Origin: Desulfobacteraceae bacterium
GTDB lineage: Bacteria; Desulfobacterota; DSM-4660; Desulfatiglandales; Desulfatiglandaceae
NCBI GenBank assembly: GCA_030613055.1
Contig: JAUWMR010000001.1
Span: forward strand, 1 to 64,000
Length of the DNA stretch: 64,000 nucleotides
Direction: 5' to 3'
Below the pieces are notes generated by a model. It was given only the letters and a program-made list of their open reading frames with translations, was not told the origin of the DNA and did no database searches. Below, one piece after another: positions 1-64,000 of the stretch. Within the stretch, counting starts at the first letter, position 1, and each line of letters starts with the position of its first letter. The position numbers and the translations under genes are program-made.

Positions 1-1784
1 CCCATTCGCTGTTCCAGCCGGTTCGGATTCCAGGGAATGTCGTAATTGATCATGTACCAGCAGAATTGAAGGTTGATGCCCTCTCCTGCGGCCTCGGTGG
101 CAATCAAAACCTGGCAGTCTTCTTTAAATTCACGCTCAGCAAAAATGCGTGTTCCAGGGGTATCCCTATCCCCGATCTTCATGCCGCCGTGAATCTGCGT
201 GATATTTAAGCCCCATTCTCGCAGTTTACCTAAAGGTCGTCCATCACGGCCATCTCCTGCAAGATAATCCAGGGTGTCTTTATGTTCAGTAAACAGCAGG
301 AGTTTCATCTTTTGGTCTTCGAAAATACCGTTTTCAGTAATAACCTCCTTTAGTTTGGTCAGCTTTGTTTCAACCTCCCGGGACTCCAAAGGCATTGCAA
401 TTTCAACAAGTTTTCCCAGTTCGAGTATTTCTTCCCTCAGGGCATCCGGGTCGATGGAGGCCACTACATTTTCAAGGTCTGCAAGGATTTCCTCCTTCAT
501 TTCGTCCGGCAGATCGTCAAAATCATCCGGCACTTTTTTCTTGATCTGCTCTTCTCGATATGCCTCAGGATCTTCGAGAATCTTCTCTCTCCTAGCCTTC
601 ATGCGCTCAAGTGTGCGCCTTACCGCATATATGCTGGAAGCAAACCGGCGTTGCAGCATGGCCATGGTGAATCCCAAAGCGCGGCCCCGTGCCGAATCAT
701 CCTGTGCTGCTTTTATTGACTGATTTTCAACATACTGAGTCAATCTGTCATAAAAATCGAGTTCTTCGTCATCAATCTGAAAACTCACTGTAAGAACATT
801 TCGTCGTGTAAAAAGGCTCTTTACTTCTCCAGTATCCGGATCAGGAAACGTCACAAGCGCTTCTTTCACACGGCGCAGGTAAAAGGGGGCCTCCCTCACC
901 TCCATCGCCTTTTCCAGACTCTTTACGTCCCCATAAACGTCTCTGTCCAGAAGTTTCAAAAACAGACTGAAATTTTTTGGATCACCTTTATGCGGGGTAG
1001 CCGTCATCAACAGATAATGGTCTGTCATATCAGATAATGACTCGCCTAATTTATATGCCAGCGTCTTTTTTTCCTCGCTGTACGCGCTCATTTTATGCGC
1101 TTCGTCAACAATAATCAGGTCCCACTTGCTCCGCATCAGACTTTCCCTGGCATCTTCGATTCTGGAAATCCACGACACTGATGTAATAACCTGATTGATA
1201 TCCTGCCAGGGATTAGCCCCATAAGTAGCCCTGAGCACATCACTCCGTATAAGCTGGAAATTTTCCCTGAACTTGTCCTTAAGTTCCCGCTGCCACTGAA
1301 ATGAGAGATTTGCAGGAGTTACAATCAAGATACGCTGAACCAACCCGCGCACCTTCAATTCCTTGATAAGCAGTCCGGCCATGATGGTTTTACCGGCGCC
1401 GGGGTCATCGGCAAGGAGAAATCGTATGCGGGGAAGTTTTAAGAAATAGTCATAAACAGCTTCCAATTGGTGAGGCAGCGGATCAACCCTTGCGATGGAC
1501 AGGCTAAAATAGGGATCATATTCATAAGCAAGACCAAGGCGCATCGCCTCTATCCCAAGTCGAAATCTTTCGGGATCGCCATCAAACGGTTCTGTTTCGG
1601 GAGACACTTCCAATTCTGCGATTTGGTTTTCATTGAGAATAGGCTGATGAACCTTTCCCGTTTCCATCCCTTCACAGATCAGTTTGATTGAATCATCTAA
1701 CGGAACGGTGGTGATGACCTTTACACGTTCCGGGAAAATCGGTCCTCGAACAATTACATTTGGTTTTAGTTCTTCAATCTTCAT
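1..1784 (-). CDS. SNF2-family helicase, N-terminal part (cut by window start)
   Basis: About 594 codons are visible; the gene runs off the left edge. The translation shows superfamily 2 motifs in order: a P-loop LADDPGAGKT near residue 125, VDEAHK near 225, TATPHKGD near 260, QIHGGMK near 530, ATEAAGEGINLQF near 560-570 and IPWNPNRLEQRMG at the cut end. This is the arrangement of SNF2/RapA-like ATP-dependent DNA translocases, with a C-terminal domain still to come outside the window. The length and the N-terminal region before the P-loop resemble helicases of restriction or DISARM-type (DrmD-like) phage defence, but no partner gene is visible, so that role is inference. The start is the ATG at 1782-1784. 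A toxin-antitoxin pair and an HsdS remnant lie behind it, fitting the edge of a defence region. Confidence 0.88.
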   Translation of the reverse strand, partial: MKIEELKPNVIVRGPIFPERVKVITTVPLDDSIKLICEGMETGKVHQPILNENQIAELEVSPETEPFDGDPERFRLGIEAMRLGLAYEYDPYFSLSIARVDPLPHQLEAVYDYFLKLPRIRFLLADDPGAGKTIMAGLLIKELKVRGLVQRILIVTPANLSFQWQRELKDKFRENFQLIRSDVLRATYGANPWQDINQVITSVSWISRIEDARESLMRSKWDLIIVDEAHKMSAYSEEKKTLAYKLGESLSDMTDHYLLMTATPHKGDPKNFSLFLKLLDRDVYGDVKSLEKAMEVREAPFYLRRVKEALVTFPDPDTGEVKSLFTRRNVLTVSFQIDDEELDFYDRLTQYVENQSIKAAQDDSARGRALGFTMAMLQRRFASSIYAVRRTLERMKARREKILEDPEAYREEQIKKKVPDDFDDLPDEMKEEILADLENVVASIDPDALREEILELGKLVEIAMPLESREVETKLTKLKEVITENGIFEDQKMKLLLFTEHKDTLDYLAGDGRDGRPLGKLREWGLNITQIHGGMKIGDRDTPGTRIFAEREFKEDCQVLIATEAAGEGINLQFCWYMINYDIPWNPNRLEQRM

Positions 1785-2451
1785 GGGTTGTCCACTGGTT
1801 CAAGGGAAAGGAGCATTACCACACGGAAACGCCTTTGATTGCAGAAAATAAAACTCAGGCTCATTTAGAGAAACTGGGTTTTAAAGTAATCGGTTCATAG
1901 CACCCTCCAATAAAGGTTGAAACCAAATATTTTAAAAACTTAGAGAAAATAACCTGAAATTAGCTATTTAGTCAAGGATTTTTGGATAACAGGAAATCTG
2001 ATGTGAACTGTATCATACACTTTTGACAGATACGGTCAAAGTTCAAAGAGTTATTCAAGAAAAAGAACAAGGAAGCTACTTGAGAGTAGGGTGGCACGCC
2101 ATTAATTTTCTAAAATTCATTATTATAAAAAACCCCGGCAAAGAAACTAATCATTCCAGATATCTCTCCAGACCCTCAAAATATCATCCACCTCAAAAAC
2201 CTGTGATATGTCTGACATATCCGTTAAAAATCAGGCATGCCCAAACCTGTGATCTCTTGCCAATATCTTAAATATCCACAATGCTCTGGTATCACGAAAA
2301 TATCCAAAATGAAATCTCTGATAACATCATAGGTGGGCCAAAACAATATGTATCACGGTTCATGTTAACTGATTCGCCACAGTTTTTTTGGAGGATATTA
2401 GGATCACCCATTTTCACACGAATACAAAGAGTACAGTGGGCAAAGCAAGGA
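1785..2451. other. Gene-poor stretch with a possible ORF remnant
   Basis: No convincing gene. On the plus strand an open frame ends at the TAG at 1898-1900 after a protein-like tail (EHYHTETPLIAENK, then QAHLEKLGFKVIGS); it has no start of its own and may be the C-terminus of a decayed gene, but I do not recognise it. Around 2368-2393 the minus strand resembles the last codons of the SDR gene at 8516-9340 (see findings). The other short frames here lack ribosome sites and family resemblance. Confidence 0.3.
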
Positions 2452-2718
2452 TCAGTATGCGTCACCACGGGGTAGTATGGCAAAAACATAAATCATTCTA
2501 TTTTCTTTATCCGTTGAAAAAAGAATTCTCCATTTTCCTACCCTGAGACGATAATCTCCCTGAAGCCTTCCCGTTAATGCCCTGACCTTAGGGTGCAGCG
2601 AAAAGTCATCGGCATTTTCAAGGTCACGCAGGGCTTCCTTTACCCTTGCTCTCGTTTTCCTGTCCAGCCTCAAGTAGTATTTTTCTGCCGCAGGTTTGAC
2701 TTCAATCTGCCAGGTCAT
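2452..2718 (-). CDS. RelE/ParE-family toxin
   Basis: This 88-residue protein has the RelE/ParE superfamily layout: an N-terminal strand (WQIEVKPAAEKYYLRL), two helices ending in the ALRDLEN region, then the KVRALTGRLQGDYRLRVGKWR strand region and a closing ILFSTDKENRMIYVFAILPRGDAY hairpin. Length and the GDYRLRVGKWRI motif are typical of ribosome-dependent mRNA interferases of the RelE group. It is the second gene of a pair: its start overlaps the antitoxin stop by 17 bases, the usual translational coupling. ParE-like gyrase poisoning is the alternative activity and cannot be excluded from sequence alone. Confidence 0.85.
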   Translation of the reverse strand: MTWQIEVKPAAEKYYLRLDRKTRARVKEALRDLENADDFSLHPKVRALTGRLQGDYRLRVGKWRILFSTDKENRMIYVFAILPRGDAY

Positions 2719-2941
2719 CGAGAGATTTTCCTTTGATCCCTTTTGCTACTTCAGCCTTTCCTTCCTCAATGGCCTGCACCCATTCCGGCCTTGAGAGAAG
2801 GTCAAGAGTCTCTTTGTGTCGCTCTATGTACTCGTCTATGAGCTCGGAGATTATTTCCTTCATCTCTCTCTTCTCGAAACTTGCTATGACTTTGAGGATG
2901 TCTCTTTTTTTCTCCGGGATACGGACTGTTGCGGTTGACAT
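2702..2941 (-). CDS. RelB/RHH-like antitoxin
   Basis: Small acidic protein of about 79 residues upstream of and overlapping the RelE-type toxin. The N-terminal STATVRIPEKKRDILKVIA looks like a ribbon-helix-helix DNA-binding strand plus helix, followed by a helical, acidic C-terminus (IEEGKAEVAKGIKGKSLDDLAD) suited to wrapping the toxin. I chose the ATG at 2939-2941 because AGGAGGT lies six bases upstream; an in-frame GTG at 2945-2947 abuts that ribosome site and is unlikely. Such antitoxins normally repress their own operon as a toxin complex; no operator was identified. Confidence 0.8.
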   Translation of the reverse strand: MSTATVRIPEKKRDILKVIASFEKREMKEIISELIDEYIERHKETLDLLSRPEWVQAIEEGKAEVAKGIKGKSLDDLAD

Positions 2942-3101
2942 GGCCACACCTCCTTATGGCCTGATAGCTTACGCTACTGAGCGCCTGGTGTCAATATTTT
3001 AGCCCCCATTCTTTTCTTGAATCCTTGGCCCCTGGAACTTCATCTGAATTTATTCTCCGCTGCCCCGGCCAAAAAATGTTCTCAGGGATATATCCGTTTT
3101 A

Positions 3102-3320
3102 CTACTCATTGAATCTCATTATTTTGAAATCGTGGCCATTAGAACCAGATCTTCCAGTAACCACGCCCGGTGGGTTCACTTTATACGCTTTGTGATAATC
3201 TTTAATAGCCGTGCTGGCTATTATCGGATAATCACCCGGGACAATGTTATGATTAGGCAGGTCATAACCCCTTTTTAATTTTATGAAATTTTCAAAAATA
3301 TCCTCGCCCTTATTTCTCAT
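3102..3320 (-). pseudogene. Remnant of a type I restriction HsdS specificity subunit
   Basis: The 72-codon frame contains FIKLKRGYDLPNHNIVPGDY, then PIIASTAIKDYHKAYKVNPPGVVTGRSGS, which matches the opening strand-turn pattern of HsdS target-recognition domains (LKRGYDLP, YPII.S, GVVTGR.G). A full HsdS is about 400 residues with two such domains; here only the first 60-70 residues of one survive before a stop at 3102-3104. No HsdM or HsdR is present. It is therefore a decayed fragment, most likely left when a restriction locus was lost. Confidence 0.65.
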
Positions 3321-3771
3321 ACATCACCTAATAATACTTCATTCCATTTATTCGTCGTATTGCCAATTCTTAAACGACAAAAAAGGGCAACCATTTTTTC
3401 ATGTCCAAATCATACCCATATGTAAAAAACATGTCCCTAAAAATGGGATTTATGAACATATTATCCTGATCTGCAATGTGTCGTTCCCATAAACACGATC
3501 CAATAACGTGTCGATATATACTTGCTTTGTTGACACGTTATTTTGAATGGACCTGAAAAAGCTTTGTATTAAGATAAAGGTTTTCCTTACCCACTTTATA
3601 AATCCTGAGAACACCTTTTTTCGTAGATTTCAGATAGTTTCATTCCAGATCTCCTTTTATGTCCAAGCATGCAATTGGTAATATACCATTATGTTTTTTA
3701 TAAAAACGAAAGCCAAGGCTCTATAAAAATAAATTCCGGCTTTGCTCCAAATGAATTCTTTAATCTCTTAA
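3321..3771. other. Non-coding stretch, nothing recognised
   Basis: AT-rich sequence between the HsdS remnant and the DUF169 gene. Short frames on either strand lack start signals and family resemblance. No clear terminator hairpin was found downstream of the DUF169 stop. Confidence 0.4.
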
Positions 3772-4542
3772 TCACTGCATCAAATAATCCATCAGCTCAC
3801 TAAAGGCTGGCGGGAATTGTCCCTGGAATGTGAGGGAGGGAGTAGTCGGATATCTCATCCCAGCCTTATGAGTATGTTCAAGTCCCCGGACTATTTCCTC
3901 AACCTTACTCGCCGGTACTGAGAAAGCTGCCTCGCTATCATGTGCCTGGGCGATTGCTCGATCACCACCACCAGCTACAATAACCTGGCACTTGTCAGTC
4001 AGAATAGGAGCAGTAATCTCTGCACCACAGGCAAGCCCACCCGGAAAGCTTGAAACAACAGTCTCACCTGTTTCACAAACAGAACTTTGTATTAATCTTG
4101 ATAATTGGGCTGGGGTAGCATAGATTATAATGACCTGAGGCTCGAAATCCGCTCTATGAAGAGGCGCCATTATAACATCGCTATATTTTCCATGCTCAAG
4201 CCGCGATAAATCCTGGCTTATTTTAGCCCTTACATCTTGATTCTTTACCCAGAAAGGGATATTAAAACTGCCATCCAAAAATTTATCTTTAGCTGGGATT
4301 AATCCTAATGTTAGTGCACCGAGTGGACAAAGCATATCCTCCTTACCCATTGCCATAAGCCAGCCATAACGCCTGGCCAAAGCTATACCCTGGCATACCG
4401 GCATCGTCACCCCTAAGTCTCGCTTCGGCCTCTTCGCTTTCTTAGAAATTTCGCTTGCTGAACTGACCATTTTAACGGCTACTGGGAAGGTTTGAGGGCG
4501 AATGTACGAATTCAAAGCTTCATTAATCTTTTCAAGCTCCAT
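3772..4542 (-). CDS. DUF169 family protein
   Basis: A 256-residue protein of the DUF169 family, common in anaerobic archaea and deltaproteobacteria and without an established function. Visible family features are the N-terminal PVAVKM strand, the conserved cysteines in MPVCQGIALARRYG and MLCPLGALTLG, the EPQVIIIYATPAQLSRLIQ segment, and SFPGGLACGAEI followed by a final VVSxP-like region. Several spaced cysteines suggest metal or cofactor binding, which is inference. A strong ribosome site AAAGGAGGTAAC precedes the ATG. The gene lies 111 bases behind an AhpD-like gene on the same strand and may be cotranscribed. Confidence 0.8.
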   Translation of the reverse strand: MELEKINEALNSYIRPQTFPVAVKMVSSASEISKKAKRPKRDLGVTMPVCQGIALARRYGWLMAMGKEDMLCPLGALTLGLIPAKDKFLDGSFNIPFWVKNQDVRAKISQDLSRLEHGKYSDVIMAPLHRADFEPQVIIIYATPAQLSRLIQSSVCETGETVVSSFPGGLACGAEITAPILTDKCQVIVAGGGDRAIAQAHDSEAAFSVPASKVEEIVRGLEHTHKAGMRYPTTPSLTFQGQFPPAFSELMDYLMQ

Positions 4543-4653
4543 TTTTATGTTACCTCCTTTTCCATAAGCATCTGTTTTTGTTTATACGAAGCCCCTTTTT
4601 TGGGGATGAAGTATGGGTGGTTTTGCCGTTACAAGAACTTCGTTTGGCCTTTA

Positions 4654-5010
4654 CTACTTACCGGACTCTGGAGCAAGCATATTGATAGTGTCTACGAATA
4701 GTGTCACAATGGGGCCTACGGCCAGGCTCCCTCCCATCAGAAGACCAACCGATGCAGTTTCTATAAGCTCTTCACGCGTGGCCCCAGCTTGAATAGCTTG
4801 CGCAGTACGGGCAGAAATACAGTATTCGCAGCGAGTGGCTATAGCGATAGCAATACACATTAACGTCTTAGTCTTCCGGTCCATAGCTCCTGGTTTGAGA
4901 GCAGTTTCATTGAGATTTCCAAATGCTTTCAGGGTCTCTCTGTCAACCTTGGAAAACCCTTCAAGCGCGCTTTTCAAACTTTCCAGAAATACTTTTGGAT
5001 CCTCTAACAT
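4654..5010 (-). CDS. Carboxymuconolactone decarboxylase/AhpD-like protein
   Basis: This 118-residue all-helical protein carries the family core KTKTLMCIAIAIATRCEYC followed by QAGATREELIETASVGLLMGG. The CxxC pair (CEYC) is the redox pair of AhpD-like alkylhydroperoxidases. In characterised AhpD proteins a histidine sits four residues after the second cysteine and acts in proton relay; here that position is arginine (CEYCISAR). It may therefore be a CxxC thiol protein with altered chemistry. AAAGGAGGAAG precedes the ATG. It is upstream of, and codirectional with, the DUF169 gene. Confidence 0.8.
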   Translation of the reverse strand: MLEDPKVFLESLKSALEGFSKVDRETLKAFGNLNETALKPGAMDRKTKTLMCIAIAIATRCEYCISARTAQAIQAGATREELIETASVGLLMGGSLAVGPIVTLFVDTINMLAPESGK

Positions 5011-5124
5011 TTTAACTTCCTCCTTTTTCTTTTTGGTTTAATTTAACTGCAATGCTTTGAGTATAAAGAGTAAAGGGTGACAATCCTATAATTTCAGTTT
5101 TAAACGTAACCACACAGGTATTTA

Positions 5125-5455
5125 TTAGACAGGATAACAGGATTAACTTGATTTTTTTAAATTCCTGTAAATCCTTTAACTATCCTGATAGCCCGTTCCT
5201 TGCTCTAAGGGTAAGTGATTAGTATAAACCCTTATATTGTAATTTGGGTTAACCTGCTCTCCCGATTTATCGGGAGTTAATTTGAATATTCGTTTCACAT
5301 TTAAGAGAGACCCAAAGAGATAATATTAATTCCTTATTCGGGGTCTATATGTAAGGCATTTTACCAGGATATTTCTTTTGATTTACTGGATTATTACAAT
5401 AATGTTTTGTTTTTAAATTAACATAGATTCCTGTTTATCCTGTTATCCTGTCTAA
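5125..5455. repeat. MITE-like element with 19-bp inverted ends (copy 1)
   Basis: The sequence TTAGACAGGATAACAGGAT at 5125-5143 recurs exactly as its reverse complement at 5437-5455. The ends are themselves built of 8-base ACAGGAT(A/T)-type units. The 293 bases between hold no gene, only further diverged units near 5160-5190 and a perfect hairpin at 5259-5276 (CTCCCGAT, TT, ATCGGGAG). The whole gap 5011-5631 is otherwise empty. A second copy of the left end, with the same preceding ACAGGTATTT, occurs at 27479. Confidence 0.75.
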
Positions 5456-5631
5456 AAAAAAGAGACACCTGAATAGTAACTTTTAAACAAGCATAAAAGT
5501 GGGGCAGGTCTTACATCGTTACATCTCAGATCTTGACACCAAAGATTAATTTGTTTCTTCCAGTTTGCCTCAGTGTTCGGCTGAGTTGATGTCCGAACAT
5601 ACTTATCCGATCAGTTTCTGAAGACTGCGGT

Positions 5632-6465
5632 TCATTTTTGTTGGGGCTGCGAGATAATGTGGATGTCTTGTTGAGGAAAGGGAATGGCTATTTCAGCTGC
5701 AGCCAGAGCTTTATATACAGCCATGTTGACCTCGTAGAGGGTTCCAAAATATTGTTTGGTAGGAATCCAGTAACGCATACCGATGTTAATGGATGAATCG
5801 GCGAATTCCTGAATGCCGATCTGAGGTGCTGGCTCAGAAGATATCTGAGCAAACTGTTTTAAAGTCTCCTTGATTGCATTAATTGCTTTTTCCGGATCAT
5901 CATCGTAGGAAATCCCAACCGTGTTTTCCACGACTCTGTTGGCAAATGAATTGTTCAAAATCTCGCCCACAATATGTTTATTGGGGATCGTAATTTTTTC
6001 GCCGTCTTCGGTGGATAAGATAGTTGTCGCCAGGGTAACTTCGTCCACAATGCCGCTGACATTCTTAACCGTGATAGTATCCCCTACAACAAAAGACCGT
6101 GCGAGAATGATCGTCAGTCCAGCTCCATAGTTTGACAGGGGTCCCTGAAGGGCAAAGCTGGCACCAAAGGCCAAGGCACCTAAAAGTGCTATAAACGGTG
6201 CTATTGAGATGCCGAATTTGCCCATAGCGATAATAATGACAAAGACCAGAACGAAGATTTTGACAAAGTTTCCCAGAAATTTTGACAGAGTAATGTCCAT
6301 TTTCCTCTTTTCGCAGAGTTTGATCACGACTTTTGACAGCCACCGGGCGACAATGACCCCGATGATGATAATGACAATGGCCCCGAAAACCTGAAAACCG
6401 TAATTAACCGTAAATTCAATAATTACGTTAAATAATTTTTCAATTGTTTCAATCTCTTCCTTCAT
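5632..6465 (-). CDS. MscS-family mechanosensitive channel
   Basis: A 277-residue small-conductance channel protein, the usual MscS length. Three membrane segments are predicted at about 24-45, 66-86 and 88-122. The last is the pore helix and contains the glycine/alanine-packed signature ALAFGASFALQGPLSNYGAG, followed by LARSFVVGDTITV, the start of the beta domain (about 125-180), then a C-terminal alpha/beta vestibule. It would open under membrane tension to release solutes during hypo-osmotic shock. AAGGAGG lies before the ATG. It stands alone; a decayed SDR tail lies immediately upstream. Confidence 0.93.
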   Translation of the reverse strand: MKEEIETIEKLFNVIIEFTVNYGFQVFGAIVIIIIGVIVARWLSKVVIKLCEKRKMDITLSKFLGNFVKIFVLVFVIIIAMGKFGISIAPFIALLGALAFGASFALQGPLSNYGAGLTIILARSFVVGDTITVKNVSGIVDEVTLATTILSTEDGEKITIPNKHIVGEILNNSFANRVVENTVGISYDDDPEKAINAIKETLKQFAQISSEPAPQIGIQEFADSSINIGMRYWIPTKQYFGTLYEVNMAVYKALAAAEIAIPFPQQDIHIISQPQQK

Positions 6466-6481
6466 GTTAACCTCCTTATAT

Positions 6482-6560
6482 GTTAGCAGCTTGTAAAGAG
6501 GGCCGCCTCCCTGTTAATTGTTCGCTGATTTGCCACAGTTTTGTTTGGGTTTCAGCTCCT
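6482..6560 (-). pseudogene. Remnant of an SDR gene 3' end
   Basis: On the minus strand this stretch translates as GAETQTKLWQISEQLTG, nearly identical to DAETQKKLWQISEQLTG at the C-terminus of the SDR encoded at 8516-9340. The nucleotide match covers about 50 bases with few differences. The frame then continues into unrelated codons and stops. No other part of an SDR is present, so it is either a truncated duplicate or a copied 3' end. Confidence 0.6.
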
Positions 6561-6660
6561 CTATTACATGCTCCATGTAGTGGTATGACATATGGCCTTG
6601 CCAATATGGTTAATGAAAGGGCAAATGCAATGCAATATATTATTTGGCTTTATCTCGGGT

Positions 6661-7065
6661 CTATTTGCCAACGATCTCAATAATGCCTGCTGTCGCATCG
6701 ACTTTTACGTAATCTCCCGTCTGAATCAGCTCGAATATATCCTTCTCCGGGCGATCCACGGTCGGGATGCCAGTAATGATAACGGCTCCGGATAGAACAG
6801 GTTCACTCTCCAGACAAATGATGGCTGAAGGCACATTTCCATTCTCCTTGGCCATCCAGGCAATACAATCACCCCCACTTGATCCCTTACCCGTCGTGAA
6901 AACAAAGACCTTATCCACCAGGTTTTCCCCCTCCAACAGATGCCTTGGGACGGGGATCTTTCCCGTGGTTGGATCCAGATCCCCCATGAAAGAGAATGGT
7001 CCCTTATATACCAAGGCCTGCCCTTCTGCCTTCCCAGCGCTTACCGTATGGGCCCTTATTTCCAT
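6661..7065 (-). CDS. Aconitase X small (swivel/DUF126) subunit
   Basis: About 134 residues with the DUF126/aconitase X swivel fold: an N-terminal EGQALVYKGPFSFMGDLDPTTG strand-loop, the VFVFTTGKGSSGGDCIAWM substrate-loop motif, and GIPTVDRPEKDIFELIQTGDYVKVDATAGII at the end. In two-gene aconitase X enzymes this subunit pairs with the large catalytic subunit; known members dehydrate cis-3-hydroxyproline or, in archaea, mevalonate 5-phosphate. I chose the ATG at 7065 (AAGGAG ten bases upstream), giving a 10-base overlap with the large subunit stop; an upstream in-frame ATG at 7113 lies inside that gene and is unlikely. Confidence 0.85.
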   Translation of the reverse strand: MEIRAHTVSAGKAEGQALVYKGPFSFMGDLDPTTGKIPVPRHLLEGENLVDKVFVFTTGKGSSGGDCIAWMAKENGNVPSAIICLESEPVLSGAVIITGIPTVDRPEKDIFELIQTGDYVKVDATAGIIEIVGK

Positions 7066-8315
7066 TTTGGTACTTCTCCTTTCCATCTTCCCGTTATAGC
7101 TGCTTTGACGCATTCTTCTTCCGTTCCAAAAAAGACCTTGACGCCACTGACCGTGGCCAAATAATGGGCGCTCCGGGCTGAGTTCGTGGCCGCGCTCTTT
7201 GCCTGCTTGTGGCCAGCAATATCCCGGCGGGTAAAGGGGTTGCCAATGGATGGGCAGACGGGCAGAAAATGCCCACCGGCCTTTTCGATAATACCGGCAT
7301 ATCCTTGGTGCCTTGCCAGGGCCTCAACAGACACTGAAGCCCCTATGAGGAGGGATGTCTTCAATTTTTTGCCCTCCAACAAGGCAGAGATGCGACCTAT
7401 CTCATCGATTGTGGCATGGGGACAGCCAAAAGATACATGCTCCACAATATCATCATCCCAGACATTCAGCCTTTCCCAGGTCTCAGACATCTCCTGCTTT
7501 CCCACCCTTATAACCTGTTCCGGCTTCCTGTTTCCCAAGGCTGCCTCAAGGGTTGGGGCCTCCGGTGTAGATCCAACTACGTGACCAAGGGTGACAGCTC
7601 CTGATGTGGGCATTGAAATCACTAATGCACGGGCAAAATCAAAGGAAAGATTGGGTGGCAGTCCATTCACAGCAACGGGCCTGAATCCCGGGATCTGATC
7701 GCCAATGTAGTAACCCAGACAATGATAATGGGAAAGGGTCCAATCGGTCACATCCAGATCGTCCAGCTCCACCAGGTGACTGGCATATCTGTTCTCCTGT
7801 AAGAGCAGGCCCATCAGAGGGCAACGTCCGCTGACCGCCGCAGCCAAGGAGACCAAAACACCCATCCTGTCCACCCTTGCGCCGAACAGGCTGTTGTTGG
7901 CAACCTGCATGCAGCTGCCTCCCATAGAGACAATATCCCCTTTCTGCGGCATGATACCGAGAAGATATTCGGCACAGGTCTCGGTCCGCAGCCATCCCAA
8001 TTGTTTGAACCTTTCCAACTTCCTCGCATGCTCTTCGACCCACTGATCTGTCACGGGTAGCCCCCATGCTTTAAAGGTTTCGGGCTGCGAGGAAGGATGG
8101 GTCGTCACCCGATGTGGGGTCCGGGGAACTCCCTCTGTCATAAGATTCCAGAAATCTTCAGGACACAGGTCATAACTGATATGACCGTATGAAATGGGAA
8201 CAAGTCTTTCTGCGTCAAATGAATCGCCCAATTTAACCAACAGTTCAACGGCCTTTTGAATACCGGGGGCACATTCCCCATTCAACATCCTTTTTTCTCC
8301 ATCAGTCAGTTGCAT
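7056..8315 (-). CDS. Aconitase X large catalytic subunit (DUF521)
   Basis: A 419-residue protein matching the aconitase X catalytic domain. Visible landmarks are LVPISYGHISYD near residue 40, THPSSQPETFKAWG, GDIVSMGGSCMQVANNSLFGARVDRMG near 155, the SHYHCLGYYIGDQIPGF region, VSFGCPHATIDEIGRI near 295 and LPVCPSIGNPFTRRDIAGH near 345. The cysteines in GGSC, GCPH and PVCP are candidate iron-sulfur ligands. It forms a dehydratase with the overlapping swivel subunit. The exact substrate cannot be told from sequence; no proline or mevalonate genes are adjacent. Ribosome site AGAGAGG is weak. Confidence 0.87.
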   Translation of the reverse strand: MQLTDGEKRMLNGECAPGIQKAVELLVKLGDSFDAERLVPISYGHISYDLCPEDFWNLMTEGVPRTPHRVTTHPSSQPETFKAWGLPVTDQWVEEHARKLERFKQLGWLRTETCAEYLLGIMPQKGDIVSMGGSCMQVANNSLFGARVDRMGVLVSLAAAVSGRCPLMGLLLQENRYASHLVELDDLDVTDWTLSHYHCLGYYIGDQIPGFRPVAVNGLPPNLSFDFARALVISMPTSGAVTLGHVVGSTPEAPTLEAALGNRKPEQVIRVGKQEMSETWERLNVWDDDIVEHVSFGCPHATIDEIGRISALLEGKKLKTSLLIGASVSVEALARHQGYAGIIEKAGGHFLPVCPSIGNPFTRRDIAGHKQAKSAATNSARSAHYLATVSGVKVFFGTEEECVKAAITGRWKGEVPKWK

Positions 8316-8515
8316 TATGTTTGCCTCTCTCTATTCCTTGTTTGGATAGTTATTCCAAGACTTATCCGATCCGCTTTCCAAATGTTGTACTATAAAAAAG
8401 TGAATTTGGGGTCAAACAGAAAGTAATCGAGAATCATTTATTGAGAGTGACCCATGATTTCAAGCATTTCTTCCCCACATCCATTTATTTAGGCCCGAGA
8501 TATTTTGGCAATTTA

Positions 8516-9340
8516 CTATTCATTAACATCTTCAAAAACAATCCCTGTTAATTGTTCACTGATTTGCCACAGCTTTTTTTGGGTCTCAGCGTCATAAGAA
8601 ATCCTTGATGATTTTTTTTGTTTTCTGTTCTTGAAGTATTTTCCGGTAACACTGTCCAGCTCCGGGGCAGTGGCAAGATATACCGGTGTTTTGGAGCCTT
8701 CGGTTACAGGGCTTCCGCCCATTCCCCAGCCTGCTTTCAACAGCTTCGTGCCGATCACCCCCGGATGAAGGCAATTGACCTTAATACCGTCATGTTTAAG
8801 CCTGTCTGCTAATTCGTATGTGAAAAGGATATTGCAAAGTTTGGAAAGTGAATAGGCATCGTATCCACTATAGTGCTTCTCCCCATGAAGATTTTCAAAA
8901 TCAATTGCCGAGGCATGGGTCACGGAACTCACATTAATGATCCGGCTGTTAGTGTTTTTTCTTAGCAGATCAAGCAGAAGCCATGTAAGAAGAAACGGTG
9001 CGAGGTGATTTACCGCAAAGGTCATTTCAAAACCGTCTTGAGTAATTTTGCGTGTGGTTTCATAAACTCCCGCATTGTTGATGAGCACATCCAGACGATC
9101 ATACCTTTGCTGAACCTCATCAGCAAATTTGCGAACCTGTTTCAGGGACGCCAGGTCAGCAATAAAGATCTCAATTCTGTCATTTCCTGTTTCCTTTTTG
9201 ATCTCCTGCAAAATCCTTTCAGCCCGGTCCGGATCCCTGCCGTGCAAAAGCACGCTTGCGCCCATATTCGCAAGGTCCAGCGCGGTCTGTCTTCCTATTC
9301 CGTCCGTTGAACCTGTTATAAGTACAGTTTTGTTCTTCAC
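8516..9340 (-). CDS. Short-chain dehydrogenase/reductase (retinol dehydrogenase-like)
   Basis: A 274-residue classical SDR. The cofactor-binding TGSTDGIG is at 9-16, NNAG at 88-91, catalytic Ser near 139 (NVSSV) and YSLSK with Tyr163 and Lys167. GRDPDRA after strand 2 favours NADP(H). The C-terminal half resembles the retinol dehydrogenase/WW-oxidoreductase-like subgroup, whose bacterial members have varied, mostly unknown substrates. Translation likely begins at a GTG with AGGGGAAG upstream. The gene follows the cyclase gene on the same strand after 32 bases, so it may be the last gene of that operon. Its 3' end appears copied elsewhere in the window. Confidence 0.88.
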   Translation of the reverse strand: MKNKTVLITGSTDGIGRQTALDLANMGASVLLHGRDPDRAERILQEIKKETGNDRIEIFIADLASLKQVRKFADEVQQRYDRLDVLINNAGVYETTRKITQDGFEMTFAVNHLAPFLLTWLLLDLLRKNTNSRIINVSSVTHASAIDFENLHGEKHYSGYDAYSLSKLCNILFTYELADRLKHDGIKVNCLHPGVIGTKLLKAGWGMGGSPVTEGSKTPVYLATAPELDSVTGKYFKNRKQKKSSRISYDAETQKKLWQISEQLTGIVFEDVNE

Positions 9341-9372
9341 TTTTTTCTTCCCCTAAGAGGCTCAGGGGCTTT

Positions 9373-11487
9373 TTATTTTGTTGTAAACACGGCAACACCC
9401 TCCCATTCGGGGGGCGGCGGATCTTTGCGGAAACCCATGATTCTGTCCTGATAGAGCTGTGAGGTTTTGTCTTCAGGGCACAATTCAAGAACGCGGTTGA
9501 ATGCGGCCTGTGCCTGATCCCAGTCTCTATTTCTGTAATGGGAAATTGCGTGGCCGAATATCTCAACACCTTCCAGGCTTTTCTGTTCCACCTTATCCGC
9601 AAACCCCACTAATTCAAAGATAGTAACCGCATCTTCCTTACCCTTTACCATGACCCGGTCCAGTTCTCTTAACACAAACCGGCTGTCTAACTTCCCGGCA
9701 GTAGCCTGGCTTATGATGATGGATGTTCCATAGGTTTTATTGATCCCCTCGAGTCTCGATCCTAAATTTACGGTATCCCCGATCACTGTGTAGTCCATAA
9801 ACCTCTGACTTCCAAGGTTACCCACAATAACCTGGCCCGTATTCAGGCCGATACCCACGTCCAGACTGTCAAGGCCCTTAACTTGATTACTCATGGTCTT
9901 CAGTCTTTCGAGCCTTTCAATCATATCGAGAGCGGTTTCGGCGGCCTTTACCGGGTGATCCACAAGGGTCCCCGGCGCGCCGAAAAAGGCCATAATGGCG
10001 TCCCCTATTAGCTTGTCAAGTGTCCCCTGATGATCGAACACTATTGGAATCATGGCATCAAAATAGGTGTTTAATAGGCGCCCTGTCTCCTGCGGGCTCA
10101 GTTTCTCTGAAAGCGTGGTAAAACTCCTGAGATCGGAAAAAAGGACGGTTACTTCCTGAGAACGGCCTTCTAATGTGACACCTTCTTCCCCATCTAAGAT
10201 ATCTTTAACCACGCCGGGTGAGACATACTTGCCAAAGATATTGGTCACAAACTTTGTCTTTTTCTTGCTAAAGGCCCGCTGAAGCGCAATACCGCTAACA
10301 AACTGGACAAACAGCACAACCATTGGAGATGCCGCTTCTACCCACTGGAGTTGACGTATAAAGACAAGATGTGATGCCCCCAAAATAAAGGCCTGGCCTA
10401 AAAAAAAGATAACAGCGCCCCATAATGCCCCCGGCCTTTGTAAGTAAAAGATGATACCGATAAATCCAAAAATTATTGCCAGGGCATAAACATAAAAACC
10501 TGTTACCTTATGAATAAATGCCTGGCTCAGGATGGTTTCAAGTGCGTGTGCATGACAGGCGACACCAACTGTTTTTGGGCCCATGTCCTGTTTCACGACC
10601 TTGCCGAATTTTTTTTCATACGTTTTCGTACGACCCCCATGTCCAGACAATGGGGTAGCAAAGAAATCCTTTTCCGTTGCAAGGCTGCTTCCAATAAGGA
10701 CGATTTTACCTTTCACGCCTTCGGCAGAAAAACGATTGTTCACAACATCCACGAACGAGAGCAGCTCAAACGACTCCTCCGCACCTAAGAAATTTATTCT
10801 CAGATCAGGATAGGGGAGTCTCAATTGCTTCTGGCCTTTGGCCCCGAGACTGACACGATCCTTGTCTGAAAAGTCAAAAACAAAATCGAGATTTCTATAG
10901 GTCCTCGCCAATTCCAGAGAAAAGCTTGGCTCGATAAGCACTCCCTGCTTTAATGGTTTGATACTCAGAAAGGGGATCCTTCTTAATACGCCATCTCTGT
11001 CGGGAAACATATTAACAAAACCGTCCCCGATCATGGCTTCCTGAAAGATAGGCAGAGGCGTGACCTCACCTCTCCCCTCAACGGAAATAAATCTGGCAAG
11101 CACTACATTATTGCACGCCTCAATGGCCCTGGCCAGTTCAAGGTCTTCCCCTTTATCATGGCCAGGGGCAAATAATACCAGGTCCATCCCGATAATCTCC
11201 GCGCCGGCCCGGCAGAGATTTTCAATCGCCTTAGCCATATGGCGTCGCGACCAGGCCCCCTTCTGTCTTTTTAGCTCTGTGGCACTTCGCTGATCCATAA
11301 GGACCAGCGCCACCTTGCTGGATGAAGGCCCTGGCCCCCGCCATTTAAAATGTAGATCGTGCAGGAATAGATCTGCTCTCTCCATAAAATGGAATTTATA
11401 GAGAACTGAAACAGCGCAGATAATAAAGAGTGTAAACAGAATTGAATAAAGGATGTGTTTCCGGTATAGCTTTTTCTGCGGCTCCAT
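9373..11487 (-). CDS. CHASE2-domain class III adenylate cyclase
   Basis: A 704-residue membrane sensor enzyme. An N-terminal membrane helix (11-31) leads to a periplasmic CHASE2 domain (about 40-320), then three membrane helices (about 330-350, 353-375, 384-403) and a cytoplasmic class III cyclase domain (about 443-625). Metal-binding Asp452 (LFSDLRSF) and Asp496 (LIGDAIMAFFG), Lys492 and the transition-state pair Asn574/Arg578 (GDTVNLGSRLE) are all present, so it should be active. A single TPR-like helical hairpin (642-685) closes the protein. It starts three bases after the preceding secreted-protein gene, in one operon with it. Confidence 0.92.
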   Translation of the reverse strand: MEPQKKLYRKHILYSILFTLFIICAVSVLYKFHFMERADLFLHDLHFKWRGPGPSSSKVALVLMDQRSATELKRQKGAWSRRHMAKAIENLCRAGAEIIGMDLVLFAPGHDKGEDLELARAIEACNNVVLARFISVEGRGEVTPLPIFQEAMIGDGFVNMFPDRDGVLRRIPFLSIKPLKQGVLIEPSFSLELARTYRNLDFVFDFSDKDRVSLGAKGQKQLRLPYPDLRINFLGAEESFELLSFVDVVNNRFSAEGVKGKIVLIGSSLATEKDFFATPLSGHGGRTKTYEKKFGKVVKQDMGPKTVGVACHAHALETILSQAFIHKVTGFYVYALAIIFGFIGIIFYLQRPGALWGAVIFFLGQAFILGASHLVFIRQLQWVEAASPMVVLFVQFVSGIALQRAFSKKKTKFVTNIFGKYVSPGVVKDILDGEEGVTLEGRSQEVTVLFSDLRSFTTLSEKLSPQETGRLLNTYFDAMIPIVFDHQGTLDKLIGDAIMAFFGAPGTLVDHPVKAAETALDMIERLERLKTMSNQVKGLDSLDVGIGLNTGQVIVGNLGSQRFMDYTVIGDTVNLGSRLEGINKTYGTSIIISQATAGKLDSRFVLRELDRVMVKGKEDAVTIFELVGFADKVEQKSLEGVEIFGHAISHYRNRDWDQAQAAFNRVLELCPEDKTSQLYQDRIMGFRKDPPPPEWEGVAVFTTK

Positions 11488-11490
11488 AGG

Positions 11491-12483
11491 TTACCGGCAA
11501 AGAGCAAGGTGTTTTATTATCTTTCCTTCAATACCCCCGATGGAACTGGATACTATGACGATGACACGACATTTTTTTAAGATCTGATTGGACGCGTCTT
11601 CTTTTTGGATGCTTTTTGCGTCAACTTCACTGATGACCACGTTGGTTTGCATAAGGCCCTGAACCTGCTGGACATCTTTGATAATATATCTGCCGCGCTT
11701 TTTCCTTTTCTGCCTTTCCTGCGCATACGCTGCACCTGGAAAAACAAGATCCATAAGCCTGGCCAGAGGTCTTCTGGCTGGACATAACACTAATTCCTCC
11801 TGGCTCATGTCAGACACTACATACCGTGCCATTCCCCTTTTCATCAGGGCGGTTTCATCCACACTTTTGACTTCATAAAGGGTCTCACCTTTCTCAGTAA
11901 CAATCTTAGGAAAAAGCGCGGGATTGACGCGGGATTGTTTTTCAAGCCCGCGGGCATCTAATACGAGCCACGGAGCGGATTTTTCTTCGGAAATATCCAA
12001 GCTGCCCGGTTTGGGTATATCCTGCCACGACGATGATTTGGTCCTCAACTGGTTCAGCAATCTTTGCGTCAACCCCTCAACACCGGTCATGGGAGCCCGA
12101 TAGACTACCCTGAAAAAAGGATGATCCCCTTTTTTGATGAACTTTCTTTCCCAGGGCTCGTAATGGACCAGCCCCTTGATCTGGATGATCAGTTTTTCTT
12201 TTTCCATGTCAGCAAGGGTATGCCGATCATCAACTCGCAGGCCGGAAGCAACCTGAAGAATTGAGCTCAAAGCGCCGGCCTGGGCCACTCTCAAAGCCCT
12301 TGCCTTTGACCCGTAATTCAAGTGAGGATAGCCGATACCGATCCCGTAAAAATACCCGTTATGCCAGTCTATTTTTCCGTTAGGTGCATGTTCTATGAAG
12401 GATGAAAACCTGGTGTCAACACACCAGGCATAAGATGTGAGGAAAAAGAAGAGACTTATAACTGAGAAAAAAGTACGTTTCAT
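11491..12483 (-). CDS. Secreted LPP20/FlgT-like protein of unknown function
   Basis: A 330-residue protein with a clear signal peptide (MKRTFFSVISLFFFLTSYAWC). Residues about 30-140 (GYFYGIGIGYP, then ALRVAQAGALSSILQVASG) resemble the N-terminal alpha/beta domain of LPP20 lipoproteins and FlgT, which pack in outer-membrane or periplasmic assemblies. The middle holds DARGLEKQSRVNPALFPKIV, and the C-terminal part is basic (QERQKRKKRGRYIIKD) and unrecognised. It lies between the CHASE2 cyclase and a FlgT-like gene; the context suggests an envelope complex. The ribosome site is weak. Confidence 0.6.
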   Translation of the reverse strand: MKRTFFSVISLFFFLTSYAWCVDTRFSSFIEHAPNGKIDWHNGYFYGIGIGYPHLNYGSKARALRVAQAGALSSILQVASGLRVDDRHTLADMEKEKLIIQIKGLVHYEPWERKFIKKGDHPFFRVVYRAPMTGVEGLTQRLLNQLRTKSSSWQDIPKPGSLDISEEKSAPWLVLDARGLEKQSRVNPALFPKIVTEKGETLYEVKSVDETALMKRGMARYVVSDMSQEELVLCPARRPLARLMDLVFPGAAYAQERQKRKKRGRYIIKDVQQVQGLMQTNVVISEVDAKSIQKEDASNQILKKCRVIVIVSSSIGGIEGKIIKHLALCR

Positions 12484-12527
12484 TATTCTATTTTCTCTGG
12501 TGCGAATAAAGGAAGGAATTCCACCAA

Positions 12528-12618
12528 TATTATTTGTTGTAATAGTTTAGCCCTCTGAAAACAGTAACGGGAAATGGGGATCGATTTTTTCAAAGAGATA
12601 AACTGTTATTATTTGTTG
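12528..12618. mobile_element. MITE-like element with flanking direct repeats (copy 1)
   Basis: A short palindromic element begins GTAATAGTTTAGC at 12539 and ends near 12606 with the inverse of its start (CAAAGAGATAAACTGT). The sequence TATTATTTGTTG occurs on both sides, at 12528-12539 and 12607-12618, and looks like a target-site duplication. A longer copy with the same ends is at 41228-41322. The right-hand direct repeat contains the stop codon of the FlgT-like gene, so the element inserted at that gene's very end. Confidence 0.7.
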
Positions 12619-13760
12619 AATTTCAGATTCAGCGAATTGGCTTGCAGGCCGGTAACTTCTAAAGAAGGCGTTTTTATCCTGCTGATTTTTTCTGCTAACT
12701 CCTCGATAGACCCCTGATATTTCACCTCAAGAAGCGCATAACCGGATTGAAAGCTCCGTGTCTTTATATCAACCAAACCCCGAATCCTGCGCAAACCATC
12801 TTTAAACTTGGAAAGCCCGCTGAACGATGCCTTTGAAATGTTCAACTCATAGGTCCCCGCCTGAAAAACATCCTTCCTCCACTGCTTGAGTATCCCCGCA
12901 ATCATCTCGTCAGCCAACTCGGCGGTAGCATCCTGCAATGGGATCAGGGCTTCAGCGCCAGAGGCAGGACGTGTTTTGTATCCGGAAAAGAGGACTTTTC
13001 CGGTATCGGTTTCTAATGCCTTCAGACGAATTTCATTTGAAAAAAAACGTGTAGCCCTTCCGAATATCCGCCTTTGATCCACAAATGTGCGTCTCACTTC
13101 TCCCTGGACAAGGATTTCCGCTCCGTAATCCCTGGCAATTTTATTTGCCCTTGAAGGATCACCCTTTAATAGCAGGGTTTCCAGTTGTTTCTTCCGATTG
13201 ACCTGGCCAGCATCAACTAATTGAAATCCCCTTTCAATCAGGCTACTTTCTACCTGGTTTTCCGCGTTCCGGTTTCCCTCTAAGGCTACCCCTATCCACG
13301 AGCTGTTCATCTCTCTGCTGTATATAACGACCATGACCCTTGGATTTTGCTTTTTCCGGATCAGCAGCCCAATGGATTGAAGATCATCAGCCAATTTGCC
13401 CATCTTAACCAGGGCGGATATTTTCACCTCATAGAGGCCATCCGTTTCTCCCTCTCGCAGGACCCTGTAGCTCTGGATATACCCGCTGCTCTCGGTATAA
13501 ATACGATCTTCGACAAGCCTTTTCTGTTCAACCGTCAATTCTGTGGTCACATATGTTCCAACACCCTGTTCCACAGCCTTTCTAAGGGCATCGTTTAACG
13601 CCCCATCACGGGCCTTCGCGGATTTGCCGTCGGCTACGCCAATGGCGATTACCTCCTTTCCCTTCTCATCCTGAACAGCAGTTGAAAATCCCGGAAAAAG
13701 AAAAAAGAAAACAAGGAAAAAGATCACTACCAGATTCTTATATATTTTTATTTTTATCAA
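12609..13760 (-). CDS. FlgT/LPP20-like secreted protein
   Basis: About 383 residues with a hydrophobic signal segment (NLVVIFFLVFFFLFPGF) and then a FlgT N-terminal-type domain: GVADGKSAKARDGALNDALRKAVEQG, then YVTTELTVEQKRLVEDRI and SSGYIQSYRVL. A second domain (about 150-300, ILVQGEVRRTFVDQRRIFG) resembles the CsgG-related middle domain of FlgT. FlgT builds the outer ring of some flagella, but no flagellar genes are near; the CsgG-like neighbour points to another envelope structure. I favour a TTG start at 13760, with GAGGGG six bases upstream; an alternative TTG is at 13775. Confidence 0.65.
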   Translation of the reverse strand: MIKIKIYKNLVVIFFLVFFFLFPGFSTAVQDEKGKEVIAIGVADGKSAKARDGALNDALRKAVEQGVGTYVTTELTVEQKRLVEDRIYTESSGYIQSYRVLREGETDGLYEVKISALVKMGKLADDLQSIGLLIRKKQNPRVMVVIYSREMNSSWIGVALEGNRNAENQVESSLIERGFQLVDAGQVNRKKQLETLLLKGDPSRANKIARDYGAEILVQGEVRRTFVDQRRIFGRATRFFSNEIRLKALETDTGKVLFSGYKTRPASGAEALIPLQDATAELADEMIAGILKQWRKDVFQAGTYELNISKASFSGLSKFKDGLRRIRGLVDIKTRSFQSGYALLEVKYQGSIEELAEKISRIKTPSLEVTGLQANSLNLKFNK

Positions 13761-13821
13761 TTGGAGCCCCCTCAAACAGGTTAAAGGGAAAATGATTATG
13801 ATCTCCTTTCGGTTTTAGGCA

Positions 13822-14742
13822 CTATTGTACTGGAATGACGTCCATTCCTTTTTTAATGCCTCCGCCGCTTATAACCTCACATATTGATAACTTCTTTTTA
13901 ACCGTCACCACTCTAATCGTACCCACAGTCTCCGTGCTCTGGTCTAATACCTCTCCGGTATCAGGGTCCCTTATAACCTCTGACTTTCCAACGTCAAAGC
14001 GCTGGCCCACTGTAATGCCTTCCCTTTCACCCCGGTTGATATACACCTTTTCGCCTTTTGCCAGGACCACGGTACCTGTCCAGGGAATGGACTCTAATTT
14101 TGATATCAGGAATTCAACGCCCTCATCAACGGCCTGTTCCATTGCCTTTCCCGCGTTGGTCTTTCTGAACCCACCGACATCACCGGAAAAGCCACCTTTG
14201 GACAGGCCAAAAGTGAGCCCTGTCTTAGAGACCTTTCCATAGCACTTCTTGGAGGCCATTACCTGTCCTGTAGTGGAGTCAACAATATACATCACCACAT
14301 TGATCTCGGAATTGCTTTGAGATCCCCCTAACCTGAAGCCTTTGTACCCGACACCGGCCCCTCCCCCGCTTGTCTCATCCGCAAAATGGGTGATAGCACC
14401 TTTAATGAGGAGCTGGGCAGGCGTCATATATCCGGTGGCAACCTTTCTGCCCCCGCCCGCGGCACGTCCGCTCGCCGCAAAATCCTGCTCCTGCATGGCG
14501 TCCCGTCTCATATCCTGCTCACCTAATACAATGAATCTTTCGGTCTTATTCAGGCTGTCAGTTAAGACCGCGCCCCATGCGTCTCCAAGGCTCCATTGGC
14601 CTCTCCAGTTGGATCTATTTTCAAATCTGGAAACGGCTATAGAGTATCGCAGCCCTCCTGCCTGGGCCAGGCATTCTCCTGCCACTAATAAGACAAGGGC
14701 AAAAAGTATTCCAGCTATTAAAATACTTTGATATTTTCTCAT
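13822..14742 (-). CDS. CsgG/HfaB-like curli assembly family protein
   Basis: A 306-residue exported protein. Signal peptide about 1-27 (ILIAGILFALVLLVAGECLAQA), without a canonical lipobox. The body follows the CsgG fold: SIAVSRFENRSNW, LGDAWGAVLTDSLNKTERFIVLGEQDM, then LLIKGAITHFADET, VVMYIVDSTTGQVMASK and EQAVDEGVEFLISKLE. A C-terminal extension (about 230-306) with VYINRGEREGITVGQRFDV is an extra beta-rich domain. CsgG proteins form outer-membrane secretion pores; lack of the lipid anchor and of curli subunits makes the role here uncertain. AGGAGGG precedes the ATG; it probably starts the operon running to the cyclase. Confidence 0.75.
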   Translation of the reverse strand: MRKYQSILIAGILFALVLLVAGECLAQAGGLRYSIAVSRFENRSNWRGQWSLGDAWGAVLTDSLNKTERFIVLGEQDMRRDAMQEQDFAASGRAAGGGRKVATGYMTPAQLLIKGAITHFADETSGGGAGVGYKGFRLGGSQSNSEINVVMYIVDSTTGQVMASKKCYGKVSKTGLTFGLSKGGFSGDVGGFRKTNAGKAMEQAVDEGVEFLISKLESIPWTGTVVLAKGEKVYINRGEREGITVGQRFDVGKSEVIRDPDTGEVLDQSTETVGTIRVVTVKKKLSICEVISGGGIKKGMDVIPVQ

Positions 14743-14789
14743 TTTTCCCTCCTCAAGTTATTTCATTTTCTCTTAATATACAGACCTCG

Positions 14790-14966
14790 TTAAGTGGTTG
14801 AATAGTTGAGTAGTTAAGTGGTTAAATTCACGGCCATATTTGTTTTTAGTCCCACCGTGGCGGGAGACATTTATCATTTTGATATTTGCAACTTACTGAA
14901 ATTATAACAATTATTTTCCAACTCAACCACTCAACCACTCAACTATTCAACCACTCAACTATTTAA
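14790..14966. repeat. Inverted pair of 8-bp tandem arrays
   Basis: Left array 14790-14829 has about five 8-base units of consensus TTRARTRG (TTAAGTGG, TTGAATAG and variants). Right array 14919-14966 has six units of the reverse complement (CCACTCAA, CTATTCAA and variants). They bracket about 90 bases without a gene, in the gap between the CsgG-like and histidine kinase genes. Confidence 0.8.
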
Positions 14967-15007
14967 CTATATCTGAATATACTAAATAGACGAAAAGGTA
15001 TCCACTG

Positions 15008-16609
15008 TCAATCAAAGGGTTCAGGCAGGCGCTTTTCCGGTAACATCAGGGTGAATGTGGTTCCTTGATCGGCCCTGGACTCAAAAGCCAACTTCCCGCC
15101 ATGCTCATTAACAATTTGCTGGGTAACCGGCAGCCCGAGACCGGTACCTTTATAACCTTTGGTTGAAAAAAAATCCGTAAACAGCCTTTCCTGGGTCTTC
15201 TCGTCCATGCCCGTCCCGTTGTCACTAATCTCGAATCTCACACCCCAGCCTGCAGGGCTATCCGTTTTTGCGCTCACCCTCCCCTTTCCATTCATAATCC
15301 CTTCAAGTGTACATGCATCAATGGCGTTGCTTATGAGATTCAAAAGACAACGATGTATGCCGGTTCTGTCCATTGAAACCATATTTATTCCGGGTTGAAG
15401 GTCGCGAACCAGAGTGACACCTGCCGAACTGGCCTTTTCCTCCATTAAATCCAGAACCTCAGTAAGCAGTACATTTGGATCTACTATCTGGTAATCCGGC
15501 GTTCTTTCTTTGGAATAAATCAACATGTCTGTTACAATACTTGCTATCTGGTCGATATTTCGTTCCACCATCCCCCAGCCCTCTTTAACTAATTCCAGAT
15601 CCTTTTTGGATATGGCAGAGTTAATGACATATGCACCGCCCTTGAGCCCGGTGAGGATATTTTTAATATAGTGGGCTACACCTGCCACTGTTCTGCCGAT
15701 GGCCGCCATGCGCTGGGCCTGTTCCTTCTCTTTCTGTAGCCTGTGGACCTCCCTGAGGTCCTGGATGAAGACCACGCTTCCAACCTCTTTTTCCTGTTCA
15801 TACAGAAGTGTCCCGGAGAACCTTACCGGAATTGGCTCTTTTGACTTATTCAGAAGATGGGCTTCCATGTTAATTATTTTTCCAGGTGGACCGCGCCGGT
15901 CACTATAAAATGACTCCCTGATCGCCATTGCTGTCTCTTTTGAAAGGATCTCCGGAAAACTCATCTTCCCGATGATTTCGTCGGGTGAATACCCTAAGAT
16001 TTCTGCAGCTCCATGATTAAAGATCCCGATGTTCCCTTTAGATCCGGTGGCAATAATACCGTCAATGGAGTTTTCAATAAGGTTTAATACAAATGCCTCA
16101 CTCCTTTTGATCTTACCTGTCATCGCAACCCGTTCGGAAAAATCCTGATATGTAATCATAGCCCCCTGGATGTTTCCGGCATCATCTTCGATTGGTGCGG
16201 CGTTCAAATATAGATAGGTTCCCTCCGGACCTAAGTGGGGAAAGAAATGCTCAGCCTCATAGCCCCCTTCAACCATGGGAGATTTTCGCAGGTTCATGTC
16301 CTCATAAAGCCTTTTAATAGTCTCTATATCATCATCAATGAGAAGGTCGGCTAAGGTTGGCCTCTTGCGGGGATAGAAGGGCTCCCATTGCCGGTCGGTG
16401 CCAATCATCTCTTTGCTGGAAAATCCCGTCAGTTTTTCACATGCATTGTTCCAAAAGGAGATTTTATGGTCCTTGTCGATGACGAGCATTGGGATTGGAG
16501 AGCCGTAAATGATACCTTCGGCAGTCTTCTTTTGCCTGCGTGCCTCCTCGCCCCAGACCTCCTGGTCCCGGCTTGGTTCCTCAATCTTCATTCTTACACC
16601 CTTGGACAA
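15008..16609 (-). CDS. PAS-domain sensor histidine kinase
   Basis: A 533-residue soluble kinase: no membrane segments are visible. PAS domains lie at about 30-160 (YGSPIPMLVIDKDHKISFWN) and 170-290 (IENSIDGIIATGSKGNIGIFN). The dimerisation/phosphoacceptor helix has His313 in AGVAHYIKNIL; the ATPase part has the N box (LLNLISNAIDA, about 422-432), G1 DNGTG at 463-467 and G2 GTGLGLP at 488-494. The cytosolic PAS pair suggests sensing of redox state or a small ligand. It lies 38 bases downstream of a receiver-protein gene, its probable partner. A second possible start is the ATG at 16591. Confidence 0.92.
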   Translation of the reverse strand: MSKGVRMKIEEPSRDQEVWGEEARRQKKTAEGIIYGSPIPMLVIDKDHKISFWNNACEKLTGFSSKEMIGTDRQWEPFYPRKRPTLADLLIDDDIETIKRLYEDMNLRKSPMVEGGYEAEHFFPHLGPEGTYLYLNAAPIEDDAGNIQGAMITYQDFSERVAMTGKIKRSEAFVLNLIENSIDGIIATGSKGNIGIFNHGAAEILGYSPDEIIGKMSFPEILSKETAMAIRESFYSDRRGPPGKIINMEAHLLNKSKEPIPVRFSGTLLYEQEKEVGSVVFIQDLREVHRLQKEKEQAQRMAAIGRTVAGVAHYIKNILTGLKGGAYVINSAISKKDLELVKEGWGMVERNIDQIASIVTDMLIYSKERTPDYQIVDPNVLLTEVLDLMEEKASSAGVTLVRDLQPGINMVSMDRTGIHRCLLNLISNAIDACTLEGIMNGKGRVSAKTDSPAGWGVRFEISDNGTGMDEKTQERLFTDFFSTKGYKGTGLGLPVTQQIVNEHGGKLAFESRADQGTTFTLMLPEKRLPEPFD

Positions 16610-16647
16610 TGGATTCGTTTTATTGCAGTTCCCGAGCTTGATTAAAA

Positions 16648-17055
16648 TTATTTCAATGCCTTTCTTACAAGTCTTATCAGTTCTTCGGGATCAACCGGTT
16701 TTTTAATAAAGCCTTCAGGAATTATTGCCTTTCTATCCTGCTTACCGGTTGAACTTCCCCTAAAGAATGTCTCCAGATCAATGCCGGTCTCACCGGATAC
16801 GCCGGTGACCATGATCACGGGTATTTTCTCTGTAGCACCATCGCCCGCAAGATCGGAAAGCATGGATATACCACTCTTTTTGGGCATCATCAGGTCAAGC
16901 AGAATAAGATCCGGTTGCACTGATTTTGCCTTTTCCAGGCCTTCTTGTCCATCCTGGGCATCAATTGTCAGGTATCCATGATCCTTAAGGACCGTGGACA
17001 GAAAAAGGACCACGTCCGCATCATCATCCACAATAAGTATTTTTAAAGGGGGCAT
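16648..17055 (-). CDS. Single-domain response regulator (receiver)
   Basis: A 135-residue CheY-like receiver without an output domain. Acidic pocket D10-D12 (LIVDDDADV), phosphoacceptor Asp54 (LILLDLMMP), Thr near 84 (VIMVTG) and the conserved Lys of GFIKKPVDP near 118 are present. An insertion of about 20 residues lies between strand 4 and strand 5 (DLETFFRGSSTGKQDRKAI), which is unusual. It is the first gene of a pair with the PAS histidine kinase and probably passes phosphate within a relay. Confidence 0.9.
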   Translation of the reverse strand: MPPLKILIVDDDADVVLFLSTVLKDHGYLTIDAQDGQEGLEKAKSVQPDLILLDLMMPKKSGISMLSDLAGDGATEKIPVIMVTGVSGETGIDLETFFRGSSTGKQDRKAIIPEGFIKKPVDPEELIRLVRKALK

Positions 17056-17437
17056 ATTTTAAGCTCCTTTCACTATTGCGAGCGAGTTACAGGTTTCAGG
17101 TTGAGGGTTATGATAACATTTATCAAACCGGCTGGCCATGTTTCTGATAAGAGAATCAAGGTGAAGTATCTGAATTTTTATATATTAAAAACATCGGGCG
17201 GAAAATATCAAGTTAAGCCTTTCTAATGGGCCCATTTTCAAATAAAATTACAAAAACCGGAAATACAAGTATTCTTGTATTGACATTAGAAAAAACAGGT
17301 CTAATTTTTATATACCTGTTGTTTTTCGTTGTTAATAGCGACCGGAAATGTTTATAAAACACATGGAGAAACCAGCTCTATTTTCGCTGCGTCATATTTT
17401 ATTTACCAAATAACACTCACGAGAGGAGACTTTTGAG
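17056..17437. promoter_or_regulatory. Intergenic region with candidate promoter and dyad for the ORP/Mrp genes
   Basis: A sigma-70-like promoter is visible: TTGACA at 17280-17285, 16-base spacer, TAATTT at 17302-17307. A perfect dyad AATACAAG, TATT, CTTGTATT at 17262-17281 touches the -35 box, where a repressor or activator could bind. The downstream leader to the ATG at 17438 is about 120 bases. The rest of the gap shows no gene. Confidence 0.45.
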
Positions 17438-18088
17438 ATGAAAATAGCAATTAGTTCGGATGGAAAAGACCTGAACGCACAAATTGACCCGCGTTTTGGC
17501 AGATGTGCCTATTTCATAATTGTCGATACAGATGATATGAGCTTTGAGGCGTTTGATAATGAAAACATCGCTCTGGGCGGTGGGGCAGGTATTCAATCGG
17601 CCCAGTTCGTGGCTTCAAAAGGGGCCAGGGTCGTTCTTACAGGGAATGTTGGGCCAAATGCCGTGCAAACACTTTCTGCTGCTGGCGTTGAAGTTATTAT
17701 CGGTCAAACAGGCCCGGTAAGAGATACCATTGATAAATTTAAACTGGGGAACCTGAAAAGCACGTCCGAGGCCAATGTCGCTGACCACTTCGGAATGGGC
17801 GGGGCCCCTGGGGTTCCTGAACCTGGAATGGGAATGGGCCGAGGTATGGGCCAGGGTATGGGCAGAGGCATGGGACGCGGTATGGGCAGAGGCATGGGAC
17901 GCGGAATGGGCATGGGCGGAAAAATGGGAGGTGGAATGGGTATGCCCGGACCGGGCGTTCCGGATCAACCTTTCAATGCTCCTTTATCCAAAGAAGATGA
18001 ATTAAAACGTCTTAAAGATCAGGCAAGCTCCTTGCGCAATCAGATTGAGGCTATCGAATCCAGCATCAAGAGTTTAAAAACGGAATAA
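17438..18088 (+). CDS. NifX/ORP-like dinitrogenase cofactor-family protein with Gly-Met-Arg repeats
   Basis: A 216-residue protein. Residues 1-110 form the NifX/NifB-C-terminal (dinitrogenase iron-molybdenum cofactor) fold: ISSDGKDLNAQIDPRFGRCAYFIIVD, then SAQFVASKGARVVLTGNVGPNA. Orange protein (ORP) of Desulfovibrio belongs here and carries a Mo-Cu cluster. Residues about 125-175 are a low-complexity run of GMGRGMGR type encoded by a tandem 24-base unit around 17850-17925. The C-terminus is a short coiled coil (SKEDELKRLKDQASSLRNQIEAIE). GAGGAG precedes the ATG. It is followed by the Mrp-ORP gene. Confidence 0.85.
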   Translation: MKIAISSDGKDLNAQIDPRFGRCAYFIIVDTDDMSFEAFDNENIALGGGAGIQSAQFVASKGARVVLTGNVGPNAVQTLSAAGVEVIIGQTGPVRDTIDKFKLGNLKSTSEANVADHFGMGGAPGVPEPGMGMGRGMGQGMGRGMGRGMGRGMGRGMGMGGKMGGGMGMPGPGVPDQPFNAPLSKEDELKRLKDQASSLRNQIEAIESSIKSLKTE

Positions 18089-18176
18089 GCGGTGAAAAGA
18101 TGGAATAATTCCTGGTAAGGCAACCCACTAAAAAATTAGATGAATCATTTTTCGCAAAATAGGAGGTTAATATTTA

Positions 18177-19433
18177 ATGGCAAACCAAACACAGAGCTGC
18201 GGCATGAACGGCCCGCAGCAACAACATCAACAACAGGACATTGAAATCAAGGAAACCCTGAAACAGATAACAAACAAGATCCTGGTTATGAGTGGAAAAG
18301 GGGGCGTGGGAAAGAGCAGTATCGCTGCCTACCTTTCTGTTATCCTTGCGAAAAAGGGCTACAGGGTTGGACTTATGGACGTGGACCTTCATGGTCCAAG
18401 CATCCCCCGCCTGCTGGGACTGAAAGGTAGTATTGAACCGGGATCACGTGGCGGGAAAGCCCGGCCTGTTAAATACCTGCCAAACATGCAGGTGATCTCA
18501 ATTGAACCCCTTATGGGAGAAGAAAACAAAGACATGGCGACCATCTGGAGGGGGCCCCTTAAAATAGGTGTCATCAGGCAGTTTATCGCCGATATCGAGT
18601 GGTCGGACCTTGACTATTTAATAATTGATTCTCCTCCCGGTACGGGAGATGAGCCCCTGACCGTGGCCCAGACTATACCGGATGCCAGGGCCCTGATTGT
18701 GACAACTCCCCAAGAGATCTCATTAGCTGATGTCAGGAAGTCCATCAATTTTTGCCGCCAGGTGAAAATGGAAATATTAGGACTTGTGGAAAACATGAGT
18801 GGCCTTATATGTCCGCATTGCGGAAAAACCATTGAACTGTTTAAGTCCCACGGCGGGATGCTTACCGCAAAACAGGAAAACTTAAGGCTCCTGGCAAGCC
18901 TGCCGCTTGAGCCTGAGGTAGTACAACAGGGCGATGCTGGCAATGTGAGCATGCTGGATAATGATCAACTCCCGTTCACTAAGGAGTTTAACAAACTGGC
19001 AGATTTAGTCATTAAAACCGGCCCAGCCGAAAAAATACAGCCCACAAAATCACAAGAAGAAGAGAAATCCCCGTCATGGAAAAAGGGTTCTGATGACGCG
19101 AAATTACTGGTGGTTCCCGTAGAGAATGGAAAGCTCTCATCCCATTTCGGGCACTGTGAACAATTTGCATTTATTGAAACAGAAAAAGGAAAGATCACCC
19201 GTACCGAAATGATGCCTCCTCCAAGCCACGAGCCCGGTGTGTTGCCTCGCTGGCTGTACGAACAGGGTGCGGACGTGGTAATAGCCGGAGGAATAGGAGA
19301 AAGCGCAAAGGGCCTTCTCAAGCAAAACGGGATTGAAATTATCATTGGTGCTCCTATGGATGCCCCGGAGGTCCTGGCAAATCAGTATCTTACGGGGACT
19401 CTGTTGACCGGGGACAATGTTTGTGAACACTAA
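18177..19433 (+). CDS. Mrp-ORP fusion: NBP35/Mrp ATPase with C-terminal NifX/ORP domain
   Basis: A 418-residue fusion. The N-terminal Mrp/NBP35 ATPase (about 30-285) has the deviant P-loop SGKGGVGKSS (39-48), MDVDLHGPS, DSPPGTGDEP and the cluster-binding pair C212/C215 in GLICPHCGK. After a charged linker (285-305) comes a NifX/ORP domain (309-418: VVPVENGKLSSHFGHCEQF, then VVIAGGIGESAKGLL). The same architecture is known as MrpORP in Desulfovibrio, proposed in metal-cluster handling and cell division. The gene begins after AGGAGG and follows a stand-alone NifX/ORP-like gene, which may be its partner. Confidence 0.9.
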   Translation: MANQTQSCGMNGPQQQHQQQDIEIKETLKQITNKILVMSGKGGVGKSSIAAYLSVILAKKGYRVGLMDVDLHGPSIPRLLGLKGSIEPGSRGGKARPVKYLPNMQVISIEPLMGEENKDMATIWRGPLKIGVIRQFIADIEWSDLDYLIIDSPPGTGDEPLTVAQTIPDARALIVTTPQEISLADVRKSINFCRQVKMEILGLVENMSGLICPHCGKTIELFKSHGGMLTAKQENLRLLASLPLEPEVVQQGDAGNVSMLDNDQLPFTKEFNKLADLVIKTGPAEKIQPTKSQEEEKSPSWKKGSDDAKLLVVPVENGKLSSHFGHCEQFAFIETEKGKITRTEMMPPPSHEPGVLPRWLYEQGADVVIAGGIGESAKGLLKQNGIEIIIGAPMDAPEVLANQYLTGTLLTGDNVCEH

Positions 19434-19444
19434 AAAGTAAATTT

Positions 19445-19472
19445 GCTAAAGGCTTAAGGCATTAGGCTCAAG
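19445..19472 (+). repeat. Four tandem heptamers
   Basis: Directly after the Mrp-ORP stop, four 7-base units of pattern GCWWWAG (GCTAAAG, GCTTAAG and two variants) run without a break. Near 19773-19786 there are two TATCCCG units, and looser CTAAAG units lie at 19816-19845. No partner in inverted orientation was clear. Confidence 0.65.
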
Positions 19473-19519
19473 CCTGTTTGATTTGGGTTTAGATTCGTTT
19501 TGTATAGGAGGTAAATCAA

Positions 19520-19726
19520 ATGTCACAAAAAGGACAGGGAACAGATGGTGGAGGAAGAGGTCAGGAATCAACCGGCAGGGGACGAGGCGAGGGCGGAGGC
19601 CGCGGTCTGGGCCCTGGAGGGAACTGTGTTTGCCCGAACTGTGGGGAGAAGGCACCCCATGAGCGAGGAACCCCTTGCTTTGAGGTCAAATGCCCTAAGT
19701 GCGGAACGGCCATGACAAGGGACTAA
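19520..19726 (+). CDS. Small Gly/Arg-rich zinc-ribbon protein
   Basis: A 68-residue protein. The first half is low-complexity Gly/Arg/Gln (GGGRGQESTGRGRGEGGGRG); the second half holds two CxxC knuckles, CPNCGEKAPHERG and CPKCGTAMTRD, plus a further Cys (TPCFEVK), the pattern of a zinc ribbon or rubredoxin-like knuckle. A ribosome site AGGAGG lies ahead of the ATG. It sits between Mrp-ORP and the NifU-like gene, and proteins of this type accompany Mrp genes in anaerobes. Function unknown. Confidence 0.7.
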   Translation: MSQKGQGTDGGGRGQESTGRGRGEGGGRGLGPGGNCVCPNCGEKAPHERGTPCFEVKCPKCGTAMTRD

Positions 19727-19903
19727 GTGTTCTAATTCGAATATTCACTGACTTGTTTAGTATCAGGATATCTATCCCGTATCCCGAACAAACCTGAATC
19801 CCAAAAATGAAAAAAGTCTAAAGTGCCTAAAAGAGCGCTAAAGTTGAGGAATGCAGAGACTTCATATTGCTAAAGAACGCCATGAAAGAAACGAAAGGGA
19901 CTT

Positions 19904-20347
19904 ATGAGCAGCGAGCTTGATGATTTTGTTCAGGATTTACAGAACCAGATTTTTGATGAAACCCGTGAGGCATACGGTGATGTAGCCTTTGAGCGGTGGC
20001 AGAACCCTCTCTACATGGGAGCTATGGATATTCCTGATGGACACGGGCGTCTTACCGGCTCCTGCGGTGATACCATGCAGATATTTTTAAGATTTAAAAA
20101 CGGGCGGGTAAAAGAGGCAACGTTTCTTACGGATGGTTGCGGGTCAAGCGCCGTATGCGGTTCATTTGCCGCCGAACTGGCCCTGGACAAAGGCCCTGAT
20201 GAGCTTTTAGAAATCACTGGAGATGCTATTCTAAAAATATTAGGGGGACTGCCCAAGGAAGACGAACACTGCGCATATTTAGCCGGGGAAACTCTTCAGG
20301 AAGCCCTTAACGATTATATGATAAAGCAAAGACCGAAAGACAGATAG
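19904..20347 (+). CDS. NifU-like iron-sulfur cluster scaffold protein
   Basis: A 147-residue protein of the NifU N-terminal/IscU type. The three ligand-cysteine regions are present: GSCGDTM (about 50-56), DGCGSSAVCGS (about 76-86) and EHCAYLAGETL (about 124-134), with ITGDAILKILGG between. Such scaffolds receive sulfur and iron and pass clusters to apoproteins. No cysteine desulfurase is in the window. The context with two NifX/ORP domains and an Mrp ATPase suggests a dedicated cluster-assembly group. AAAGGGA precedes the ATG. Confidence 0.85.
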   Translation: MSSELDDFVQDLQNQIFDETREAYGDVAFERWQNPLYMGAMDIPDGHGRLTGSCGDTMQIFLRFKNGRVKEATFLTDGCGSSAVCGSFAAELALDKGPDELLEITGDAILKILGGLPKEDEHCAYLAGETLQEALNDYMIKQRPKDR

Positions 20348-20379
20348 TTAATTGGTTGAGTAGTTGAGAGATTGAGTGG
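20348..20379 (+). repeat. Four tandem 8-bp units
   Basis: Immediately after the NifU-like stop there are four 8-base units (TTAATTGG, TTGAGTAG and variants), the same family as the arrays at 14790-14966. No inverted partner was seen. Confidence 0.7.
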
Positions 20380-20405
20380 AAACTACACTAATGACAATGG
20401 CTTAA

Positions 20406-20528
20406 CCATTTGATCCCATTTTCACGAAAGCTATGGTTCAGGGACAAACCATCTTTGAATACAATACTGATTCGGAAGCAGGCAGGGCTGTGAGAAGCAT
20501 CTGGGAAGAGTTAGTTGAGAAAATTTAG
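20406..20528 (+). pseudogene. C-terminal remnant of a MinD/Mrp-type P-loop ATPase
   Basis: Forty sense codons followed by TAG read PFDPIFTKAMVQGQTIFEY and NTDSEAGRAVRSIWEELVEKI. This is the usual tail of MinD-superfamily (4Fe-4S) ATPases (F.KAMV.G.TI.EY....SE....IW). An in-frame TAA precedes the first codon and no ATPase core is upstream, so only the tail remains. It presumably derives from a duplicated ATPase gene of this cluster-assembly locus. Confidence 0.6.
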
Positions 20529-20556
20529 TGATGAAATGAAGAGAGGCAAAAAAATA

Positions 20557-20584
20557 TTGACAAAATAAGAATTATTCCTATTAA
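20557..20584 (+). promoter_or_regulatory. Promoter of the Fur-family gene with overlapping dyad
   Basis: TTGACA at 20557-20562 and TATTAA at 20579-20584 with a 16-base spacer. Between them the dyad AATAA, GAA, TTATT resembles the AT-rich boxes bound by Fur/PerR proteins, suggesting autoregulation (inference). The ATG at 20593 lies only eight bases after the -10 box and has no ribosome site, so the transcript may be leaderless. Confidence 0.5.
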
Positions 20585-20592
20585 ATAGTAAT

Positions 20593-21054
20593 ATGCAGAG
20601 CAAAACTTCCAACGATCTTCTTAAATTCTTTATAGATACATGCAAGCAGCAAAATTTAAAGGTAACACCTCAACGCATGGCGATCTACAAGGAACTCATC
20701 AAATCAAAAAACCACCCTTCTGCAGAGGCGATGTTCCAAAAGGTTCGAAGGCAGTTTCACAATATATCTTTTGATACGGTTAACAGAACGCTCTTTACTT
20801 TCTCTGAAATAGGCCTTATCGATATTGTGGAGGGACATGGTCGTCCCCGCCGTTTTGATCCGGATATGAACATGCATCATCATTTTCACTGTATTAAATG
20901 CGGCAACATAACAGACTTTAGAAATGACGCCTATGATAACTTAGAGATCCCAGAGAATATTAAACAAAAATTTATGGTCATTAGAAAAAGAGTTGTTCTT
21001 AAGGGGTCTTGCGACAAGTGCAGCAAAAGAAGCGAGTTTTCCAACGCATCCTAA
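20593..21054 (+). CDS. Fur/PerR-family metal-dependent regulator
   Basis: A 153-residue protein of normal Fur length. The N-terminal winged helix includes KVTPQRMAIYKELIKSKNHPSAEAMF and ISFDTVNRTLFTFSEIGLI; the regulatory site region has MHHHFHCIKCG with CDKCS near the C-terminus, two CxxC pairs for structural zinc. The absence of a long His-rich C-terminus and the overall pattern fit PerR-like peroxide sensors, though Fur or Zur cannot be excluded. Its own promoter carries a Fur-like dyad. Neighbours (cluster assembly, metallo-hydrolases) fit an iron or oxidative-stress role. Confidence 0.88.
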   Translation: MQSKTSNDLLKFFIDTCKQQNLKVTPQRMAIYKELIKSKNHPSAEAMFQKVRRQFHNISFDTVNRTLFTFSEIGLIDIVEGHGRPRRFDPDMNMHHHFHCIKCGNITDFRNDAYDNLEIPENIKQKFMVIRKRVVLKGSCDKCSKRSEFSNAS

Positions 21055-21249
21055 TTAAAGGTTTTTTTAGAGTCATCTAACCTCTATTCAGATTATATTG
21101 GCATGAAAAAACACCTCAAATTTATCTTGCTTTGCTCCTGAAAGAATCTGGTCTGTTCTTTTGGGAGCGAGCCGGTCATATCTTATAAAGGGAGATTGAA
21201 AATTTGGAGAAGGCAGAAAGGAGGTGTGGGGGAATTTTTTCTTTTACAG

Positions 21250-21281
21250 GATATCTGCGTCCCTAAAGGGCGCAGGGTATC
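21250..21281 (+). promoter_or_regulatory. Hairpin in the leader of the exported metallo-hydrolase gene
   Basis: GATA, CTGCG, CCC pair with GGG, CGCAG, TATC around a TAAA loop, forming a strong hairpin about 30 bases before the ATG at 21312. No T-run follows, so it is not a terminator; it could affect mRNA stability or translation. No known riboswitch consensus was recognised in 21055-21311. Confidence 0.4.
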
Positions 21282-21311
21282 TGTTAACTTCCAAGGCAGG
21301 GGGGAAAAGCC

Positions 21312-22355
21312 ATGAAAGGCATGAACAGAAGAGATTTTATGAAGACTGTGGTGATTGGAGGAGCCTCTTTAGGGCTCGGAAGTGCTATTTGGCACAAACC
21401 ATTAGATGCTATGGCGAGCGGAAAGTATGATATCGGCCAGTGCAAGAGCGTGAGTATAAAATGTGTTACAGAGTTGGGCTGGTATGATACAAAAGTGCTT
21501 GTCGGCCAGATGAAAAAGGCGGGAGGCCCGAAGACCAACCAGTGGGCCATTCCCTGGGACCTCGATAATGCCGCGGGAAGCTGTTCCCTTATTGATGTGG
21601 AAAGCCTTGACGGCCGTCATCACAAGTTCCTTCTGGATACCGGGTGGAACACCCAGTACATGGATAAGTGCTTCAAGAGGGAAGGCGTTGACAAGATGCT
21701 GAAAAAGGGTGATATCGAATGCCTTGTCATCAGCCATGAGCACCTCGATCATTATTGGGGCCTGGAGTCAACCCTGAAAAATAATCCTGAGATCAAAATT
21801 TTCATCCCAAGCACATTTTATTCCGAGGGCATGAGTTTTTTGAATGGGACGGATTTCCCCAAGGCCAACGCCAGCAACACTATCCCCCACCGGGGCGACC
21901 TGGTTAAGTGCAAACCGGGACATATAAACAAGCTGTATGATGGCTGCGCGCTCGTGACCTTTGATCTGCCCATTGTGATCCGGGTCAGAGGCGAGGAGTC
22001 TCTGTACTTCAATGTCAAGGATAAGGGTATGGTTTGCGTCACCGGCTGTTGCCACCAGGGTATTCTGACTTTTGCCGAGTTTGCCAGGAATAAGATCGTG
22101 GGCGGTGATAACATGTACGGGGTCTACGGAGGCCTCCACATCGCACCTTTTGGTCCAATCAAGCCTGAAAGGGCGCATCTTATCACGGGCATGGCCGATT
22201 ACAATTTTAAGAAGGTCGCCTGCAATCACTGCACAGGGCTGAAGGCGGTCGAGAAGATGATTGAACTCGACTACCCTGTTGTCAAGGGAACGGGAAGATT
22301 CTCATCCGTGAGTGATCTTTATATCGGTGCCGGAGACGAGGTGTATTTCGGGTAG
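21312..22355 (+). CDS. Tat-exported metallo-beta-lactamase fold hydrolase (COG1237-like)
   Basis: A 347-residue protein with a twin-arginine signal (MNRRDFMKTVVIGGASLGLG). The metal site HEHLDHYWG has His142, His144, Asp146, His147; further ligands are in VTGCCHQGI and GGLHIAPFG, and the end motif NHCTGLKAVEKM is shared with COG1237 enzymes. Known COG1237 relatives include an archaeal dihydropterin-phosphate synthase for methanopterin. Export of such an enzyme is unusual, and folding before export suggests a bound metal cofactor. A second, cytoplasmic member lies at 22717-23676. Confidence 0.85.
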   Translation: MKGMNRRDFMKTVVIGGASLGLGSAIWHKPLDAMASGKYDIGQCKSVSIKCVTELGWYDTKVLVGQMKKAGGPKTNQWAIPWDLDNAAGSCSLIDVESLDGRHHKFLLDTGWNTQYMDKCFKREGVDKMLKKGDIECLVISHEHLDHYWGLESTLKNNPEIKIFIPSTFYSEGMSFLNGTDFPKANASNTIPHRGDLVKCKPGHINKLYDGCALVTFDLPIVIRVRGEESLYFNVKDKGMVCVTGCCHQGILTFAEFARNKIVGGDNMYGVYGGLHIAPFGPIKPERAHLITGMADYNFKKVACNHCTGLKAVEKMIELDYPVVKGTGRFSSVSDLYIGAGDEVYFG

Positions 22356-22404
22356 GACACAGAGATAATCGTCTCGGCATAAAATCCATCCACATCAAAA
22401 CGAA

Positions 22405-22426
22405 GGGGCGGGTTTATACCCGCCCC
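22405..22426 (+). terminator. Terminator-like hairpin
   Basis: A perfect 9-base-pair stem GGGGCGGGT / ACCCGCCCC with a TTAT loop, about 50 bases after the metallo-hydrolase stop, followed by a moderately T-rich stretch. The remaining gap to 22716 has no gene. Confidence 0.6.
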
Positions 22427-22650
22427 GCTCTTATCTTCCACTTTTTTCCTATTTTCAAAATATAACTGCTCAAAGCTACAGGCAATCTTAATGAATAGTG
22501 GTAAATGATTTAACCACTTTCAGTAGGAATTGGAAGATAAATTTACCAGTTTGGAAAGGGAAATATTTTACTTGAAACAAATGAACTAACTCGCAGCCCC
22601 GCTCAGGCGGGATCTCCGTTACTCTCCGACAAGCTACGAGGTATCAAGAG

Positions 22651-22677
22651 CAAAAAATGTACCGCAGCAAGCTGCGG
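22651..22677 (-). terminator. Rho-independent terminator of the second metallo-hydrolase
   Basis: On the minus strand CCGCAGC, TT, GCTGCGG is followed after a few bases by a TTTTTT run (22652-22657), about 40 bases past the stop of the gene at 22717-23676. Confidence 0.65.
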
Positions 22678-22716
22678 GGAATTAACCCTTGTCCGCCTTT
22701 GGCGGATTAAAAGAAA

Positions 22717-23676
22717 TCAGGACAGTGTGAATTTCGATCCCACGCTGTTGAGTATAAAGGAAGCCGGGAATTCTTCTGAGAATCTTTGAATTGCCTTCCA
22801 TCCCGTACAATGCATGGGCACGAGAACCTCCGGATTTATGTTTTTCAATTCTTTTATAGTATCTTCAATAATCCGCTCAAAAAACGGCCCGGAGAGATGA
22901 AAACCGCCAATGATTGTATGGACTTTCTCTATGCCGGCTATCTTTGCGGCAAAAATAACCGTGTTAATAATGCCAGCGTGAGCGCAACCGGAGATAACTA
23001 CTAATCCTTTTCCCTTGAGGTTTACCACTAATGCCTGGTCATCGGCAATGGGATCGTCCTCAATTTTTCCGTCCCTTTCCAGAGTGGCATTGGGGAGGCC
23101 CTTTTCAAACGCTGTAACACGCTCCACTTCACCGGTTACCGCTATCATATTATCGGCCAAAAGGGTCGGTGTCTTGCTCTCCATAAGCTTCACATTTTGA
23201 TTTTGCAGGTCGGCCCTTACAAGGGTTTGTGGAAACTTAAGCTTTCGGCCATCGGCAAGACCAAAATATCTTGGTCCGGTAAACGCCTCCGGGTGCACCA
23301 CTAAAGGGACACGTCCGGGAATCATATCAAGGACTGAATAAAGAGATCCGGTATGATCCATATGACCATGACTTAATACAATGGCCTCTATCTGTTTCAG
23401 GCCTATCCCCAACATTTCTATATTATGCGGGACGCCGATCTGAGAGTAGCCGGTGTCAAAAAGTATGGTATGTTTGTCTTCTCCTCTGTGGACGGTTATA
23501 AGCATGGACAGACCATGTTCTGCTAAGAGAGTATCCGTAGGGATATCGCCTCCTTTTGATAATTGGGGACGTGTGACGACATCTGTGCCCTGAATCAGGA
23601 CATCCACGTAATTATCTATTAGTGTAACGATCTCGACACGGTCCACTTCTTTTAATGAAACTGGTGACGAATTCAT
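22717..23676 (-). CDS. COG1237 metallo-beta-lactamase fold hydrolase
   Basis: A 319-residue cytoplasmic protein without signal peptide. Metal-binding LSHGHMDHTG (about 98-107), SGCAHAGI, IIGGFHLSGPF and the C-terminal VPMHCTGWKAI define the COG1237 family, which includes the archaeal 7,8-dihydropterin-6-methyl-ribofuranosylaminobenzene 5'-phosphate synthase. The true substrate here is unknown. AAAGGAG precedes the ATG. It converges on the exported homologue; each is followed by its own hairpin terminator. Confidence 0.85.
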   Translation of the reverse strand: MNSSPVSLKEVDRVEIVTLIDNYVDVLIQGTDVVTRPQLSKGGDIPTDTLLAEHGLSMLITVHRGEDKHTILFDTGYSQIGVPHNIEMLGIGLKQIEAIVLSHGHMDHTGSLYSVLDMIPGRVPLVVHPEAFTGPRYFGLADGRKLKFPQTLVRADLQNQNVKLMESKTPTLLADNMIAVTGEVERVTAFEKGLPNATLERDGKIEDDPIADDQALVVNLKGKGLVVISGCAHAGIINTVIFAAKIAGIEKVHTIIGGFHLSGPFFERIIEDTIKELKNINPEVLVPMHCTGWKAIQRFSEEFPASFILNSVGSKFTLS

Positions 23677-23750
23677 AGCATTTACTCCTTTCCTTTTTTT
23701 GGGGCCAATCCCTGGTCATTATTCGGTTTTGTAAATCCAATATTTATGGG

Positions 23751-23880
23751 CTCGTAAAAAGTCACCAATACAGTCATTGCGAGCATAGCGAAGCAATCTC
23801 AGGGGATATAACTGCTTAAAATGAGGAGATTGCGTCGTCGCTTTACTCCTCGCAATGATGAGTAAAAAAACTTTTTACGA
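23751..23880. mobile_element. MITE-like element, CTCGTAAAAAGT ends (copy A)
   Basis: CTCGTAAAAAGT at 23751-23762 is inverted at 23870-23880. Nested inside are TCATTGCGAG (23774-23783) and its inverse (23849-23858). The right end supplies the last codons and TAA stop of coaE. Related copies: 33441-33532, 41051-41171, 44243-44385. Confidence 0.75.
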
Positions 23881-24528
23881 ATGCATCATATTTAAGACCT
23901 GCCAGAGGTCTTCCACCTGCTTTTTGGTCTCTTCAATAGGACAGTCGTTATTAATTATAAAATCACTATACATTACCTTTTCACTAATGGGTAGCTGGGC
24001 CTTTAGTATATTTGCCGCTTCTTCTTTGGTGATCCCGTCGCGTGTTATTAGGCGTTCTATTTGCCTGTCCTGTGGGACATAAACAACCAGGATTTGGTGA
24101 ACCAGATGCTGCAACTTTACCTCAAACAGCAAGGGGATGACAGCCTGAATGATTGCATGAGGGTTCTTCTTTGCAATCTCGCTAACCTGGCGGGTAAATT
24201 CCTCGAGAATGCGCGGGTGGCTAATGCTTTCCAGCCTCTTTCTTTTCTCCTCATCCTGAAAAACAATTCCTGAGAGTTTCTTGCGGTCAAGCTGACCATC
24301 TTCAAGAAGGACCTGTTCGCCAAAATAGTCGATGATTTCTTTTAAGATGGGTTTTCCGATTTCCACCACCTGCCTTGCAATCACGTCAAAATCAATAATA
24401 GGCGCACCCAGATCCTTTAACATATCGGCTACAGTTGATTTTCCGCTGGCAATGCCTCCGGTTACACCCAGAAGCAAAGGGTGATATTCGTTTTCTATTT
24501 TCTTCAATTGCTCGTCTACATTACCCAT
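23875..24528 (-). CDS. coaE: Dephospho-CoA kinase
   Basis: A 217-residue kinase that phosphorylates dephospho-CoA in the last step of coenzyme A synthesis. P-loop GGIASGKST at 24-32, then IIDFDVIARQVV (base-binding DAD-like region), the substrate-lid stretch LDRKKLSGIVFQDEEKRKRLESISHPRI and IPLLFE near 130. The N-terminal ten residues before the family core are extra. The last residues (MMHS) and the stop codon come from the end of a MITE-like repeat, so the original C-terminus was probably altered by insertion. Confidence 0.93.
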   Translation of the reverse strand: MGNVDEQLKKIENEYHPLLLGVTGGIASGKSTVADMLKDLGAPIIDFDVIARQVVEIGKPILKEIIDYFGEQVLLEDGQLDRKKLSGIVFQDEEKRKRLESISHPRILEEFTRQVSEIAKKNPHAIIQAVIPLLFEVKLQHLVHQILVVYVPQDRQIERLITRDGITKEEAANILKAQLPISEKVMYSDFIINNDCPIEETKKQVEDLWQVLNMMHS

Positions 24529-24577
24529 GGTAACCGCGACGCCTTCATAATTGGCGTTAGCTCAGTCCAACCTCAAT

Positions 24578-24812
24578 GAGGCTGTGTCGTAATGTCATTG
24601 CGAGGAGCCCCGGGCGGTTGCGAGGCGAAGCCGAAGCAAACTCGGAGCCAGACGTTGAAAGCAGGAATAGACTAAGGTCCGAAATAACCTCAAAAAGGAT
24701 TCCTCGCTTCGCTCGGAACAGGCTCCGCAAACTCGTAAGGCCTCGAAATTAAGGGGATTGCCGCGCTCCCTTCGGTCGCTCGCAATGACCGAAAGGGCTT
24801 GTGACACAGTCT
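24578..24812. repeat. Nested inverted-repeat element
   Basis: Outer arms GAGGCTGTGTC (24578-24588) and GACACAGTCTC (near 24803-24813), inner arms TCATTGCGAG (24595-24604) and CTCGCAATGA (24779-24788). The inner arms are identical to those inside copy A of the CTCGTAAAAAGT element. No gene lies inside. It fills the whole gap between coaE and the FAD oxidase gene. Confidence 0.65.
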
Positions 24813-26186
24813 CTATGTGACAGGTTCCCAATTGCCGGGGTTCATGATGCCATTTGGGTCTAAAAGCCCCTTCACTCTTTTTATCAGTGCAGCAGTATTT
24901 GGATCCATTTTTTCCATTGCCATTTTTTGTGCTCCCACCTCACCCTTCCAGACCATTCCTCCAATCTCGAAAGTAAACCTGTTTGACTCATCCAATGCCT
25001 TTCTCGTTTTTTCAACATCCTCCTCATCAGCCCTGTTAAACGAATAATTAAAACCGAACATAATGCTGTTACCCATCAAGACCTGGTGGACATAGGAACA
25101 GATCATTCCATACTTATGTGCAATCTCAATCCCCTTTCTCCATGCCTCCGGAACCTTGTCTATAGGCAGTATCGCGCCTGTGTATTCAAAACCGCCGCCT
25201 TTTCGAAAATCAGCAGCCAGGGCCGCCAATGGAGGCACATCAAGGAATCTTTTCCGGAGTGCAGGATGCAGATCTTCCACAAATTCCATCCTTCCACCTT
25301 CTCCGAATTCCCGAAACAGTTTTTTATATGCTTTCTTTTTTAACTCAATCTCATCTTCAAAGTGCCCGGATACAATAATAACAAAAAATACATGATTCAT
25401 CCAGTCCGGCTTCTCCTGACTTATAAGAAAAAAATCTTCTAATAGATCAAGCTGGTTGGCCTCGAAAACAGCCTTTGTTATCGAATCGATATCATCTGTT
25501 ACAAAGGCCATTACATCACGATATTTTGGTTTTGGATAGAGCTTTATGGATAGTTTTGTTACAATCCCTGTTGTACCAAACCATCCAATAAACAGGCCAG
25601 GCAGATCCGGAAGAGGCCCTCTTGTAAACCAATATGGGCTGACAGAACAGGAACCTATCTTGCATATCTCACCTGTGGGGAGCACTACTTCCATCCCGTT
25701 TATCATATCCGAATTCATGCCATATCTTGGCGAGATATGTCCATGCCCTTGAATAAGGGCATTTCCGACAACAGTGACTGTAGGAGGCGCTTCAGGAGTC
25801 GAGTGCTGGAGATTTGGGTGGTTTTTTACAAGATAAGACTGCAAGGCTGCCTGAGAGACACCCGCTTCGACTACGGCATATCTATTGATTTCGTTTACTT
25901 CGATGATCTTATCCATCCTTTTCATATCCATGACAATCCCGCCCTTATTGGGCACGACCAGCGCCGACAGGGTGAAACCACCTCCGAGTGGAGTAATGGG
26001 AATCTTTTCCTTGTTGGCTATTAATAATACCTTTTGCACTTGCTCAACGGTCTCCGGCATGACGACATAGTCAACCTTACGAGGCTGTTGTGCACCTGAA
26101 TCTCGAGAATACAGGAAAAGTTCCTCCTGGCTATTTGATACCCCATCTTTACCCACAATAGTGACTAATGAATCATAAATGTCCAT
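24813..26186 (-). CDS. FAD-linked oxidase, GlcD/D-lactate dehydrogenase type
   Basis: A 457-residue flavoprotein. The N-terminal FAD_binding_4 (PCMH) domain has ITPLGGGFTLSALVVPNKGG near 60-80, GVSQAALQSYL and the GHGHISPRYG loop; the C-terminal FAD-oxidase domain ends in the typical LLDPNGIMNPGNW. Relatives oxidise 2-hydroxy acids (glycolate, D-lactate) with FAD. Its paralogue is at 27848-29230. It is divergent from an Fe-S (CCG) protein gene at 26436, a likely electron partner. AGGAGG precedes the ATG. Confidence 0.88.
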   Translation of the reverse strand: MDIYDSLVTIVGKDGVSNSQEELFLYSRDSGAQQPRKVDYVVMPETVEQVQKVLLIANKEKIPITPLGGGFTLSALVVPNKGGIVMDMKRMDKIIEVNEINRYAVVEAGVSQAALQSYLVKNHPNLQHSTPEAPPTVTVVGNALIQGHGHISPRYGMNSDMINGMEVVLPTGEICKIGSCSVSPYWFTRGPLPDLPGLFIGWFGTTGIVTKLSIKLYPKPKYRDVMAFVTDDIDSITKAVFEANQLDLLEDFFLISQEKPDWMNHVFFVIIVSGHFEDEIELKKKAYKKLFREFGEGGRMEFVEDLHPALRKRFLDVPPLAALAADFRKGGGFEYTGAILPIDKVPEAWRKGIEIAHKYGMICSYVHQVLMGNSIMFGFNYSFNRADEEDVEKTRKALDESNRFTFEIGGMVWKGEVGAQKMAMEKMDPNTAALIKRVKGLLDPNGIMNPGNWEPVT

Positions 26187-26435
26187 GTATCCTCCTGAGC
26201 CTGACGAATAATGACTTTTTTAATTCAAAATAGAAAACCACGTCCTCTGAGACTGAATTGTTTACAATTTCTTATTTCACTGTTTCCATGATGTCAAATA
26301 AGAAATCGGGTTTGATCTTGACATACTTAATGACTTCTTTATAGGTTATCAAAGACCAAATTTGCAAAATTTTAATGTTACTGTCATTTGGGCATGGATA
26401 AGGATAACTGCCTGGGCTGGCTGAAGGGAGGAAAA
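26187..26435 (+). promoter_or_regulatory. Divergent intergenic region with candidate promoter
   Basis: TTGACA at 26318-26323 and TATAGG at 26340-26345 (16-base spacer) could drive the Fe-S protein gene. The region separates two divergent redox genes and is otherwise AT-rich without a gene. Confidence 0.35.
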
Positions 26436-27449
26436 ATGTATGCACTAAATTTTGATGAGAATCTGTGTACGACCTGTCCGACCGGTGATTGCCTTGTAAA
26501 ATGCCAGTATATGGATGTCGAGAAAGATACGGCAGTAGAGGAGATGATAAAGATAAGCCGGGGAGAAGATTCTTTTGTGTTTAAGGATTGTGTCACATGT
26601 TACGGCTGCGAGGAATATTGCAAAAGAGGAAATCACCCTTTTTATCTGATCACTGAAAGGAGAGAGGAAAAGGGGATACTGACCTCACCCAGGGCCATTA
26701 CCAAACAGTGGATCAATATAGGGGAGCCCCAGGGAAAATATAGGCTGGGAAAAGTCAAAGAAAAGGTCCTGTCTTTCGGTTTTATGCCTGAATTTTTAAA
26801 ATGGGTTAGGGGAAGACTCTTTGAGGATGTCATGCCCTCCTTTATTTTCGGCCAGGAATTTTTCTGCAATGTGGTTTACATCCATTTTGCCAATACGTCG
26901 ATAATAAAGGAAAGGCTGCCCATGGTCGTGGATAATTTCAAAAAACTGGGCGTCAAAGAGGTTGTTTTCATCCATGATGAGTGTTACGGCGCATTCGCCC
27001 ACCTTGCACCCGCATATGGTATAGAGGTCCCCTTTAAGTCCATACACTACTTTGAATATCTCTATGAACGGTTGCAGGAATTAAAGGACGAGATCAGGCC
27101 CTTGAACATCAAAGTGGCCTACCAGAGGCCCTGTTCTTCCCGGCTATCTTCTGACAAGCATCATTTTGTGGCCGATATCATGGAACTAATCGGCGTTGAC
27201 CTGGTTGAAAGAGAGTATCAGGGGGAAAATTCCCTGTGCTGCGGCGGCATTTTTAGCATGTGTTTTGGCTATGAGCTTGCAAATGATGTGCAGAAACGGA
27301 ATATTGATGACATGGCAGCGAATGGGGCCGAATATTGTGTGTTTAACTGCCCGGCATGTCAGAGTACCCTGGGCGCTAAGGTAGCCAAAAGAGGCATAAA
27401 GCCGGTCCACATGATTGAGCTTTTAAAGATGGCTATTGGTGAAAAATAG
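26436..27449 (+). CDS. Ferredoxin-like/HdrB-like Fe-S (CCG domain) oxidoreductase
   Basis: About 337 residues. The N-terminus has two clusters of cysteines, CTTCPTGDCLVKC and CVTCYGCEEYCKRG, as in ferredoxin-type electron carriers. The C-terminal half is a CCG domain: PCSSRL, then SLCCGGIFSM, then NCPACQ, the HdrB/HdrD pattern binding a noncubane 4Fe-4S cluster. It probably takes electrons from the divergent FAD oxidase. I chose the ATG at 26436 because GGGAGG is four bases upstream; a longer frame from TTG 26388 lacks a ribosome site. Confidence 0.8.
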   Translation: MYALNFDENLCTTCPTGDCLVKCQYMDVEKDTAVEEMIKISRGEDSFVFKDCVTCYGCEEYCKRGNHPFYLITERREEKGILTSPRAITKQWINIGEPQGKYRLGKVKEKVLSFGFMPEFLKWVRGRLFEDVMPSFIFGQEFFCNVVYIHFANTSIIKERLPMVVDNFKKLGVKEVVFIHDECYGAFAHLAPAYGIEVPFKSIHYFEYLYERLQELKDEIRPLNIKVAYQRPCSSRLSSDKHHFVADIMELIGVDLVEREYQGENSLCCGGIFSMCFGYELANDVQKRNIDDMAANGAEYCVFNCPACQSTLGAKVAKRGIKPVHMIELLKMAIGEK

Positions 27450-27478
27450 GAAGCAGGGGGGTACCTGTTACAGGTATT

Positions 27479-27807
27479 TTAGACAGGATAACAGGATAAA
27501 CAAGATTCAGTCTCAAGGGAACAAACAAAACTAAAAGTGGCCTTAGTTATCCTGTAAATCATAGAAAAATCACAACTTGAGAAGGGCATATAATCGAAAT
27601 AAAAAGGATTAACTGAGAATATTAATTTGCAACCTAATGGGATACGGTTTTAGTCTTTAGCTTTAATTATCAATTCCTGAACCCGTCAGGAACAGGTTTT
27701 GTTGAACGAAAATCGGAAATCAAACGCAAGCTAAGGGATTCAAAAGAAGATTTACGGGATGAATTTAGATGTTTTTTTATCCTGAACATCCTGTAAATCC
27801 TGTCAAA
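27479..27807. repeat. MITE-like element with ACAGGAT ends (copy 2)
   Basis: Left end TTAGACAGGATAACAGGAT (27479-27497) is identical to that at 5125; the right end near 27780-27806 has diverged 9-base ATCCTG-type units in inverse orientation. Inside, around 27676-27765, a plus-strand frame (NPSGTGFVERKSEIKRKL) looks faintly protein-like but ends within the repeat. No intact gene lies in 27450-27847. Confidence 0.6.
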
Positions 27808-27847
27808 AAAATTACGCCTTATGTAAATACACCGGAGGTATGATGAT

Positions 27848-29230
27848 ATGACGGATATCACCCAGGCACTTGCTGAGATAGTGGGAGAAGACTACGTTTC
27901 CGACCAGCCCGAAGAGGCGTATTTCTATGCACGGGACCCCGGTTTGATGCCTGCACATAAACCGGACTATGTGGTTGTGCCAAAAACCGCTGAGGAAATC
28001 CAAAATGTCGTGAGGCTTGCCAACAGGGAGAAAATTCCTGTCGTCCCCATGGGTGCGGGCATGGCCTTGACCGGCCTTGTTATTCCCCTGAAAGGGGGGA
28101 TCGTTATTGACATGAAAAGGATAACAGGGATACTTGCGATCAATGAAAAAGCACGGCTTGTTATAGTTGAAGGAGGCACCTCCCAGGGTTTATTAAAGGC
28201 ATACCTGGAAAAAAATTATCCTAAGTTGCGCCACAGTATTCCAGACTCTCCTGCAACGGCGACTATAGCTGCAAACGTGATGATACACGGCCAGGGCAGG
28301 CTGTCGCAACAGTATGGCTTCAATTCCGATATGGTTGCGGGGTTGGAAGTTGTGCTGCCTTCCGGTGAGATCTGCAAGATCGGCTCGTGTTCAATATCTC
28401 CGGACTGGTTTTCGAAAGGCGCGCCAATGCCCGATCTTTCCGGGTTATTCTTGGGATGGTTCGGGGCCACCGGTATCATTACAAAGGTAGCCCTCAAGCT
28501 CTATCCAAAAAAGAAGATGAGGGATGTGGAAATATTTATTACAGATATGGAAGAGCTCGTCCCGGATATTGTGCATGAACTCACTTATACGGAGATGGTG
28601 GAAGATATAACTGTCTTTGCCCAGCCATTGCCTATGATATTTAGAGACAACCACCACATAACCATTTTCTTTACCGGTGATACGGATACGGAGCTTGAGT
28701 TTAAGAGAAAGATGGTCTGGGATGCATTAGACAGGTTCATTAAGAGCAAAGACGGCGGGTTTATGGGGGTACCTCCGGTCATGAAACCGACACTCTTAGA
28801 CTCTCCTCAAAGGAGCGTCACCAGGTTCGCGGACGTAAAAAAAGGTGGGGGATTCGAATATTCCGGGCCGATCATATTAGTTGAAAAATATCCTGAATGT
28901 TCTCGAAAAATAAAGGAATTGGCCGAAAAATACGATCTCGGATACTCCGGCATGGCCAGGATTATCGGGAGAGGCCATTGTATGATGTACGGTTTTGCCT
29001 TTACCTTCAACCGGGCCGATCCTGATATGATGGAAAGAACGAGAAATGCCTTACATGAGGTCAGCGAATACGCCCTAAAAGCAGGTGGTGTTTTCTGGAA
29101 GCCGACAGTAGACGAACAAAAAATGGCCCTTGATAAGATGGACCCGAACACACGGAATCTCATGGGCATGATAAAGAAAAACATAGACCCCAATGGTATC
29201 ATGAATCCTGGGAACTGGGAGGTAAACTAA
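27848..29230 (+). CDS. FAD-linked oxidase, GlcD type (paralogue)
   Basis: A 460-residue flavoprotein paralogous to the product of 24813-26186: VVPMGAGMALTGLVIPLKGG in the FAD domain, GQGRLSQQYGFNSDMVAGLEVVLP, and the ending IDPNGIMNPGNWEVN. Lys/Met-rich DEQKMALDKMDPNT near 420 is conserved between the two. GGAGG lies nine bases before the ATG. The following Fe-S gene starts directly after its stop, so the two should form a GlcD-GlcF-like 2-hydroxyacid dehydrogenase; substrate unknown. Confidence 0.88.
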   Translation: MTDITQALAEIVGEDYVSDQPEEAYFYARDPGLMPAHKPDYVVVPKTAEEIQNVVRLANREKIPVVPMGAGMALTGLVIPLKGGIVIDMKRITGILAINEKARLVIVEGGTSQGLLKAYLEKNYPKLRHSIPDSPATATIAANVMIHGQGRLSQQYGFNSDMVAGLEVVLPSGEICKIGSCSISPDWFSKGAPMPDLSGLFLGWFGATGIITKVALKLYPKKKMRDVEIFITDMEELVPDIVHELTYTEMVEDITVFAQPLPMIFRDNHHITIFFTGDTDTELEFKRKMVWDALDRFIKSKDGGFMGVPPVMKPTLLDSPQRSVTRFADVKKGGGFEYSGPIILVEKYPECSRKIKELAEKYDLGYSGMARIIGRGHCMMYGFAFTFNRADPDMMERTRNALHEVSEYALKAGGVFWKPTVDEQKMALDKMDPNTRNLMGMIKKNIDPNGIMNPGNWEVN

Positions 29231-30385
29231 ATGAAATACGAGGAAATTGTCCACCGGTGTTTCAGGTGCGGTTACTGCAAACTTACCAGCGATTATACGG
29301 ATTTCAACTGCCCCGCCTACCGGAAATTCAGGTTTGAGACATACTCCCCCGGAGGCCGCATGTGGCTGATCAGGGCATGGCTGAATAATGAGATAAAAAA
29401 CAGTGAGCGCTTTCAGGAGATACTTTTTTCCTGCGCTACCTGTGCCAACTGTGTTGAACATTGCGTTTTTGTCTTCAGTGAGGACCTGGTGAATATCTTT
29501 ATCGCGGCCAGGGAGGAGATGGTAAATAAAGGAATTATTCCACCTGCTGTACGAGATTATCTGAAAAACATCAGCATTAATGGCAATCCCTATAAAGAGC
29601 CGCAAGACGAGAGGGGAAAATGGGCAGATGGAACACCAGTTGAAACTTACAAAGATCAGGACTATCTCTTCTATGTAGGCTGTGTGGGTTCCTATGATGA
29701 AAGGGCGAAAAAAATAGCCGGGGCAGTGGCTAATCTCTTGCTTAAGGCAGGTATTTCCATCGGAATTCTTGGTGAAAAAGAAAAATGTGATGGAAATGAG
29801 GTTAGGGCCCTTGGCGAGGCAGGGCTGTTTCAGTTCCTGGCTAAAGAGAATATCGCTTATTTTAAAGAGCTTGGGGTAAAAAGGATTATCACCTTAGATC
29901 CCCATGCCTTCAATGCCTTTAAAAATGATTATCCGGGCCTCGGTGGTGAATTTGAAGTCTATCACTACACGCAGATTCTGGCCCCCTTGATCAAGTCAAA
30001 AAAGATACCGTTAGCTGAATACAAGGCAAAGATAACCTTTCACGATCCGTGCTATTTAGGAAGACATAATGGAGAATATGATGCCCCGAGAAAGATACTT
30101 GGAGCCATTCCCGGGGTAGAGATGGTCGAGATGGAGCAAAACAGGGAAAATGCCTTTTGCTGCGGGGGCGGGGGCGGGAATTTTTTTACCGATATCCTGG
30201 GCGGAGGAGAGGACAGTCCCAACAGAATCAGGGTGCAGGGAGCCCTTGATACCGGGGCACAGATTATTGCGGTTGCCTGTCCGCAATGCGCCAAAATGTT
30301 GGATGATGCAATCAAGGCAGAGGAACTTGATGACAGGTTAGAGGTCCTGGATGTGGCAGAAATTGTTACCAGAGCCCTTGCATAA
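29231..30385 (+). CDS. GlcF/HdrD-like Fe-S oxidoreductase
   Basis: A 384-residue electron-transfer subunit. N-terminal 4Fe-4S motifs CFRCGYC (with a later Cys in FNCPAY) and CATCANCVEHC; then two CCG-type halves, GCVGSYDERAKKIAG with KEKCDGNEVRALGE, and DPCYLGRHNGEYDAPR with FCCGGGGG and CPQC. This is the HdrD/GlcF architecture and would accept electrons from the FAD oxidase encoded just upstream (no gap). The end converges five bases from the carboxyltransferase gene, with no terminator seen. Confidence 0.88.
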   Translation: MKYEEIVHRCFRCGYCKLTSDYTDFNCPAYRKFRFETYSPGGRMWLIRAWLNNEIKNSERFQEILFSCATCANCVEHCVFVFSEDLVNIFIAAREEMVNKGIIPPAVRDYLKNISINGNPYKEPQDERGKWADGTPVETYKDQDYLFYVGCVGSYDERAKKIAGAVANLLLKAGISIGILGEKEKCDGNEVRALGEAGLFQFLAKENIAYFKELGVKRIITLDPHAFNAFKNDYPGLGGEFEVYHYTQILAPLIKSKKIPLAEYKAKITFHDPCYLGRHNGEYDAPRKILGAIPGVEMVEMEQNRENAFCCGGGGGNFFTDILGGGEDSPNRIRVQGALDTGAQIIAVACPQCAKMLDDAIKAEELDDRLEVLDVAEIVTRALA

Positions 30386-30390
30386 TTTGA

Positions 30391-31971
30391 TCAGCACCTC
30401 ATGCCTCTCTTTTTCGGTCCAAGGTTGTCTTTTTCAACTTTGTAGGCCATCTCCACCCACTCACACAGAAGCGGTCTTGTGTCCCTTGGATCGATGATAT
30501 CTTCTATGCCAAAGGCCTCGGCAGTCCGGAAAGGGGAGGCTATTGCCCTGTACGTCGTATGCAAATCTTTAAGATAGGCTTCCGGGTCTTGCGCTGCCTC
30601 AATCTCCGACCGGTGGGCCGCGTAGACACCCCCTTCCACGGGTATGTTGCCCCAGACCGCTGAAGGCCAGGCATACTGCCAGCTAAAGCGCATGGCGGTT
30701 CTCTGGGCAGCGCCTGCAACCCCGAAACATTTGCGCAGATATAAAACAGCAATGGGTATTGTGGCCTGGATCATGGCAAAACTTGCCCGCACTCCTTTGC
30801 GGATTGTTCCATATTCTTCACTTTTCTTGCCAATGGCAAATCCTGGCTGATCCGAAAAATTGATGATGGGCAGGTGGAAAGTGTCGCACATGTCTACAAA
30901 TCTCTGAAATTTTTCCGCAACATCGTAATTGAACGATCCCCCACCAAACATGGGGTCATTGGCCAATACGCCGACAGGGTAACCGTTCATGCGGGCAAAG
31001 GCCGTGATCTGGGATCTACCTTGATACTTGCCAATCTCGAATATTGAGTCTCGGTCCAAAATATGCTGCAATATCTTTCGCATATTGTACGTCTTCCTTT
31101 GGTCCCTGGGAATAATAGTAGCGAGTTCTTCCTCCCGTCGCTCAGGGTCGTCATTATCGTCATGTTGCCTTTTAGGCATTTCCCACACGTTGGACGGCAG
31201 GTAAGATAAAAAAGTCTTGACCTGTTTGAGGGCATCCTCTTCACTTTCAGCCTCGTTATCCACTACTCCCGATATCCGTGTATGGACCTTGTATCCCCCA
31301 AGCTCTTCTTTTGTAATTTCCTGACCGAATGCGGATTTAACTAAAGGTGGGCCTCCAACAAAGACCTGGGCCTTTTCTTTTACCATAACGGAGAAATGGC
31401 TTTTGACCATAAACAGGGCACCTAAGCCTGCTATGGCTCCGAAGCCTACGGCAACAACCGGTATTTCAGAAAGGGCCTCAGCCTCATTCTGGGTCCCTTC
31501 AAGATTTCCGGAGGGGAGTTCGGTATATCCAATTTCAAGGATTTCTCTGATGGATCCACCAGCACCTTCAACCAGCCTGATAACGGGAAGCCTTAATGAA
31601 CGGGCCATTTTTATAAAGTATCCCCTTTTGGCCTTGTACATCCGCCCAACTGATGCACCTTTTATGGTAAAGTCATCCCCGTGCACCGCAACCATGCGAC
31701 CGTCCAACCTGGCTATACCCATAACAAAGGGGCATGGAACAAGATCAATGAGTTTGCTCTTATCATCTTCATCATATATTGGCGCGCCACTCAGAGTGCC
31801 TCTCTCAATGAACGAACCCCTATCAAACAGGATTTCTATACGTTCTCTAACGGTCATTTTACCGTAGCTATGTTGCTTGTTGACATTTTTTTCACCGCCC
31901 ATCTTATAGGCAATCTCTTTTCTTCTTCCGATTTCCTCAATTTCTTTGTGCCACATATTTTGCTGCTCCAT
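30391..31971 (-). CDS. Acyl-CoA carboxylase carboxyltransferase (beta) subunit
   Basis: A 526-residue protein of the propionyl/methylcrotonyl-CoA carboxylase beta family, also resembling decarboxylase alpha subunits. Both crotonase-fold halves are present: N-terminal KMTVRERIEILFDRGSF, then GGPPLVKSAFGQEI; C-terminal GVLANDPMFGGGSFNYDVAEK and FSDQPGFAIGKKSE. No biotin carrier or biotin carboxylase gene is adjacent, so partners must lie elsewhere. The first ATG has almost no spacer to its ribosome site; the ATG at 31956, eight bases after GGAG, may be the real start. Confidence 0.87.
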   Translation of the reverse strand: MEQQNMWHKEIEEIGRRKEIAYKMGGEKNVNKQHSYGKMTVRERIEILFDRGSFIERGTLSGAPIYDEDDKSKLIDLVPCPFVMGIARLDGRMVAVHGDDFTIKGASVGRMYKAKRGYFIKMARSLRLPVIRLVEGAGGSIREILEIGYTELPSGNLEGTQNEAEALSEIPVVAVGFGAIAGLGALFMVKSHFSVMVKEKAQVFVGGPPLVKSAFGQEITKEELGGYKVHTRISGVVDNEAESEEDALKQVKTFLSYLPSNVWEMPKRQHDDNDDPERREEELATIIPRDQRKTYNMRKILQHILDRDSIFEIGKYQGRSQITAFARMNGYPVGVLANDPMFGGGSFNYDVAEKFQRFVDMCDTFHLPIINFSDQPGFAIGKKSEEYGTIRKGVRASFAMIQATIPIAVLYLRKCFGVAGAAQRTAMRFSWQYAWPSAVWGNIPVEGGVYAAHRSEIEAAQDPEAYLKDLHTTYRAIASPFRTAEAFGIEDIIDPRDTRPLLCEWVEMAYKVEKDNLGPKKRGMRC

Positions 31972-32042
31972 CCTTGAAAATACATTATATGAGATATTTA
32001 TACATATAAATAGTTAATATGTCAAATTTTTATTAAATAATA

Positions 32043-32228
32043 GTAATTAAGCCTGCCAGAGCTTACTTATCTGTTTTAGGCGATTATCATGGTCAACTCA
32101 TGGCAGCAAGCCTATTAAACGATGAAACAATTTCAGGAAAAATGGCGGATTTTATTAAAGTTTTTTATTCCGTTGCCGATACACCTATTGTGGACTTGCA
32201 GAATTTTTCAAAGACACTTCATTGCTGA
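32043..32228 (+). other. Protein-like open frame, possible gene remnant
   Basis: From about 32043 to the TGA at 32226-32228 an open plus-strand frame reads LGDYHGQLMAASLLNDE and MADFIKVFYSVADTPIVDL, with the amino-acid balance of a real protein. It has no good start or ribosome site and I do not recognise it. It lies in the 400-base gap between the carboxyltransferase and HD-GYP genes and may be the tail of a lost gene. Confidence 0.3.
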
Positions 32229-32374
32229 GGTGTTTCAAAAAGGACTCTTATTAACACCGGCTCTTTAGGCTCGCAGCCTATCTTCACAAAACTTTTAATG
32301 CTGTATGAAATTTTGTGCCGGTTCGTTATCCTTTGTATTATTAATTTATATCAAGCTATATTTGGAGGTCAGGG

Positions 32375-33403
32375 ATGGCGTCAATCCTCGTTGTGGACGA
32401 TGATGAACCTATCCGGGACTTGATAGGGGGCATACTGGAGGTTGGAGGTTATGACTCAACTCTTGCCGCTGATGCATTTGAAGCCCGAAAGATCCTTAAA
32501 AAGCAAAATTTTGAGTTGATCCTTTGTGATATCAACATGCCCGGGGAATCGGGCCTGGACTTTGTCCAGTATGCCGCTACCGAGTACCCCAACATCGCCG
32601 CGGTTATGGTGACCGCAATGGATGATCCCATGCTTGCAAACCATGCTATAAATATCGGCGTTTATGAATATATTATTAAGCCCTTTGAGCGGAACGGCGT
32701 ACTCATAAGCGTGGGCAACGCCCTCCGGCGCAGACAGCTCGAGATCGATAACAGGACATACCGTTTGCGCCTCGAGAAGAAGGTTGAAGAGCGGACTGCC
32801 GCTCTTCAGGATAGCATGGAAAAACTACAAAAATCACTGGAGGGCAGCATCCAGGCAATAGCAAGAACCGTTGAAATGAGAGACCCGTATACTGCCGGAC
32901 ATCAACAGCGCGTGGCCAAACTTGCTGGTGCCATTGCCGACGAAATGGGGCTTTCCGACGATATAAGCTACGGCATACGCATGGGAGGATTGATACATGA
33001 TCTGGGCAAGGTATCAATTCCGGCAGAGATATTGACCAAACCCGGGCGCATTACCAAAATCGAATTTGAACTGATAAAAACACACCCGCAAGTAGGATAT
33101 GACATCCTAAAATCTATTGAATTTCCATGGCCAATTGCAAAGATGGTCTTTCAGCATCACGAAAGAATGGACGGTTCGGGTTACCCCGGGGGTCTACCGG
33201 GTTCTAATATCATCCTTGAAGCGAGAATCTTAGGTGTGGCCGATGTGGTTGAAGCCATGGCCTCCCATCGTCCTTACCGGCCTTCCCTTGGGATCGATAA
33301 AGCATTAGAAGAGATATCCATAAACAAAGGGAAGCTTTATGACCCAGATGCTTCAGAGGTCTGCCTCAGGCTTTTTAGACAAAAGGGATTCCTGCTCGAT
33401 TAG
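32375..33403 (+). CDS. HD-GYP response regulator (cyclic-di-GMP phosphodiesterase)
   Basis: A 342-residue protein. Receiver domain 1-120 with Asp9-Asp10 acidic pair, phosphoacceptor Asp52 (LILCDINMPGESG) and IIKPF near 107; a coiled-coil linker (LRLEKKVEERTAALQDSMEKLQKSLEG); then an HD-GYP domain from about 165 with AGHQQRVAKLAGAIA, IHDLGKVSIP, HHERMDGSGYPGGL and ILGVADVVEAM. All HD-GYP metal ligands appear intact, so hydrolysis of cyclic di-GMP is expected. GGAGGT precedes the ATG. No kinase is adjacent. Confidence 0.93.
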   Translation: MASILVVDDDEPIRDLIGGILEVGGYDSTLAADAFEARKILKKQNFELILCDINMPGESGLDFVQYAATEYPNIAAVMVTAMDDPMLANHAINIGVYEYIIKPFERNGVLISVGNALRRRQLEIDNRTYRLRLEKKVEERTAALQDSMEKLQKSLEGSIQAIARTVEMRDPYTAGHQQRVAKLAGAIADEMGLSDDISYGIRMGGLIHDLGKVSIPAEILTKPGRITKIEFELIKTHPQVGYDILKSIEFPWPIAKMVFQHHERMDGSGYPGGLPGSNIILEARILGVADVVEAMASHRPYRPSLGIDKALEEISINKGKLYDPDASEVCLRLFRQKGFLLD

Positions 33404-33440
33404 CTCTTTTAACAATATTAAATAAAAATATTATTAATAA

Positions 33441-33532
33441 ACTCGTAAAAAGTCTTTATTTGTCTTTTTTTGTCATTCCCGCCCCGCATCAAGTGCGGGG
33501 CGGGAGTGACGGTAAATTGGACTTTTTACGAG
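33441..33532. mobile_element. MITE-like element, CTCGTAAAAAGT ends (copy B)
   Basis: ACTCGTAAAAAGTC at 33441-33454 and GACTTTTTACGAG at 33520-33532. The centre is an 11-base-pair GC hairpin (33478-33504, CCCGCCCCGCA arm) that could also terminate transcription after the HD-GYP gene. Confidence 0.8.
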
Positions 33533-33633
33533 ACTATCAATATTGTGGAAGAGTAAAACAACCCCGTAAGCACTAAGCTGTTTTGCAAACATTCACAGGT
33601 TGCATTTATACCATACGGGATTGTTTTGAAAGA

Positions 33634-33915
33634 TGAACATCGAATCACGCCAAGGCGTGAAACATCGAACGTCCAACATCGAATAAAAAACAAACACCCA
33701 ATACCGAACATTCAACCACGCCAAGGCGTGGTTTCTTTTCAGCCGTTTTGATACCCGTAACGAAAATCTTAATTAATTCTTCTGTTTCCTGTAAAATATC
33801 ATTTAATAGTTCAGGTTTTCTAATTAGTGGTACACGCTGAATAAGCTTTAACCATCTCTGGGTCTCCCTTTTTCCCATTCAACATTCGATGTTGGACGTT
33901 CGATGTTCGATGTTC
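33634..33915. mobile_element. Inverted heptamer arrays around a decayed four-helix-bundle gene
   Basis: Left array 33634-33690 has ATCGAAC-type heptamers interrupted by a CACGCC/GGCGTG hairpin; a second such hairpin is at 33717-33731. Right array 33879-33915 has the inverse GTTCGAT units. Between them, on the minus strand, is the gene fragment 33645-33878. The layout matches the intact cassette at 42541-43160. Confidence 0.7.
33645..33878 (-). pseudogene. Truncated four-helix-bundle (S23/IVP-type) protein gene
   Basis: The 77-codon frame reads ETQRWLKLIQRVPLIRKPEL and LLNDILQETEELIKIFVTGI, the third and fourth helices of the four-helix-bundle family first found in 23S rRNA intervening sequences. 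Full members are about 115-130 residues; helices 1 and 2 are missing, the heptamer array running straight into the remaining part. The last 25 codons are read from the other array. Probably non-functional. Confidence 0.7.
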
Positions 33916-33977
33916 ATTTTTTTCAGTCCCTCCTGTGAAAAAACAACTTAGTGCTTATGTGAAACAAGCCGGCCACA

Positions 33978-34709
33978 TCACTCCATATCCACACCGAGAT
34001 AGAGATTCTGCACCATCTCATTTTCAGACAAATTTTCTGTCCTGTCTTCCAAAACAATCCGGCCTGTCTGGATAACATACCCCCTGGTGGCGATCTGAAA
34101 GGCCATCAATGCGTTTTGTTCTACTAAAAGGGTAGTGGTTCCTTCCCTGTTGATCCGTATTATTGTATCGAATATGGCCTCAACCAGAAGAGGGGCAAGA
34201 CCCATGGAGGGCTCGTCAAGGAGCAGGAGCCGTGGACGTGCCATCAATGCCCTTGCAATGGCCAGCATCTGCTGCTCGCCGCCCGAAAGGGTGCCTGCAA
34301 TCTGCTGTTGCCTATCCTTTAGCCGGGGAAAGAGGTCAAAAACACCTTCATTATCGGTCCTGATTCTACTTGTATCATTCCTGACAAAGGCGCCCATCTC
34401 CAGATTTTCCGTGATGGTCAGGTGCGAAAATATTTTCCTGCCCTCAGGCACCTGCGAAATCCCAATACGCACAATTTTGTGTGGAGCGAGGTTGTCAATA
34501 CGGGTTCCTGCAAATGAGATTCTACCCTCCCTTGACTTGAGAACACCGGAGACGGTTTTGAGCATTGTGCTTTTACCTGCACCATTGCTGCCGATAAGGG
34601 TGACGATTTCTCCCTCGTTTACAACCAAAGATAATCCTTTAAGGGCATGAATATTGCCGTAGTAAGTATGAATATCCTGAATATCAAGTAAAGGTTGCCC
34701 CTGGCTCAT
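33978..34709 (-). CDS. livF: Branched-chain amino acid ABC transporter ATPase LivF
   Basis: A 243-residue ABC ATPase: Walker A GSNGAGKST (40-48), signature LSGGEQQ near 141, Walker B LLLLDEPSMGLAP near 160, and VEQNA in place of the H-loop VEHD, typical of LivF. It energises uptake of branched-chain amino acids or related amides and carboxylates with LivG. Its ATG overlaps the livG stop (TAATG), so it is translationally coupled. It is the last gene of the liv operon. Confidence 0.95.
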   Translation of the reverse strand: MSQGQPLLDIQDIHTYYGNIHALKGLSLVVNEGEIVTLIGSNGAGKSTMLKTVSGVLKSREGRISFAGTRIDNLAPHKIVRIGISQVPEGRKIFSHLTITENLEMGAFVRNDTSRIRTDNEGVFDLFPRLKDRQQQIAGTLSGGEQQMLAIARALMARPRLLLLDEPSMGLAPLLVEAIFDTIIRINREGTTTLLVEQNALMAFQIATRGYVIQTGRIVLEDRTENLSENEMVQNLYLGVDME

Positions 34710-35521
34710 TAAGCTTCTCCGCCTTTCCTTGCTGCAACTTTTTTGGCCATCATTATTCCAAGCCGTCCTAAATAGGCCTCCACCACTTTTGGGTCATTTT
34801 GGACCTCCTTCGGTGTGCCTTCAGATATCTTGATCCCGTAATCGAGAACCGTTACCCTGTCGGATACACCCATGACCACGCGCATATCATGTTCTATAAG
34901 AAGGATGGTGAGGCCCAGCTCGGTACGGACTTTTTCAATAAACCGGGTTAATTCGGCGGTCTCCTGTGGATTCATGCCTGCGGTGGGTTCATCTAATAGT
35001 AGCAGCTTAGGCTCTGTTGCCAGGGCCCTTGCCATTTCCAGCCTGCGTTGATCTCCGTATGGAAGGTTTTTTGCCAGGACATCGCCTTTTTCTTGAAGCC
35101 CAATAAAACCGAGGAGATCTTTGGCTTTTCCAAATGCATTTTTTGCCTCACCTACGGCTGACCTGTTCCGCGTAATTGCACCCCAGACACCTGCTTTCAT
35201 GCGGCAATGTTGACCTACAAGAACATTTTCAATGGCTGTCATGTTATTAAAAAGCCTGATATTTTGAAAAGTCCTGGATATCCCTAATGAGGTGATCACA
35301 TGGCTTTTTGCGCCATTGATGCTTTTGTCCAAAAAGCGGATATTGCCTCCGTCTGATGGGTACACGCCAGTCAAACAATTAAAAAGCGTTGTTTTACCTG
35401 CCCCGTTGGGCCCAATGAGCCCTGCGATCATACCCGCCTCTATCTCAAAATCTAATTTGTTCAGGGCTATAAGACCACCGAAGTTTTTCGTGAGCCTTTT
35501 TGTTTGTAGCAGGATTGCCAT
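34709..35521 (-). CDS. livG: Branched-chain amino acid ABC transporter ATPase LivG
   Basis: A 270-residue ABC ATPase. Walker A GPNGAGKTT (37-45), the LivG-type signature LPYGDQRRLEMARALA in place of LSGGQ, LLLLDEPTAGMNPQE and LIEHDMRVVMG. The helical insertion after Walker A (residues about 85-140) is longer than in LivF, as usual. It starts 12 bases after livM and overlaps livF by one base. Confidence 0.95.
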   Translation of the reverse strand: MAILLQTKRLTKNFGGLIALNKLDFEIEAGMIAGLIGPNGAGKTTLFNCLTGVYPSDGGNIRFLDKSINGAKSHVITSLGISRTFQNIRLFNNMTAIENVLVGQHCRMKAGVWGAITRNRSAVGEAKNAFGKAKDLLGFIGLQEKGDVLAKNLPYGDQRRLEMARALATEPKLLLLDEPTAGMNPQETAELTRFIEKVRTELGLTILLIEHDMRVVMGVSDRVTVLDYGIKISEGTPKEVQNDPKVVEAYLGRLGIMMAKKVAARKGGEA

Positions 35522-35533
35522 AATGCTCTATCT

Positions 35534-36574
35534 CTATTCCTTGAATTCCATCTTCCTCCTTGCAGAAGGAATAAAGCCCGTAGGCCTGTAAATCATCATG
35601 ATAACCAGCAGGGCCCCAAAGGCGAGCATCCTGTATTGTTGCACACCGCGAAGGACTTCAGGGAGCCCGATCAGGATGACAGCGCCCAAAATAACCCCCG
35701 GGATACTTCCCATACCCCCGATAATGATCAGGCACAGGACATTGATGGAAACCATCAGGGAGAAATTTTCAGGGAAGATGGATCCCTGCCTGGCCGCAAA
35801 AATAGCGCCGCCAATCCCGGCAAATGAGGCCCCAATGGCAAAGGCAAGCAGCTTGTATTTTAGAATGTTGATTCCCATTACCGCGGCAGCGTCCTGGTCT
35901 TCCCGCATGGCGATCCAGGCCCTTCCGATACGGGAATTGTTTAGTCTATCAGCTAGAAAGGTAGAGAGAATGATGCCGGCAAGTATCATATAGTACCATC
36001 TGAAAGGGCTGTTTATGATAAAGTCCCCGATTGCTGGCGGATCAATTCTCAACAGGCCCCTGGGCCCATTAGTAACATGATCCATGTTGTTAAGTAATAT
36101 ACGGATAATCTCTCCAAAGCCCAGGGTCACAATGGCCAGATAATCGCCACGCATACGAAGAACAGGTATCCCGAGCAGGGCGCCTCCTCCTGCGGCAAGG
36201 GCCACACAGGCGGGAAGCATCAGCCAGAAGGGAATATGTATCCCGAAATGCGGAGAGGCCAAAAGGGCGTATCCATAGGCGCCAATGGCATAAAATGCCA
36301 CATAACCTAAGTCAAGGAGACCGGCAAACCCCACAACAATATTGAGGCCGATACCTAACATTACATAAATACCAATATCTCCCAGGACCTGCGTCCAGTA
36401 GTTACCCACCAGGGGAGGCAACAGTATCAACATAACCATTAGAACAGACAGGTAGACATTATAAGGAATACGGATTGTGGATTGTGGATTTCGGCATATA
36501 GTACGAATAGATCGTCCTCTTTTGCCGTTTTGACCTCCAACTTCGGAATTATGATTATTATCCTGATCCCTCAT
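35534..36574 (-). CDS. livM: Branched-chain amino acid ABC transporter permease LivM
   Basis: The 346-codon frame encodes a LivM permease with about nine membrane segments and the family motifs GIGLNIVVGFAGLLDLGYVAFYAIGAY near 75-100 and the coupling loop GRAWIAMREDQDAAAVMGIN near 225-245. The first 35 codons (MRDQDNNHNSEVGGQNGKRG and following) are hydrophilic, atypical of LivM and partly read through GGATTGT-type heptamers, so the annotated N-terminus is probably repeat-derived; initiation nearer the first membrane helix (about 36440) is possible. Confidence 0.9.
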   Translation of the reverse strand: MRDQDNNHNSEVGGQNGKRGRSIRTICRNPQSTIRIPYNVYLSVLMVMLILLPPLVGNYWTQVLGDIGIYVMLGIGLNIVVGFAGLLDLGYVAFYAIGAYGYALLASPHFGIHIPFWLMLPACVALAAGGGALLGIPVLRMRGDYLAIVTLGFGEIIRILLNNMDHVTNGPRGLLRIDPPAIGDFIINSPFRWYYMILAGIILSTFLADRLNNSRIGRAWIAMREDQDAAAVMGINILKYKLLAFAIGASFAGIGGAIFAARQGSIFPENFSLMVSINVLCLIIIGGMGSIPGVILGAVILIGLPEVLRGVQQYRMLAFGALLVIMMIYRPTGFIPSARRKMEFKE

Positions 36575-36622
36575 TTCTCACTTCTCACTTCTCACTTTTT
36601 ACTTCTAACTTTTAACTTCCAC
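36471..36622. repeat. Heptamer arrays at the livH-livM junction
   Basis: At 36574-36622 seven consecutive heptamers of pattern CTTYTMA run from the livM start into the livH-livM gap. At 36473-36493, inside the livM frame, three GGATTGT-type heptamers occur. The two arrays differ in unit sequence but have the same period. Confidence 0.75.
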
Positions 36623-36629
36623 ATTCAAA

Positions 36630-37556
36630 TTATGTCCTTTCCGAGACAACCTCACCCAAGATTCCTCTTGGCCTGAAAATCAGGACAAGGACCAGCAGGC
36701 CGAAGGCTATGACGTCTTTGTATTCCGCAGGCATAAACAGGACGCCAAATGCCTCTGCCAAACCTAAAAAGAATCCGCCTAACATGGCGCCTGCCACATT
36801 TCCAATACCCCCAAGGACAGCGGCAGTAAATGCCTTAATCCCGGGTATGAAACCCATCATGTGATTGATCTGTGTATAATAAATGCCCACCATAACGCCC
36901 GCGGCGCCAGCCAGGGCGGAACCGATGACAAAGGTGGTCAGGATAATCCTGTTCACATCAATGCCCATAAGGGAGGCGGCCTCCCTGTCCTCTGCAACCG
37001 CTCTCATGGCCTTACCTGTTTTGGTCTTCTGGATGAAAAGATAGAGCCCTACCATAAGAAAGATAGAGCCTAAAATAATAAATATCTGGAAATAGGAAAT
37101 ACTGACCCCGCCTATCTCTATGAATTTCTCCGGTATAATATCTGGATAGACCTGCATGCGGGCCTTGATAATAAGCATCATCACATTCTGGAGAAAAATA
37201 GAGGCGCCAATTGCACTGATAAGAGGGGCAAGCCTTGGAGCATTGCGCAATGGCCTGTATGCAATGCGTTCTAATAAGGCGCCGAGCACGGAAGAGATAA
37301 TCATTGCGACCAGGAAAGCAATGATGATTGAAAAGCCAGGGTGAGCATCAGCGAAACCGCTATTTACAAAATACGTAAGGGCCGCGAATCCACCAAAAGA
37401 TCCGAACATAAATATTTCACCGTGGGCGAAATTGATCATGAAAAGGATTCCATAGACAAGTGTATATCCCAGGGCCATAAGGGCATAAATGCCCCCAATG
37501 GTGAGCCCATTAATAATCTGATTGATGATTACTTCAGGATTCAGGAGGTAAGACAT
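36630..37556 (-). CDS. livH: Branched-chain amino acid ABC transporter permease LivH
   Basis: A 308-residue permease. Family motifs NGLTIGGIYALMALGYTLVYGILFMINFAHGE at the N-terminus, RIAYRPLRNAPRLAPLISAIGASIFLQ near 95-120, and the EAA-like loop GKAMRAVAEDREAASLMGI near 195. About eight membrane segments. It pairs with LivM to form the membrane channel of the transporter. No good ribosome site is seen before the ATG. The livM start lies 55 bases downstream across a heptamer array. Confidence 0.95.
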   Translation of the reverse strand: MSYLLNPEVIINQIINGLTIGGIYALMALGYTLVYGILFMINFAHGEIFMFGSFGGFAALTYFVNSGFADAHPGFSIIIAFLVAMIISSVLGALLERIAYRPLRNAPRLAPLISAIGASIFLQNVMMLIIKARMQVYPDIIPEKFIEIGGVSISYFQIFIILGSIFLMVGLYLFIQKTKTGKAMRAVAEDREAASLMGIDVNRIILTTFVIGSALAGAAGVMVGIYYTQINHMMGFIPGIKAFTAAVLGGIGNVAGAMLGGFFLGLAEAFGVLFMPAEYKDVIAFGLLVLVLIFRPRGILGEVVSERT

Positions 37557-37703
37557 GGTCTGGTCCGCAGTTGGCTGTCCGTTGTCAGTTGATTAATTCC
37601 GAACGGCTGTTAGAGCAGCGATTGATCAGGGAGAAAAGGATAACATAGAACTGTCATGTCTTCTCAATAACCAGGGGCTTTATTTCCATAACAATGCATT
37701 GGA

Positions 37704-38867
37704 TCAAAAGATCATCTGTTTGAAAAATCGCTTTCCGTCTTCTTCAACAACCTTATAGATCACTACCACGGAGCCGGTCCGGTCGCCATAAGTGTCGAAG
37801 GCAATTTCACCGGTTATCCCATTGTGTTTTGTATCAGCCACTGCGTCTCTCAGGGCCTTTTTCCCTATAACCAGGCTCCCGTTGGGCCGTTTTTCCGCTA
37901 CTTTTTCGACTGCCATCATGAGGATATTGGCTGCATCATATGCCTGAGGTGAAAACGTCTGCTTAGGACCGTATTTAGCCTCAAATTTTTTCACCCAGGC
38001 GGGGTCCGGTTGTTTCGCGTACGTAACATAACAGCCATTAGCAGCCTTTCCGCCAGCCTGGATAAAATCCTTCTCAGTATAACATCCATCGTCGCTCATG
38101 AAATGGGTCTTTCTCAGGCCCACTCGTTTCATTTGCCGGACCACCAGGGATCCCTCTGCGGCCATGCCCCCGAAGTAAATTAGCTGGGGTTTTAAGGGTT
38201 TGATCTTGGTCAGTACGGGCGTAAAATCCTTGTCTCCCCGTGTTATGCCCTCAATTGCAAGAATTTTACCCCCTTTGGCCCTGATATGTTCAGCAAAATC
38301 TTCACCAAGGCTCTGACCATAGTCCGATTTATCGTGTAAAACTGCTATCCTTGTCCACTTGCGGCTATATACGAAAGAGGCGGCCCTTCTGGCCTGGATC
38401 TTATCATTCCAGCATGTACGAAAGAAAATGGGTATCCCACGTGCGGTCAGTTCAAGGGCAGTAGATGAAGGGGAAATCATGACCACCTTGTACTTGTTAT
38501 GGATATCCGAGGCCGGCTTGCTGCCGCCGCTGCACATATAACCCACAAGGCCTACTACCAGGGGATCATTGCACAATTTCTCGGCAATGGCCACGGAAGA
38601 AGGTCCGGCACAGCCGTCATCTTCTGCCTGCAGTACCACAGTGTGACCCAAAATAGAGCCCTTTTTTTGAACGGCCATTTCTGTGCCATACTTGATGTCG
38701 ATACCCAGGCTTGCATAATCACCGGTGAGCATGGCGCCCAGACCTATTTTGATCGGTTTTCCTGCCGGAATCGTGATCGTCCCCCACTCATTGGCGCTTG
38801 AAGAGAATGGAATCAGAACCACACAGAAAGCGATCGATAAAACGAATATATTTATCCTTTTAACCAT
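37704..38867 (-). CDS. livK: Branched-chain amino acid ABC transporter substrate-binding protein
   Basis: A 387-residue periplasmic protein of the LivK/peripla_BP_6 type. Signal peptide about 1-25 (INIFVLSIAFCVVLIPFSSSA), then PIKIGLGAMLTGDYASLGIDIKYG, VGYMCSGGSKPASDIHN, FSPQAYDAANILMMAVEKV and DTKHNGITGEIAFDTYGDR near the C-terminus. It delivers ligand to LivHM; aromatic or carboxylate ligands are as likely as leucine in this group. AAAGGAGG precedes the ATG. It heads the liv operon; a 16-base palindrome at 38912-38927 lies upstream. Confidence 0.93.
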   Translation of the reverse strand: MVKRINIFVLSIAFCVVLIPFSSSANEWGTITIPAGKPIKIGLGAMLTGDYASLGIDIKYGTEMAVQKKGSILGHTVVLQAEDDGCAGPSSVAIAEKLCNDPLVVGLVGYMCSGGSKPASDIHNKYKVVMISPSSTALELTARGIPIFFRTCWNDKIQARRAASFVYSRKWTRIAVLHDKSDYGQSLGEDFAEHIRAKGGKILAIEGITRGDKDFTPVLTKIKPLKPQLIYFGGMAAEGSLVVRQMKRVGLRKTHFMSDDGCYTEKDFIQAGGKAANGCYVTYAKQPDPAWVKKFEAKYGPKQTFSPQAYDAANILMMAVEKVAEKRPNGSLVIGKKALRDAVADTKHNGITGEIAFDTYGDRTGSVVVIYKVVEEDGKRFFKQMIF

Positions 38868-38911
38868 AATTGTCCTCCTTTTTTTGGGGCACTAACGTCT
38901 CGGAAATTCTA

Positions 38912-38927
38912 TCCCGCCATGGCGGGA
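38912..38927. repeat. Perfect 16-bp palindrome
   Basis: TCCCGCCATGGCGGGA upstream of livK, between divergently placed repeat debris (38930-39000). It resembles the GC hairpins inside the MITE-like elements and may be a fragment of one, or an operator. Confidence 0.4.
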
Positions 38928-39035
38928 TTCCATCATTCCAATCCCGCTAAAGACGGAATCTTCGACTTTCCAATTGGGGCGAAGCCCCTAAGTTCTGCAG
39001 ATAGGCGCAGATTTCAAAATACTGAAAATCAGCAT

Positions 39036-40694
39036 TCATCTGCGTCCAGAGTCATTCCCGTTTTTCTTCTTTCGTACATTGTCTTTTATCCTGTTTATGT
39101 GACCGCGTCCTAAGCCCTTAACCTCACAACCTAATTCAAAATAACGTTCAATCGTAACGTCATCCAAAATTCCGAAGCAGTCCACAACCGCGATAGGGGC
39201 ACCGGACATGCCGACTACATCATCGGGATCCAATTTCAAATATGGCCGGTGCCGGACTGCAAAGACTACTGCATCACAGCCTTTAAGGGCATTTTTCAGA
39301 TCAGTTGTCATTGTAAATTCATTAAGATGCTCCTGGTTTCTAAAAAAGCGAGACCAGCTAACACCCGACGCAGGGTAGGTATCCTGTTTTTCAAGTTCCC
39401 ACCAGTGCTGTACATAGGGGTCATGGGCCTTGACCTCGGCCCCCATCTCAGTCAGTTTGCGGACTATGATCTCTGATCCACTGTAACGGGTATCACCCAC
39501 ATCCTCACGGTAAGAGGCCCCCAGGACGGTTACCTGTGAGGCCGCAACAATCCGGCCCATGTTTCTCAAGGCATCACGCACCAACTGGGCAACATGCAAT
39601 GCCCTTGTATCATTAGTATTAATGGCCTGTGGGGTGATCTTAAAGATATCGTTTTCAAAACCCATCAAATGCTTGTATGCCCAAAGGCCCAGGCCCCCGT
39701 CTTTGGGGAGGCAATAGCCCCCTATACCTGGCCCTGGAAAGATAATATTGCTGTGCGTTGGCCTAACCTTGATGGCATCAATCACCTTGATGAGGTCCAC
39801 ACCGTTTGTCTCTGCGAACAGGCTCCACTCATTGAGAAAGGCCAAAATAGTGGCCCTGTAGCTGTTCTCAACAATCTTGCAGGTCTCGCTCTCAATAGGC
39901 CTGTCAAGAACCGTTAACGGGTATTCATCCACATTCAGGACCTCTGATAAAAACCGGTTGACCTTTTCCCTGCTTTCCGGATTTATCCCGCTGCACACTC
40001 GCCAGAAATCCTTTACTGAACGCACATAGTCCTTTCCGGGCATTACCCTTTCAAAGCTGTGTGCCAATAATGGCTCTTTATCAATGCCCCGTGCCGCAAA
40101 AGCCTTTTTGATAATGGGATAGGCAATATACTCGGTCGTACCAGGGGGTACAGTAGTTTCAATAAGGACGAGACAATTGGGTGGGATTTTTTCTCCAATG
40201 ATCCTGAAACTGGACTCAAGGGCGCTTATGTCCGCGTACCCGCTTTTCAGGTTGCCTAATTCCTGTTTGATGAAATCACACTGGACATCTACTACCAGGA
40301 CATCGGCTAATTTGAGGGCATCATATGTGTATGTGGCAGTCAGTGTTCTTTTATCGTTGACACAGCGTTCAATCAAAGGAGACACTTCAGGGTCTTCCGC
40401 CCTGATGGGAGAGATGCCCCTGTTGAAGAGCGGGATCTTCCAGAAACTCCGGGAACTCGGTCTTTGCATGCCAATAACAAATTTACCGGGTTTTCCTGTC
40501 TTTTTGTCCACAGAATCGGCTACGACTCCTGCCATAACAGCGCCAACAAACCCCAGGCCCATGACAACAACAATTTCCAGCCCCATCTCTTTTCGGGACT
40601 GTACAAGCTCTTTAAGTCTCGCAAATTCCTTTGTGTAATCTTCCTCATCTGGAATCTTAAATTTTTCCCCATCCGGGCTGATTGAATATTCCAT
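39036..40694 (-). CDS. Nucleotide-sugar 6-dehydrogenase (UDP-glucose/GDP-mannose dehydrogenase family)
   Basis: A 552-residue enzyme, longer than the usual 430-450. An N-terminal extension of about 38 residues precedes the Rossmann motif VVVMGLGFVGAVMA (42-55); the substrate-binding helix has LNEWSLFAETNGVD; catalytic Cys328 lies in GIGGYCLPKD; the C-terminal UDP-binding domain includes VTVLGASYREDVGDTRYSGS. It oxidises an NDP-hexose to a uronic acid for polysaccharide. NDP preference cannot be told. It is divergent from the sulfoquinovose synthase gene. The last few codons run into repeat sequence. Confidence 0.9.
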   Translation of the reverse strand: MEYSISPDGEKFKIPDEEDYTKEFARLKELVQSRKEMGLEIVVVMGLGFVGAVMAGVVADSVDKKTGKPGKFVIGMQRPSSRSFWKIPLFNRGISPIRAEDPEVSPLIERCVNDKRTLTATYTYDALKLADVLVVDVQCDFIKQELGNLKSGYADISALESSFRIIGEKIPPNCLVLIETTVPPGTTEYIAYPIIKKAFAARGIDKEPLLAHSFERVMPGKDYVRSVKDFWRVCSGINPESREKVNRFLSEVLNVDEYPLTVLDRPIESETCKIVENSYRATILAFLNEWSLFAETNGVDLIKVIDAIKVRPTHSNIIFPGPGIGGYCLPKDGGLGLWAYKHLMGFENDIFKITPQAINTNDTRALHVAQLVRDALRNMGRIVAASQVTVLGASYREDVGDTRYSGSEIIVRKLTEMGAEVKAHDPYVQHWWELEKQDTYPASGVSWSRFFRNQEHLNEFTMTTDLKNALKGCDAVVFAVRHRPYLKLDPDDVVGMSGAPIAVVDCFGILDDVTIERYFELGCEVKGLGRGHINRIKDNVRKKKNGNDSGRR

Positions 40695-41050
40695 ATACTA
40701 TAATAACTCCTTTTGTAAGCGTTTACAGGTACTGGGTTCACCCCTGCCCGACGGATGGCAGGCGGGGTTCAGGGTTACCTTTACTTTAATTGAACCTTTT
40801 TATCGCGTGAAGCATTGAGAGTACCCTAAATAATGGAAACACCTAAGGATGTCAAGAAGGAAGGAGCTTCAAAATTGATAGCAGGCCCCTATAAAAACAG
40901 TGAACAGGGCACTTGAAGGCTCAAGGCTTTTCCCTTATACCTTACGCCTTGTGCCTTATGCCAAATGGCTCCACCAACGACCCGCGGTAATCCTCTCTCT
41001 AATCTGGAAAAAGCTTCAAACTAATTTTCTGAAAGCATGTACTTGACAGT

Positions 41051-41171
41051 CTTGTAAAAATTCCAATTTACCGTCACTCCCGCGAAGGCGGGAGTCCAAA
41101 ACTGACTGAAATGACTGGATTCCCGCCTCCGCGGGAATGACAAAAAAGGCGGATAAAGACTTTTTACGAGT
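41051..41171. mobile_element. MITE-like element, CTCGTAAAAAGT ends (copy C)
   Basis: Diverged left end CTTGTAAAAATT at 41051 and right end GACTTTTTACGAGT at 41158-41171. Two internal hairpins (CCCGCGAAGGCGGG and CCCGCCTCCGCGGG) lie between. Confidence 0.75.
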
Positions 41172-41219
41172 TCATCATACTTGTATTGCTGAATACTCGA
41201 TATTCTGTTATAAGCTCAT

Positions 41220-41330
41220 CATATTTTGTAATAGTTTAGCACTTTGAAAACAGGACCGGGACATGGAGATCTCCATGTCCCCACAATCCGTGATCGATTT
41301 TTTCAAAGAGCTAAAATGTTACCATATTTT
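41220..41330. mobile_element. MITE-like element GTAATAG...TGTTAC with flanking direct repeats (copy 2)
   Basis: The 95-base element (41228-41322) starts GTAATAGTTTAGC and ends GCTAAAATGTTAC; about 20 bases of each end are imperfect inverted repeats. Its centre has a perfect 24-base palindrome at 41258-41281. CATATTTT flanks it on both sides (41220-41227 and 41323-41330), as expected for a target-site duplication. Copy 1 at 12539 lacks half of the central palindrome. Confidence 0.75.
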
Positions 41331-41352
41331 AAACAATAAAGGAGGAAGCATT

Positions 41353-42537
41353 ATGAGGGTTTTTATTGCCGGAGTTGACGGATACTTAGGATGGTCTCTT
41401 GCCATGTATCTTACAGCTCGAGGACACGATGTTGCCGGAGCAGACTGTTATCATCGGAGAGACTGGGTGGCCGAAATGGGATCTCAATCGGCCACCCCCA
41501 TAAAGCGAATGACCGAACGGCTTCAGGCATTCAGAGAGACTTTCGGGACTAATCTGCAGTTTATTCGAGGCGACATAACTGATTACAATTTCGTGTGGAA
41601 TTTTTTCAGGGCCTTTCAGCCGGAGGCCATTGTTCATCTCGCTGAAATGCCATCGGCCCCGTATAGCATGATCGATGTGCACCATTCTGCCTTTACCCAT
41701 ACGAACAACCTAATAGGGACCATTAATATTCTCCATGTGATGCGTGATATCTGTCCTGATGCCCACCTTGTCAAGCTTGGCACTATGGGGGAATATGGAA
41801 CACCCAATATAGACATTCCCGAGGGATTTTTTGAAATTGAATATCGCGGGCGCAAGGACACATTGCCGTTCCCAAAGCAGGCCGGAAGCTGGTATCACCA
41901 GACAAAAGTGCATGACACCAATAATATCATGTTCGCCTGTCGCGTATGGGGGCTCAGATCTACTGATATCATGCAGGGCGTAGTATTCGGAACCCGTATT
42001 GACGAGATGGGTTATGATGAAAGTCTGCTTACCCGTTTTGATTTTGACCAGTCCTTTGGCACTGCCATCAATCGTTTTTGCGCGCAGGCCGTCATCGGAA
42101 TGCCCTTAACCCCTTTTGGGAAGGGACATCAGAGAAGAGGTTTTTTACCTCTTCGCGACTCCATGCAGTGTCTGACCATTGCGATTGAAAATCCCCCTGA
42201 AGAAAAACAGTACAGGGTCTTCAACCAGTTTGAAGAGATCTATGACCTTACTGAACTGGCCGTTAAGGTTCAAAAGGTCGCGGCTAATCTGGGCCTTACG
42301 GTTGAGGTACGAAACCTTGAAAATCCCAGGCTCGAGCTTGAGGAGCATTATTACAATCCCGACCATCAGCATCTTATTGACCTGGGATATAAACCCACTC
42401 ACGACATTGAGACCGAATTGAAGATTATGTTAAAAGACCTGTTGAAGTATAAACATCGAATCGAAGCCCGGGCCCATGCTTTGATTCCTGACATTAGATG
42501 GGATGGATCAAGGAAGAAAGTCGGGTTTATAAAGTGA
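41353..42537 (+). CDS. sqdB: UDP-sulfoquinovose synthase
   Basis: About 394 residues matching SQD1/SqdB/Agl3. Rossmann motif GVDGYLGW (7-14), the catalytic set Thr144-Met145-Glu147 in LGTMGEYGTP, Tyr181 and Lys185 in SWYHQTK, and the long conserved FEIEYRGRKDTLPFPKQAG loop and RSTDIMQGVVFG. The enzyme adds sulfite to UDP-glucose to form UDP-sulfoquinovose. No sulfolipid transferase is near; placement in a glycan locus suggests a sulfonated surface sugar. The ATG at 41353 follows GGAGGAAG; the longer frame starting at 41263 lies in a repeat. Confidence 0.92.
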   Translation: MRVFIAGVDGYLGWSLAMYLTARGHDVAGADCYHRRDWVAEMGSQSATPIKRMTERLQAFRETFGTNLQFIRGDITDYNFVWNFFRAFQPEAIVHLAEMPSAPYSMIDVHHSAFTHTNNLIGTINILHVMRDICPDAHLVKLGTMGEYGTPNIDIPEGFFEIEYRGRKDTLPFPKQAGSWYHQTKVHDTNNIMFACRVWGLRSTDIMQGVVFGTRIDEMGYDESLLTRFDFDQSFGTAINRFCAQAVIGMPLTPFGKGHQRRGFLPLRDSMQCLTIAIENPPEEKQYRVFNQFEEIYDLTELAVKVQKVAANLGLTVEVRNLENPRLELEEHYYNPDHQHLIDLGYKPTHDIETELKIMLKDLLKYKHRIEARAHALIPDIRWDGSRKKVGFIK

Positions 42538-42540
42538 AAA

Positions 42541-43160
42541 GTGAGGAGAGGTGAGGGCTAAGGACTGAGGACTGAGGGCTGAGGGCTGAGCTCGCCTGCC
42601 GTACTGCGGGCAGGGACAGTGGGCAGGGGCTGAGGTTGAAATATCAATAAGTAACGTAAGATGAAAATATGAATAAAATTAAGCGGTTTGAAGATTTAAT
42701 AGCATGGCAAAAAGCCCGAGAACTTACAAAACAAATCTATTTTTGTACAAACAGCGGACCTTTTTCAAAAGATTTTGGATTACGTGAACAAATCCGCCGA
42801 GCATCTGTTTCGATCATGTCTAATTTGGCGGAAGGATTTGAACGTGGTGGGAGACCCGAATTCCATCATTTTACTGTAATCGCAAAAGGCTCCTGTGCGG
42901 AAATCCGGTCACAACTATATGTCGCACGTGATGTAGGATATATAAATAGCGATCAGTTTAATCAGTTATATAGCCTTGCAATTGAGGTCTCCCACATCCT
43001 TGGAGGTCTTAGATCAGCCCTTCAAAAACAAAGAGATAAAAACAAATGAAATCTAATAATAAGCATAACACTCAGTCCTTAACCCTTAGTCCTGACAACT
43101 CATCTTTGTCCTCAGTCCTCAGTCCCCAGCACTCTCACAAGCCAACATGTTGGCTTGTGA
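42541..43160. mobile_element. Cassette: four-helix-bundle gene between inverted heptamer arrays
   Basis: Left array 42553-42587: five heptamers GAGGGCT/GAGGACT. A hairpin CCTGCC/GGCAGG follows at 42595-42613. Then the four-helix-bundle gene (42669-43049). Right array: inverse heptamers CAGTCCT/TAGTCCT at 43073-43093 and 43106-43133. A perfect 26-base palindrome at 43135-43160 closes it. The right array lies inside the first codons of the epimerase gene. Confidence 0.75.
42669..43049 (+). CDS. Four-helix-bundle protein (23S rRNA intervening sequence/S23 type)
   Basis: A full-length 126-residue member. Landmarks: [20 protein letters not shown] (helix 1), [25 protein letters not shown] (helix 2, the family signature), [25 protein letters not shown] (helix 3) and the fourth helix to about 118. 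Family members are encoded inside 23S rRNA intervening sequences or alone, and are related to Avd of diversity-generating retroelements; they form pentamers that bind nucleic acid in that system. Function here unknown. Its TGA overlaps the epimerase ATG (ATGA). Inverted heptamer arrays lie on both sides. Confidence 0.9.
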
Positions 43161-44188
43161 CCGGTGGTTGTGGCTTTATCGGAACGAATCTTATTGCTCG
43201 CCTCCTGAAAAACGATCCGGGCACAAATATCAGGGTGCTTGACAACCTTTCAGTCGGGACCCGCGAAGACCTGGCTACCGTCTGCGGCTTTACCGAGAGT
43301 GACATCTCTTCACTCAGCCCTGAGTCCTCAGTCCATAGTCCTCAGTCCTTAGTCCTCAGTACTAGTGAAGACGCTTCATCAGTCCAGTTGTTTGTTGGAG
43401 ATATCCGAGATAAAGAAACCTGCCTGAAATGCTGCAAAAACACGGATGTTGTCGTTCACCTTGCCGCCAGCACCGGTGTTCCTGCATCCATTGAAAACCC
43501 CGAGTATGACATGACTGCAAATGTAATCGGGACATTTAACATGCTTGATGCCGCAAGAAGGCATCGCGTCAAGCGTTTTATCTTTGCATCTTCAGGTGCG
43601 CCCATTGGCGAGTGTGATCCGCCGATACACGAGGAGATTGCGCCCCATCCTGTATCGCCGTATGGGGCAAGTAAATTGGCCGGGGAGGCATATTGTTCGG
43701 CCTTCTTCCTCACCTTCGGTCTGGAGACAATTGCGCTTCGCTTTAGCAATGTCTATGGGCCCGGATCCGGCAGGAAAAATAGTGTTGTGGCCAGGTTCAT
43801 CCGGCGGGCTATGGTCAGCGAAAAGCTTGAAATCTACGGTGACGGCAAGCAAACGCGCGACTTTATCTTTATTGACGATCTGATTCATGCAATCTGTCTC
43901 GCAGCAACAGTAGGCGGGATTGGTGGGCAAATATTTCAGATTGCCACAAATACAGAGACAACGGTGCGCGGCCTGGTAGATAAACTCCTTCCAATTTTGG
44001 CCGATTCATGCTATGAGGGAATTGAAGTGCTCCATAAAAACCCGCGCAGGGGAGACGTTTTCCGCAACTTTTCGGATATATCCAAGGCCAGGGAAGTGCT
44101 CGGATGGAAACCTGAGTGCAGGCTTGAGGACGGCCTGAACAGCACCGTGAGATGGTTTATTACACACAGTAAAGGAAAATCCGCTTAA
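43046..44188 (+). CDS. NAD-dependent sugar epimerase with heptamer-derived insertions
   Basis: A 380-residue extended SDR. The Rossmann motif TGGCGFIG is at 39-46, normally within the first 15 residues; the 34 residues before it are read from heptamer array and are Ser/Leu-rich. A second array-encoded insertion (about residues 88-112, [16 protein letters not shown]) lies in the loop before [10 protein letters not shown]. The rest is normal: catalytic YGASK with Tyr206 and Lys210, then [17 protein letters not shown] and [17 protein letters not shown]-glucose 4-epimerase-like. Both insertions keep frame, so the enzyme may still fold. Confidence 0.87.
43307..43371 (+). repeat. Seven tandem heptamers in a coding sequence, bracketed by an 8-bp inverted repeat
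   Basis: Bases 43315-43363 (49) are exactly seven heptamers of consensus YAGTCCT. TCTTCACT (43307-43314) and AGTGAAGA (43364-43371) flank them as a perfect inverted repeat. Codons in the epimerase gene run straight through. Confidence 0.85.
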
Positions 44189-44242
44189 AATTGCGTTTTT
44201 TTGAAGTATTAGTATTGAGATAGCCGCAAAAAGGCACAAAAT

Positions 44243-44385
44243 ACGCAAAAAGTCGAATTTGACCTTATCTGTCATTCCCGCGGAGGCGGGAATCCAGTGA
44301 TTTCAGACAATTACGGACTCCCACTGTAGTTTATCCCGCACTTGATGCGGGGCGGGAGTGATGGCCTTGGAGACTTTTTACAAGT
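44243..44385. mobile_element. MITE-like element, CTCGTAAAAAGT ends (copy D)
   Basis: Left end around 44243-44254 (TACGCAAAAAGTC) and right end GACTTTTTACAAGT at 44372-44385, with GC hairpin sequence between (CCCGCGGAGGCGGG). It ends shortly before the start of the DUF2304-glycosyltransferase gene and would carry any promoter for it. Confidence 0.7.
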
Positions 44386-44422
44386 TCATCAGTATTTTAC
44401 AGTTACCGGTAAAGGAAAACAG

Positions 44423-45466
44423 ATGTCAAGTCTTAGACTATTTGGAATTATTGTCGGCGTTATTGGACTGTTAGCCACATTTCTTGTCTATCGGGGTCCA
44501 AAATGGAAAAGGGTCAATTTTACAGTATTTTCTATAATCAATATTTGCCTGATTGCTATTAGCGCAAATCCGAATTTTATTAACTTTACGCGTGATATAT
44601 TATCACTTCAGCAGTACCAGTATGGGAGACTCCTGGCTCTTCTTATTATCTCAAGTCTATTCTTGCTCTTCTATTCATTCAATACCAAGTCAAAGCTGGA
44701 GAGTCTCAGAATACAGATGGATAAATTGGTTAGGAACCTGGGAGTCACCTATTTTGAGGAAAGAGTAAAATTAAAAGATAACATTAAACCGATCATGGTG
44801 CTTTTGCCTGCTTACAACGAAGCGGAAAACCTCAAAGAGCTTCTTACCCGTCTTCCCGGCCAGATATGCGGCATAGAGACAGGTGTCCTCGTAGTTGATG
44901 ATGGCAGCGACGATGAGACATTCCTTGTTTCTTCTAATGCTGGTGTTTCTGTAGTAAAAAATCCCATAAACAGAGGCGGGGGCGCGGCATTGCGTTTGGG
45001 ATACGATTTACTGCAAAAAGGTGGCTGCCAGATTTGCGTCACTATGGACGCAGATGGACAGCATCAACCTGAGGAAATAGAGAAACTGGTTTACCCCATC
45101 AAAAATGATGTATATGAGTTTGTTATAGGCTCTCGCATTCTTGGTCAGAGTGAGAAGGGTAGTCTGTTCAGGCTCACAGGGGTATATTTGTTTGGTTGGA
45201 TAATCAGCCTTTTGTTGGGGAAAAAGATCACTGATCCATCAAGTGGATTCAGGGCATTCAAGATGGAGACCATTGGCCCAGTTTCTTTATATGAAGATCA
45301 ATATCACACGAGCGAACTTATTATAAAGGCCGCCAAAAATGGTAAGCGTATCGGGGAAGTTCCTATTACAATCTTAAAAAGAAGGCATGGAAAGAGTAAG
45401 AAGGGTAGTGATTGGAAGTATGGATTGAATTTCGCCAAGGCAATTGTAAAGGCATGGTGGAAGTGA
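44423..45466 (+). CDS. DUF2304-glycosyltransferase family 2 fusion
   Basis: About 347 residues. The first 110 residues contain three membrane helices in the DUF2304 pattern (RLFGIIVGVIGLLATFLVYRG, the IINICLIAIS segment, LLALLIISSLFLLFYSF) followed by a coiled region. Then comes a polyprenol-phosphate mannosyl/glucosyltransferase-like GT-A domain: VLLPAYNEAENL, VLVVDDGSDDET, MDADGQHQPEEI (DxD), GSRILGQSEKGS and RRHGKSKKGSDW. The two are usually separate neighbouring genes. It likely makes a lipid-linked sugar. The ATG at 44423 follows AAAGGAAAAC; a longer frame from 44342 lies in a repeat. Confidence 0.85.
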   Translation: MSSLRLFGIIVGVIGLLATFLVYRGPKWKRVNFTVFSIINICLIAISANPNFINFTRDILSLQQYQYGRLLALLIISSLFLLFYSFNTKSKLESLRIQMDKLVRNLGVTYFEERVKLKDNIKPIMVLLPAYNEAENLKELLTRLPGQICGIETGVLVVDDGSDDETFLVSSNAGVSVVKNPINRGGGAALRLGYDLLQKGGCQICVTMDADGQHQPEEIEKLVYPIKNDVYEFVIGSRILGQSEKGSLFRLTGVYLFGWIISLLLGKKITDPSSGFRAFKMETIGPVSLYEDQYHTSELIIKAAKNGKRIGEVPITILKRRHGKSKKGSDWKYGLNFAKAIVKAWWK

Positions 45467-45517
45467 TTCATTCGATAATTTAGGCACCGATAGATCACAA
45501 AGAGGAATATATAGATT

Positions 45518-45697
45518 ATGCTTGATAAGCTTTTAAATTTAACGATCATTGGTCCCTTTATAGTCAAAGTATCGAAAAGCAGCTCATTAGCTATCAAAAA
45601 TATACCGGCTATTATGTTATTGGGCATATTTCCCGAACAAAGTAAAAATTCAAATCATTACCTGTTTTTTTATTATGTTCGCTCACTAAACCTTTAA
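45518..45697 (+). CDS. Small hypothetical protein (59 aa)
   Basis: An ATG at 45518 preceded by AGAGGAA opens a 59-codon frame (LDKLLNLTIIGPFIVKVSKS), moderately hydrophobic at both ends. It is not recognised. The gap 45467-45787 between the glycosyltransferase and C-methyltransferase genes contains nothing else. Confidence 0.3.
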   Translation: MLDKLLNLTIIGPFIVKVSKSSSLAIKNIPAIMLLGIFPEQSKNSNHYLFFYYVRSLNL

Positions 45698-45787
45698 AAT
45701 AACAGCCAATTTAAAAAATATTGTTGTGGAAAAATTTTTTTCCTTAACAATATTTGCCAAAAGTTTGAATACTTCAAAGGAAAAAAT

Positions 45788-47014
45788 ATGGATATGCCAA
45801 AATGTCGTATTTGTGAAACAACTTACGAGGCTTTCATGTCTTTCGGCAACATGCCGATAGCGAATGGTTTTTTGAAATCTGAGGATTTTGGAAATGAATA
45901 CGTCTATGAACTAAAGGTGGGGTTCTGCCCAAGATGTGCGATGGTTCAGATTTTGGAGCAGCCGGAGAGAGAACGTATGTTTCATGAGAACTACGCCTAC
46001 TTTTCATCTATCTCAACCAGGATGGCCGCTCATTTTCAGAATTTCGCAAATATGATAATGCGACAGTATCTTGGCGAAGCGAACCCCTTTGTCGTTGAAA
46101 TCGGAAGTAATGACGGCATTATGCTAAGACATTTTGCAGATGCTGGGATCAGGCATTTGGGCGTGGATCCATCAGCAAACGTGGCTCAAGCCGCGAGAGA
46201 AAAAGGGATAGAGACGCTCTGCGGGTTTTTCGATGAGAAATTAGCGGAAGATATTAAGGCGGAATATGGTCGGGCTGATGTCATACTCGCAGCGAATGTA
46301 ATGTGCCATATTCCTTACCTGCATTCGGTAGCGGCTGGGGTGGCTACCCTCCTTAACACGAAGGGTGTTCTTGTCTTTGAAGACCCATATCTTGGAGATA
46401 TTATTGAAAAGACATCCTATGATCAGATCTATGATGAACATGCCTTCTATTTTTCGCTTGCATCCATCGAATATCTCTTCAGCGAGCATGGGATGGAAGT
46501 AGTTGATATCATGCCTCAAAATGTGCATGGCGGGTCCATGCGCTATGTGATTGCGAGGAAGGGAGTCCGACCAGTGTCTCCTGCGGTAGCAGCACAAAAC
46601 TCCAAAGAGAAGGCGTTGGGTCTAAAAAGCAGGGCCACGTTTGATCTTTTTCGCAAGAATGTGGAACATTCTCGGACAGAGCTTGTAAATATTTTGGAAT
46701 CACTTAGACAGCAAGGCAAGCGCGTCGTGGGATATGGTGCGACTTCAAAGAGTACCACCGTTACTAATTACTGCGGCATAACACAGGCCCTGGTGGAATT
46801 CATTAGTGATACGACTCCGACCAAACAGGGCAAATACAGCCCTGGTGTGCATATCCCGGTCAGAGACTATCGCAAATTTTATGAAAACCATCCAGATGTT
46901 GCCTTACTCTTTGCCTGGAATCATGCGGAAGAAATCATGGCAAAAGAAGAAAAATTCAGGCAAAGCGGCGGAAAATGGCTCACATATGTTCCAAGGGTTG
47001 AGGTGATTGATTGA
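45788..47014 (+). CDS. Sugar C-methyltransferase with N-terminal zinc domain
   Basis: A 408-residue protein of the TylC3/NovU-like C-methyltransferase type. An N-terminal zinc site uses C6, C9 (CRIC) and C47, C50 (CPRC); the SAM-binding motif [13 protein letters not shown] is at 101-113; the C-terminal Methyltransf_14 domain contains [18 protein letters not shown] and a PGVHIPV motif. These enzymes methylate a carbon of 4-keto-6-deoxy dTDP- or GDP-sugars, giving branched sugars. The stop overlaps the aminotransferase start by four bases. Confidence 0.87.
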
Positions 47015-48102
47015 TACCGGTTGCTAATCCAAAGGCCCAATATTTAGCGCACAAGGAAGAAATCGATGAGGCAATCGAGCGGGTTCTTCAAAGCGGATGG
47101 TACATACTTGGCCAGGAGGTAAAATCGTTTGAGCTGGAATTTGCTGCTTACATTGGTGTTAAGCACTGCATTGGAGTCGGCAGTGGTACAGAGGCATTGC
47201 ACCTGGCTTTAAGAGCATGCGGTGTCGGTTCAGGGGATGAAGTAATTTCGGTTTCGCACACCGCTGTGGCCACAGTGACGGCGATTGAACTTGCAGGAGC
47301 AGATCCTGTCTTCGTGGATATTGACCGGGATACCTATACCATGGCTCCTGAGGGCCTGAAGCGGGCTATAACTCCCCGAACCAAGGCTATCATCCCGGTA
47401 CACATTTACGGACACCCCGCTGCCATGGATGAAATTTTAGCCATTGCCCGAGAACAAAGCATCTTTGTTATTGAGGACTGCGCCCAGGCCCATGGCGCTT
47501 TGTACAAAGGAAAGAAGGTCGGTTCCTTTGGGGATATGGCATGTTTCAGTTTCTATCCAACCAAAAACCTTGGTGCGCTTGGTGATGGAGGGGCGGTGGT
47601 CACAGATAATAAGGACCTGGGTGAAAAAGCCGTTCTTTTAAGAGAATATGGCTGGGCCAAGCGTTATATTAGCCATTTTTCAGGGTTGAATACACGCCTT
47701 GATGAGATCCAGGCAGCAATTCTACGCGTAAAATTGACATATCTTGATCGGGATAACATGGCACGTTCAAATCTGGCTCTACTATACTATAAAGGCCTCG
47801 CTGATTTAGATCTCGTCCTTCCAAAGGTGCGCGAGGGTTGTACTCATGTGTTTCATCTGTTCGTAGTCCGCAGCACAAATCGCGATGATCTGTTGACAAA
47901 GCTTCGCGCACAAGGGGTCGGAGTGTCTGTTCATTACCCTTTGCCGGTACACCTGCAGCCCGCATATAAAAAGTTTGCCCGCGATCTGCCTAATACTGAA
48001 CTTGTGGCCCGGGAGATCTTATCCCTTCCAATGTATCCTGAGCTTTCTGATACCCAGGTAATTAGAGTTATAAATATGGTCGAGGAGTTGTTTCATGGGT
48101 GA
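47011..48102 (+). CDS. DegT/DnrJ/EryC1/StrS aminotransferase
   Basis: A 363-residue PLP enzyme making amino sugars from keto-sugars. [12 protein letters not shown] near 56-67, [10 protein letters not shown]-type [10 protein letters not shown] (155-164, PLP aspartate 156) and Lys185 in [14 protein letters not shown]. Most such enzymes act at C3 or C4 of dTDP- or UDP-4-keto-6-deoxyhexose. Start is TTG, sharing TTGA with the preceding stop; the next gene overlaps its end by eight bases. The upstream C-methyltransferase and downstream 3,5-epimerase-like gene support a joint route to an unusual sugar. Confidence 0.92.
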
Positions 48103-48871
48103 CCATATTTGGGAAGGTGTTTATAGCTCTTTTAATGAAATTCCCAAGGCAGGTTCCGGATTTACTGGAACTGCATGGATTAAAAATTCGTTAAAAAAGA
48201 TATCAAAATTGCGGTACATTGCTCAGGAGAAAAAATCGATTCCTTCAATGCCTGAATACCATGAAAGCCTGCTTCCGGTCGTAGCATGTATGGTTCACAA
48301 TGATCGGGGACGGGTAAAAATTCTGGATTTCGGTGGTGGTATCGGGTTTATATATTTTCATGTTTTTCAAGCCCTGGCGGGCAAAAAAAGCCTTGAATAT
48401 CACGTCGTAGAGCTGAAGGCTGTGTGTGATGCAGGCCGGGAATTTTTTGATGGAGATCCAGGCATTTTTTTTCATGATGATCTCCCACAAGACATCCGAT
48501 TTTTTGACATTGTCCATCTGGGTTCCTCATTGCACTATATTGAAAAATGGAAAAGAACAATTTCCAGCCTCAGTCGTTACCAACCTAAGTACTTTCTGTT
48601 CACAGATCTTGCGGCAGGGGATATCCCCACTTACGCAACAAGGCAAAACTACTATGGTTCGATGATTCCCATGTGGTTTTTCAACGTGGCGGAAATAATT
48701 GATTTCATGGATGAACTAAGATTCAAGCTGATTTTCAAAAGCACTTTCATTCCTAAGATCTTAGGCAGGGAGCAATCTTATCCCCAAGACAACTTTGAAA
48801 AAAAGTACCGGTTGGGAAAGCCCTGTATACTACTTTTCGCAAAGAGGAAAAAAACATGCTCCAGGGCATAA
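48095..48871 (+). CDS. TIGR04325-type methyltransferase
   Basis: A 258-residue protein starting [17 protein letters not shown], the hallmark N-terminus of the TIGR04325 methyltransferase group. SAM-binding motif [15 protein letters not shown] lies at 75-88, followed by [17 protein letters not shown] near 130-150. The family occurs in polysaccharide loci; acceptor unknown, probably a sugar hydroxyl. It overlaps both the gene before (8 bases) and the gene after (16 bases). Confidence 0.8.
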
Positions 48872-49314
48872 TTTTTAAGGAGCTCAAAACATTTCCTGAT
48901 GATCGAGGTTTTTTTCGGGAAATAATACGCTGCACGGACGATTTTTTTAAAGAAGGCTTCGGCCAGTTAAGCCACTCTCTCATGTTCGATAACGTGATAA
49001 AGGCATGGCATTATCATGAAATTCAGACGGACTGGTGGTATGTAGCCTCGGGAGTGATACGAGTTGGACTCTGTGATATGCGCGAAGATGGCCCTACTCA
49101 TAAAGAAACCATGGATTTTCTGATGGGGGACTTACAGGCTGCCAGGGTAATTAAGATTCCTCCCGGAGTCGCTCATGGTTGCAAAACTGTGCAGGGGCCA
49201 GTTCATCTCTTTTACATAACCTCTCATGTCTATGATCCCACCGATGAGTATCGAATTCCGCATGATGACCCGGGGATAGATTTTGATTGGTTGAAAGGGC
49301 CGACTATAAAGTAG
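48856..49314 (+). CDS. RmlC-like cupin (dTDP-sugar isomerase/epimerase family)
   Basis: A 152-residue cupin related to dTDP-4-dehydrorhamnose 3,5-epimerase. FPDDRGFFREIIRCTDDFF, the central KAWHYHEIQTDWWYVASG (in place of RGLHYQ) and IPPGVAHGCKTVQGP are visible. It is shorter than RmlC (about 180-200) and its active-site stretch differs, closer to FdtA/WbtG-like isomerases. Probable role: epimerising or isomerising a 4-keto sugar made for the neighbouring aminotransferase and methyltransferases. Confidence 0.8.
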   Translation: MLQGIIFKELKTFPDDRGFFREIIRCTDDFFKEGFGQLSHSLMFDNVIKAWHYHEIQTDWWYVASGVIRVGLCDMREDGPTHKETMDFLMGDLQAARVIKIPPGVAHGCKTVQGPVHLFYITSHVYDPTDEYRIPHDDPGIDFDWLKGPTIK

Positions 49315-49334
49315 CCATCTATAGGTAAAACGCA

Positions 49335-50342
49335 ATGATAAGCAGATCGCCGAGTCCTCATCAATATTTTGAAAAGAAGAAGATACTTGTCACTGGAAGC
49401 AGCGGGTATATTGCCAGCGCCATTGTTGGTGCTCTTTCTGGAATTCAATGCACGATATATAGGATGAGTAGAACTGTTGGTAGGCATACTATTCTTTCAT
49501 CAACAGCTCGGATAAAGGATTTGGAGGCAGATCTTTCGTCCGAAGACGATTGGAAATACTGGCTTAAGGACATTGATATCGTTTTTCATCTGGCTGCTCA
49601 GACGAGCTCGTACAAAGCGGACAGGGATCCCTTGGGTGATTTCAGATCTAATGTGTTTCCCATGCTACGTATGCTTATGGCCTGTGAAAACAACGGCTAC
49701 AAACCAATCGTCATATTTTCGGGAACAGTTACTCAAATCGGGCTTTCTAATCGTTTGCCAGTAAATGAAAAACATTACGAAGCGCCTATCACGATCTATG
49801 ATATTCACAAGTTAATGGCCGAAAAATACCTTTGCTATTATGCAAGCCGCGGGATTGTCAGGGGATGCGTTTTACGGTTATCCAATGTGTATGGACCTGG
49901 CCCTGAATCCGGCAGCAAAGACCGTGGCATACTTAATTTAATGGTCAAAAAGGCTTTGTCCGGTAAGCCTCTGTCTGTATTTGGCACCGGCGAGCAGGTA
50001 CGTGATTACATCTACATCGATGACGTGGTACAAGCGTTCATATTAGCTGCTACACATATTGATAAGGCGAATGCAAATTATTTTATCATAGGTTCTGGTA
50101 CTGGCCATACAATTGGCGATGCAATTCGCCTCGTTGCAGAAACAGCTTTTGAGAAAACGGCTCATCGAGTCGAAATAAAGCAAGTTGAACCACCACCAGA
50201 TATTTCTTTAATCGAGGAAAGGAATTTTGTTGCAGATATAAAACAATTTTTTGACTGCACCGGCTGGAAACCTCAGTATTCGCTTTATGAAGGTATTAGA
50301 CGGACAATAGATCATTATTTGACAAACTGTAAGGAGAAATGA
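49335..50342 (+). CDS. NAD-dependent epimerase/dehydratase 1
   Basis: A 335-residue extended SDR. LVTGSSGYIASAIVGAL near 18-34, FHLAAQTSSY near 84, catalytic Tyr155 and Lys159 in IYDIHKLMAEKY, RLSNVYGPGPESGSKDRG and the GEQVRDYIYIDDVV region. The substrate may be an NDP-4-keto sugar or NDP-hexose. It starts 20 bases after the cupin gene and ends directly before the next methyltransferase gene. Confidence 0.88.
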   Translation: MISRSPSPHQYFEKKKILVTGSSGYIASAIVGALSGIQCTIYRMSRTVGRHTILSSTARIKDLEADLSSEDDWKYWLKDIDIVFHLAAQTSSYKADRDPLGDFRSNVFPMLRMLMACENNGYKPIVIFSGTVTQIGLSNRLPVNEKHYEAPITIYDIHKLMAEKYLCYYASRGIVRGCVLRLSNVYGPGPESGSKDRGILNLMVKKALSGKPLSVFGTGEQVRDYIYIDDVVQAFILAATHIDKANANYFIIGSGTGHTIGDAIRLVAETAFEKTAHRVEIKQVEPPPDISLIEERNFVADIKQFFDCTGWKPQYSLYEGIRRTIDHYLTNCKEK

Positions 50343-51245
50343 GTGAAGCAATCTAATCCGCAGGAAAGCAGGCTGTGGGCGTATATCAACCGCACACACA
50401 TAACAGAAAAAAACATCAAGGAACTGGAACACTTCAAATCGAATATGATAAATCACAAATTGTCGATTTGGAATCCAAAAACAAACGGTATTCGTTTTTT
50501 AAAGGAATTGATTTTCTTTATTTGTTCTAATCTGGCCCCCAGTGAATGGGAAAAATTGAGAAAGATTCCAAACAGGGAAGTAGGTACGCCTTATTCAATA
50601 CAATATAACGACGAAACTGTATGTCTGGACTACCTGCAAGCGGTATTCGAGATATGTTTTATCGAAAAATATTTTAATTTCAGGAATTCTACAGTAATCG
50701 AAATTGGAGCAGGCTACGGGCGAACCTGCCACGCGATCCTAACTAATTACGACGTTAAAGCATATTTTATTGTTGATCTCAAAAACTCACTTAAACTTTC
50801 AATGAGTTATCTCAAAGCTGTTCTGGACGAGGAACAATATGACAAAATTGCTTTTGTTAGCACCAATCAGTTCAACGATATTAAGAAACAAAATTATGAT
50901 CTCTGTGTTAACATTGATTCATTTGCTGAAATGGATGAAGAAACGGTCTACTTGTATCTGAACTTCATAGACCGCCAGTGCACGGACTTTTATGTAAAAA
51001 ATCCGGTTGGGAAGTATTTTGATAAGGACCTGGATTCCCAGAGCGAAGGAAATAGTGTGGTTGAAATGGCATTGGAAACAGGTATATTGAGAGATATTAT
51101 CAATATTTATAATAATAGCCAAGTCGAGCAGCAATCAGAAAAATATGTCAAGAGCTATTGCCCTTCTCGAAATTGGTATTGCGTTAGCAACGGATGGGCT
51201 AAACCGTGGAGCTTTTACTGGCAGGCATTTTATAAAAAGAGGTAG
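50343..51245 (+). CDS. Putative sugar O-methyltransferase
   Basis: A 300-residue protein with a SAM-binding motif TVIEIGAGYGRTCHAIL (117-133) after an N-terminal helical part containing VCLDYLQAVFEICFIEKYF. This layout matches the putative sugar O-methyltransferase family found in LPS and S-layer glycan loci. Start is GTG immediately after the preceding TGA, so translation is probably coupled. Acceptor unknown. Confidence 0.75.
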   Translation: MKQSNPQESRLWAYINRTHITEKNIKELEHFKSNMINHKLSIWNPKTNGIRFLKELIFFICSNLAPSEWEKLRKIPNREVGTPYSIQYNDETVCLDYLQAVFEICFIEKYFNFRNSTVIEIGAGYGRTCHAILTNYDVKAYFIVDLKNSLKLSMSYLKAVLDEEQYDKIAFVSTNQFNDIKKQNYDLCVNIDSFAEMDEETVYLYLNFIDRQCTDFYVKNPVGKYFDKDLDSQSEGNSVVEMALETGILRDIINIYNNSQVEQQSEKYVKSYCPSRNWYCVSNGWAKPWSFYWQAFYKKR

Positions 51246-51250
51246 GGATC

Positions 51251-52246
51251 ATGCTTAAAGGATTATCGTCTCTCAAGAAAAAAAATGTTTTGATAACAGG
51301 TGGGATGGGTTTCATAGGCAGTAATATCGCTCACAAATGTCTTGAGTTAGGCGCCGATGTGACAATTTATGACTGCCTTGACCCCAAATCTGGTGGAAAT
51401 ATGCAAAATGTAGAGGGTATTAAGGATTCTGTTAAAATTACCATTAATGACATCCGTAACTTCGAACCAATATGCGAAAGCATATTGAAGCAGGATATCC
51501 TTTTTCACTGCGCCGCTTACACCTCCCATCCGAACTCCATGAAGGACCCCTTAGTTGATATTGACGTTAATTGTAAAGGAACAGTAAATGTTCTTGAGGC
51601 GGCTCGGCGTTTTAATCCGGATATCAAGATCGTACATATAGGGACGAGTACCCAAATCGGTAAAATGTATAGCCAGATAATCGACGAGTTGCATCCGGAA
51701 TTCCCGGTAGATATCTATTCCGCCAACAAATCGGTCTCTGAAAAATATGTTCTCGTTTACGGCAATGCGTATAAAATGAGAACAACAGTTGTTCGGCTGG
51801 CCAACACATATGGCCCTCGGTCAAATTTGAAATCACCCGACTTTGGCTTTATGAATTACTTCATTGGGCTTGCTCTTCAAAAAAAACAATTGACTGTTTT
51901 CGGCGATGGGGCACAATTGCGAAATGTAACCTTTGTTGAGGATGCTGTTTATGCGCTCCTTCTTGCTTCTATTTCCGAAAAAAGCAACGGGGAGGTCTAT
52001 TTTGCAGTATCTGATGAACACCTAAACGTAGCGCAAATTGCCGAGGCCATTACGAAAAATATTGGCGGTGAGGTTCAATACGTTGAATGGCCGAGCGACA
52101 GGGAAATAATTGAAATCGGTGATTCTGTCATAAGCGATGTTAAGATCAAGAGTGATCTAAGCTGGGTTCCTCGGCATGATATCAATTCGGGGCTGAAAAA
52201 GACAAAGGAATATTTTGACGATTGCCTGAAAAAATACCTGGGGTAA
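51251..52246 (+). CDS. NAD-dependent epimerase/dehydratase 2
   Basis: A 331-residue extended SDR with LITGGMGFIGSNIA (14-27), FHCAAYTSHPNSMKDP, catalytic Tyr156 and Lys160 in IYSANKSVSEKY, RLANTYGPRSNLKSPDFG and FGDGAQLRNVTFVEDAV. The motif pattern is like that of UDP-glucuronate or GDP-sugar epimerases. It lies between an O-methyltransferase and a third epimerase. Confidence 0.87.
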   Translation: MLKGLSSLKKKNVLITGGMGFIGSNIAHKCLELGADVTIYDCLDPKSGGNMQNVEGIKDSVKITINDIRNFEPICESILKQDILFHCAAYTSHPNSMKDPLVDIDVNCKGTVNVLEAARRFNPDIKIVHIGTSTQIGKMYSQIIDELHPEFPVDIYSANKSVSEKYVLVYGNAYKMRTTVVRLANTYGPRSNLKSPDFGFMNYFIGLALQKKQLTVFGDGAQLRNVTFVEDAVYALLLASISEKSNGEVYFAVSDEHLNVAQIAEAITKNIGGEVQYVEWPSDREIIEIGDSVISDVKIKSDLSWVPRHDINSGLKKTKEYFDDCLKKYLG

Positions 52247-52251
52247 TAGCA

Positions 52252-53193
52252 GTGAAAAAAATATATGTTTTGGGGGCATTGGGACACATAGGATCCAGGT
52301 TGATTAGAGATATTCCAATTACCTATCCGGATGCACACATCGTTATGATGGACAATATGTCTGCCCAGCGTTACTGTTCTCTGTTCAATCTCCCAGCAGA
52401 AGGCAAATACTCATTTATCGAGGGAGATGTCCTGACGTTTGACCTTGAAAAGTTACTTGACAAAGCGGATATAGTCATTCAGCTTGCCGCAATCACGGAC
52501 GCCGCCGGAAGTTTTCAGATAAGAGAAAAGCTCGAATACGAAAATTTTACTGCCACAAAACGGGTGGCAGAGGCATGCCAAAAAAAAGGAGCGGCCATAA
52601 TCCACCTTTCTTCAACAAGCGTTTATGGCACGCAAAGCAAGGTAGTGGACGAAAATTGTCCTGAAAGTGATCTCCAACCTCAAAGCCCTTACGCCGAAAC
52701 CAAACTCAGGGAAGAAAATCTACTGAGATCGCTTGGAGATTCAGGGAATTTGCGATTCATTACCTGCCGATTTGGCACAATTTGTGGGACATCGCCGGGT
52801 ATGCGTTTTCACACTGCGGTCAATAAGTTCTGTTGGCAGGCGGTGCTAGGCCAACCTCTCACGGTATGGACTACTGCGTATGATCAGAAGCGGCCATATC
52901 TTGACTTGTGTGACGCTGTGGAGGCAATTAAGTTCATTATCTCCAACGAGTTATTTGATGGGCAAGTGTACAATGTTCTTACGGCCAATTTGACGGTGAG
53001 AAACATTGTGGACATGATCAGGAAAAGGATAGCCAATATAGAGGTGAAATTTGTTGATTCCCCCATCATGAATCAATTGTCCTATGATGTGTCAAATGAA
53101 CGATTCAAGAGTTCAGGTTTCAGGTTTCGGGGTGATCCTCAAAAGGCTGTTGAAGAAACAATTAATCTGCTCCATCTCAGCCACCAGAGATGA
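52252..53193 (+). CDS. NAD-dependent epimerase/dehydratase 3
   Basis: About 313 residues. Rossmann motif VLGALGHIGSRL near 5-16 (an alanine variant of TGGAGFIG), IQLAAITDAAGSF, Tyr147 and Lys151 in SPYAETKLREENL, RFGTICGTSPGMRFH and KRPYLDLCDAVEAIKF. The start is set at GTG 52252, five bases after the preceding stop; a TTG at 52222 would overlap that gene by 25 bases. Related to dTDP-sugar reductases or epimerases; exact reaction unknown. Confidence 0.82.
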   Translation: MKKIYVLGALGHIGSRLIRDIPITYPDAHIVMMDNMSAQRYCSLFNLPAEGKYSFIEGDVLTFDLEKLLDKADIVIQLAAITDAAGSFQIREKLEYENFTATKRVAEACQKKGAAIIHLSSTSVYGTQSKVVDENCPESDLQPQSPYAETKLREENLLRSLGDSGNLRFITCRFGTICGTSPGMRFHTAVNKFCWQAVLGQPLTVWTTAYDQKRPYLDLCDAVEAIKFIISNELFDGQVYNVLTANLTVRNIVDMIRKRIANIEVKFVDSPIMNQLSYDVSNERFKSSGFRFRGDPQKAVEETINLLHLSHQR

Positions 53194-53277
53194 TCATGGC
53201 AAAGGGGCTAGATTATGAAACTCCTATATGATTTTTTGGAAATGGAATATTTTTAAAACCAATCAAAGGAAAAGAAG

Positions 53278-54018
53278 ATGTTCACCCGAGATGAGTTTGA
53301 AGACCTTCGGATTAAATCCGGTGAAAAAATGGCAAAAGATGAACAGTTGCATCAGGATGCCCTCGGTATTTTAGTGAGAGCTGATCGATATTACTGGATA
53401 CATCAAACGAATTGGCTGGGGGAACCCATTCTTCAACTTCCACAGGACATGTTTGCCCTGCAGGAAATTATTTATAAAACAAGACCTCGATTCATTATTG
53501 AAGTCGGTGTTGCCTGGGGTGGATCTCTATTGTTTTATTCCACCTTAATGGAAATATTGGGGGGGGAGAAAGTAATAGGAATTGATATTTACATTCCAGA
53601 TGATTTAATGGATAGAATAAATTCAAAAGGGAGGATTTCAGATCGAATATATTGGATAAATAATTCCTCTGTTGCTGATACTACAATTGAAGAGGTAAAA
53701 AAATTAGTAGGAGACTCGCGTAATAATTTGGTCGTCCTTGATTCAAACCATACACATGATCATGTATTACAGGAATTAAGGCTTTATTCACAAATTGTAG
53801 GTAATGGGTATTACCTCGTCTGTGGGGATACAATAATAGAACATATGCCTGAAAAAGCAAACAGAGAACGCCCCTGGGGGCCAGGCAATAATCCGAAAAC
53901 CGCCCTTGATGAGTTTTTGGAAGAAAATGACAGATTTGTTGTTGACAAAAGACTAAATAACAAACTTTTGTTTACATGTAATACTATGGGCTATCTGAAG
54001 TGTATAAAAGATGCATAA
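53278..54018 (+). CDS. CmcI-type (cephalosporin hydroxylase-like) sugar methyltransferase
   Basis: A 246-residue protein with IIEVGVAWGGSLLFY (74-88), VIGIDIYIPDDL and VVLDSNHTHDHVLQELRLYS, the signatures of the CmcI/rhamnosyl O-methyltransferase family. AAAGGAAAAGAAG precedes the ATG. Members methylate hydroxyls of 6-deoxysugars in glycolipids and antibiotics, which fits the rfbBAC genes in this locus. Confidence 0.85.
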   Translation: MFTRDEFEDLRIKSGEKMAKDEQLHQDALGILVRADRYYWIHQTNWLGEPILQLPQDMFALQEIIYKTRPRFIIEVGVAWGGSLLFYSTLMEILGGEKVIGIDIYIPDDLMDRINSKGRISDRIYWINNSSVADTTIEEVKKLVGDSRNNLVVLDSNHTHDHVLQELRLYSQIVGNGYYLVCGDTIIEHMPEKANRERPWGPGNNPKTALDEFLEENDRFVVDKRLNNKLLFTCNTMGYLKCIKDA

Positions 54019-54078
54019 TGATCGCTATCGTGAAGTGAACCCGGATAGGTCAACTAATAAGATATTACAACCTATCCC

Positions 54079-55131
54079 TTGCTTAAGTCATACCTGATGC
54101 TGGAAATGTGTCCCAAACAACCTGAACCGCTAATTACAGCAGCTATTTTCACCTATAGAAGACCTCGCTTATTAGAAAAGACACTAAAAAGCGTTGTGAG
54201 CCAGACGTATAGAAACATAAAAATATGTGTTTATGATGACGCTTCAGATGATGAAACCGAACAAATTGTTCGCACTTATTCAGATATAGATAATCGTGTA
54301 TCTTACTATCGCCATAGAGTCAATGTGGGGGTTATTAAAAATTGGAATTTCGGCTTTAGAAGAGTGGCAACAGAATATTTTTCCCTCTTATCTGATGATG
54401 AACAACTGTTACCTGATGTATACAAAAGCGCATTGGATCTATTCGATAAACACCCCGACTGTGCATTTATAGCATTGGCTCCTATTCGCGTTAATGATAA
54501 AAATGTTAAGCTCTCCTATTTTAACAGTTTAGACCCAGGATATTATAGGCCATCAGAGGGTTTCAAACTGTTATTAGAAAATGGAATGCCTTGTTTGCCG
54601 GCAACGGTTTTCAAAACCAAATTTGCAATGGACACGCCGATTTTTGGTGATAATAACTGCTATATGGATGATTTTCTTTGGTTTCTGAAAATTGCTTCAA
54701 AATACCCTTTTGTAACATCATCAGATTTGGGTGCTATTGACATAATTCATTCATCGGCCGAGAGTTCGAAGTCGGAGTTAAAAAATTACTGGCCAACCTG
54801 TCCGGAGAGAATCCATTTGCTCATTTCACATCTTGATTTTCCTGCCAGTGTGAAGATGTATGCGGAAAAAAAATTGTTTCAAAGATATAAGCACAGGCTT
54901 ATTTTTTCTTTAGTTTCGTCTTTATCAAGAGGGTATCTTTCGGAAGTAGAGGAATGTCTTAATATTATAAAAAATTATTTAAAATCAAATTATATTGTTT
55001 TGGTTCTTAGGTTATTAATAAAAGTTAACAATAAATACCCTAATTTAATTTCTCTTTTAACAAAATTCATTGTTAAAAATAAATTCAAGATTTATGATAG
55101 ATATATTTTTCTAAAAACTTTATTTTCTTAA
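54079..55131 (+). CDS. Glycosyltransferase family 2
   Basis: A 350-codon frame with a GT-A domain: AAIFTYRRPRLLEKTLKSVV, ICVYDDASDDET, GVIKNWNFGFRRVATEYFSL and SDDEQLLPD (DxD). The C-terminal third is Lys/Ile/Leu-rich and AT-rich in codon use compared with neighbours, suggesting later acquisition. The TTG start at 54079 has no ribosome site; ATGs at 54097 and 54106 are alternatives. Donor and acceptor unknown. Confidence 0.82.
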   Translation: MLKSYLMLEMCPKQPEPLITAAIFTYRRPRLLEKTLKSVVSQTYRNIKICVYDDASDDETEQIVRTYSDIDNRVSYYRHRVNVGVIKNWNFGFRRVATEYFSLLSDDEQLLPDVYKSALDLFDKHPDCAFIALAPIRVNDKNVKLSYFNSLDPGYYRPSEGFKLLLENGMPCLPATVFKTKFAMDTPIFGDNNCYMDDFLWFLKIASKYPFVTSSDLGAIDIIHSSAESSKSELKNYWPTCPERIHLLISHLDFPASVKMYAEKKLFQRYKHRLIFSLVSSLSRGYLSEVEECLNIIKNYLKSNYIVLVLRLLIKVNNKYPNLISLLTKFIVKNKFKIYDRYIFLKTLFS

Positions 55132-55176
55132 ACAAATTTAGCCTTACAAGAATATAGGATTTTAAGGAAAATCAAG

Positions 55177-57033
55177 ATGAAGTTATCAATCGTACTCCTT
55201 GTCAACAATAGGCGAGTTGATCTTAAAAAGATGATAAACTCTCTTAATAATCAGACCCTGCCTCACAAACATTACGAAATCATTATCGTTGACAATGGTG
55301 CTAATAATAAATTTTCGGAAACTCTCGAAGGCCCTCCCAATATCAAGGTATTGAGACTTACCTCATTCCAGGGAACCGCCGGGGGATTTAACCAGGCCAT
55401 TTCTTACGCAAGCGGCGAAATCATTCTTTTACTTCCCCAGCCTGCCAGCTTGAACCGCGATTTCTTGAACGAATTGGTAATAATGTTTCAGTCCGACGCA
55501 TTAATAGGCGCGGTTTCTTTTGGTAACCAAACGTCTGATTTTGAAACCGGTTATATCGCGGTTCCAAAGATTAACCGTCTGGGGATGGTGACATTCCACA
55601 AAGAAAAATATGATGATAAACTTCACCCCACCCAGATTCTGTCCGGTGAAATTCTGGCTATCAAGAATAAGGTTATTCGCGACGTAGGAGGGTTTCTTTT
55701 CGACGAATGGCTTGGGAGTTATCTTGAAAAACTGGATCTTTCGCTCCGGATGCAAAAAACATCGTGGAAAATGTATGTTGCACAGCGTGCTTGGGGGACA
55801 TTGTATTCGAGGAAATCACATATTGAGAAAGCACGATATCGTATTGGCAAGTATGTGCATTTGGCAGCCAATAGACTGTTTGTGTATTATTATAATTTTC
55901 CAAAAATTCAGTTCGCTAAAAAATTCTTTTTACTACTTTTTGGCATACCTCTGGGAGCAGCTCTTAATGCCAAGACCCTGCATATGAGGGTATCCCGTTT
56001 CATCGTGTCAACTGCTCTGTTGCCTTTCAGTTTATTGTATTTATCTCTCCGTATTCTTTCCCGCGCAGAGATAGAATCAGAAACCAATAAAGGAACAAAT
56101 TCGAAAAAGAAAAAAAAGACCAGGAAGCCATATGCGGAAATCGGAATAATATGCTTTATTCTGATTTCATGCGTTTTGTATTTTATAAAAATGGAGATTG
56201 TAGATATTCCGATTGATACCAAAAGCTATCTATTATTATTCGTATTATTGTTGTTGGCCTTCATGTATTATTTTGTTGGTGGACTCAGGTTTTATATTGT
56301 TTTTAGAAGGTTCAAATATTTTCCTAAGTTTTGGGAGCTTTTTGCTGCGGCTGTAACAAGCCAGTTTTCAGGTTTCATTACTGTTTTTGGTAGTGGACAG
56401 TTGATTATTTCTCCCTTTTTAAAACAGATGTATCGTATTCCCATTGGAACAAGTGCCGTATTGCTTGCGGTTGATCGTACGTGCGCATTGTATATGTGGA
56501 CTATTTTCGGGATAATAGGTATATTCGGTCTTTTTTTAAACAATACCGGCCTTTTTGTCTTGATTGCAATACCAATTCTTTTTTGTTCCGTTTGGATTTT
56601 TTTTGCCCTTATAAGATCTTTTGACGATTCAATTCACCGTTTTGGAGTACCCGAATATGGTGGAAATACTCTTAATAAAATAAGCGATGATATCTTGGTG
56701 CAATTAGTAATATTATTTACAATTTTTTCACGATTTATTTTTATTATCTGTGAATTACTTGTTATTGCTCACATTATGAAATGCCCTATAAATTTTTTAG
56801 ATGCCTGGGTGATCATGTCATTTAGCACTGTTGCCGGTTTGCTTTCCATGATGCCCATGGGATTGTTAGGGATGGATGCCACAATGGTCTCGCTGTTTTA
56901 TTATATAGACATTCCCATAAGTGTAGGCGTTGGGATAGTGCTCATTTATAGGGCTCTATCGAGCCTGTCTTATGCTGTCTTGTGGGCGCCTTGTGGATTG
57001 TGGTTTGGGAAAAAGCTTTTATCAAAAAATTAG
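55177..57033 (+). CDS. Fusion of glycosyltransferase family 2 and a flippase-like (LPG synthase TM) domain
   Basis: A 618-residue protein. Residues 1-235: GT2 domain with IVLLVNNRRVDLKKMINSL, IIIVDNGANNKFSE, GTAGGFNQAISYASGEIILL and DEWLGSYLEKLDLSLRMQ. A membrane segment near 250-290 and a charged linker (NKGTNSKKKKKTRKPY) lead to the second part (about 325-615) with seven or eight membrane helices of the UPF0104/lysylphosphatidylglycerol-synthase TM family (GLRFYIVFRRFK, SQFSGFITVFGSGQLI, MMPMGLLGMDA). The union suggests coupling of glycosylation with lipid-linked sugar translocation. AAGGAAA precedes the ATG. Confidence 0.85.
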   Translation: MKLSIVLLVNNRRVDLKKMINSLNNQTLPHKHYEIIIVDNGANNKFSETLEGPPNIKVLRLTSFQGTAGGFNQAISYASGEIILLLPQPASLNRDFLNELVIMFQSDALIGAVSFGNQTSDFETGYIAVPKINRLGMVTFHKEKYDDKLHPTQILSGEILAIKNKVIRDVGGFLFDEWLGSYLEKLDLSLRMQKTSWKMYVAQRAWGTLYSRKSHIEKARYRIGKYVHLAANRLFVYYYNFPKIQFAKKFFLLLFGIPLGAALNAKTLHMRVSRFIVSTALLPFSLLYLSLRILSRAEIESETNKGTNSKKKKKTRKPYAEIGIICFILISCVLYFIKMEIVDIPIDTKSYLLLFVLLLLAFMYYFVGGLRFYIVFRRFKYFPKFWELFAAAVTSQFSGFITVFGSGQLIISPFLKQMYRIPIGTSAVLLAVDRTCALYMWTIFGIIGIFGLFLNNTGLFVLIAIPILFCSVWIFFALIRSFDDSIHRFGVPEYGGNTLNKISDDILVQLVILFTIFSRFIFIICELLVIAHIMKCPINFLDAWVIMSFSTVAGLLSMMPMGLLGMDATMVSLFYYIDIPISVGVGIVLIYRALSSLSYAVLWAPCGLWFGKKLLSKN

Positions 57034-57408
57034 ATCTTTTTTCAAGAGTACAGAGAAATGCGTTTAACGTGATAAAGCTGGTAAATTTAACCAAGTCGCG
57101 TGCAAACGAATACCTACCTCATGCTCAATTGATATCAGCTAAATGATGCTGAAGGATGGATATCCATTCTATTAAAGAGGGTCTATTATGACCGTAAAAA
57201 CAGGATTCGCTCACAGTCATAAGTATATCTTTCCGTGGAAAGCTTTTAAACACTCTTTCAGTCTTAATGGCTCAATTTCCATTATGTCAAGCCCTTATAG
57301 GACATTATAAAGCGGAAACAGGGATGCGAAAAAAACGATATAATGTATCTGATCCCATGATGGAAACTATTAATTAGCCACTAATTCATAAACAAAAGAC
57401 AATCAAAG
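57034..57408. other. Intergenic stretch with a possible 40-codon ORF
   Basis: An ATG at 57188 after AGAGGG opens a 40-codon frame to 57310 (MTVKTGFAHSHKYIFPWKAF...); composition is protein-like but it is unrecognised. Nothing else is visible. Confidence 0.25.
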
Positions 57409-60057
57409 ATGCGTCTCAATTTCAGCCGATTTCTTGAAATACCACCATGGGTATACCTTCTCATATTAGGTATCATTACTTCTTGGGCATACCCAATGTT
57501 AACAGCCTGCGATCTTTATGGCTATGATGCTTATGCTGTAAGCATATATGCAGGAAATGGGTACACTGACATAGATGGTTCAATTTTATATCGTCCACCC
57601 GTTTTTGCGTTGATGATCGCTATAAGTTATTGGCTTTTTGGTGTTTCACATGAAAGTTCGTTCTGGGTAATTAAGGCTTTCTGTGTCGCTAATCCCATCA
57701 TAGTTTATGCTATTGGTAAAGTGTTATTTGGCAAAAGAGTAGGGTTTTCTGCAGGCCTTCTTGTCTTAACATCGTATAGCATAAATTATTGGTCGCTCCG
57801 GCACCTCGACGCAATATGGCCTTTTTTTATACTATTTTCTACATACTGTTTATACATCGCTTTTGAGAAAAATAAAGCATGGTACTTTGTACTGTCTGGC
57901 ATTAGCCTCGCTCTTGCATATCTTGTTAAAGAGGTCGCCCTTCTCTTCTTTCCCTTGCCGCTATTGATATTCTTTCTTATAAATGATTATAGAAAAAAGG
58001 CCCTTTTCATCAAAATTTGTCTTTGTTATGTTATAATATTTATTGTCCTTCTACCATGGCCCGTTTATCAATTATTGCATGATCGTCCACCTGGAATAGG
58101 CTTGATACTCGGATATGGAGCGGGCGCCGATGTTATCTCCTTGATAAGTGCACCAGGAGTTTCTGGGCAACAAAATTTAGGAATTATTCTATTAAAACAG
58201 CTGAAATCATTGTGCGAGGGAATTTATTATTATTATCATGGGTCAGTGTGCGCCGTAGATAATTGCTTCATTCTTGCGCCCTTATTTTTAATTTCCTGGT
58301 TCTTTGTCTTATTTGCTTCTATTCGAGGTCATAAGCAGCCTCGAATACTGCTTCTCCATATCCTGCTATTTATTCCAATGATTTACATTCAAGGCATTCA
58401 CGATATGCGAATGGGGCAAACGATAGTTGTTTACTTATTATCCTACCTGGCATTGGCGTATTTTATTCATTCAATCTTGGAACTCGTAGCTCGAAGAGCC
58501 TTAAAACTCCGTAAATATATACAAGGCGCCTTTGTCATAATTATTGGCTGTTTTGTAGGAATACAAATATTCGCAAAATTTAAAGATGATTTTGGATACA
58601 AAACGATTCTAAAAAAAAATCAATGGTATCAAACCGTTTTCGGTATCAAGGACAATGAAAAAATACGGCATCGATCTAAGACAATTGCTGACGACGACGA
58701 CTTTTTTGAAATAGTAAAGAAGTTTTCAACACCTCCGAACAAACTATACATAGCAAGCAGCGGCAACCGGTTAGCCAGGGATATCTATCTTAAATTGAAA
58801 GGACGGAATAGGCTGTTTTTACTTCAATATCAAATGGTTGGACAACTTATGGATAATAGCCAAGTGCCCCCGGAAGAGCGGGCCCTTTATCTAAAGGTAT
58901 ATGTAATTCCTGGTGGTAGAAATCTGTATTGGTTTGAGCCAGTTTACAAATCTCAAATTGCAGGAATGATAGAAAAAGAAAAGATTACCCATATCCTTGT
59001 ACAGTCCGGTCTTGATGAAGGGTTGGACAGATATTTTTCTACCTTTTGCGATAGGATACCCATTCTGTCTGAGCAGGTCAGCATCTACCATGTGATATCA
59101 GATCCAATGATATTGCCATCTCTACCTCCTATTATAAATATTAGATCGCTTTATAAATTGGATAAGGCTTGCAAAAAAAGAAGGGAGGATGATTTAGCTT
59201 TTTTAAAAAGCTGTTATATAGAACTTTTTCCTTATGATGGATATGCAGTTGAAGGAGGCAATCGTGACGATTTGGCACGATCTTCTGAAGCAATGAAGCA
59301 GGATATGTTCTCGGTTTGTCAGAAGGGGAAAGACTGTTTTAACGACAAAGATTATAAAAACGCTATAGATTTATTCAGGCAAGTAATTCGAATAAATCCT
59401 GATTTTGCTGAAGCATATTGCCTTTTATTCTATGCTGTAGCAATCATGGAGCGCCAAAAGGCAATCCTTCTCAATCCAAATAGCCCTGTTAGTTATAATC
59501 ATTTTGGTTTATTTTTAGAATGGAAAAAATTGATTGAACCCGCAATAACACACTATAAGAAAGCCATTAGCCTTGATCCAGGTTACCTACCGGCATATCA
59601 AAACTTACTCAACATTTACATAAATCAAAAAAGATATTATGATACTATTAATGTCTTTGATCAATTAACCAAAAATATCAAAGGGTTTACCGGTCCAAAA
59701 AAGCCACTTTTATCTCAGAGTTTTATTGAAATAGGTGATGAATATATAATAATTAGAGATCTCTTGCTGGCAAAAAAGACTTTTGAAAAAGCAAACCAAA
59801 TTTGTCCTCGTGCTTCCATTTTTTACAGGCTGGGCCTTATAAATCTGAAATTGAAAAATTTTCATGCAGCATTAGATAACTTTCAAAAAGCCATCGGGTT
59901 GGATTCAGAAATACCTAAGGCATATTATCACATGTGCCGTATTCATTTATCCCTTGATGATATGGATGCTGCCTTAGAGGACTACAAGGAACTGAAAAGC
60001 TTAGATAAATCTCTTGCAGACGTGTTAAATAGAATAACTGACTATAGCTTGGAATAG
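57409..60057 (+). CDS. GT39-type membrane glycosyltransferase with C-terminal TPR repeats
   Basis: An 882-residue protein. The first 410 residues hold about ten membrane helices in the ArnT/PMT fold; the first loop has acidic residues (ACDLYGYDAYAVSIYAGNG, then YRPPVFALMIA), as in polyprenol-phosphate-sugar dependent transferases. A soluble domain follows (about 430-600). From about 640 to the end there are TPR units: FNDKDYKNAIDLFRQVIRINPDFAEAY, ALDNFQKAIGLDSEIPKAYYHM and others. It probably transfers a lipid-linked sugar to envelope acceptors, with TPRs binding partners. Confidence 0.82.
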   Translation: MRLNFSRFLEIPPWVYLLILGIITSWAYPMLTACDLYGYDAYAVSIYAGNGYTDIDGSILYRPPVFALMIAISYWLFGVSHESSFWVIKAFCVANPIIVYAIGKVLFGKRVGFSAGLLVLTSYSINYWSLRHLDAIWPFFILFSTYCLYIAFEKNKAWYFVLSGISLALAYLVKEVALLFFPLPLLIFFLINDYRKKALFIKICLCYVIIFIVLLPWPVYQLLHDRPPGIGLILGYGAGADVISLISAPGVSGQQNLGIILLKQLKSLCEGIYYYYHGSVCAVDNCFILAPLFLISWFFVLFASIRGHKQPRILLLHILLFIPMIYIQGIHDMRMGQTIVVYLLSYLALAYFIHSILELVARRALKLRKYIQGAFVIIIGCFVGIQIFAKFKDDFGYKTILKKNQWYQTVFGIKDNEKIRHRSKTIADDDDFFEIVKKFSTPPNKLYIASSGNRLARDIYLKLKGRNRLFLLQYQMVGQLMDNSQVPPEERALYLKVYVIPGGRNLYWFEPVYKSQIAGMIEKEKITHILVQSGLDEGLDRYFSTFCDRIPILSEQVSIYHVISDPMILPSLPPIINIRSLYKLDKACKKRREDDLAFLKSCYIELFPYDGYAVEGGNRDDLARSSEAMKQDMFSVCQKGKDCFNDKDYKNAIDLFRQVIRINPDFAEAYCLLFYAVAIMERQKAILLNPNSPVSYNHFGLFLEWKKLIEPAITHYKKAISLDPGYLPAYQNLLNIYINQKRYYDTINVFDQLTKNIKGFTGPKKPLLSQSFIEIGDEYIIIRDLLLAKKTFEKANQICPRASIFYRLGLINLKLKNFHAALDNFQKAIGLDSEIPKAYYHMCRIHLSLDDMDAALEDYKELKSLDKSLADVLNRITDYSLE

Positions 60058-60339
60058 TTGACAGCGCCTAATAATGATACTCTGTAATTGGACATTTTAT
60101 CTGATATTAGCACAAATTGCCTGGAATTACCCTTGCCGATTAGCTTCTCAGTTCTGTCACCATTGGCTCTGGTCTGTAGGTTGAAAAAGTTAATAATGTA
60201 GACTATCTGGACTCATCTTGCGGGGTGTTTTATTTATTGACTCTTGGTTGATTATTTCATTATTTTTCTTATGATAAACCTGTATTGTCGTAAAGCAATT
60301 CTTTTTCGGTTGTTATCTTAAATTTGAAAAATAGAAGTC

Positions 60340-61413
60340 ATGCCTCTTAAAAAAATACTTGTAACTGGTGGCTGCGGATTCATTGGAACAAACTTTATCC
60401 GCCATACCCTTGAGAAAAAACCGTACTGGAGTATTCTGAATCTGGATGCATTGACCTACGCCGGCAATCCTGCTAACCTTGAATCCATGCCTGAAGATAT
60501 GGCAGCAAGATACATGTTTGTACATGGAGACATAAGGGATAACGAACTTCTCAAACGGCTTTTTATCAAGCACAACTTTGATGCCGTTATCCATTTTGCC
60601 GCCGAGTCTCATGTAGACCGGTCTATCTTAGGGCCTGAGGCATTTGTTGAAACAAATGTGATCGGAACATTTCGCCTCCTTGATGCCAGCCTGAAACACT
60701 GGAAGGCTCACGGCAGACATCCGGAATTCCGTTTCCTGAACGTCTCCACTGACGAGGTCTATGGCAGCCTGGGGAAAACGGGATATTTTACTGAAAAGAC
60801 GCCCTACGATCCCTCAAGTCCTTATTCGGCTTCAAAGGCCGCTGCCGACCATTTTGTCAGGGCCTATTTTCGAACCTATGGCCTGCCAGTTCTGGTCACA
60901 AATTCTTCGAATAACTATGGGCCGTATCAATTCCCCGAAAAACTGATCCCCCTAATGATCCTTAATATTGTTGAAAGTAGGCCTGTTCCCGTATATGGCG
61001 ACGGGAAAAATGTCAGAGACTGGCTTTATGTGATTGACCATTGTGATGCCCTGATCAAGGTTCTCGAAGAAGGAAAACCGGGGGAAACATATAACATAGG
61101 CGGCGGAGAAGAACGCCAAAACATTGAGGTTATTCATAATTTGTGCGACATCCTTGACGAGCGGCTTGGCCGCGCGGGAAAGAATTCGAGCAGGCGGTTC
61201 ATCCAATTCGTTACGGATCGCCCGGGTCATGACAGACGCTACGCCATTGACTCCTCTAAGCTTAATGGTGAACTTGGATGGAAGCCGGAGCACTCTTTCG
61301 AGGATGCTCTGGAAGCGACTGTAGACTGGTATCTCCGACACAACGAGTGGATAAAATCCGTTAAAACAGGAGAATACCGCAAATGGATTGAAAAAAATTA
61401 TCACACACGCTAA
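60340..61413 (+). CDS. rfbB: dTDP-glucose 4,6-dehydratase
   Basis: A 357-residue Rml[15 protein letters not shown] (9-22), ESHVDRSI (89-96), the TDEVYG motif (Asp138, Glu139) and catalytic Tyr162/Lys166 in PYSASKAAADH; SNNYGPYQFPEKLIPLMI follows, and the C-terminus has the RPGHDRRYAID motif. It converts dTDP-glucose to dTDP-4-keto-6-deoxyglucose, the branch point for the modified sugars of this locus. Confidence 0.96.
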   Translation: MPLKKILVTGGCGFIGTNFIRHTLEKKPYWSILNLDALTYAGNPANLESMPEDMAARYMFVHGDIRDNELLKRLFIKHNFDAVIHFAAESHVDRSILGPEAFVETNVIGTFRLLDASLKHWKAHGRHPEFRFLNVSTDEVYGSLGKTGYFTEKTPYDPSSPYSASKAAADHFVRAYFRTYGLPVLVTNSSNNYGPYQFPEKLIPLMILNIVESRPVPVYGDGKNVRDWLYVIDHCDALIKVLEEGKPGETYNIGGGEERQNIEVIHNLCDILDERLGRAGKNSSRRFIQFVTDRPGHDRRYAIDSSKLNGELGWKPEHSFEDALEATVDWYLRHNEWIKSVKTGEYRKWIEKNYHTR

Positions 61414-61465
61414 AACATTTGCTGAAATGCTCACATAGCTCACTCTGGAAAGGAAGATTAGCAAA

Positions 61466-62338
61466 ATGAAAGGAATTATACTCGCTGGTGGTTCAGGAAG
61501 CCGTTTATATCCTGCTACAAGGGTAGTTAATAAACAACTTCTACCGGTATACGATAAACCGATGGTCTATTACCCTTTATCGGTACTGGTCCTTGCTGGT
61601 ATTCGGGAAATCCTTGTTATTTCAACCCCACAGGATCTTCCTCGGTTTCAAGATCTTTTTGGAGATGGGAAGCAATGGGGCCTTTCCTTTTACTATGCTG
61701 AACAGCCTCGTCCAGAGGGCCTCGCTCAGGGATTTGTTATTGGTAGAGATTTTATAAAAAATGACAATGTTTGCATGATATTGGGAGATAATCTTTTTTA
61801 CGGCCATGGTTTTATTGAGCAACTCGATAAAGTCATGGCCAGAAAAAATGGGGCCACGATTTTCGGTTGCTGGGTCAAAGATCCAGAACGATATGGTATA
61901 GTTACATTTGACAAAGCGGGTAAGGCGATAGCCATTGAAGAGAAGCCACAACATCCAAAATCTAACTATGCTGTACCCGGTATATACTTCTACGATAACC
62001 GTGTTGTTGATATTGCCGATAGTCTCAGGCCTTCTGAAAGGGGAGAATATGAGATTACTGAAATCAATAACAGATATCTTGAGATGGGAGAACTCCATGT
62101 GGAGATCCTTGGAAGGGGGATCGCCTGGCTGGATACCGGAACACATGAAAGCCTAATTGAGGCATCAGACTTCATCGCAGCAATTGAAAACCGACAGGGC
62201 CTGAAAGTCGCCTGTATTGAAGAAATTGCTTACAACAACGGTTATATTGACGCAAAACAGGTGAAAAAGCTTGCGCAATCACTGAAAGATACTGCCTACG
62301 GCCAGTATCTAATAGATATGCTTAAACATCATGGATAG
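61466..62338 (+). CDS. rfbA: Glucose-1-phosphate thymidylyltransferase
   Basis: A 290-residue RmlA of standard length. [11 protein letters not shown] (8-18), [21 protein letters not shown] (21-41), ILGDNLFYG near 107 and the [18 protein letters not shown] motif near 220. It makes dTDP-glucose from glucose 1-phosphate and dTTP. AAAGGAAGA precedes the ATG. It lies between rfbB and rfbC in one operon. Confidence 0.96.
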
Positions 62339-62344
62339 CCGGCA

Positions 62345-62938
62345 ATGAATGTTTCAGGGACAACAATTGAAGGGGTAATGGTCTTTGAACCTCGCGTGTT
62401 TGACGACAACCGTGGTTTCTTTATGGAGACCTATCAAAAGGAAAGATATAAACAGGCGGGTATTGATTGTCATTTTGTTCAGGATAACCTGTCGTATTCG
62501 GTCCAAGGCACCCTCAGGGGTCTGCATTATCAACTTCACCATCCACAGGCAAAGCTGATACAGGTCATCTACGGCGCGATTTTCGATATATCGGTTGACA
62601 TCCGCCGTGGTTCATCAACATTCGGCAAGTGGACAGGAGTCCATATTTTAGGAAAAAACAGGCGTCAGGTTTTTGTTCCCGTTGGTTTTGCCCACGGATT
62701 CTGCATAATCAGCAATTCTGCCTACGTTCTCTATAAATGCAGCGATTTCTACAAGCCTGAAGATGAAATGGGTATCCTGTGGTCTGACCCGGAAATCGCT
62801 ATCGAGTGGCCCATTTCCGATCCATTGCTTTCTGTTAAGGACAGGGAATATCCCTGCTTGAGTGATGTGCCTGAAAACCGGCTGCCACTCTATGAAACTT
62901 GTGAAACTAAACAACAAGAGGACCATCACACATCCTGA
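62345..62938 (+). CDS. rfbC: dTDP-4-dehydrorhamnose 3,5-epimerase
   Basis: A 197-residue RmlC: FDDNRGFFMETYQKERYKQAG, GTLRGLHYQLHHPQAKL with catalytic His61, VPVGFAHGFCIISN and LWSDPEIAIEWP. It epimerises dTDP-4-keto-6-deoxyglucose toward dTDP-L-rhamnose. Starts six bases after rfbA. The reductase rfbD does not follow; the next gene is a membrane protein. Confidence 0.95.
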   Translation: MNVSGTTIEGVMVFEPRVFDDNRGFFMETYQKERYKQAGIDCHFVQDNLSYSVQGTLRGLHYQLHHPQAKLIQVIYGAIFDISVDIRRGSSTFGKWTGVHILGKNRRQVFVPVGFAHGFCIISNSAYVLYKCSDFYKPEDEMGILWSDPEIAIEWPISDPLLSVKDREYPCLSDVPENRLPLYETCETKQQEDHHTS

Positions 62939-62981
62939 TGTGGAATATTTTGGTTCCTCTTATATTGACACCTAAAACGCA

Positions 62982-64000
62982 ATGAAACATTCCATCAAAA
63001 AAACCATTTTAATATTATCTCTTTTCGCTATCCTGGGTTTTTTGATCTATTCTAATACACTGGAGGCACCTTTTGTTTTTGACGACGTTATAGATATACA
63101 ACGAAACCACAATATCCGCTTAACCGAATTTTCATTAGGACAAATCCTAAAAGCAGGATTCAATAGTTACTCTTCGTCTCGCCCAGTTTCCTACATCAGC
63201 CTTGGTCTTAATTACTATTTTCATCAATTCAATGTCGCGGGGTATCATGTTGTAAATATCATAATCCATATACTCAGCGGCATACTTCTTTATTTCTTTA
63301 TCAATACAACACTGAACATTACAGGATATGGGATACGGGATGTCCGATACGCGATAAAACAAAGCACGGACAATGAAAATCAGAATGCATCCGGCATCGA
63401 TCATCCGGCATCCAGTATTCAATCCTCTAATCCCTCACTCATAGCCTTTTTTGCTGCTTTGCTCTGGTTGGTCAATCCGGTTCACACACAATCGATTACA
63501 TATATTACACAGAGAATGAACAGCATGGCAGCCATGTTCTGTGTTTTATCCATGTTTCTTTACGCTAAAGGTCGGATTGCTCTGAAGCCCAGATTAGAAC
63601 ACGTGCAGTCAGAAGAAGTCGTAAAGAGTAAAAGGCAAAGCTCAAAAGACGCCCGACAAACGTCAATCAGGTATCATTTGCTTTGGTTTGCAGGTTCTGC
63701 CTTAGCCGGGATGCTGGCGTTAGGCTGTAAACAGATAGCCGGGACTCTGCCGTTTTTTATTTTCATATACGAATGGTATTTCTTTCAAAATCTCAGCAAA
63801 GACTGGATAAAACAGCGCTTTAAGTATGTATATGGGGTTTTAATTGTTTTTGGCCTGATTTCCTTTATTTACCTGGGGTCTGACCCCTGGAGAAAAATTT
63901 TATCAATTACTGATTTTGCCAATAAGGAGTTTACTTTCTCTGAAAGGTTATTAACTGAATTTCGGGTTGTAATATACTATCTTGGGCTGCTCTTTTATCC
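62982..64000 (+). CDS. Large membrane protein, PMT/DUF1736-type, N-terminal part (cut by window end)
   Basis: About 339 codons are visible from the ATG at 62982. It begins with a membrane helix (ILILSLFAILGFLIYSN), then FVFDDVIDIQRN, SSRPVSYISLGLNYYFHQFNVAGYHVVNIIIH and NPVHTQSITYITQRMNSMAA, the pattern of large TPR-containing O-mannosyltransferase-like (DUF1736/TMTC-like) proteins. Residues 115-147 (GYGIRDVRYAIKQ, then NASGIDHPASSIQ) are an extra loop encoded by inverted heptamer arrays. Homologues usually have only a short loop there. C-terminal TPRs would lie beyond the window. Confidence 0.75.
   Translation, partial: MKHSIKKTILILSLFAILGFLIYSNTLEAPFVFDDVIDIQRNHNIRLTEFSLGQILKAGFNSYSSSRPVSYISLGLNYYFHQFNVAGYHVVNIIIHILSGILLYFFINTTLNITGYGIRDVRYAIKQSTDNENQNASGIDHPASSIQSSNPSLIAFFAALLWLVNPVHTQSITYITQRMNSMAAMFCVLSMFLYAKGRIALKPRLEHVQSEEVVKSKRQSSKDARQTSIRYHLLWFAGSALAGMLALGCKQIAGTLPFFIFIYEWYFFQNLSKDWIKQRFKYVYGVLIVFGLISFIYLGSDPWRKILSITDFANKEFTFSERLLTEFRVVIYYLGLLFY
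63324..63421 (+). repeat. Inverted heptamer arrays inside a coding sequence
   Basis: Array 1 at 63324-63358 has five heptamers (GGATATG, GGATACG and variants). Array 2 at 63387-63421 has five units of the inverse type (GCATCCG, TCATCCG and variants). They flank 28 bases. The reading frame of the membrane protein stays open through both. Confidence 0.85.

Follow-up and report, generated by a model that had tools for sequence, protein, structure and literature searches.

An IVP/S23 gene between inverted heptamer arrays: a probable copy of a widespread mobile cassette at bacterial operon junctions

The window analysed here, a 64,000-nt stretch from a Desulfobacteraceae bacterium whose genome is available as 4.26 Mb in 97 contigs, contains a small IVP/S23 gene flanked by two inverted arrays of heptamers. 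The element is in all likelihood a mobile cassette, and the reading that we favour as a whole, with somewhat better than even confidence, is that it is one copy of a small, widespread cassette that amounts to a generalised 23S rRNA intervening sequence. The cassette consists of one IVP/S23 gene and two inverted-array arms, with a unit that is usually 7 nt long and of the form GTNCTGA. Its mobility is well supported. Gene and arms are inherited together as a unit, which is found at many unrelated operon junctions; individual junctions gain and lose the cassette, which can also lose its gene and persist as gene-less inverted arrays. The extension of the idea over much of the bacterial domain, about 20 phyla, is also supported. 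The features of the window that bear on this reading are as follows.

14781-14975, no strand assigned: related element without a gene, made of inverted octamer arrays (GTTAAGTG/GTTGAATA), with CAGA...TCTG at its ends and AATATA duplicated at the target
36570-36618, plus strand: solo C-type heptamer array (CTCACTT) with no IVP gene nearby, from the tandem-repeat search
41263-42537, plus strand: host sugar-nucleotide epimerase/dehydratase gene, the upstream neighbour (profile match, PF01370)
42552-42590, plus strand: 5' arm, tandem heptamers of the GGACTGA/GGGCTGA type on the gene strand, inverted with respect to the 3' arrays (TRF period 7, 5.6 copies, 87% matches)
42595-42614, plus strand: hairpin CCTGCC...GGCAGG between the 5' array and the IVP gene (sequence and RNA fold)
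42669-43049, plus strand: IVP/S23 four-helix-bundle gene, intact, 126 aa (profile matches)
43046-44188, plus strand: ORF of the host NAD-dependent epimerase, its start sharing the 4 nt ATGA with the IVP stop
43066-43134, plus strand: 3' arm, reverse-complement heptamers of the CAGTCCT type (inverted repeats I5, I7, I8, I10 and I12)
43135-43160, no strand assigned: perfect palindrome of 26 bp, 13+13 without a loop (inverted repeat I13)
43313-43360, plus strand: further C-type heptamer array inside the epimerase coding sequence, in frame, in a variable loop (sequence and TRF)

An earlier sequence-only reading of the locus had proposed an intact four-helix-bundle gene between an array of heptamers and its reverse complement, with the N-terminus of the downstream epimerase drawn from the array, and all three proposals stand. 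The 126-aa product belongs to the IVP/S23 family by its matches, over the whole domain, to PF05635 (129.5 bits, E 7e-38, cut-off 33.8) and to TIGR02436 (115.9 bits, cut-off 24). Its nearest solved structure is XCC0516 of Xanthomonas (2GSC, E 4.8e-17), which the citing passage of PMC4990558 describes as five four-helix bundles arranged as a pentameric ring. The arms are inverted repeats with 76-94% complementarity. On the 5' side degenerate units extend back as far as the upstream gene's stop codon (42535-42537); the 3' array is split into two blocks (43066-43093 and 43108-43129) and encodes part of the N-terminal extension of the epimerase ORF, in which about 34 array codons precede the Rossmann motif. 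The ATGA overlap between IVP stop and downstream start, present in the window and at 19 of 108 loci, and the open frames across the 3' array, present at some loci, are both real without being universal.

Arrays also encode N-terminal extensions of downstream host proteins at L120, L137, L140, L159 and other loci (e.g. NSQLETRNSKPQ and RLGPNPLNLSPQSS), and low-complexity N-termini in databases may often be the arms of IVP cassettes. In two genomes one and the same variable loop of the epimerase carries array-like inserts, at 43313-43360 of the window and at L337 of genome G008, pointing to an in-gene insertion hot spot. The hairpin and the 26-bp palindrome, which had been put forward as borders, fared differently at the two levels at which the proposal can be read. 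Both are present at the window locus, where the right half of the palindrome is the beginning of the conserved epimerase coding sequence and the palindrome is probably the border of this copy. As general borders of the class they were rejected, since perfect hairpins are not enriched, occurring in 0.7-2% of IVP flanks versus 3-4% of control flanks. Five loci compared with Rfam gave no match.

The arrangement seen in the window is general. The window's genome has 24 PF05635 matches, and nearly all of its full-length IVP genes carry a short tandem array on the 5' side and, on the 3' side, that unit in reverse complement, with units that vary by locus (GTGACGA, GGACTGA, GGTATTG, GATTGAA, AAAGTGACT and others). 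We scored flanks by the best local alignment between the 400 bp upstream of a gene and the reverse-complemented 400 bp downstream of it; for a mismatched comparison each upstream flank was paired with the downstream flanks of other loci. Matched and mismatched means were 25.2 and 13.0 for 62 IVP loci of the window's order, and 24.8 and 14.1 for 75 loci from about 20 phyla, the phyla being taken from record titles; 76% of the former and 85% of the latter loci score at least 18. The window locus (L002), with inverted arrays of a single unit round its IVP gene, ranks first among the 62 with a score of 32. The same threshold is reached by 7.3% of 328 other genes of the window's genome, by 15% of 190 neighbour genes and by 0 of 26 ParE toxin genes in the same genomes, the last chosen as a control for small genes that are often horizontally transferred (Fisher p 1e-29, 4e-27 and 4e-12, respectively). 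Other IVP genes thus show a very strong inverted period-7 excess over control genes, the pattern that the sequence-only reading had proposed to look for. None of 50,697 phage records carries an IVP gene, and plasmid carriage is rare (25 of 72,556, mostly cyanobacterial).

Several further observations concern the surroundings of these genes. Two or more IVP genes often lie 1-4 kb apart in one operon (G021, G024, G031 and G010:C539). A CRISPR array of the window's genome (repeat GGTTCATCCCCACGCATGTGGGGAACAC; L108, approximately 13600-14850) contains GTGACGA-type heptamers. Four very different IVP subfamilies (L083, L088, L089 and L090, in genomes G008, G013 and, twice, G010) are interrupted at the conserved codons SN/IAEG by an insert of about 290 bp that encodes an 84-aa GIY-YIG nuclease (PF01541, E 1e-15) and has ends CCTGTTAAATA.../...TATTTAACAGG in inverted orientation. 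This insert is a homing-endonuclease-like element aimed at IVP genes.

The arrays share a grammar that is linked to the gene they flank. The period is 7 in 114 of 134 arrays, and the G-rich strand lies 5' in 113 of the 134. Best-rotation alignment of 114 units gives the consensus GTNCTGA with a log-likelihood of -804, against -893 +/- 2.8 for a letter-permuted null. The higher the identity of two IVP proteins, the more alike are the arrays of their loci (cross-phylum Mantel r 0.37; highest permuted value 0.095). When two loci share an IVP clade and a unit, their neighbours are nevertheless non-homologous in 93 of 114 cross-phylum pairs and in 19 of 21 family pairs, and it is because such pairs have unrelated neighbours that we conclude that gene and arms travel together. 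A design with stops in all frames of the 5' arm and open frames in the 3' arm was considered and rejected: stops occur in 25 of 51 units versus 11 of 57, but 22 and 15 are obtained once the letters of the units are permuted, and the difference between the arms is thus one of base composition. Across 88 loci the arms also show a transversion asymmetry, with a G on the left and a T in the right complement in 104 cases versus 43 of the reverse.

Orthologous junctions differ in occupancy from species to species, and with the joint travel of gene and arms this supports the mobile unit that had been proposed from the window alone. Among 50 Flavobacterium species, sufC-sufD carries an IVP cassette in 14 and gene-less inverted arrays in 27, and is empty in 9. 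The cassettes measure 456-583 nt, with two IVP clades that have different units, and the gene-less arrays 56-91 nt; at the empty junctions 1-3 nt separate the stop from the ATG. On the flanking-gene tree of 49 of these species the state has changed at least 14 times, even among very close species, although recombination between species might account for part of the repeated occupation of a single junction. At accB-accC of a xanthomonad-like genus two species are occupied and six are empty, the empty junctions having 13-14 nt or a short unrelated spacer. In the two cassettes GGGAATC at the start and GATTCCC at the end stand tight against host codons; here the arrays themselves are the borders. 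No target-site duplication was detected at accB-accC or sufC-sufD, and none is visible at the window copy. Related species show empty, gene-less or IVP-bearing junctions and not constant arrays at a constant place, the outcome that a moving element leads one to expect.

For the window's own junction the comparison with relatives gave part of what had been hoped for. The orthologue of the upstream gene lacks a following IVP in three relatives (G113, G010 and G103), and because gene order around it also differs in the relatives, there is no exact empty site for this copy. In G113 the orthologue is directly followed by a RAYT-like gene that has Y1_Tnp and a DnaA C-terminal domain (L334:2748-3662).

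Where the cassette has kept its gene, the protein is under purifying selection: dN/dS of the IVP at sufC-sufD is 0.084 and 0.065 in the two clades, and that of sufD in the same species 0.050 and 0.044. In the xanthomonad-like genus 30 of the 35 GGGAATC arrays examined are inverted pairs round gene-less loops. Such arrays are present in both of the two genomes with IVP and in two of the six without a detected IVP; the genomes are few, and because of the latter two a direct dependence of the arrays on IVP is not proved.

We suggest the following scheme for how the cassette might work. It would have no promoter of its own and be expressed by read-through from the host, in which case only sense insertions would keep the gene. 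The IVP gene is sense to the operon in 97 of 101 cases with both neighbours on one strand; antisense copies exist, for example between nrd genes of a Nostoc plasmid. The IVP, a pentameric ring in its homologue and a distant relative of Avd, would bind the repeated unit of the arms, as the ring shape and the repetition together suggest; whether it acts on the arms is for us an evenly balanced question. It could help hairpin-ended DNA, or a copy of it, into gene junctions, and could also serve gene-less copies in trans, as RAYT does for REPINs. Since no nuclease or polymerase motif is known in the IVP, the cutting or copying enzyme would come from elsewhere, and its supply in trans seems to us reasonably likely. 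Unit sequences would diversify through slippage, and DNA-level copying of one arm from the other would keep the arms equal. Taken furthest, the scheme describes a new mobile class that makes its own locus-specific array ends, in which an IVP ring reads the GTNCTGA grammar and carries cassettes and gene-less copies into operon junctions, and from which the 23S intervening sequences and most unexplained intergenic heptamers of bacteria alike would derive. We advance this only tentatively, as something that falls short of an even chance.

Part of the evidence could be read at the level of RNA, the arms forming a stem in the operon transcript in which an RNase III cut frees the IVP message and processes the operon mRNA, the unit being free to vary as long as the arms pair. 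In the predicted RNA fold of the window's cassette (MFE -192.6, z -4.24) the two arrays do pair and enclose the ORF as a loop, the Coxiella intervening-sequence RNA is shaped alike and is a substrate of RNase III in vitro (PMC4990558), and the predominant sense orientation of IVP genes is what an RNA element would show. Selection for RNA pairing should leave G.U mismatches in excess, however, and at 88 loci G.U-tolerated and non-pairing mismatches number 178 and 186 (p 0.71); because mismatches show no G.U preference, it seems to be as DNA that the arms match. Pairing alone, moreover, leaves the period of 7, the shared consensus and the movement from junction to junction unexplained. An RNA role of the stem is plausible, and the stem may be a real by-product; as an account of the element we think it rather unlikely. 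Nor do we give much credence to the idea that these are ordinary non-autonomous DNA transposons, mobilised in trans by unrelated DDE transposases, with arrays that are slippage-expanded subterminal sites and IVP as a passenger. Two array families of the window's genome give it a real footing, both having terminal inverted repeats, outside or at the arrays, together with target duplications, as DNA transposons and MITEs do. One (L193-L211, with the window copy at 14781-14975) has ends CAGA...TCTG and about 20 dispersed copies, mostly with 5-bp duplications; the other (L223-L252), also built of octamer arrays, has ends GGATCATCTCC...GGAGAAGAACC and about 20 or more dispersed copies, of which three, one with an IVP remnant, show 8-bp AT-rich duplications and several hold a decayed IVP gene without the SNIAEG region. 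The duplications resemble ordinary transposase action, which could make IVP a passenger. But the two families are unlike in ends and in duplication length, so that no single transposase can account for the class; the ends at accB-accC and sufC-sufD are arrays and no duplication is seen; and a passenger would neither hold a dN/dS near 0.07 at one junction nor co-vary with the unit.

If the arrays were instead neutral simple-sequence repeats, raised at operon junctions by replication slippage and hairpin template switching, IVP would merely prefer such sites. Variation within arrays is indeed common, and the over-representation of heptamers in many bacteria has been attributed to polymerase slippage (discussed in PMC4679880 and PMC4692102). 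Yet arrays above threshold are scarce elsewhere, with only 20 in 463 kb of the window's genome (and 0 in shuffled sequence), unit and IVP clade go together at unrelated sites in different phyla, and empty junctions have no array, all of which makes a neutral origin very unlikely. Hardly credible, in our judgement, is a host regulatory system in which a global regulator binds the paired inverted arrays, IVP being that regulator and kept because it benefits the host. Paired heptamer and octamer arrays of Geobacter metallireducens have been annotated as global regulator sites (PMC2700814), and the purifying selection on IVP would fit; units differ between copies in one genome, however, so that one regulator cannot read all of them, and the 14 changes of state among Flavobacterium species are not what a host function would leave. 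The mobile cassette stands a fair chance of deserving a class of its own beside the intervening-sequence element.

To our knowledge, S23/IVP proteins have had a structure since 2006 and no function, and the over-representation of heptameric repeats in bacterial genomes has been noted for years without an origin. The link between IVP and heptamers turns both puzzles into one testable system: units vary by cassette and follow protein clades, which makes the specificity of protein for unit testable. The cassette occurs in about 20 phyla, sits at junctions of core operons (suf, acc and nrd), extends host proteins by peptides and has a fast turnover. As to novelty, which had also been claimed, within the open-access literature we found no paper that ties IVP genes to inverted arrays outside rRNA and no description of a heptamer-flanked IVP element. 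Its pieces are known separately, as the heptamers of the Coxiella intervening sequence (PMC4990558), the xanthomonad GGGAATC repeats (PMC4692102) and the 'global regulator binding sites' of Geobacter (PMC2700814).

Comparison with known systems places the cassette near several of them. The Avd protein of diversity-generating retroelements belongs to the same four-helix-bundle superfamily, with weak matches of the window IVP to PF22296 and NF033474, but the scores are far below the Avd cut-offs (NF033474 19.7 bits versus 80, bAvd 23 versus 40) and no reverse transcriptase with template and variable repeats is present among the neighbouring proteins scanned by profile. REP/REPIN sequences and RAYT offer a closer likeness, in short gene-less inverted repeats dispersed between genes and a single gene flanked by the repeats. 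Unlike RAYT, IVP is not a Y1 transposase: the protein encoded between the repeats of the window gives no match to Y1_Tnp (HUH), and the arms of the cassette are arrays of variable heptamers. With MITEs and insertion sequences the two array families of the window's genome share terminal repeats and target duplications, whereas typical IVP cassettes end in arrays and have no detected duplication.

The heptamers themselves have been met before, and the cassette offers a common origin for several repeats that were reported separately. The GGGAATC repeats of Xanthomonas and the GGGGATT repeats of Nostoc are the same 7-nt arrays in convergent inverted pairs; PMC4692102 found no connection with mobile elements, and its accessible text does not mention IVP. 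An IVP gene lies between GGGAATC arrays at accB-accC of a xanthomonad-like genome, and GGGAGTA arrays flank IVP on a Nostoc plasmid. The TAACTGA repeats of Beggiatoaceae, proposed as possible regulatory elements (PMC4679880), and the class 3 MTYCTGA repeats of Geobacter (PMC2700814) are intergenic tandem heptamers near the consensus GTNCTGA; in contrast to cassette arms they have been read as regulatory sites.

The nearest relative is the intervening sequence of 23S rRNA, long suspected of being mobile. In Coxiella and Leptospira it shares with the cassette the protein family, an ORF enclosed by terminal inverted repeats which pair into a stem, as the arms of the window copy are also predicted to do, and an orientation sense to host transcription. 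It differs in lying inside a helix of 23S rRNA, whereas cassettes lie at junctions of protein-gene operons, that of the window between two genes for sugar-nucleotide enzymes, and have inverted array arms with a locus-specific unit. The Coxiella ORF is, moreover, decaying, while the IVP of the cassette is clearly under purifying selection. Three GACAGAT heptamers stand just before the S23p ORF of the Coxiella element (PMC4990558), and because protein family, inverted repeats and these heptamers are all shared, rRNA intervening sequences and cassettes are probably one class, in which the cassette gives the intervening sequences a natural parent.
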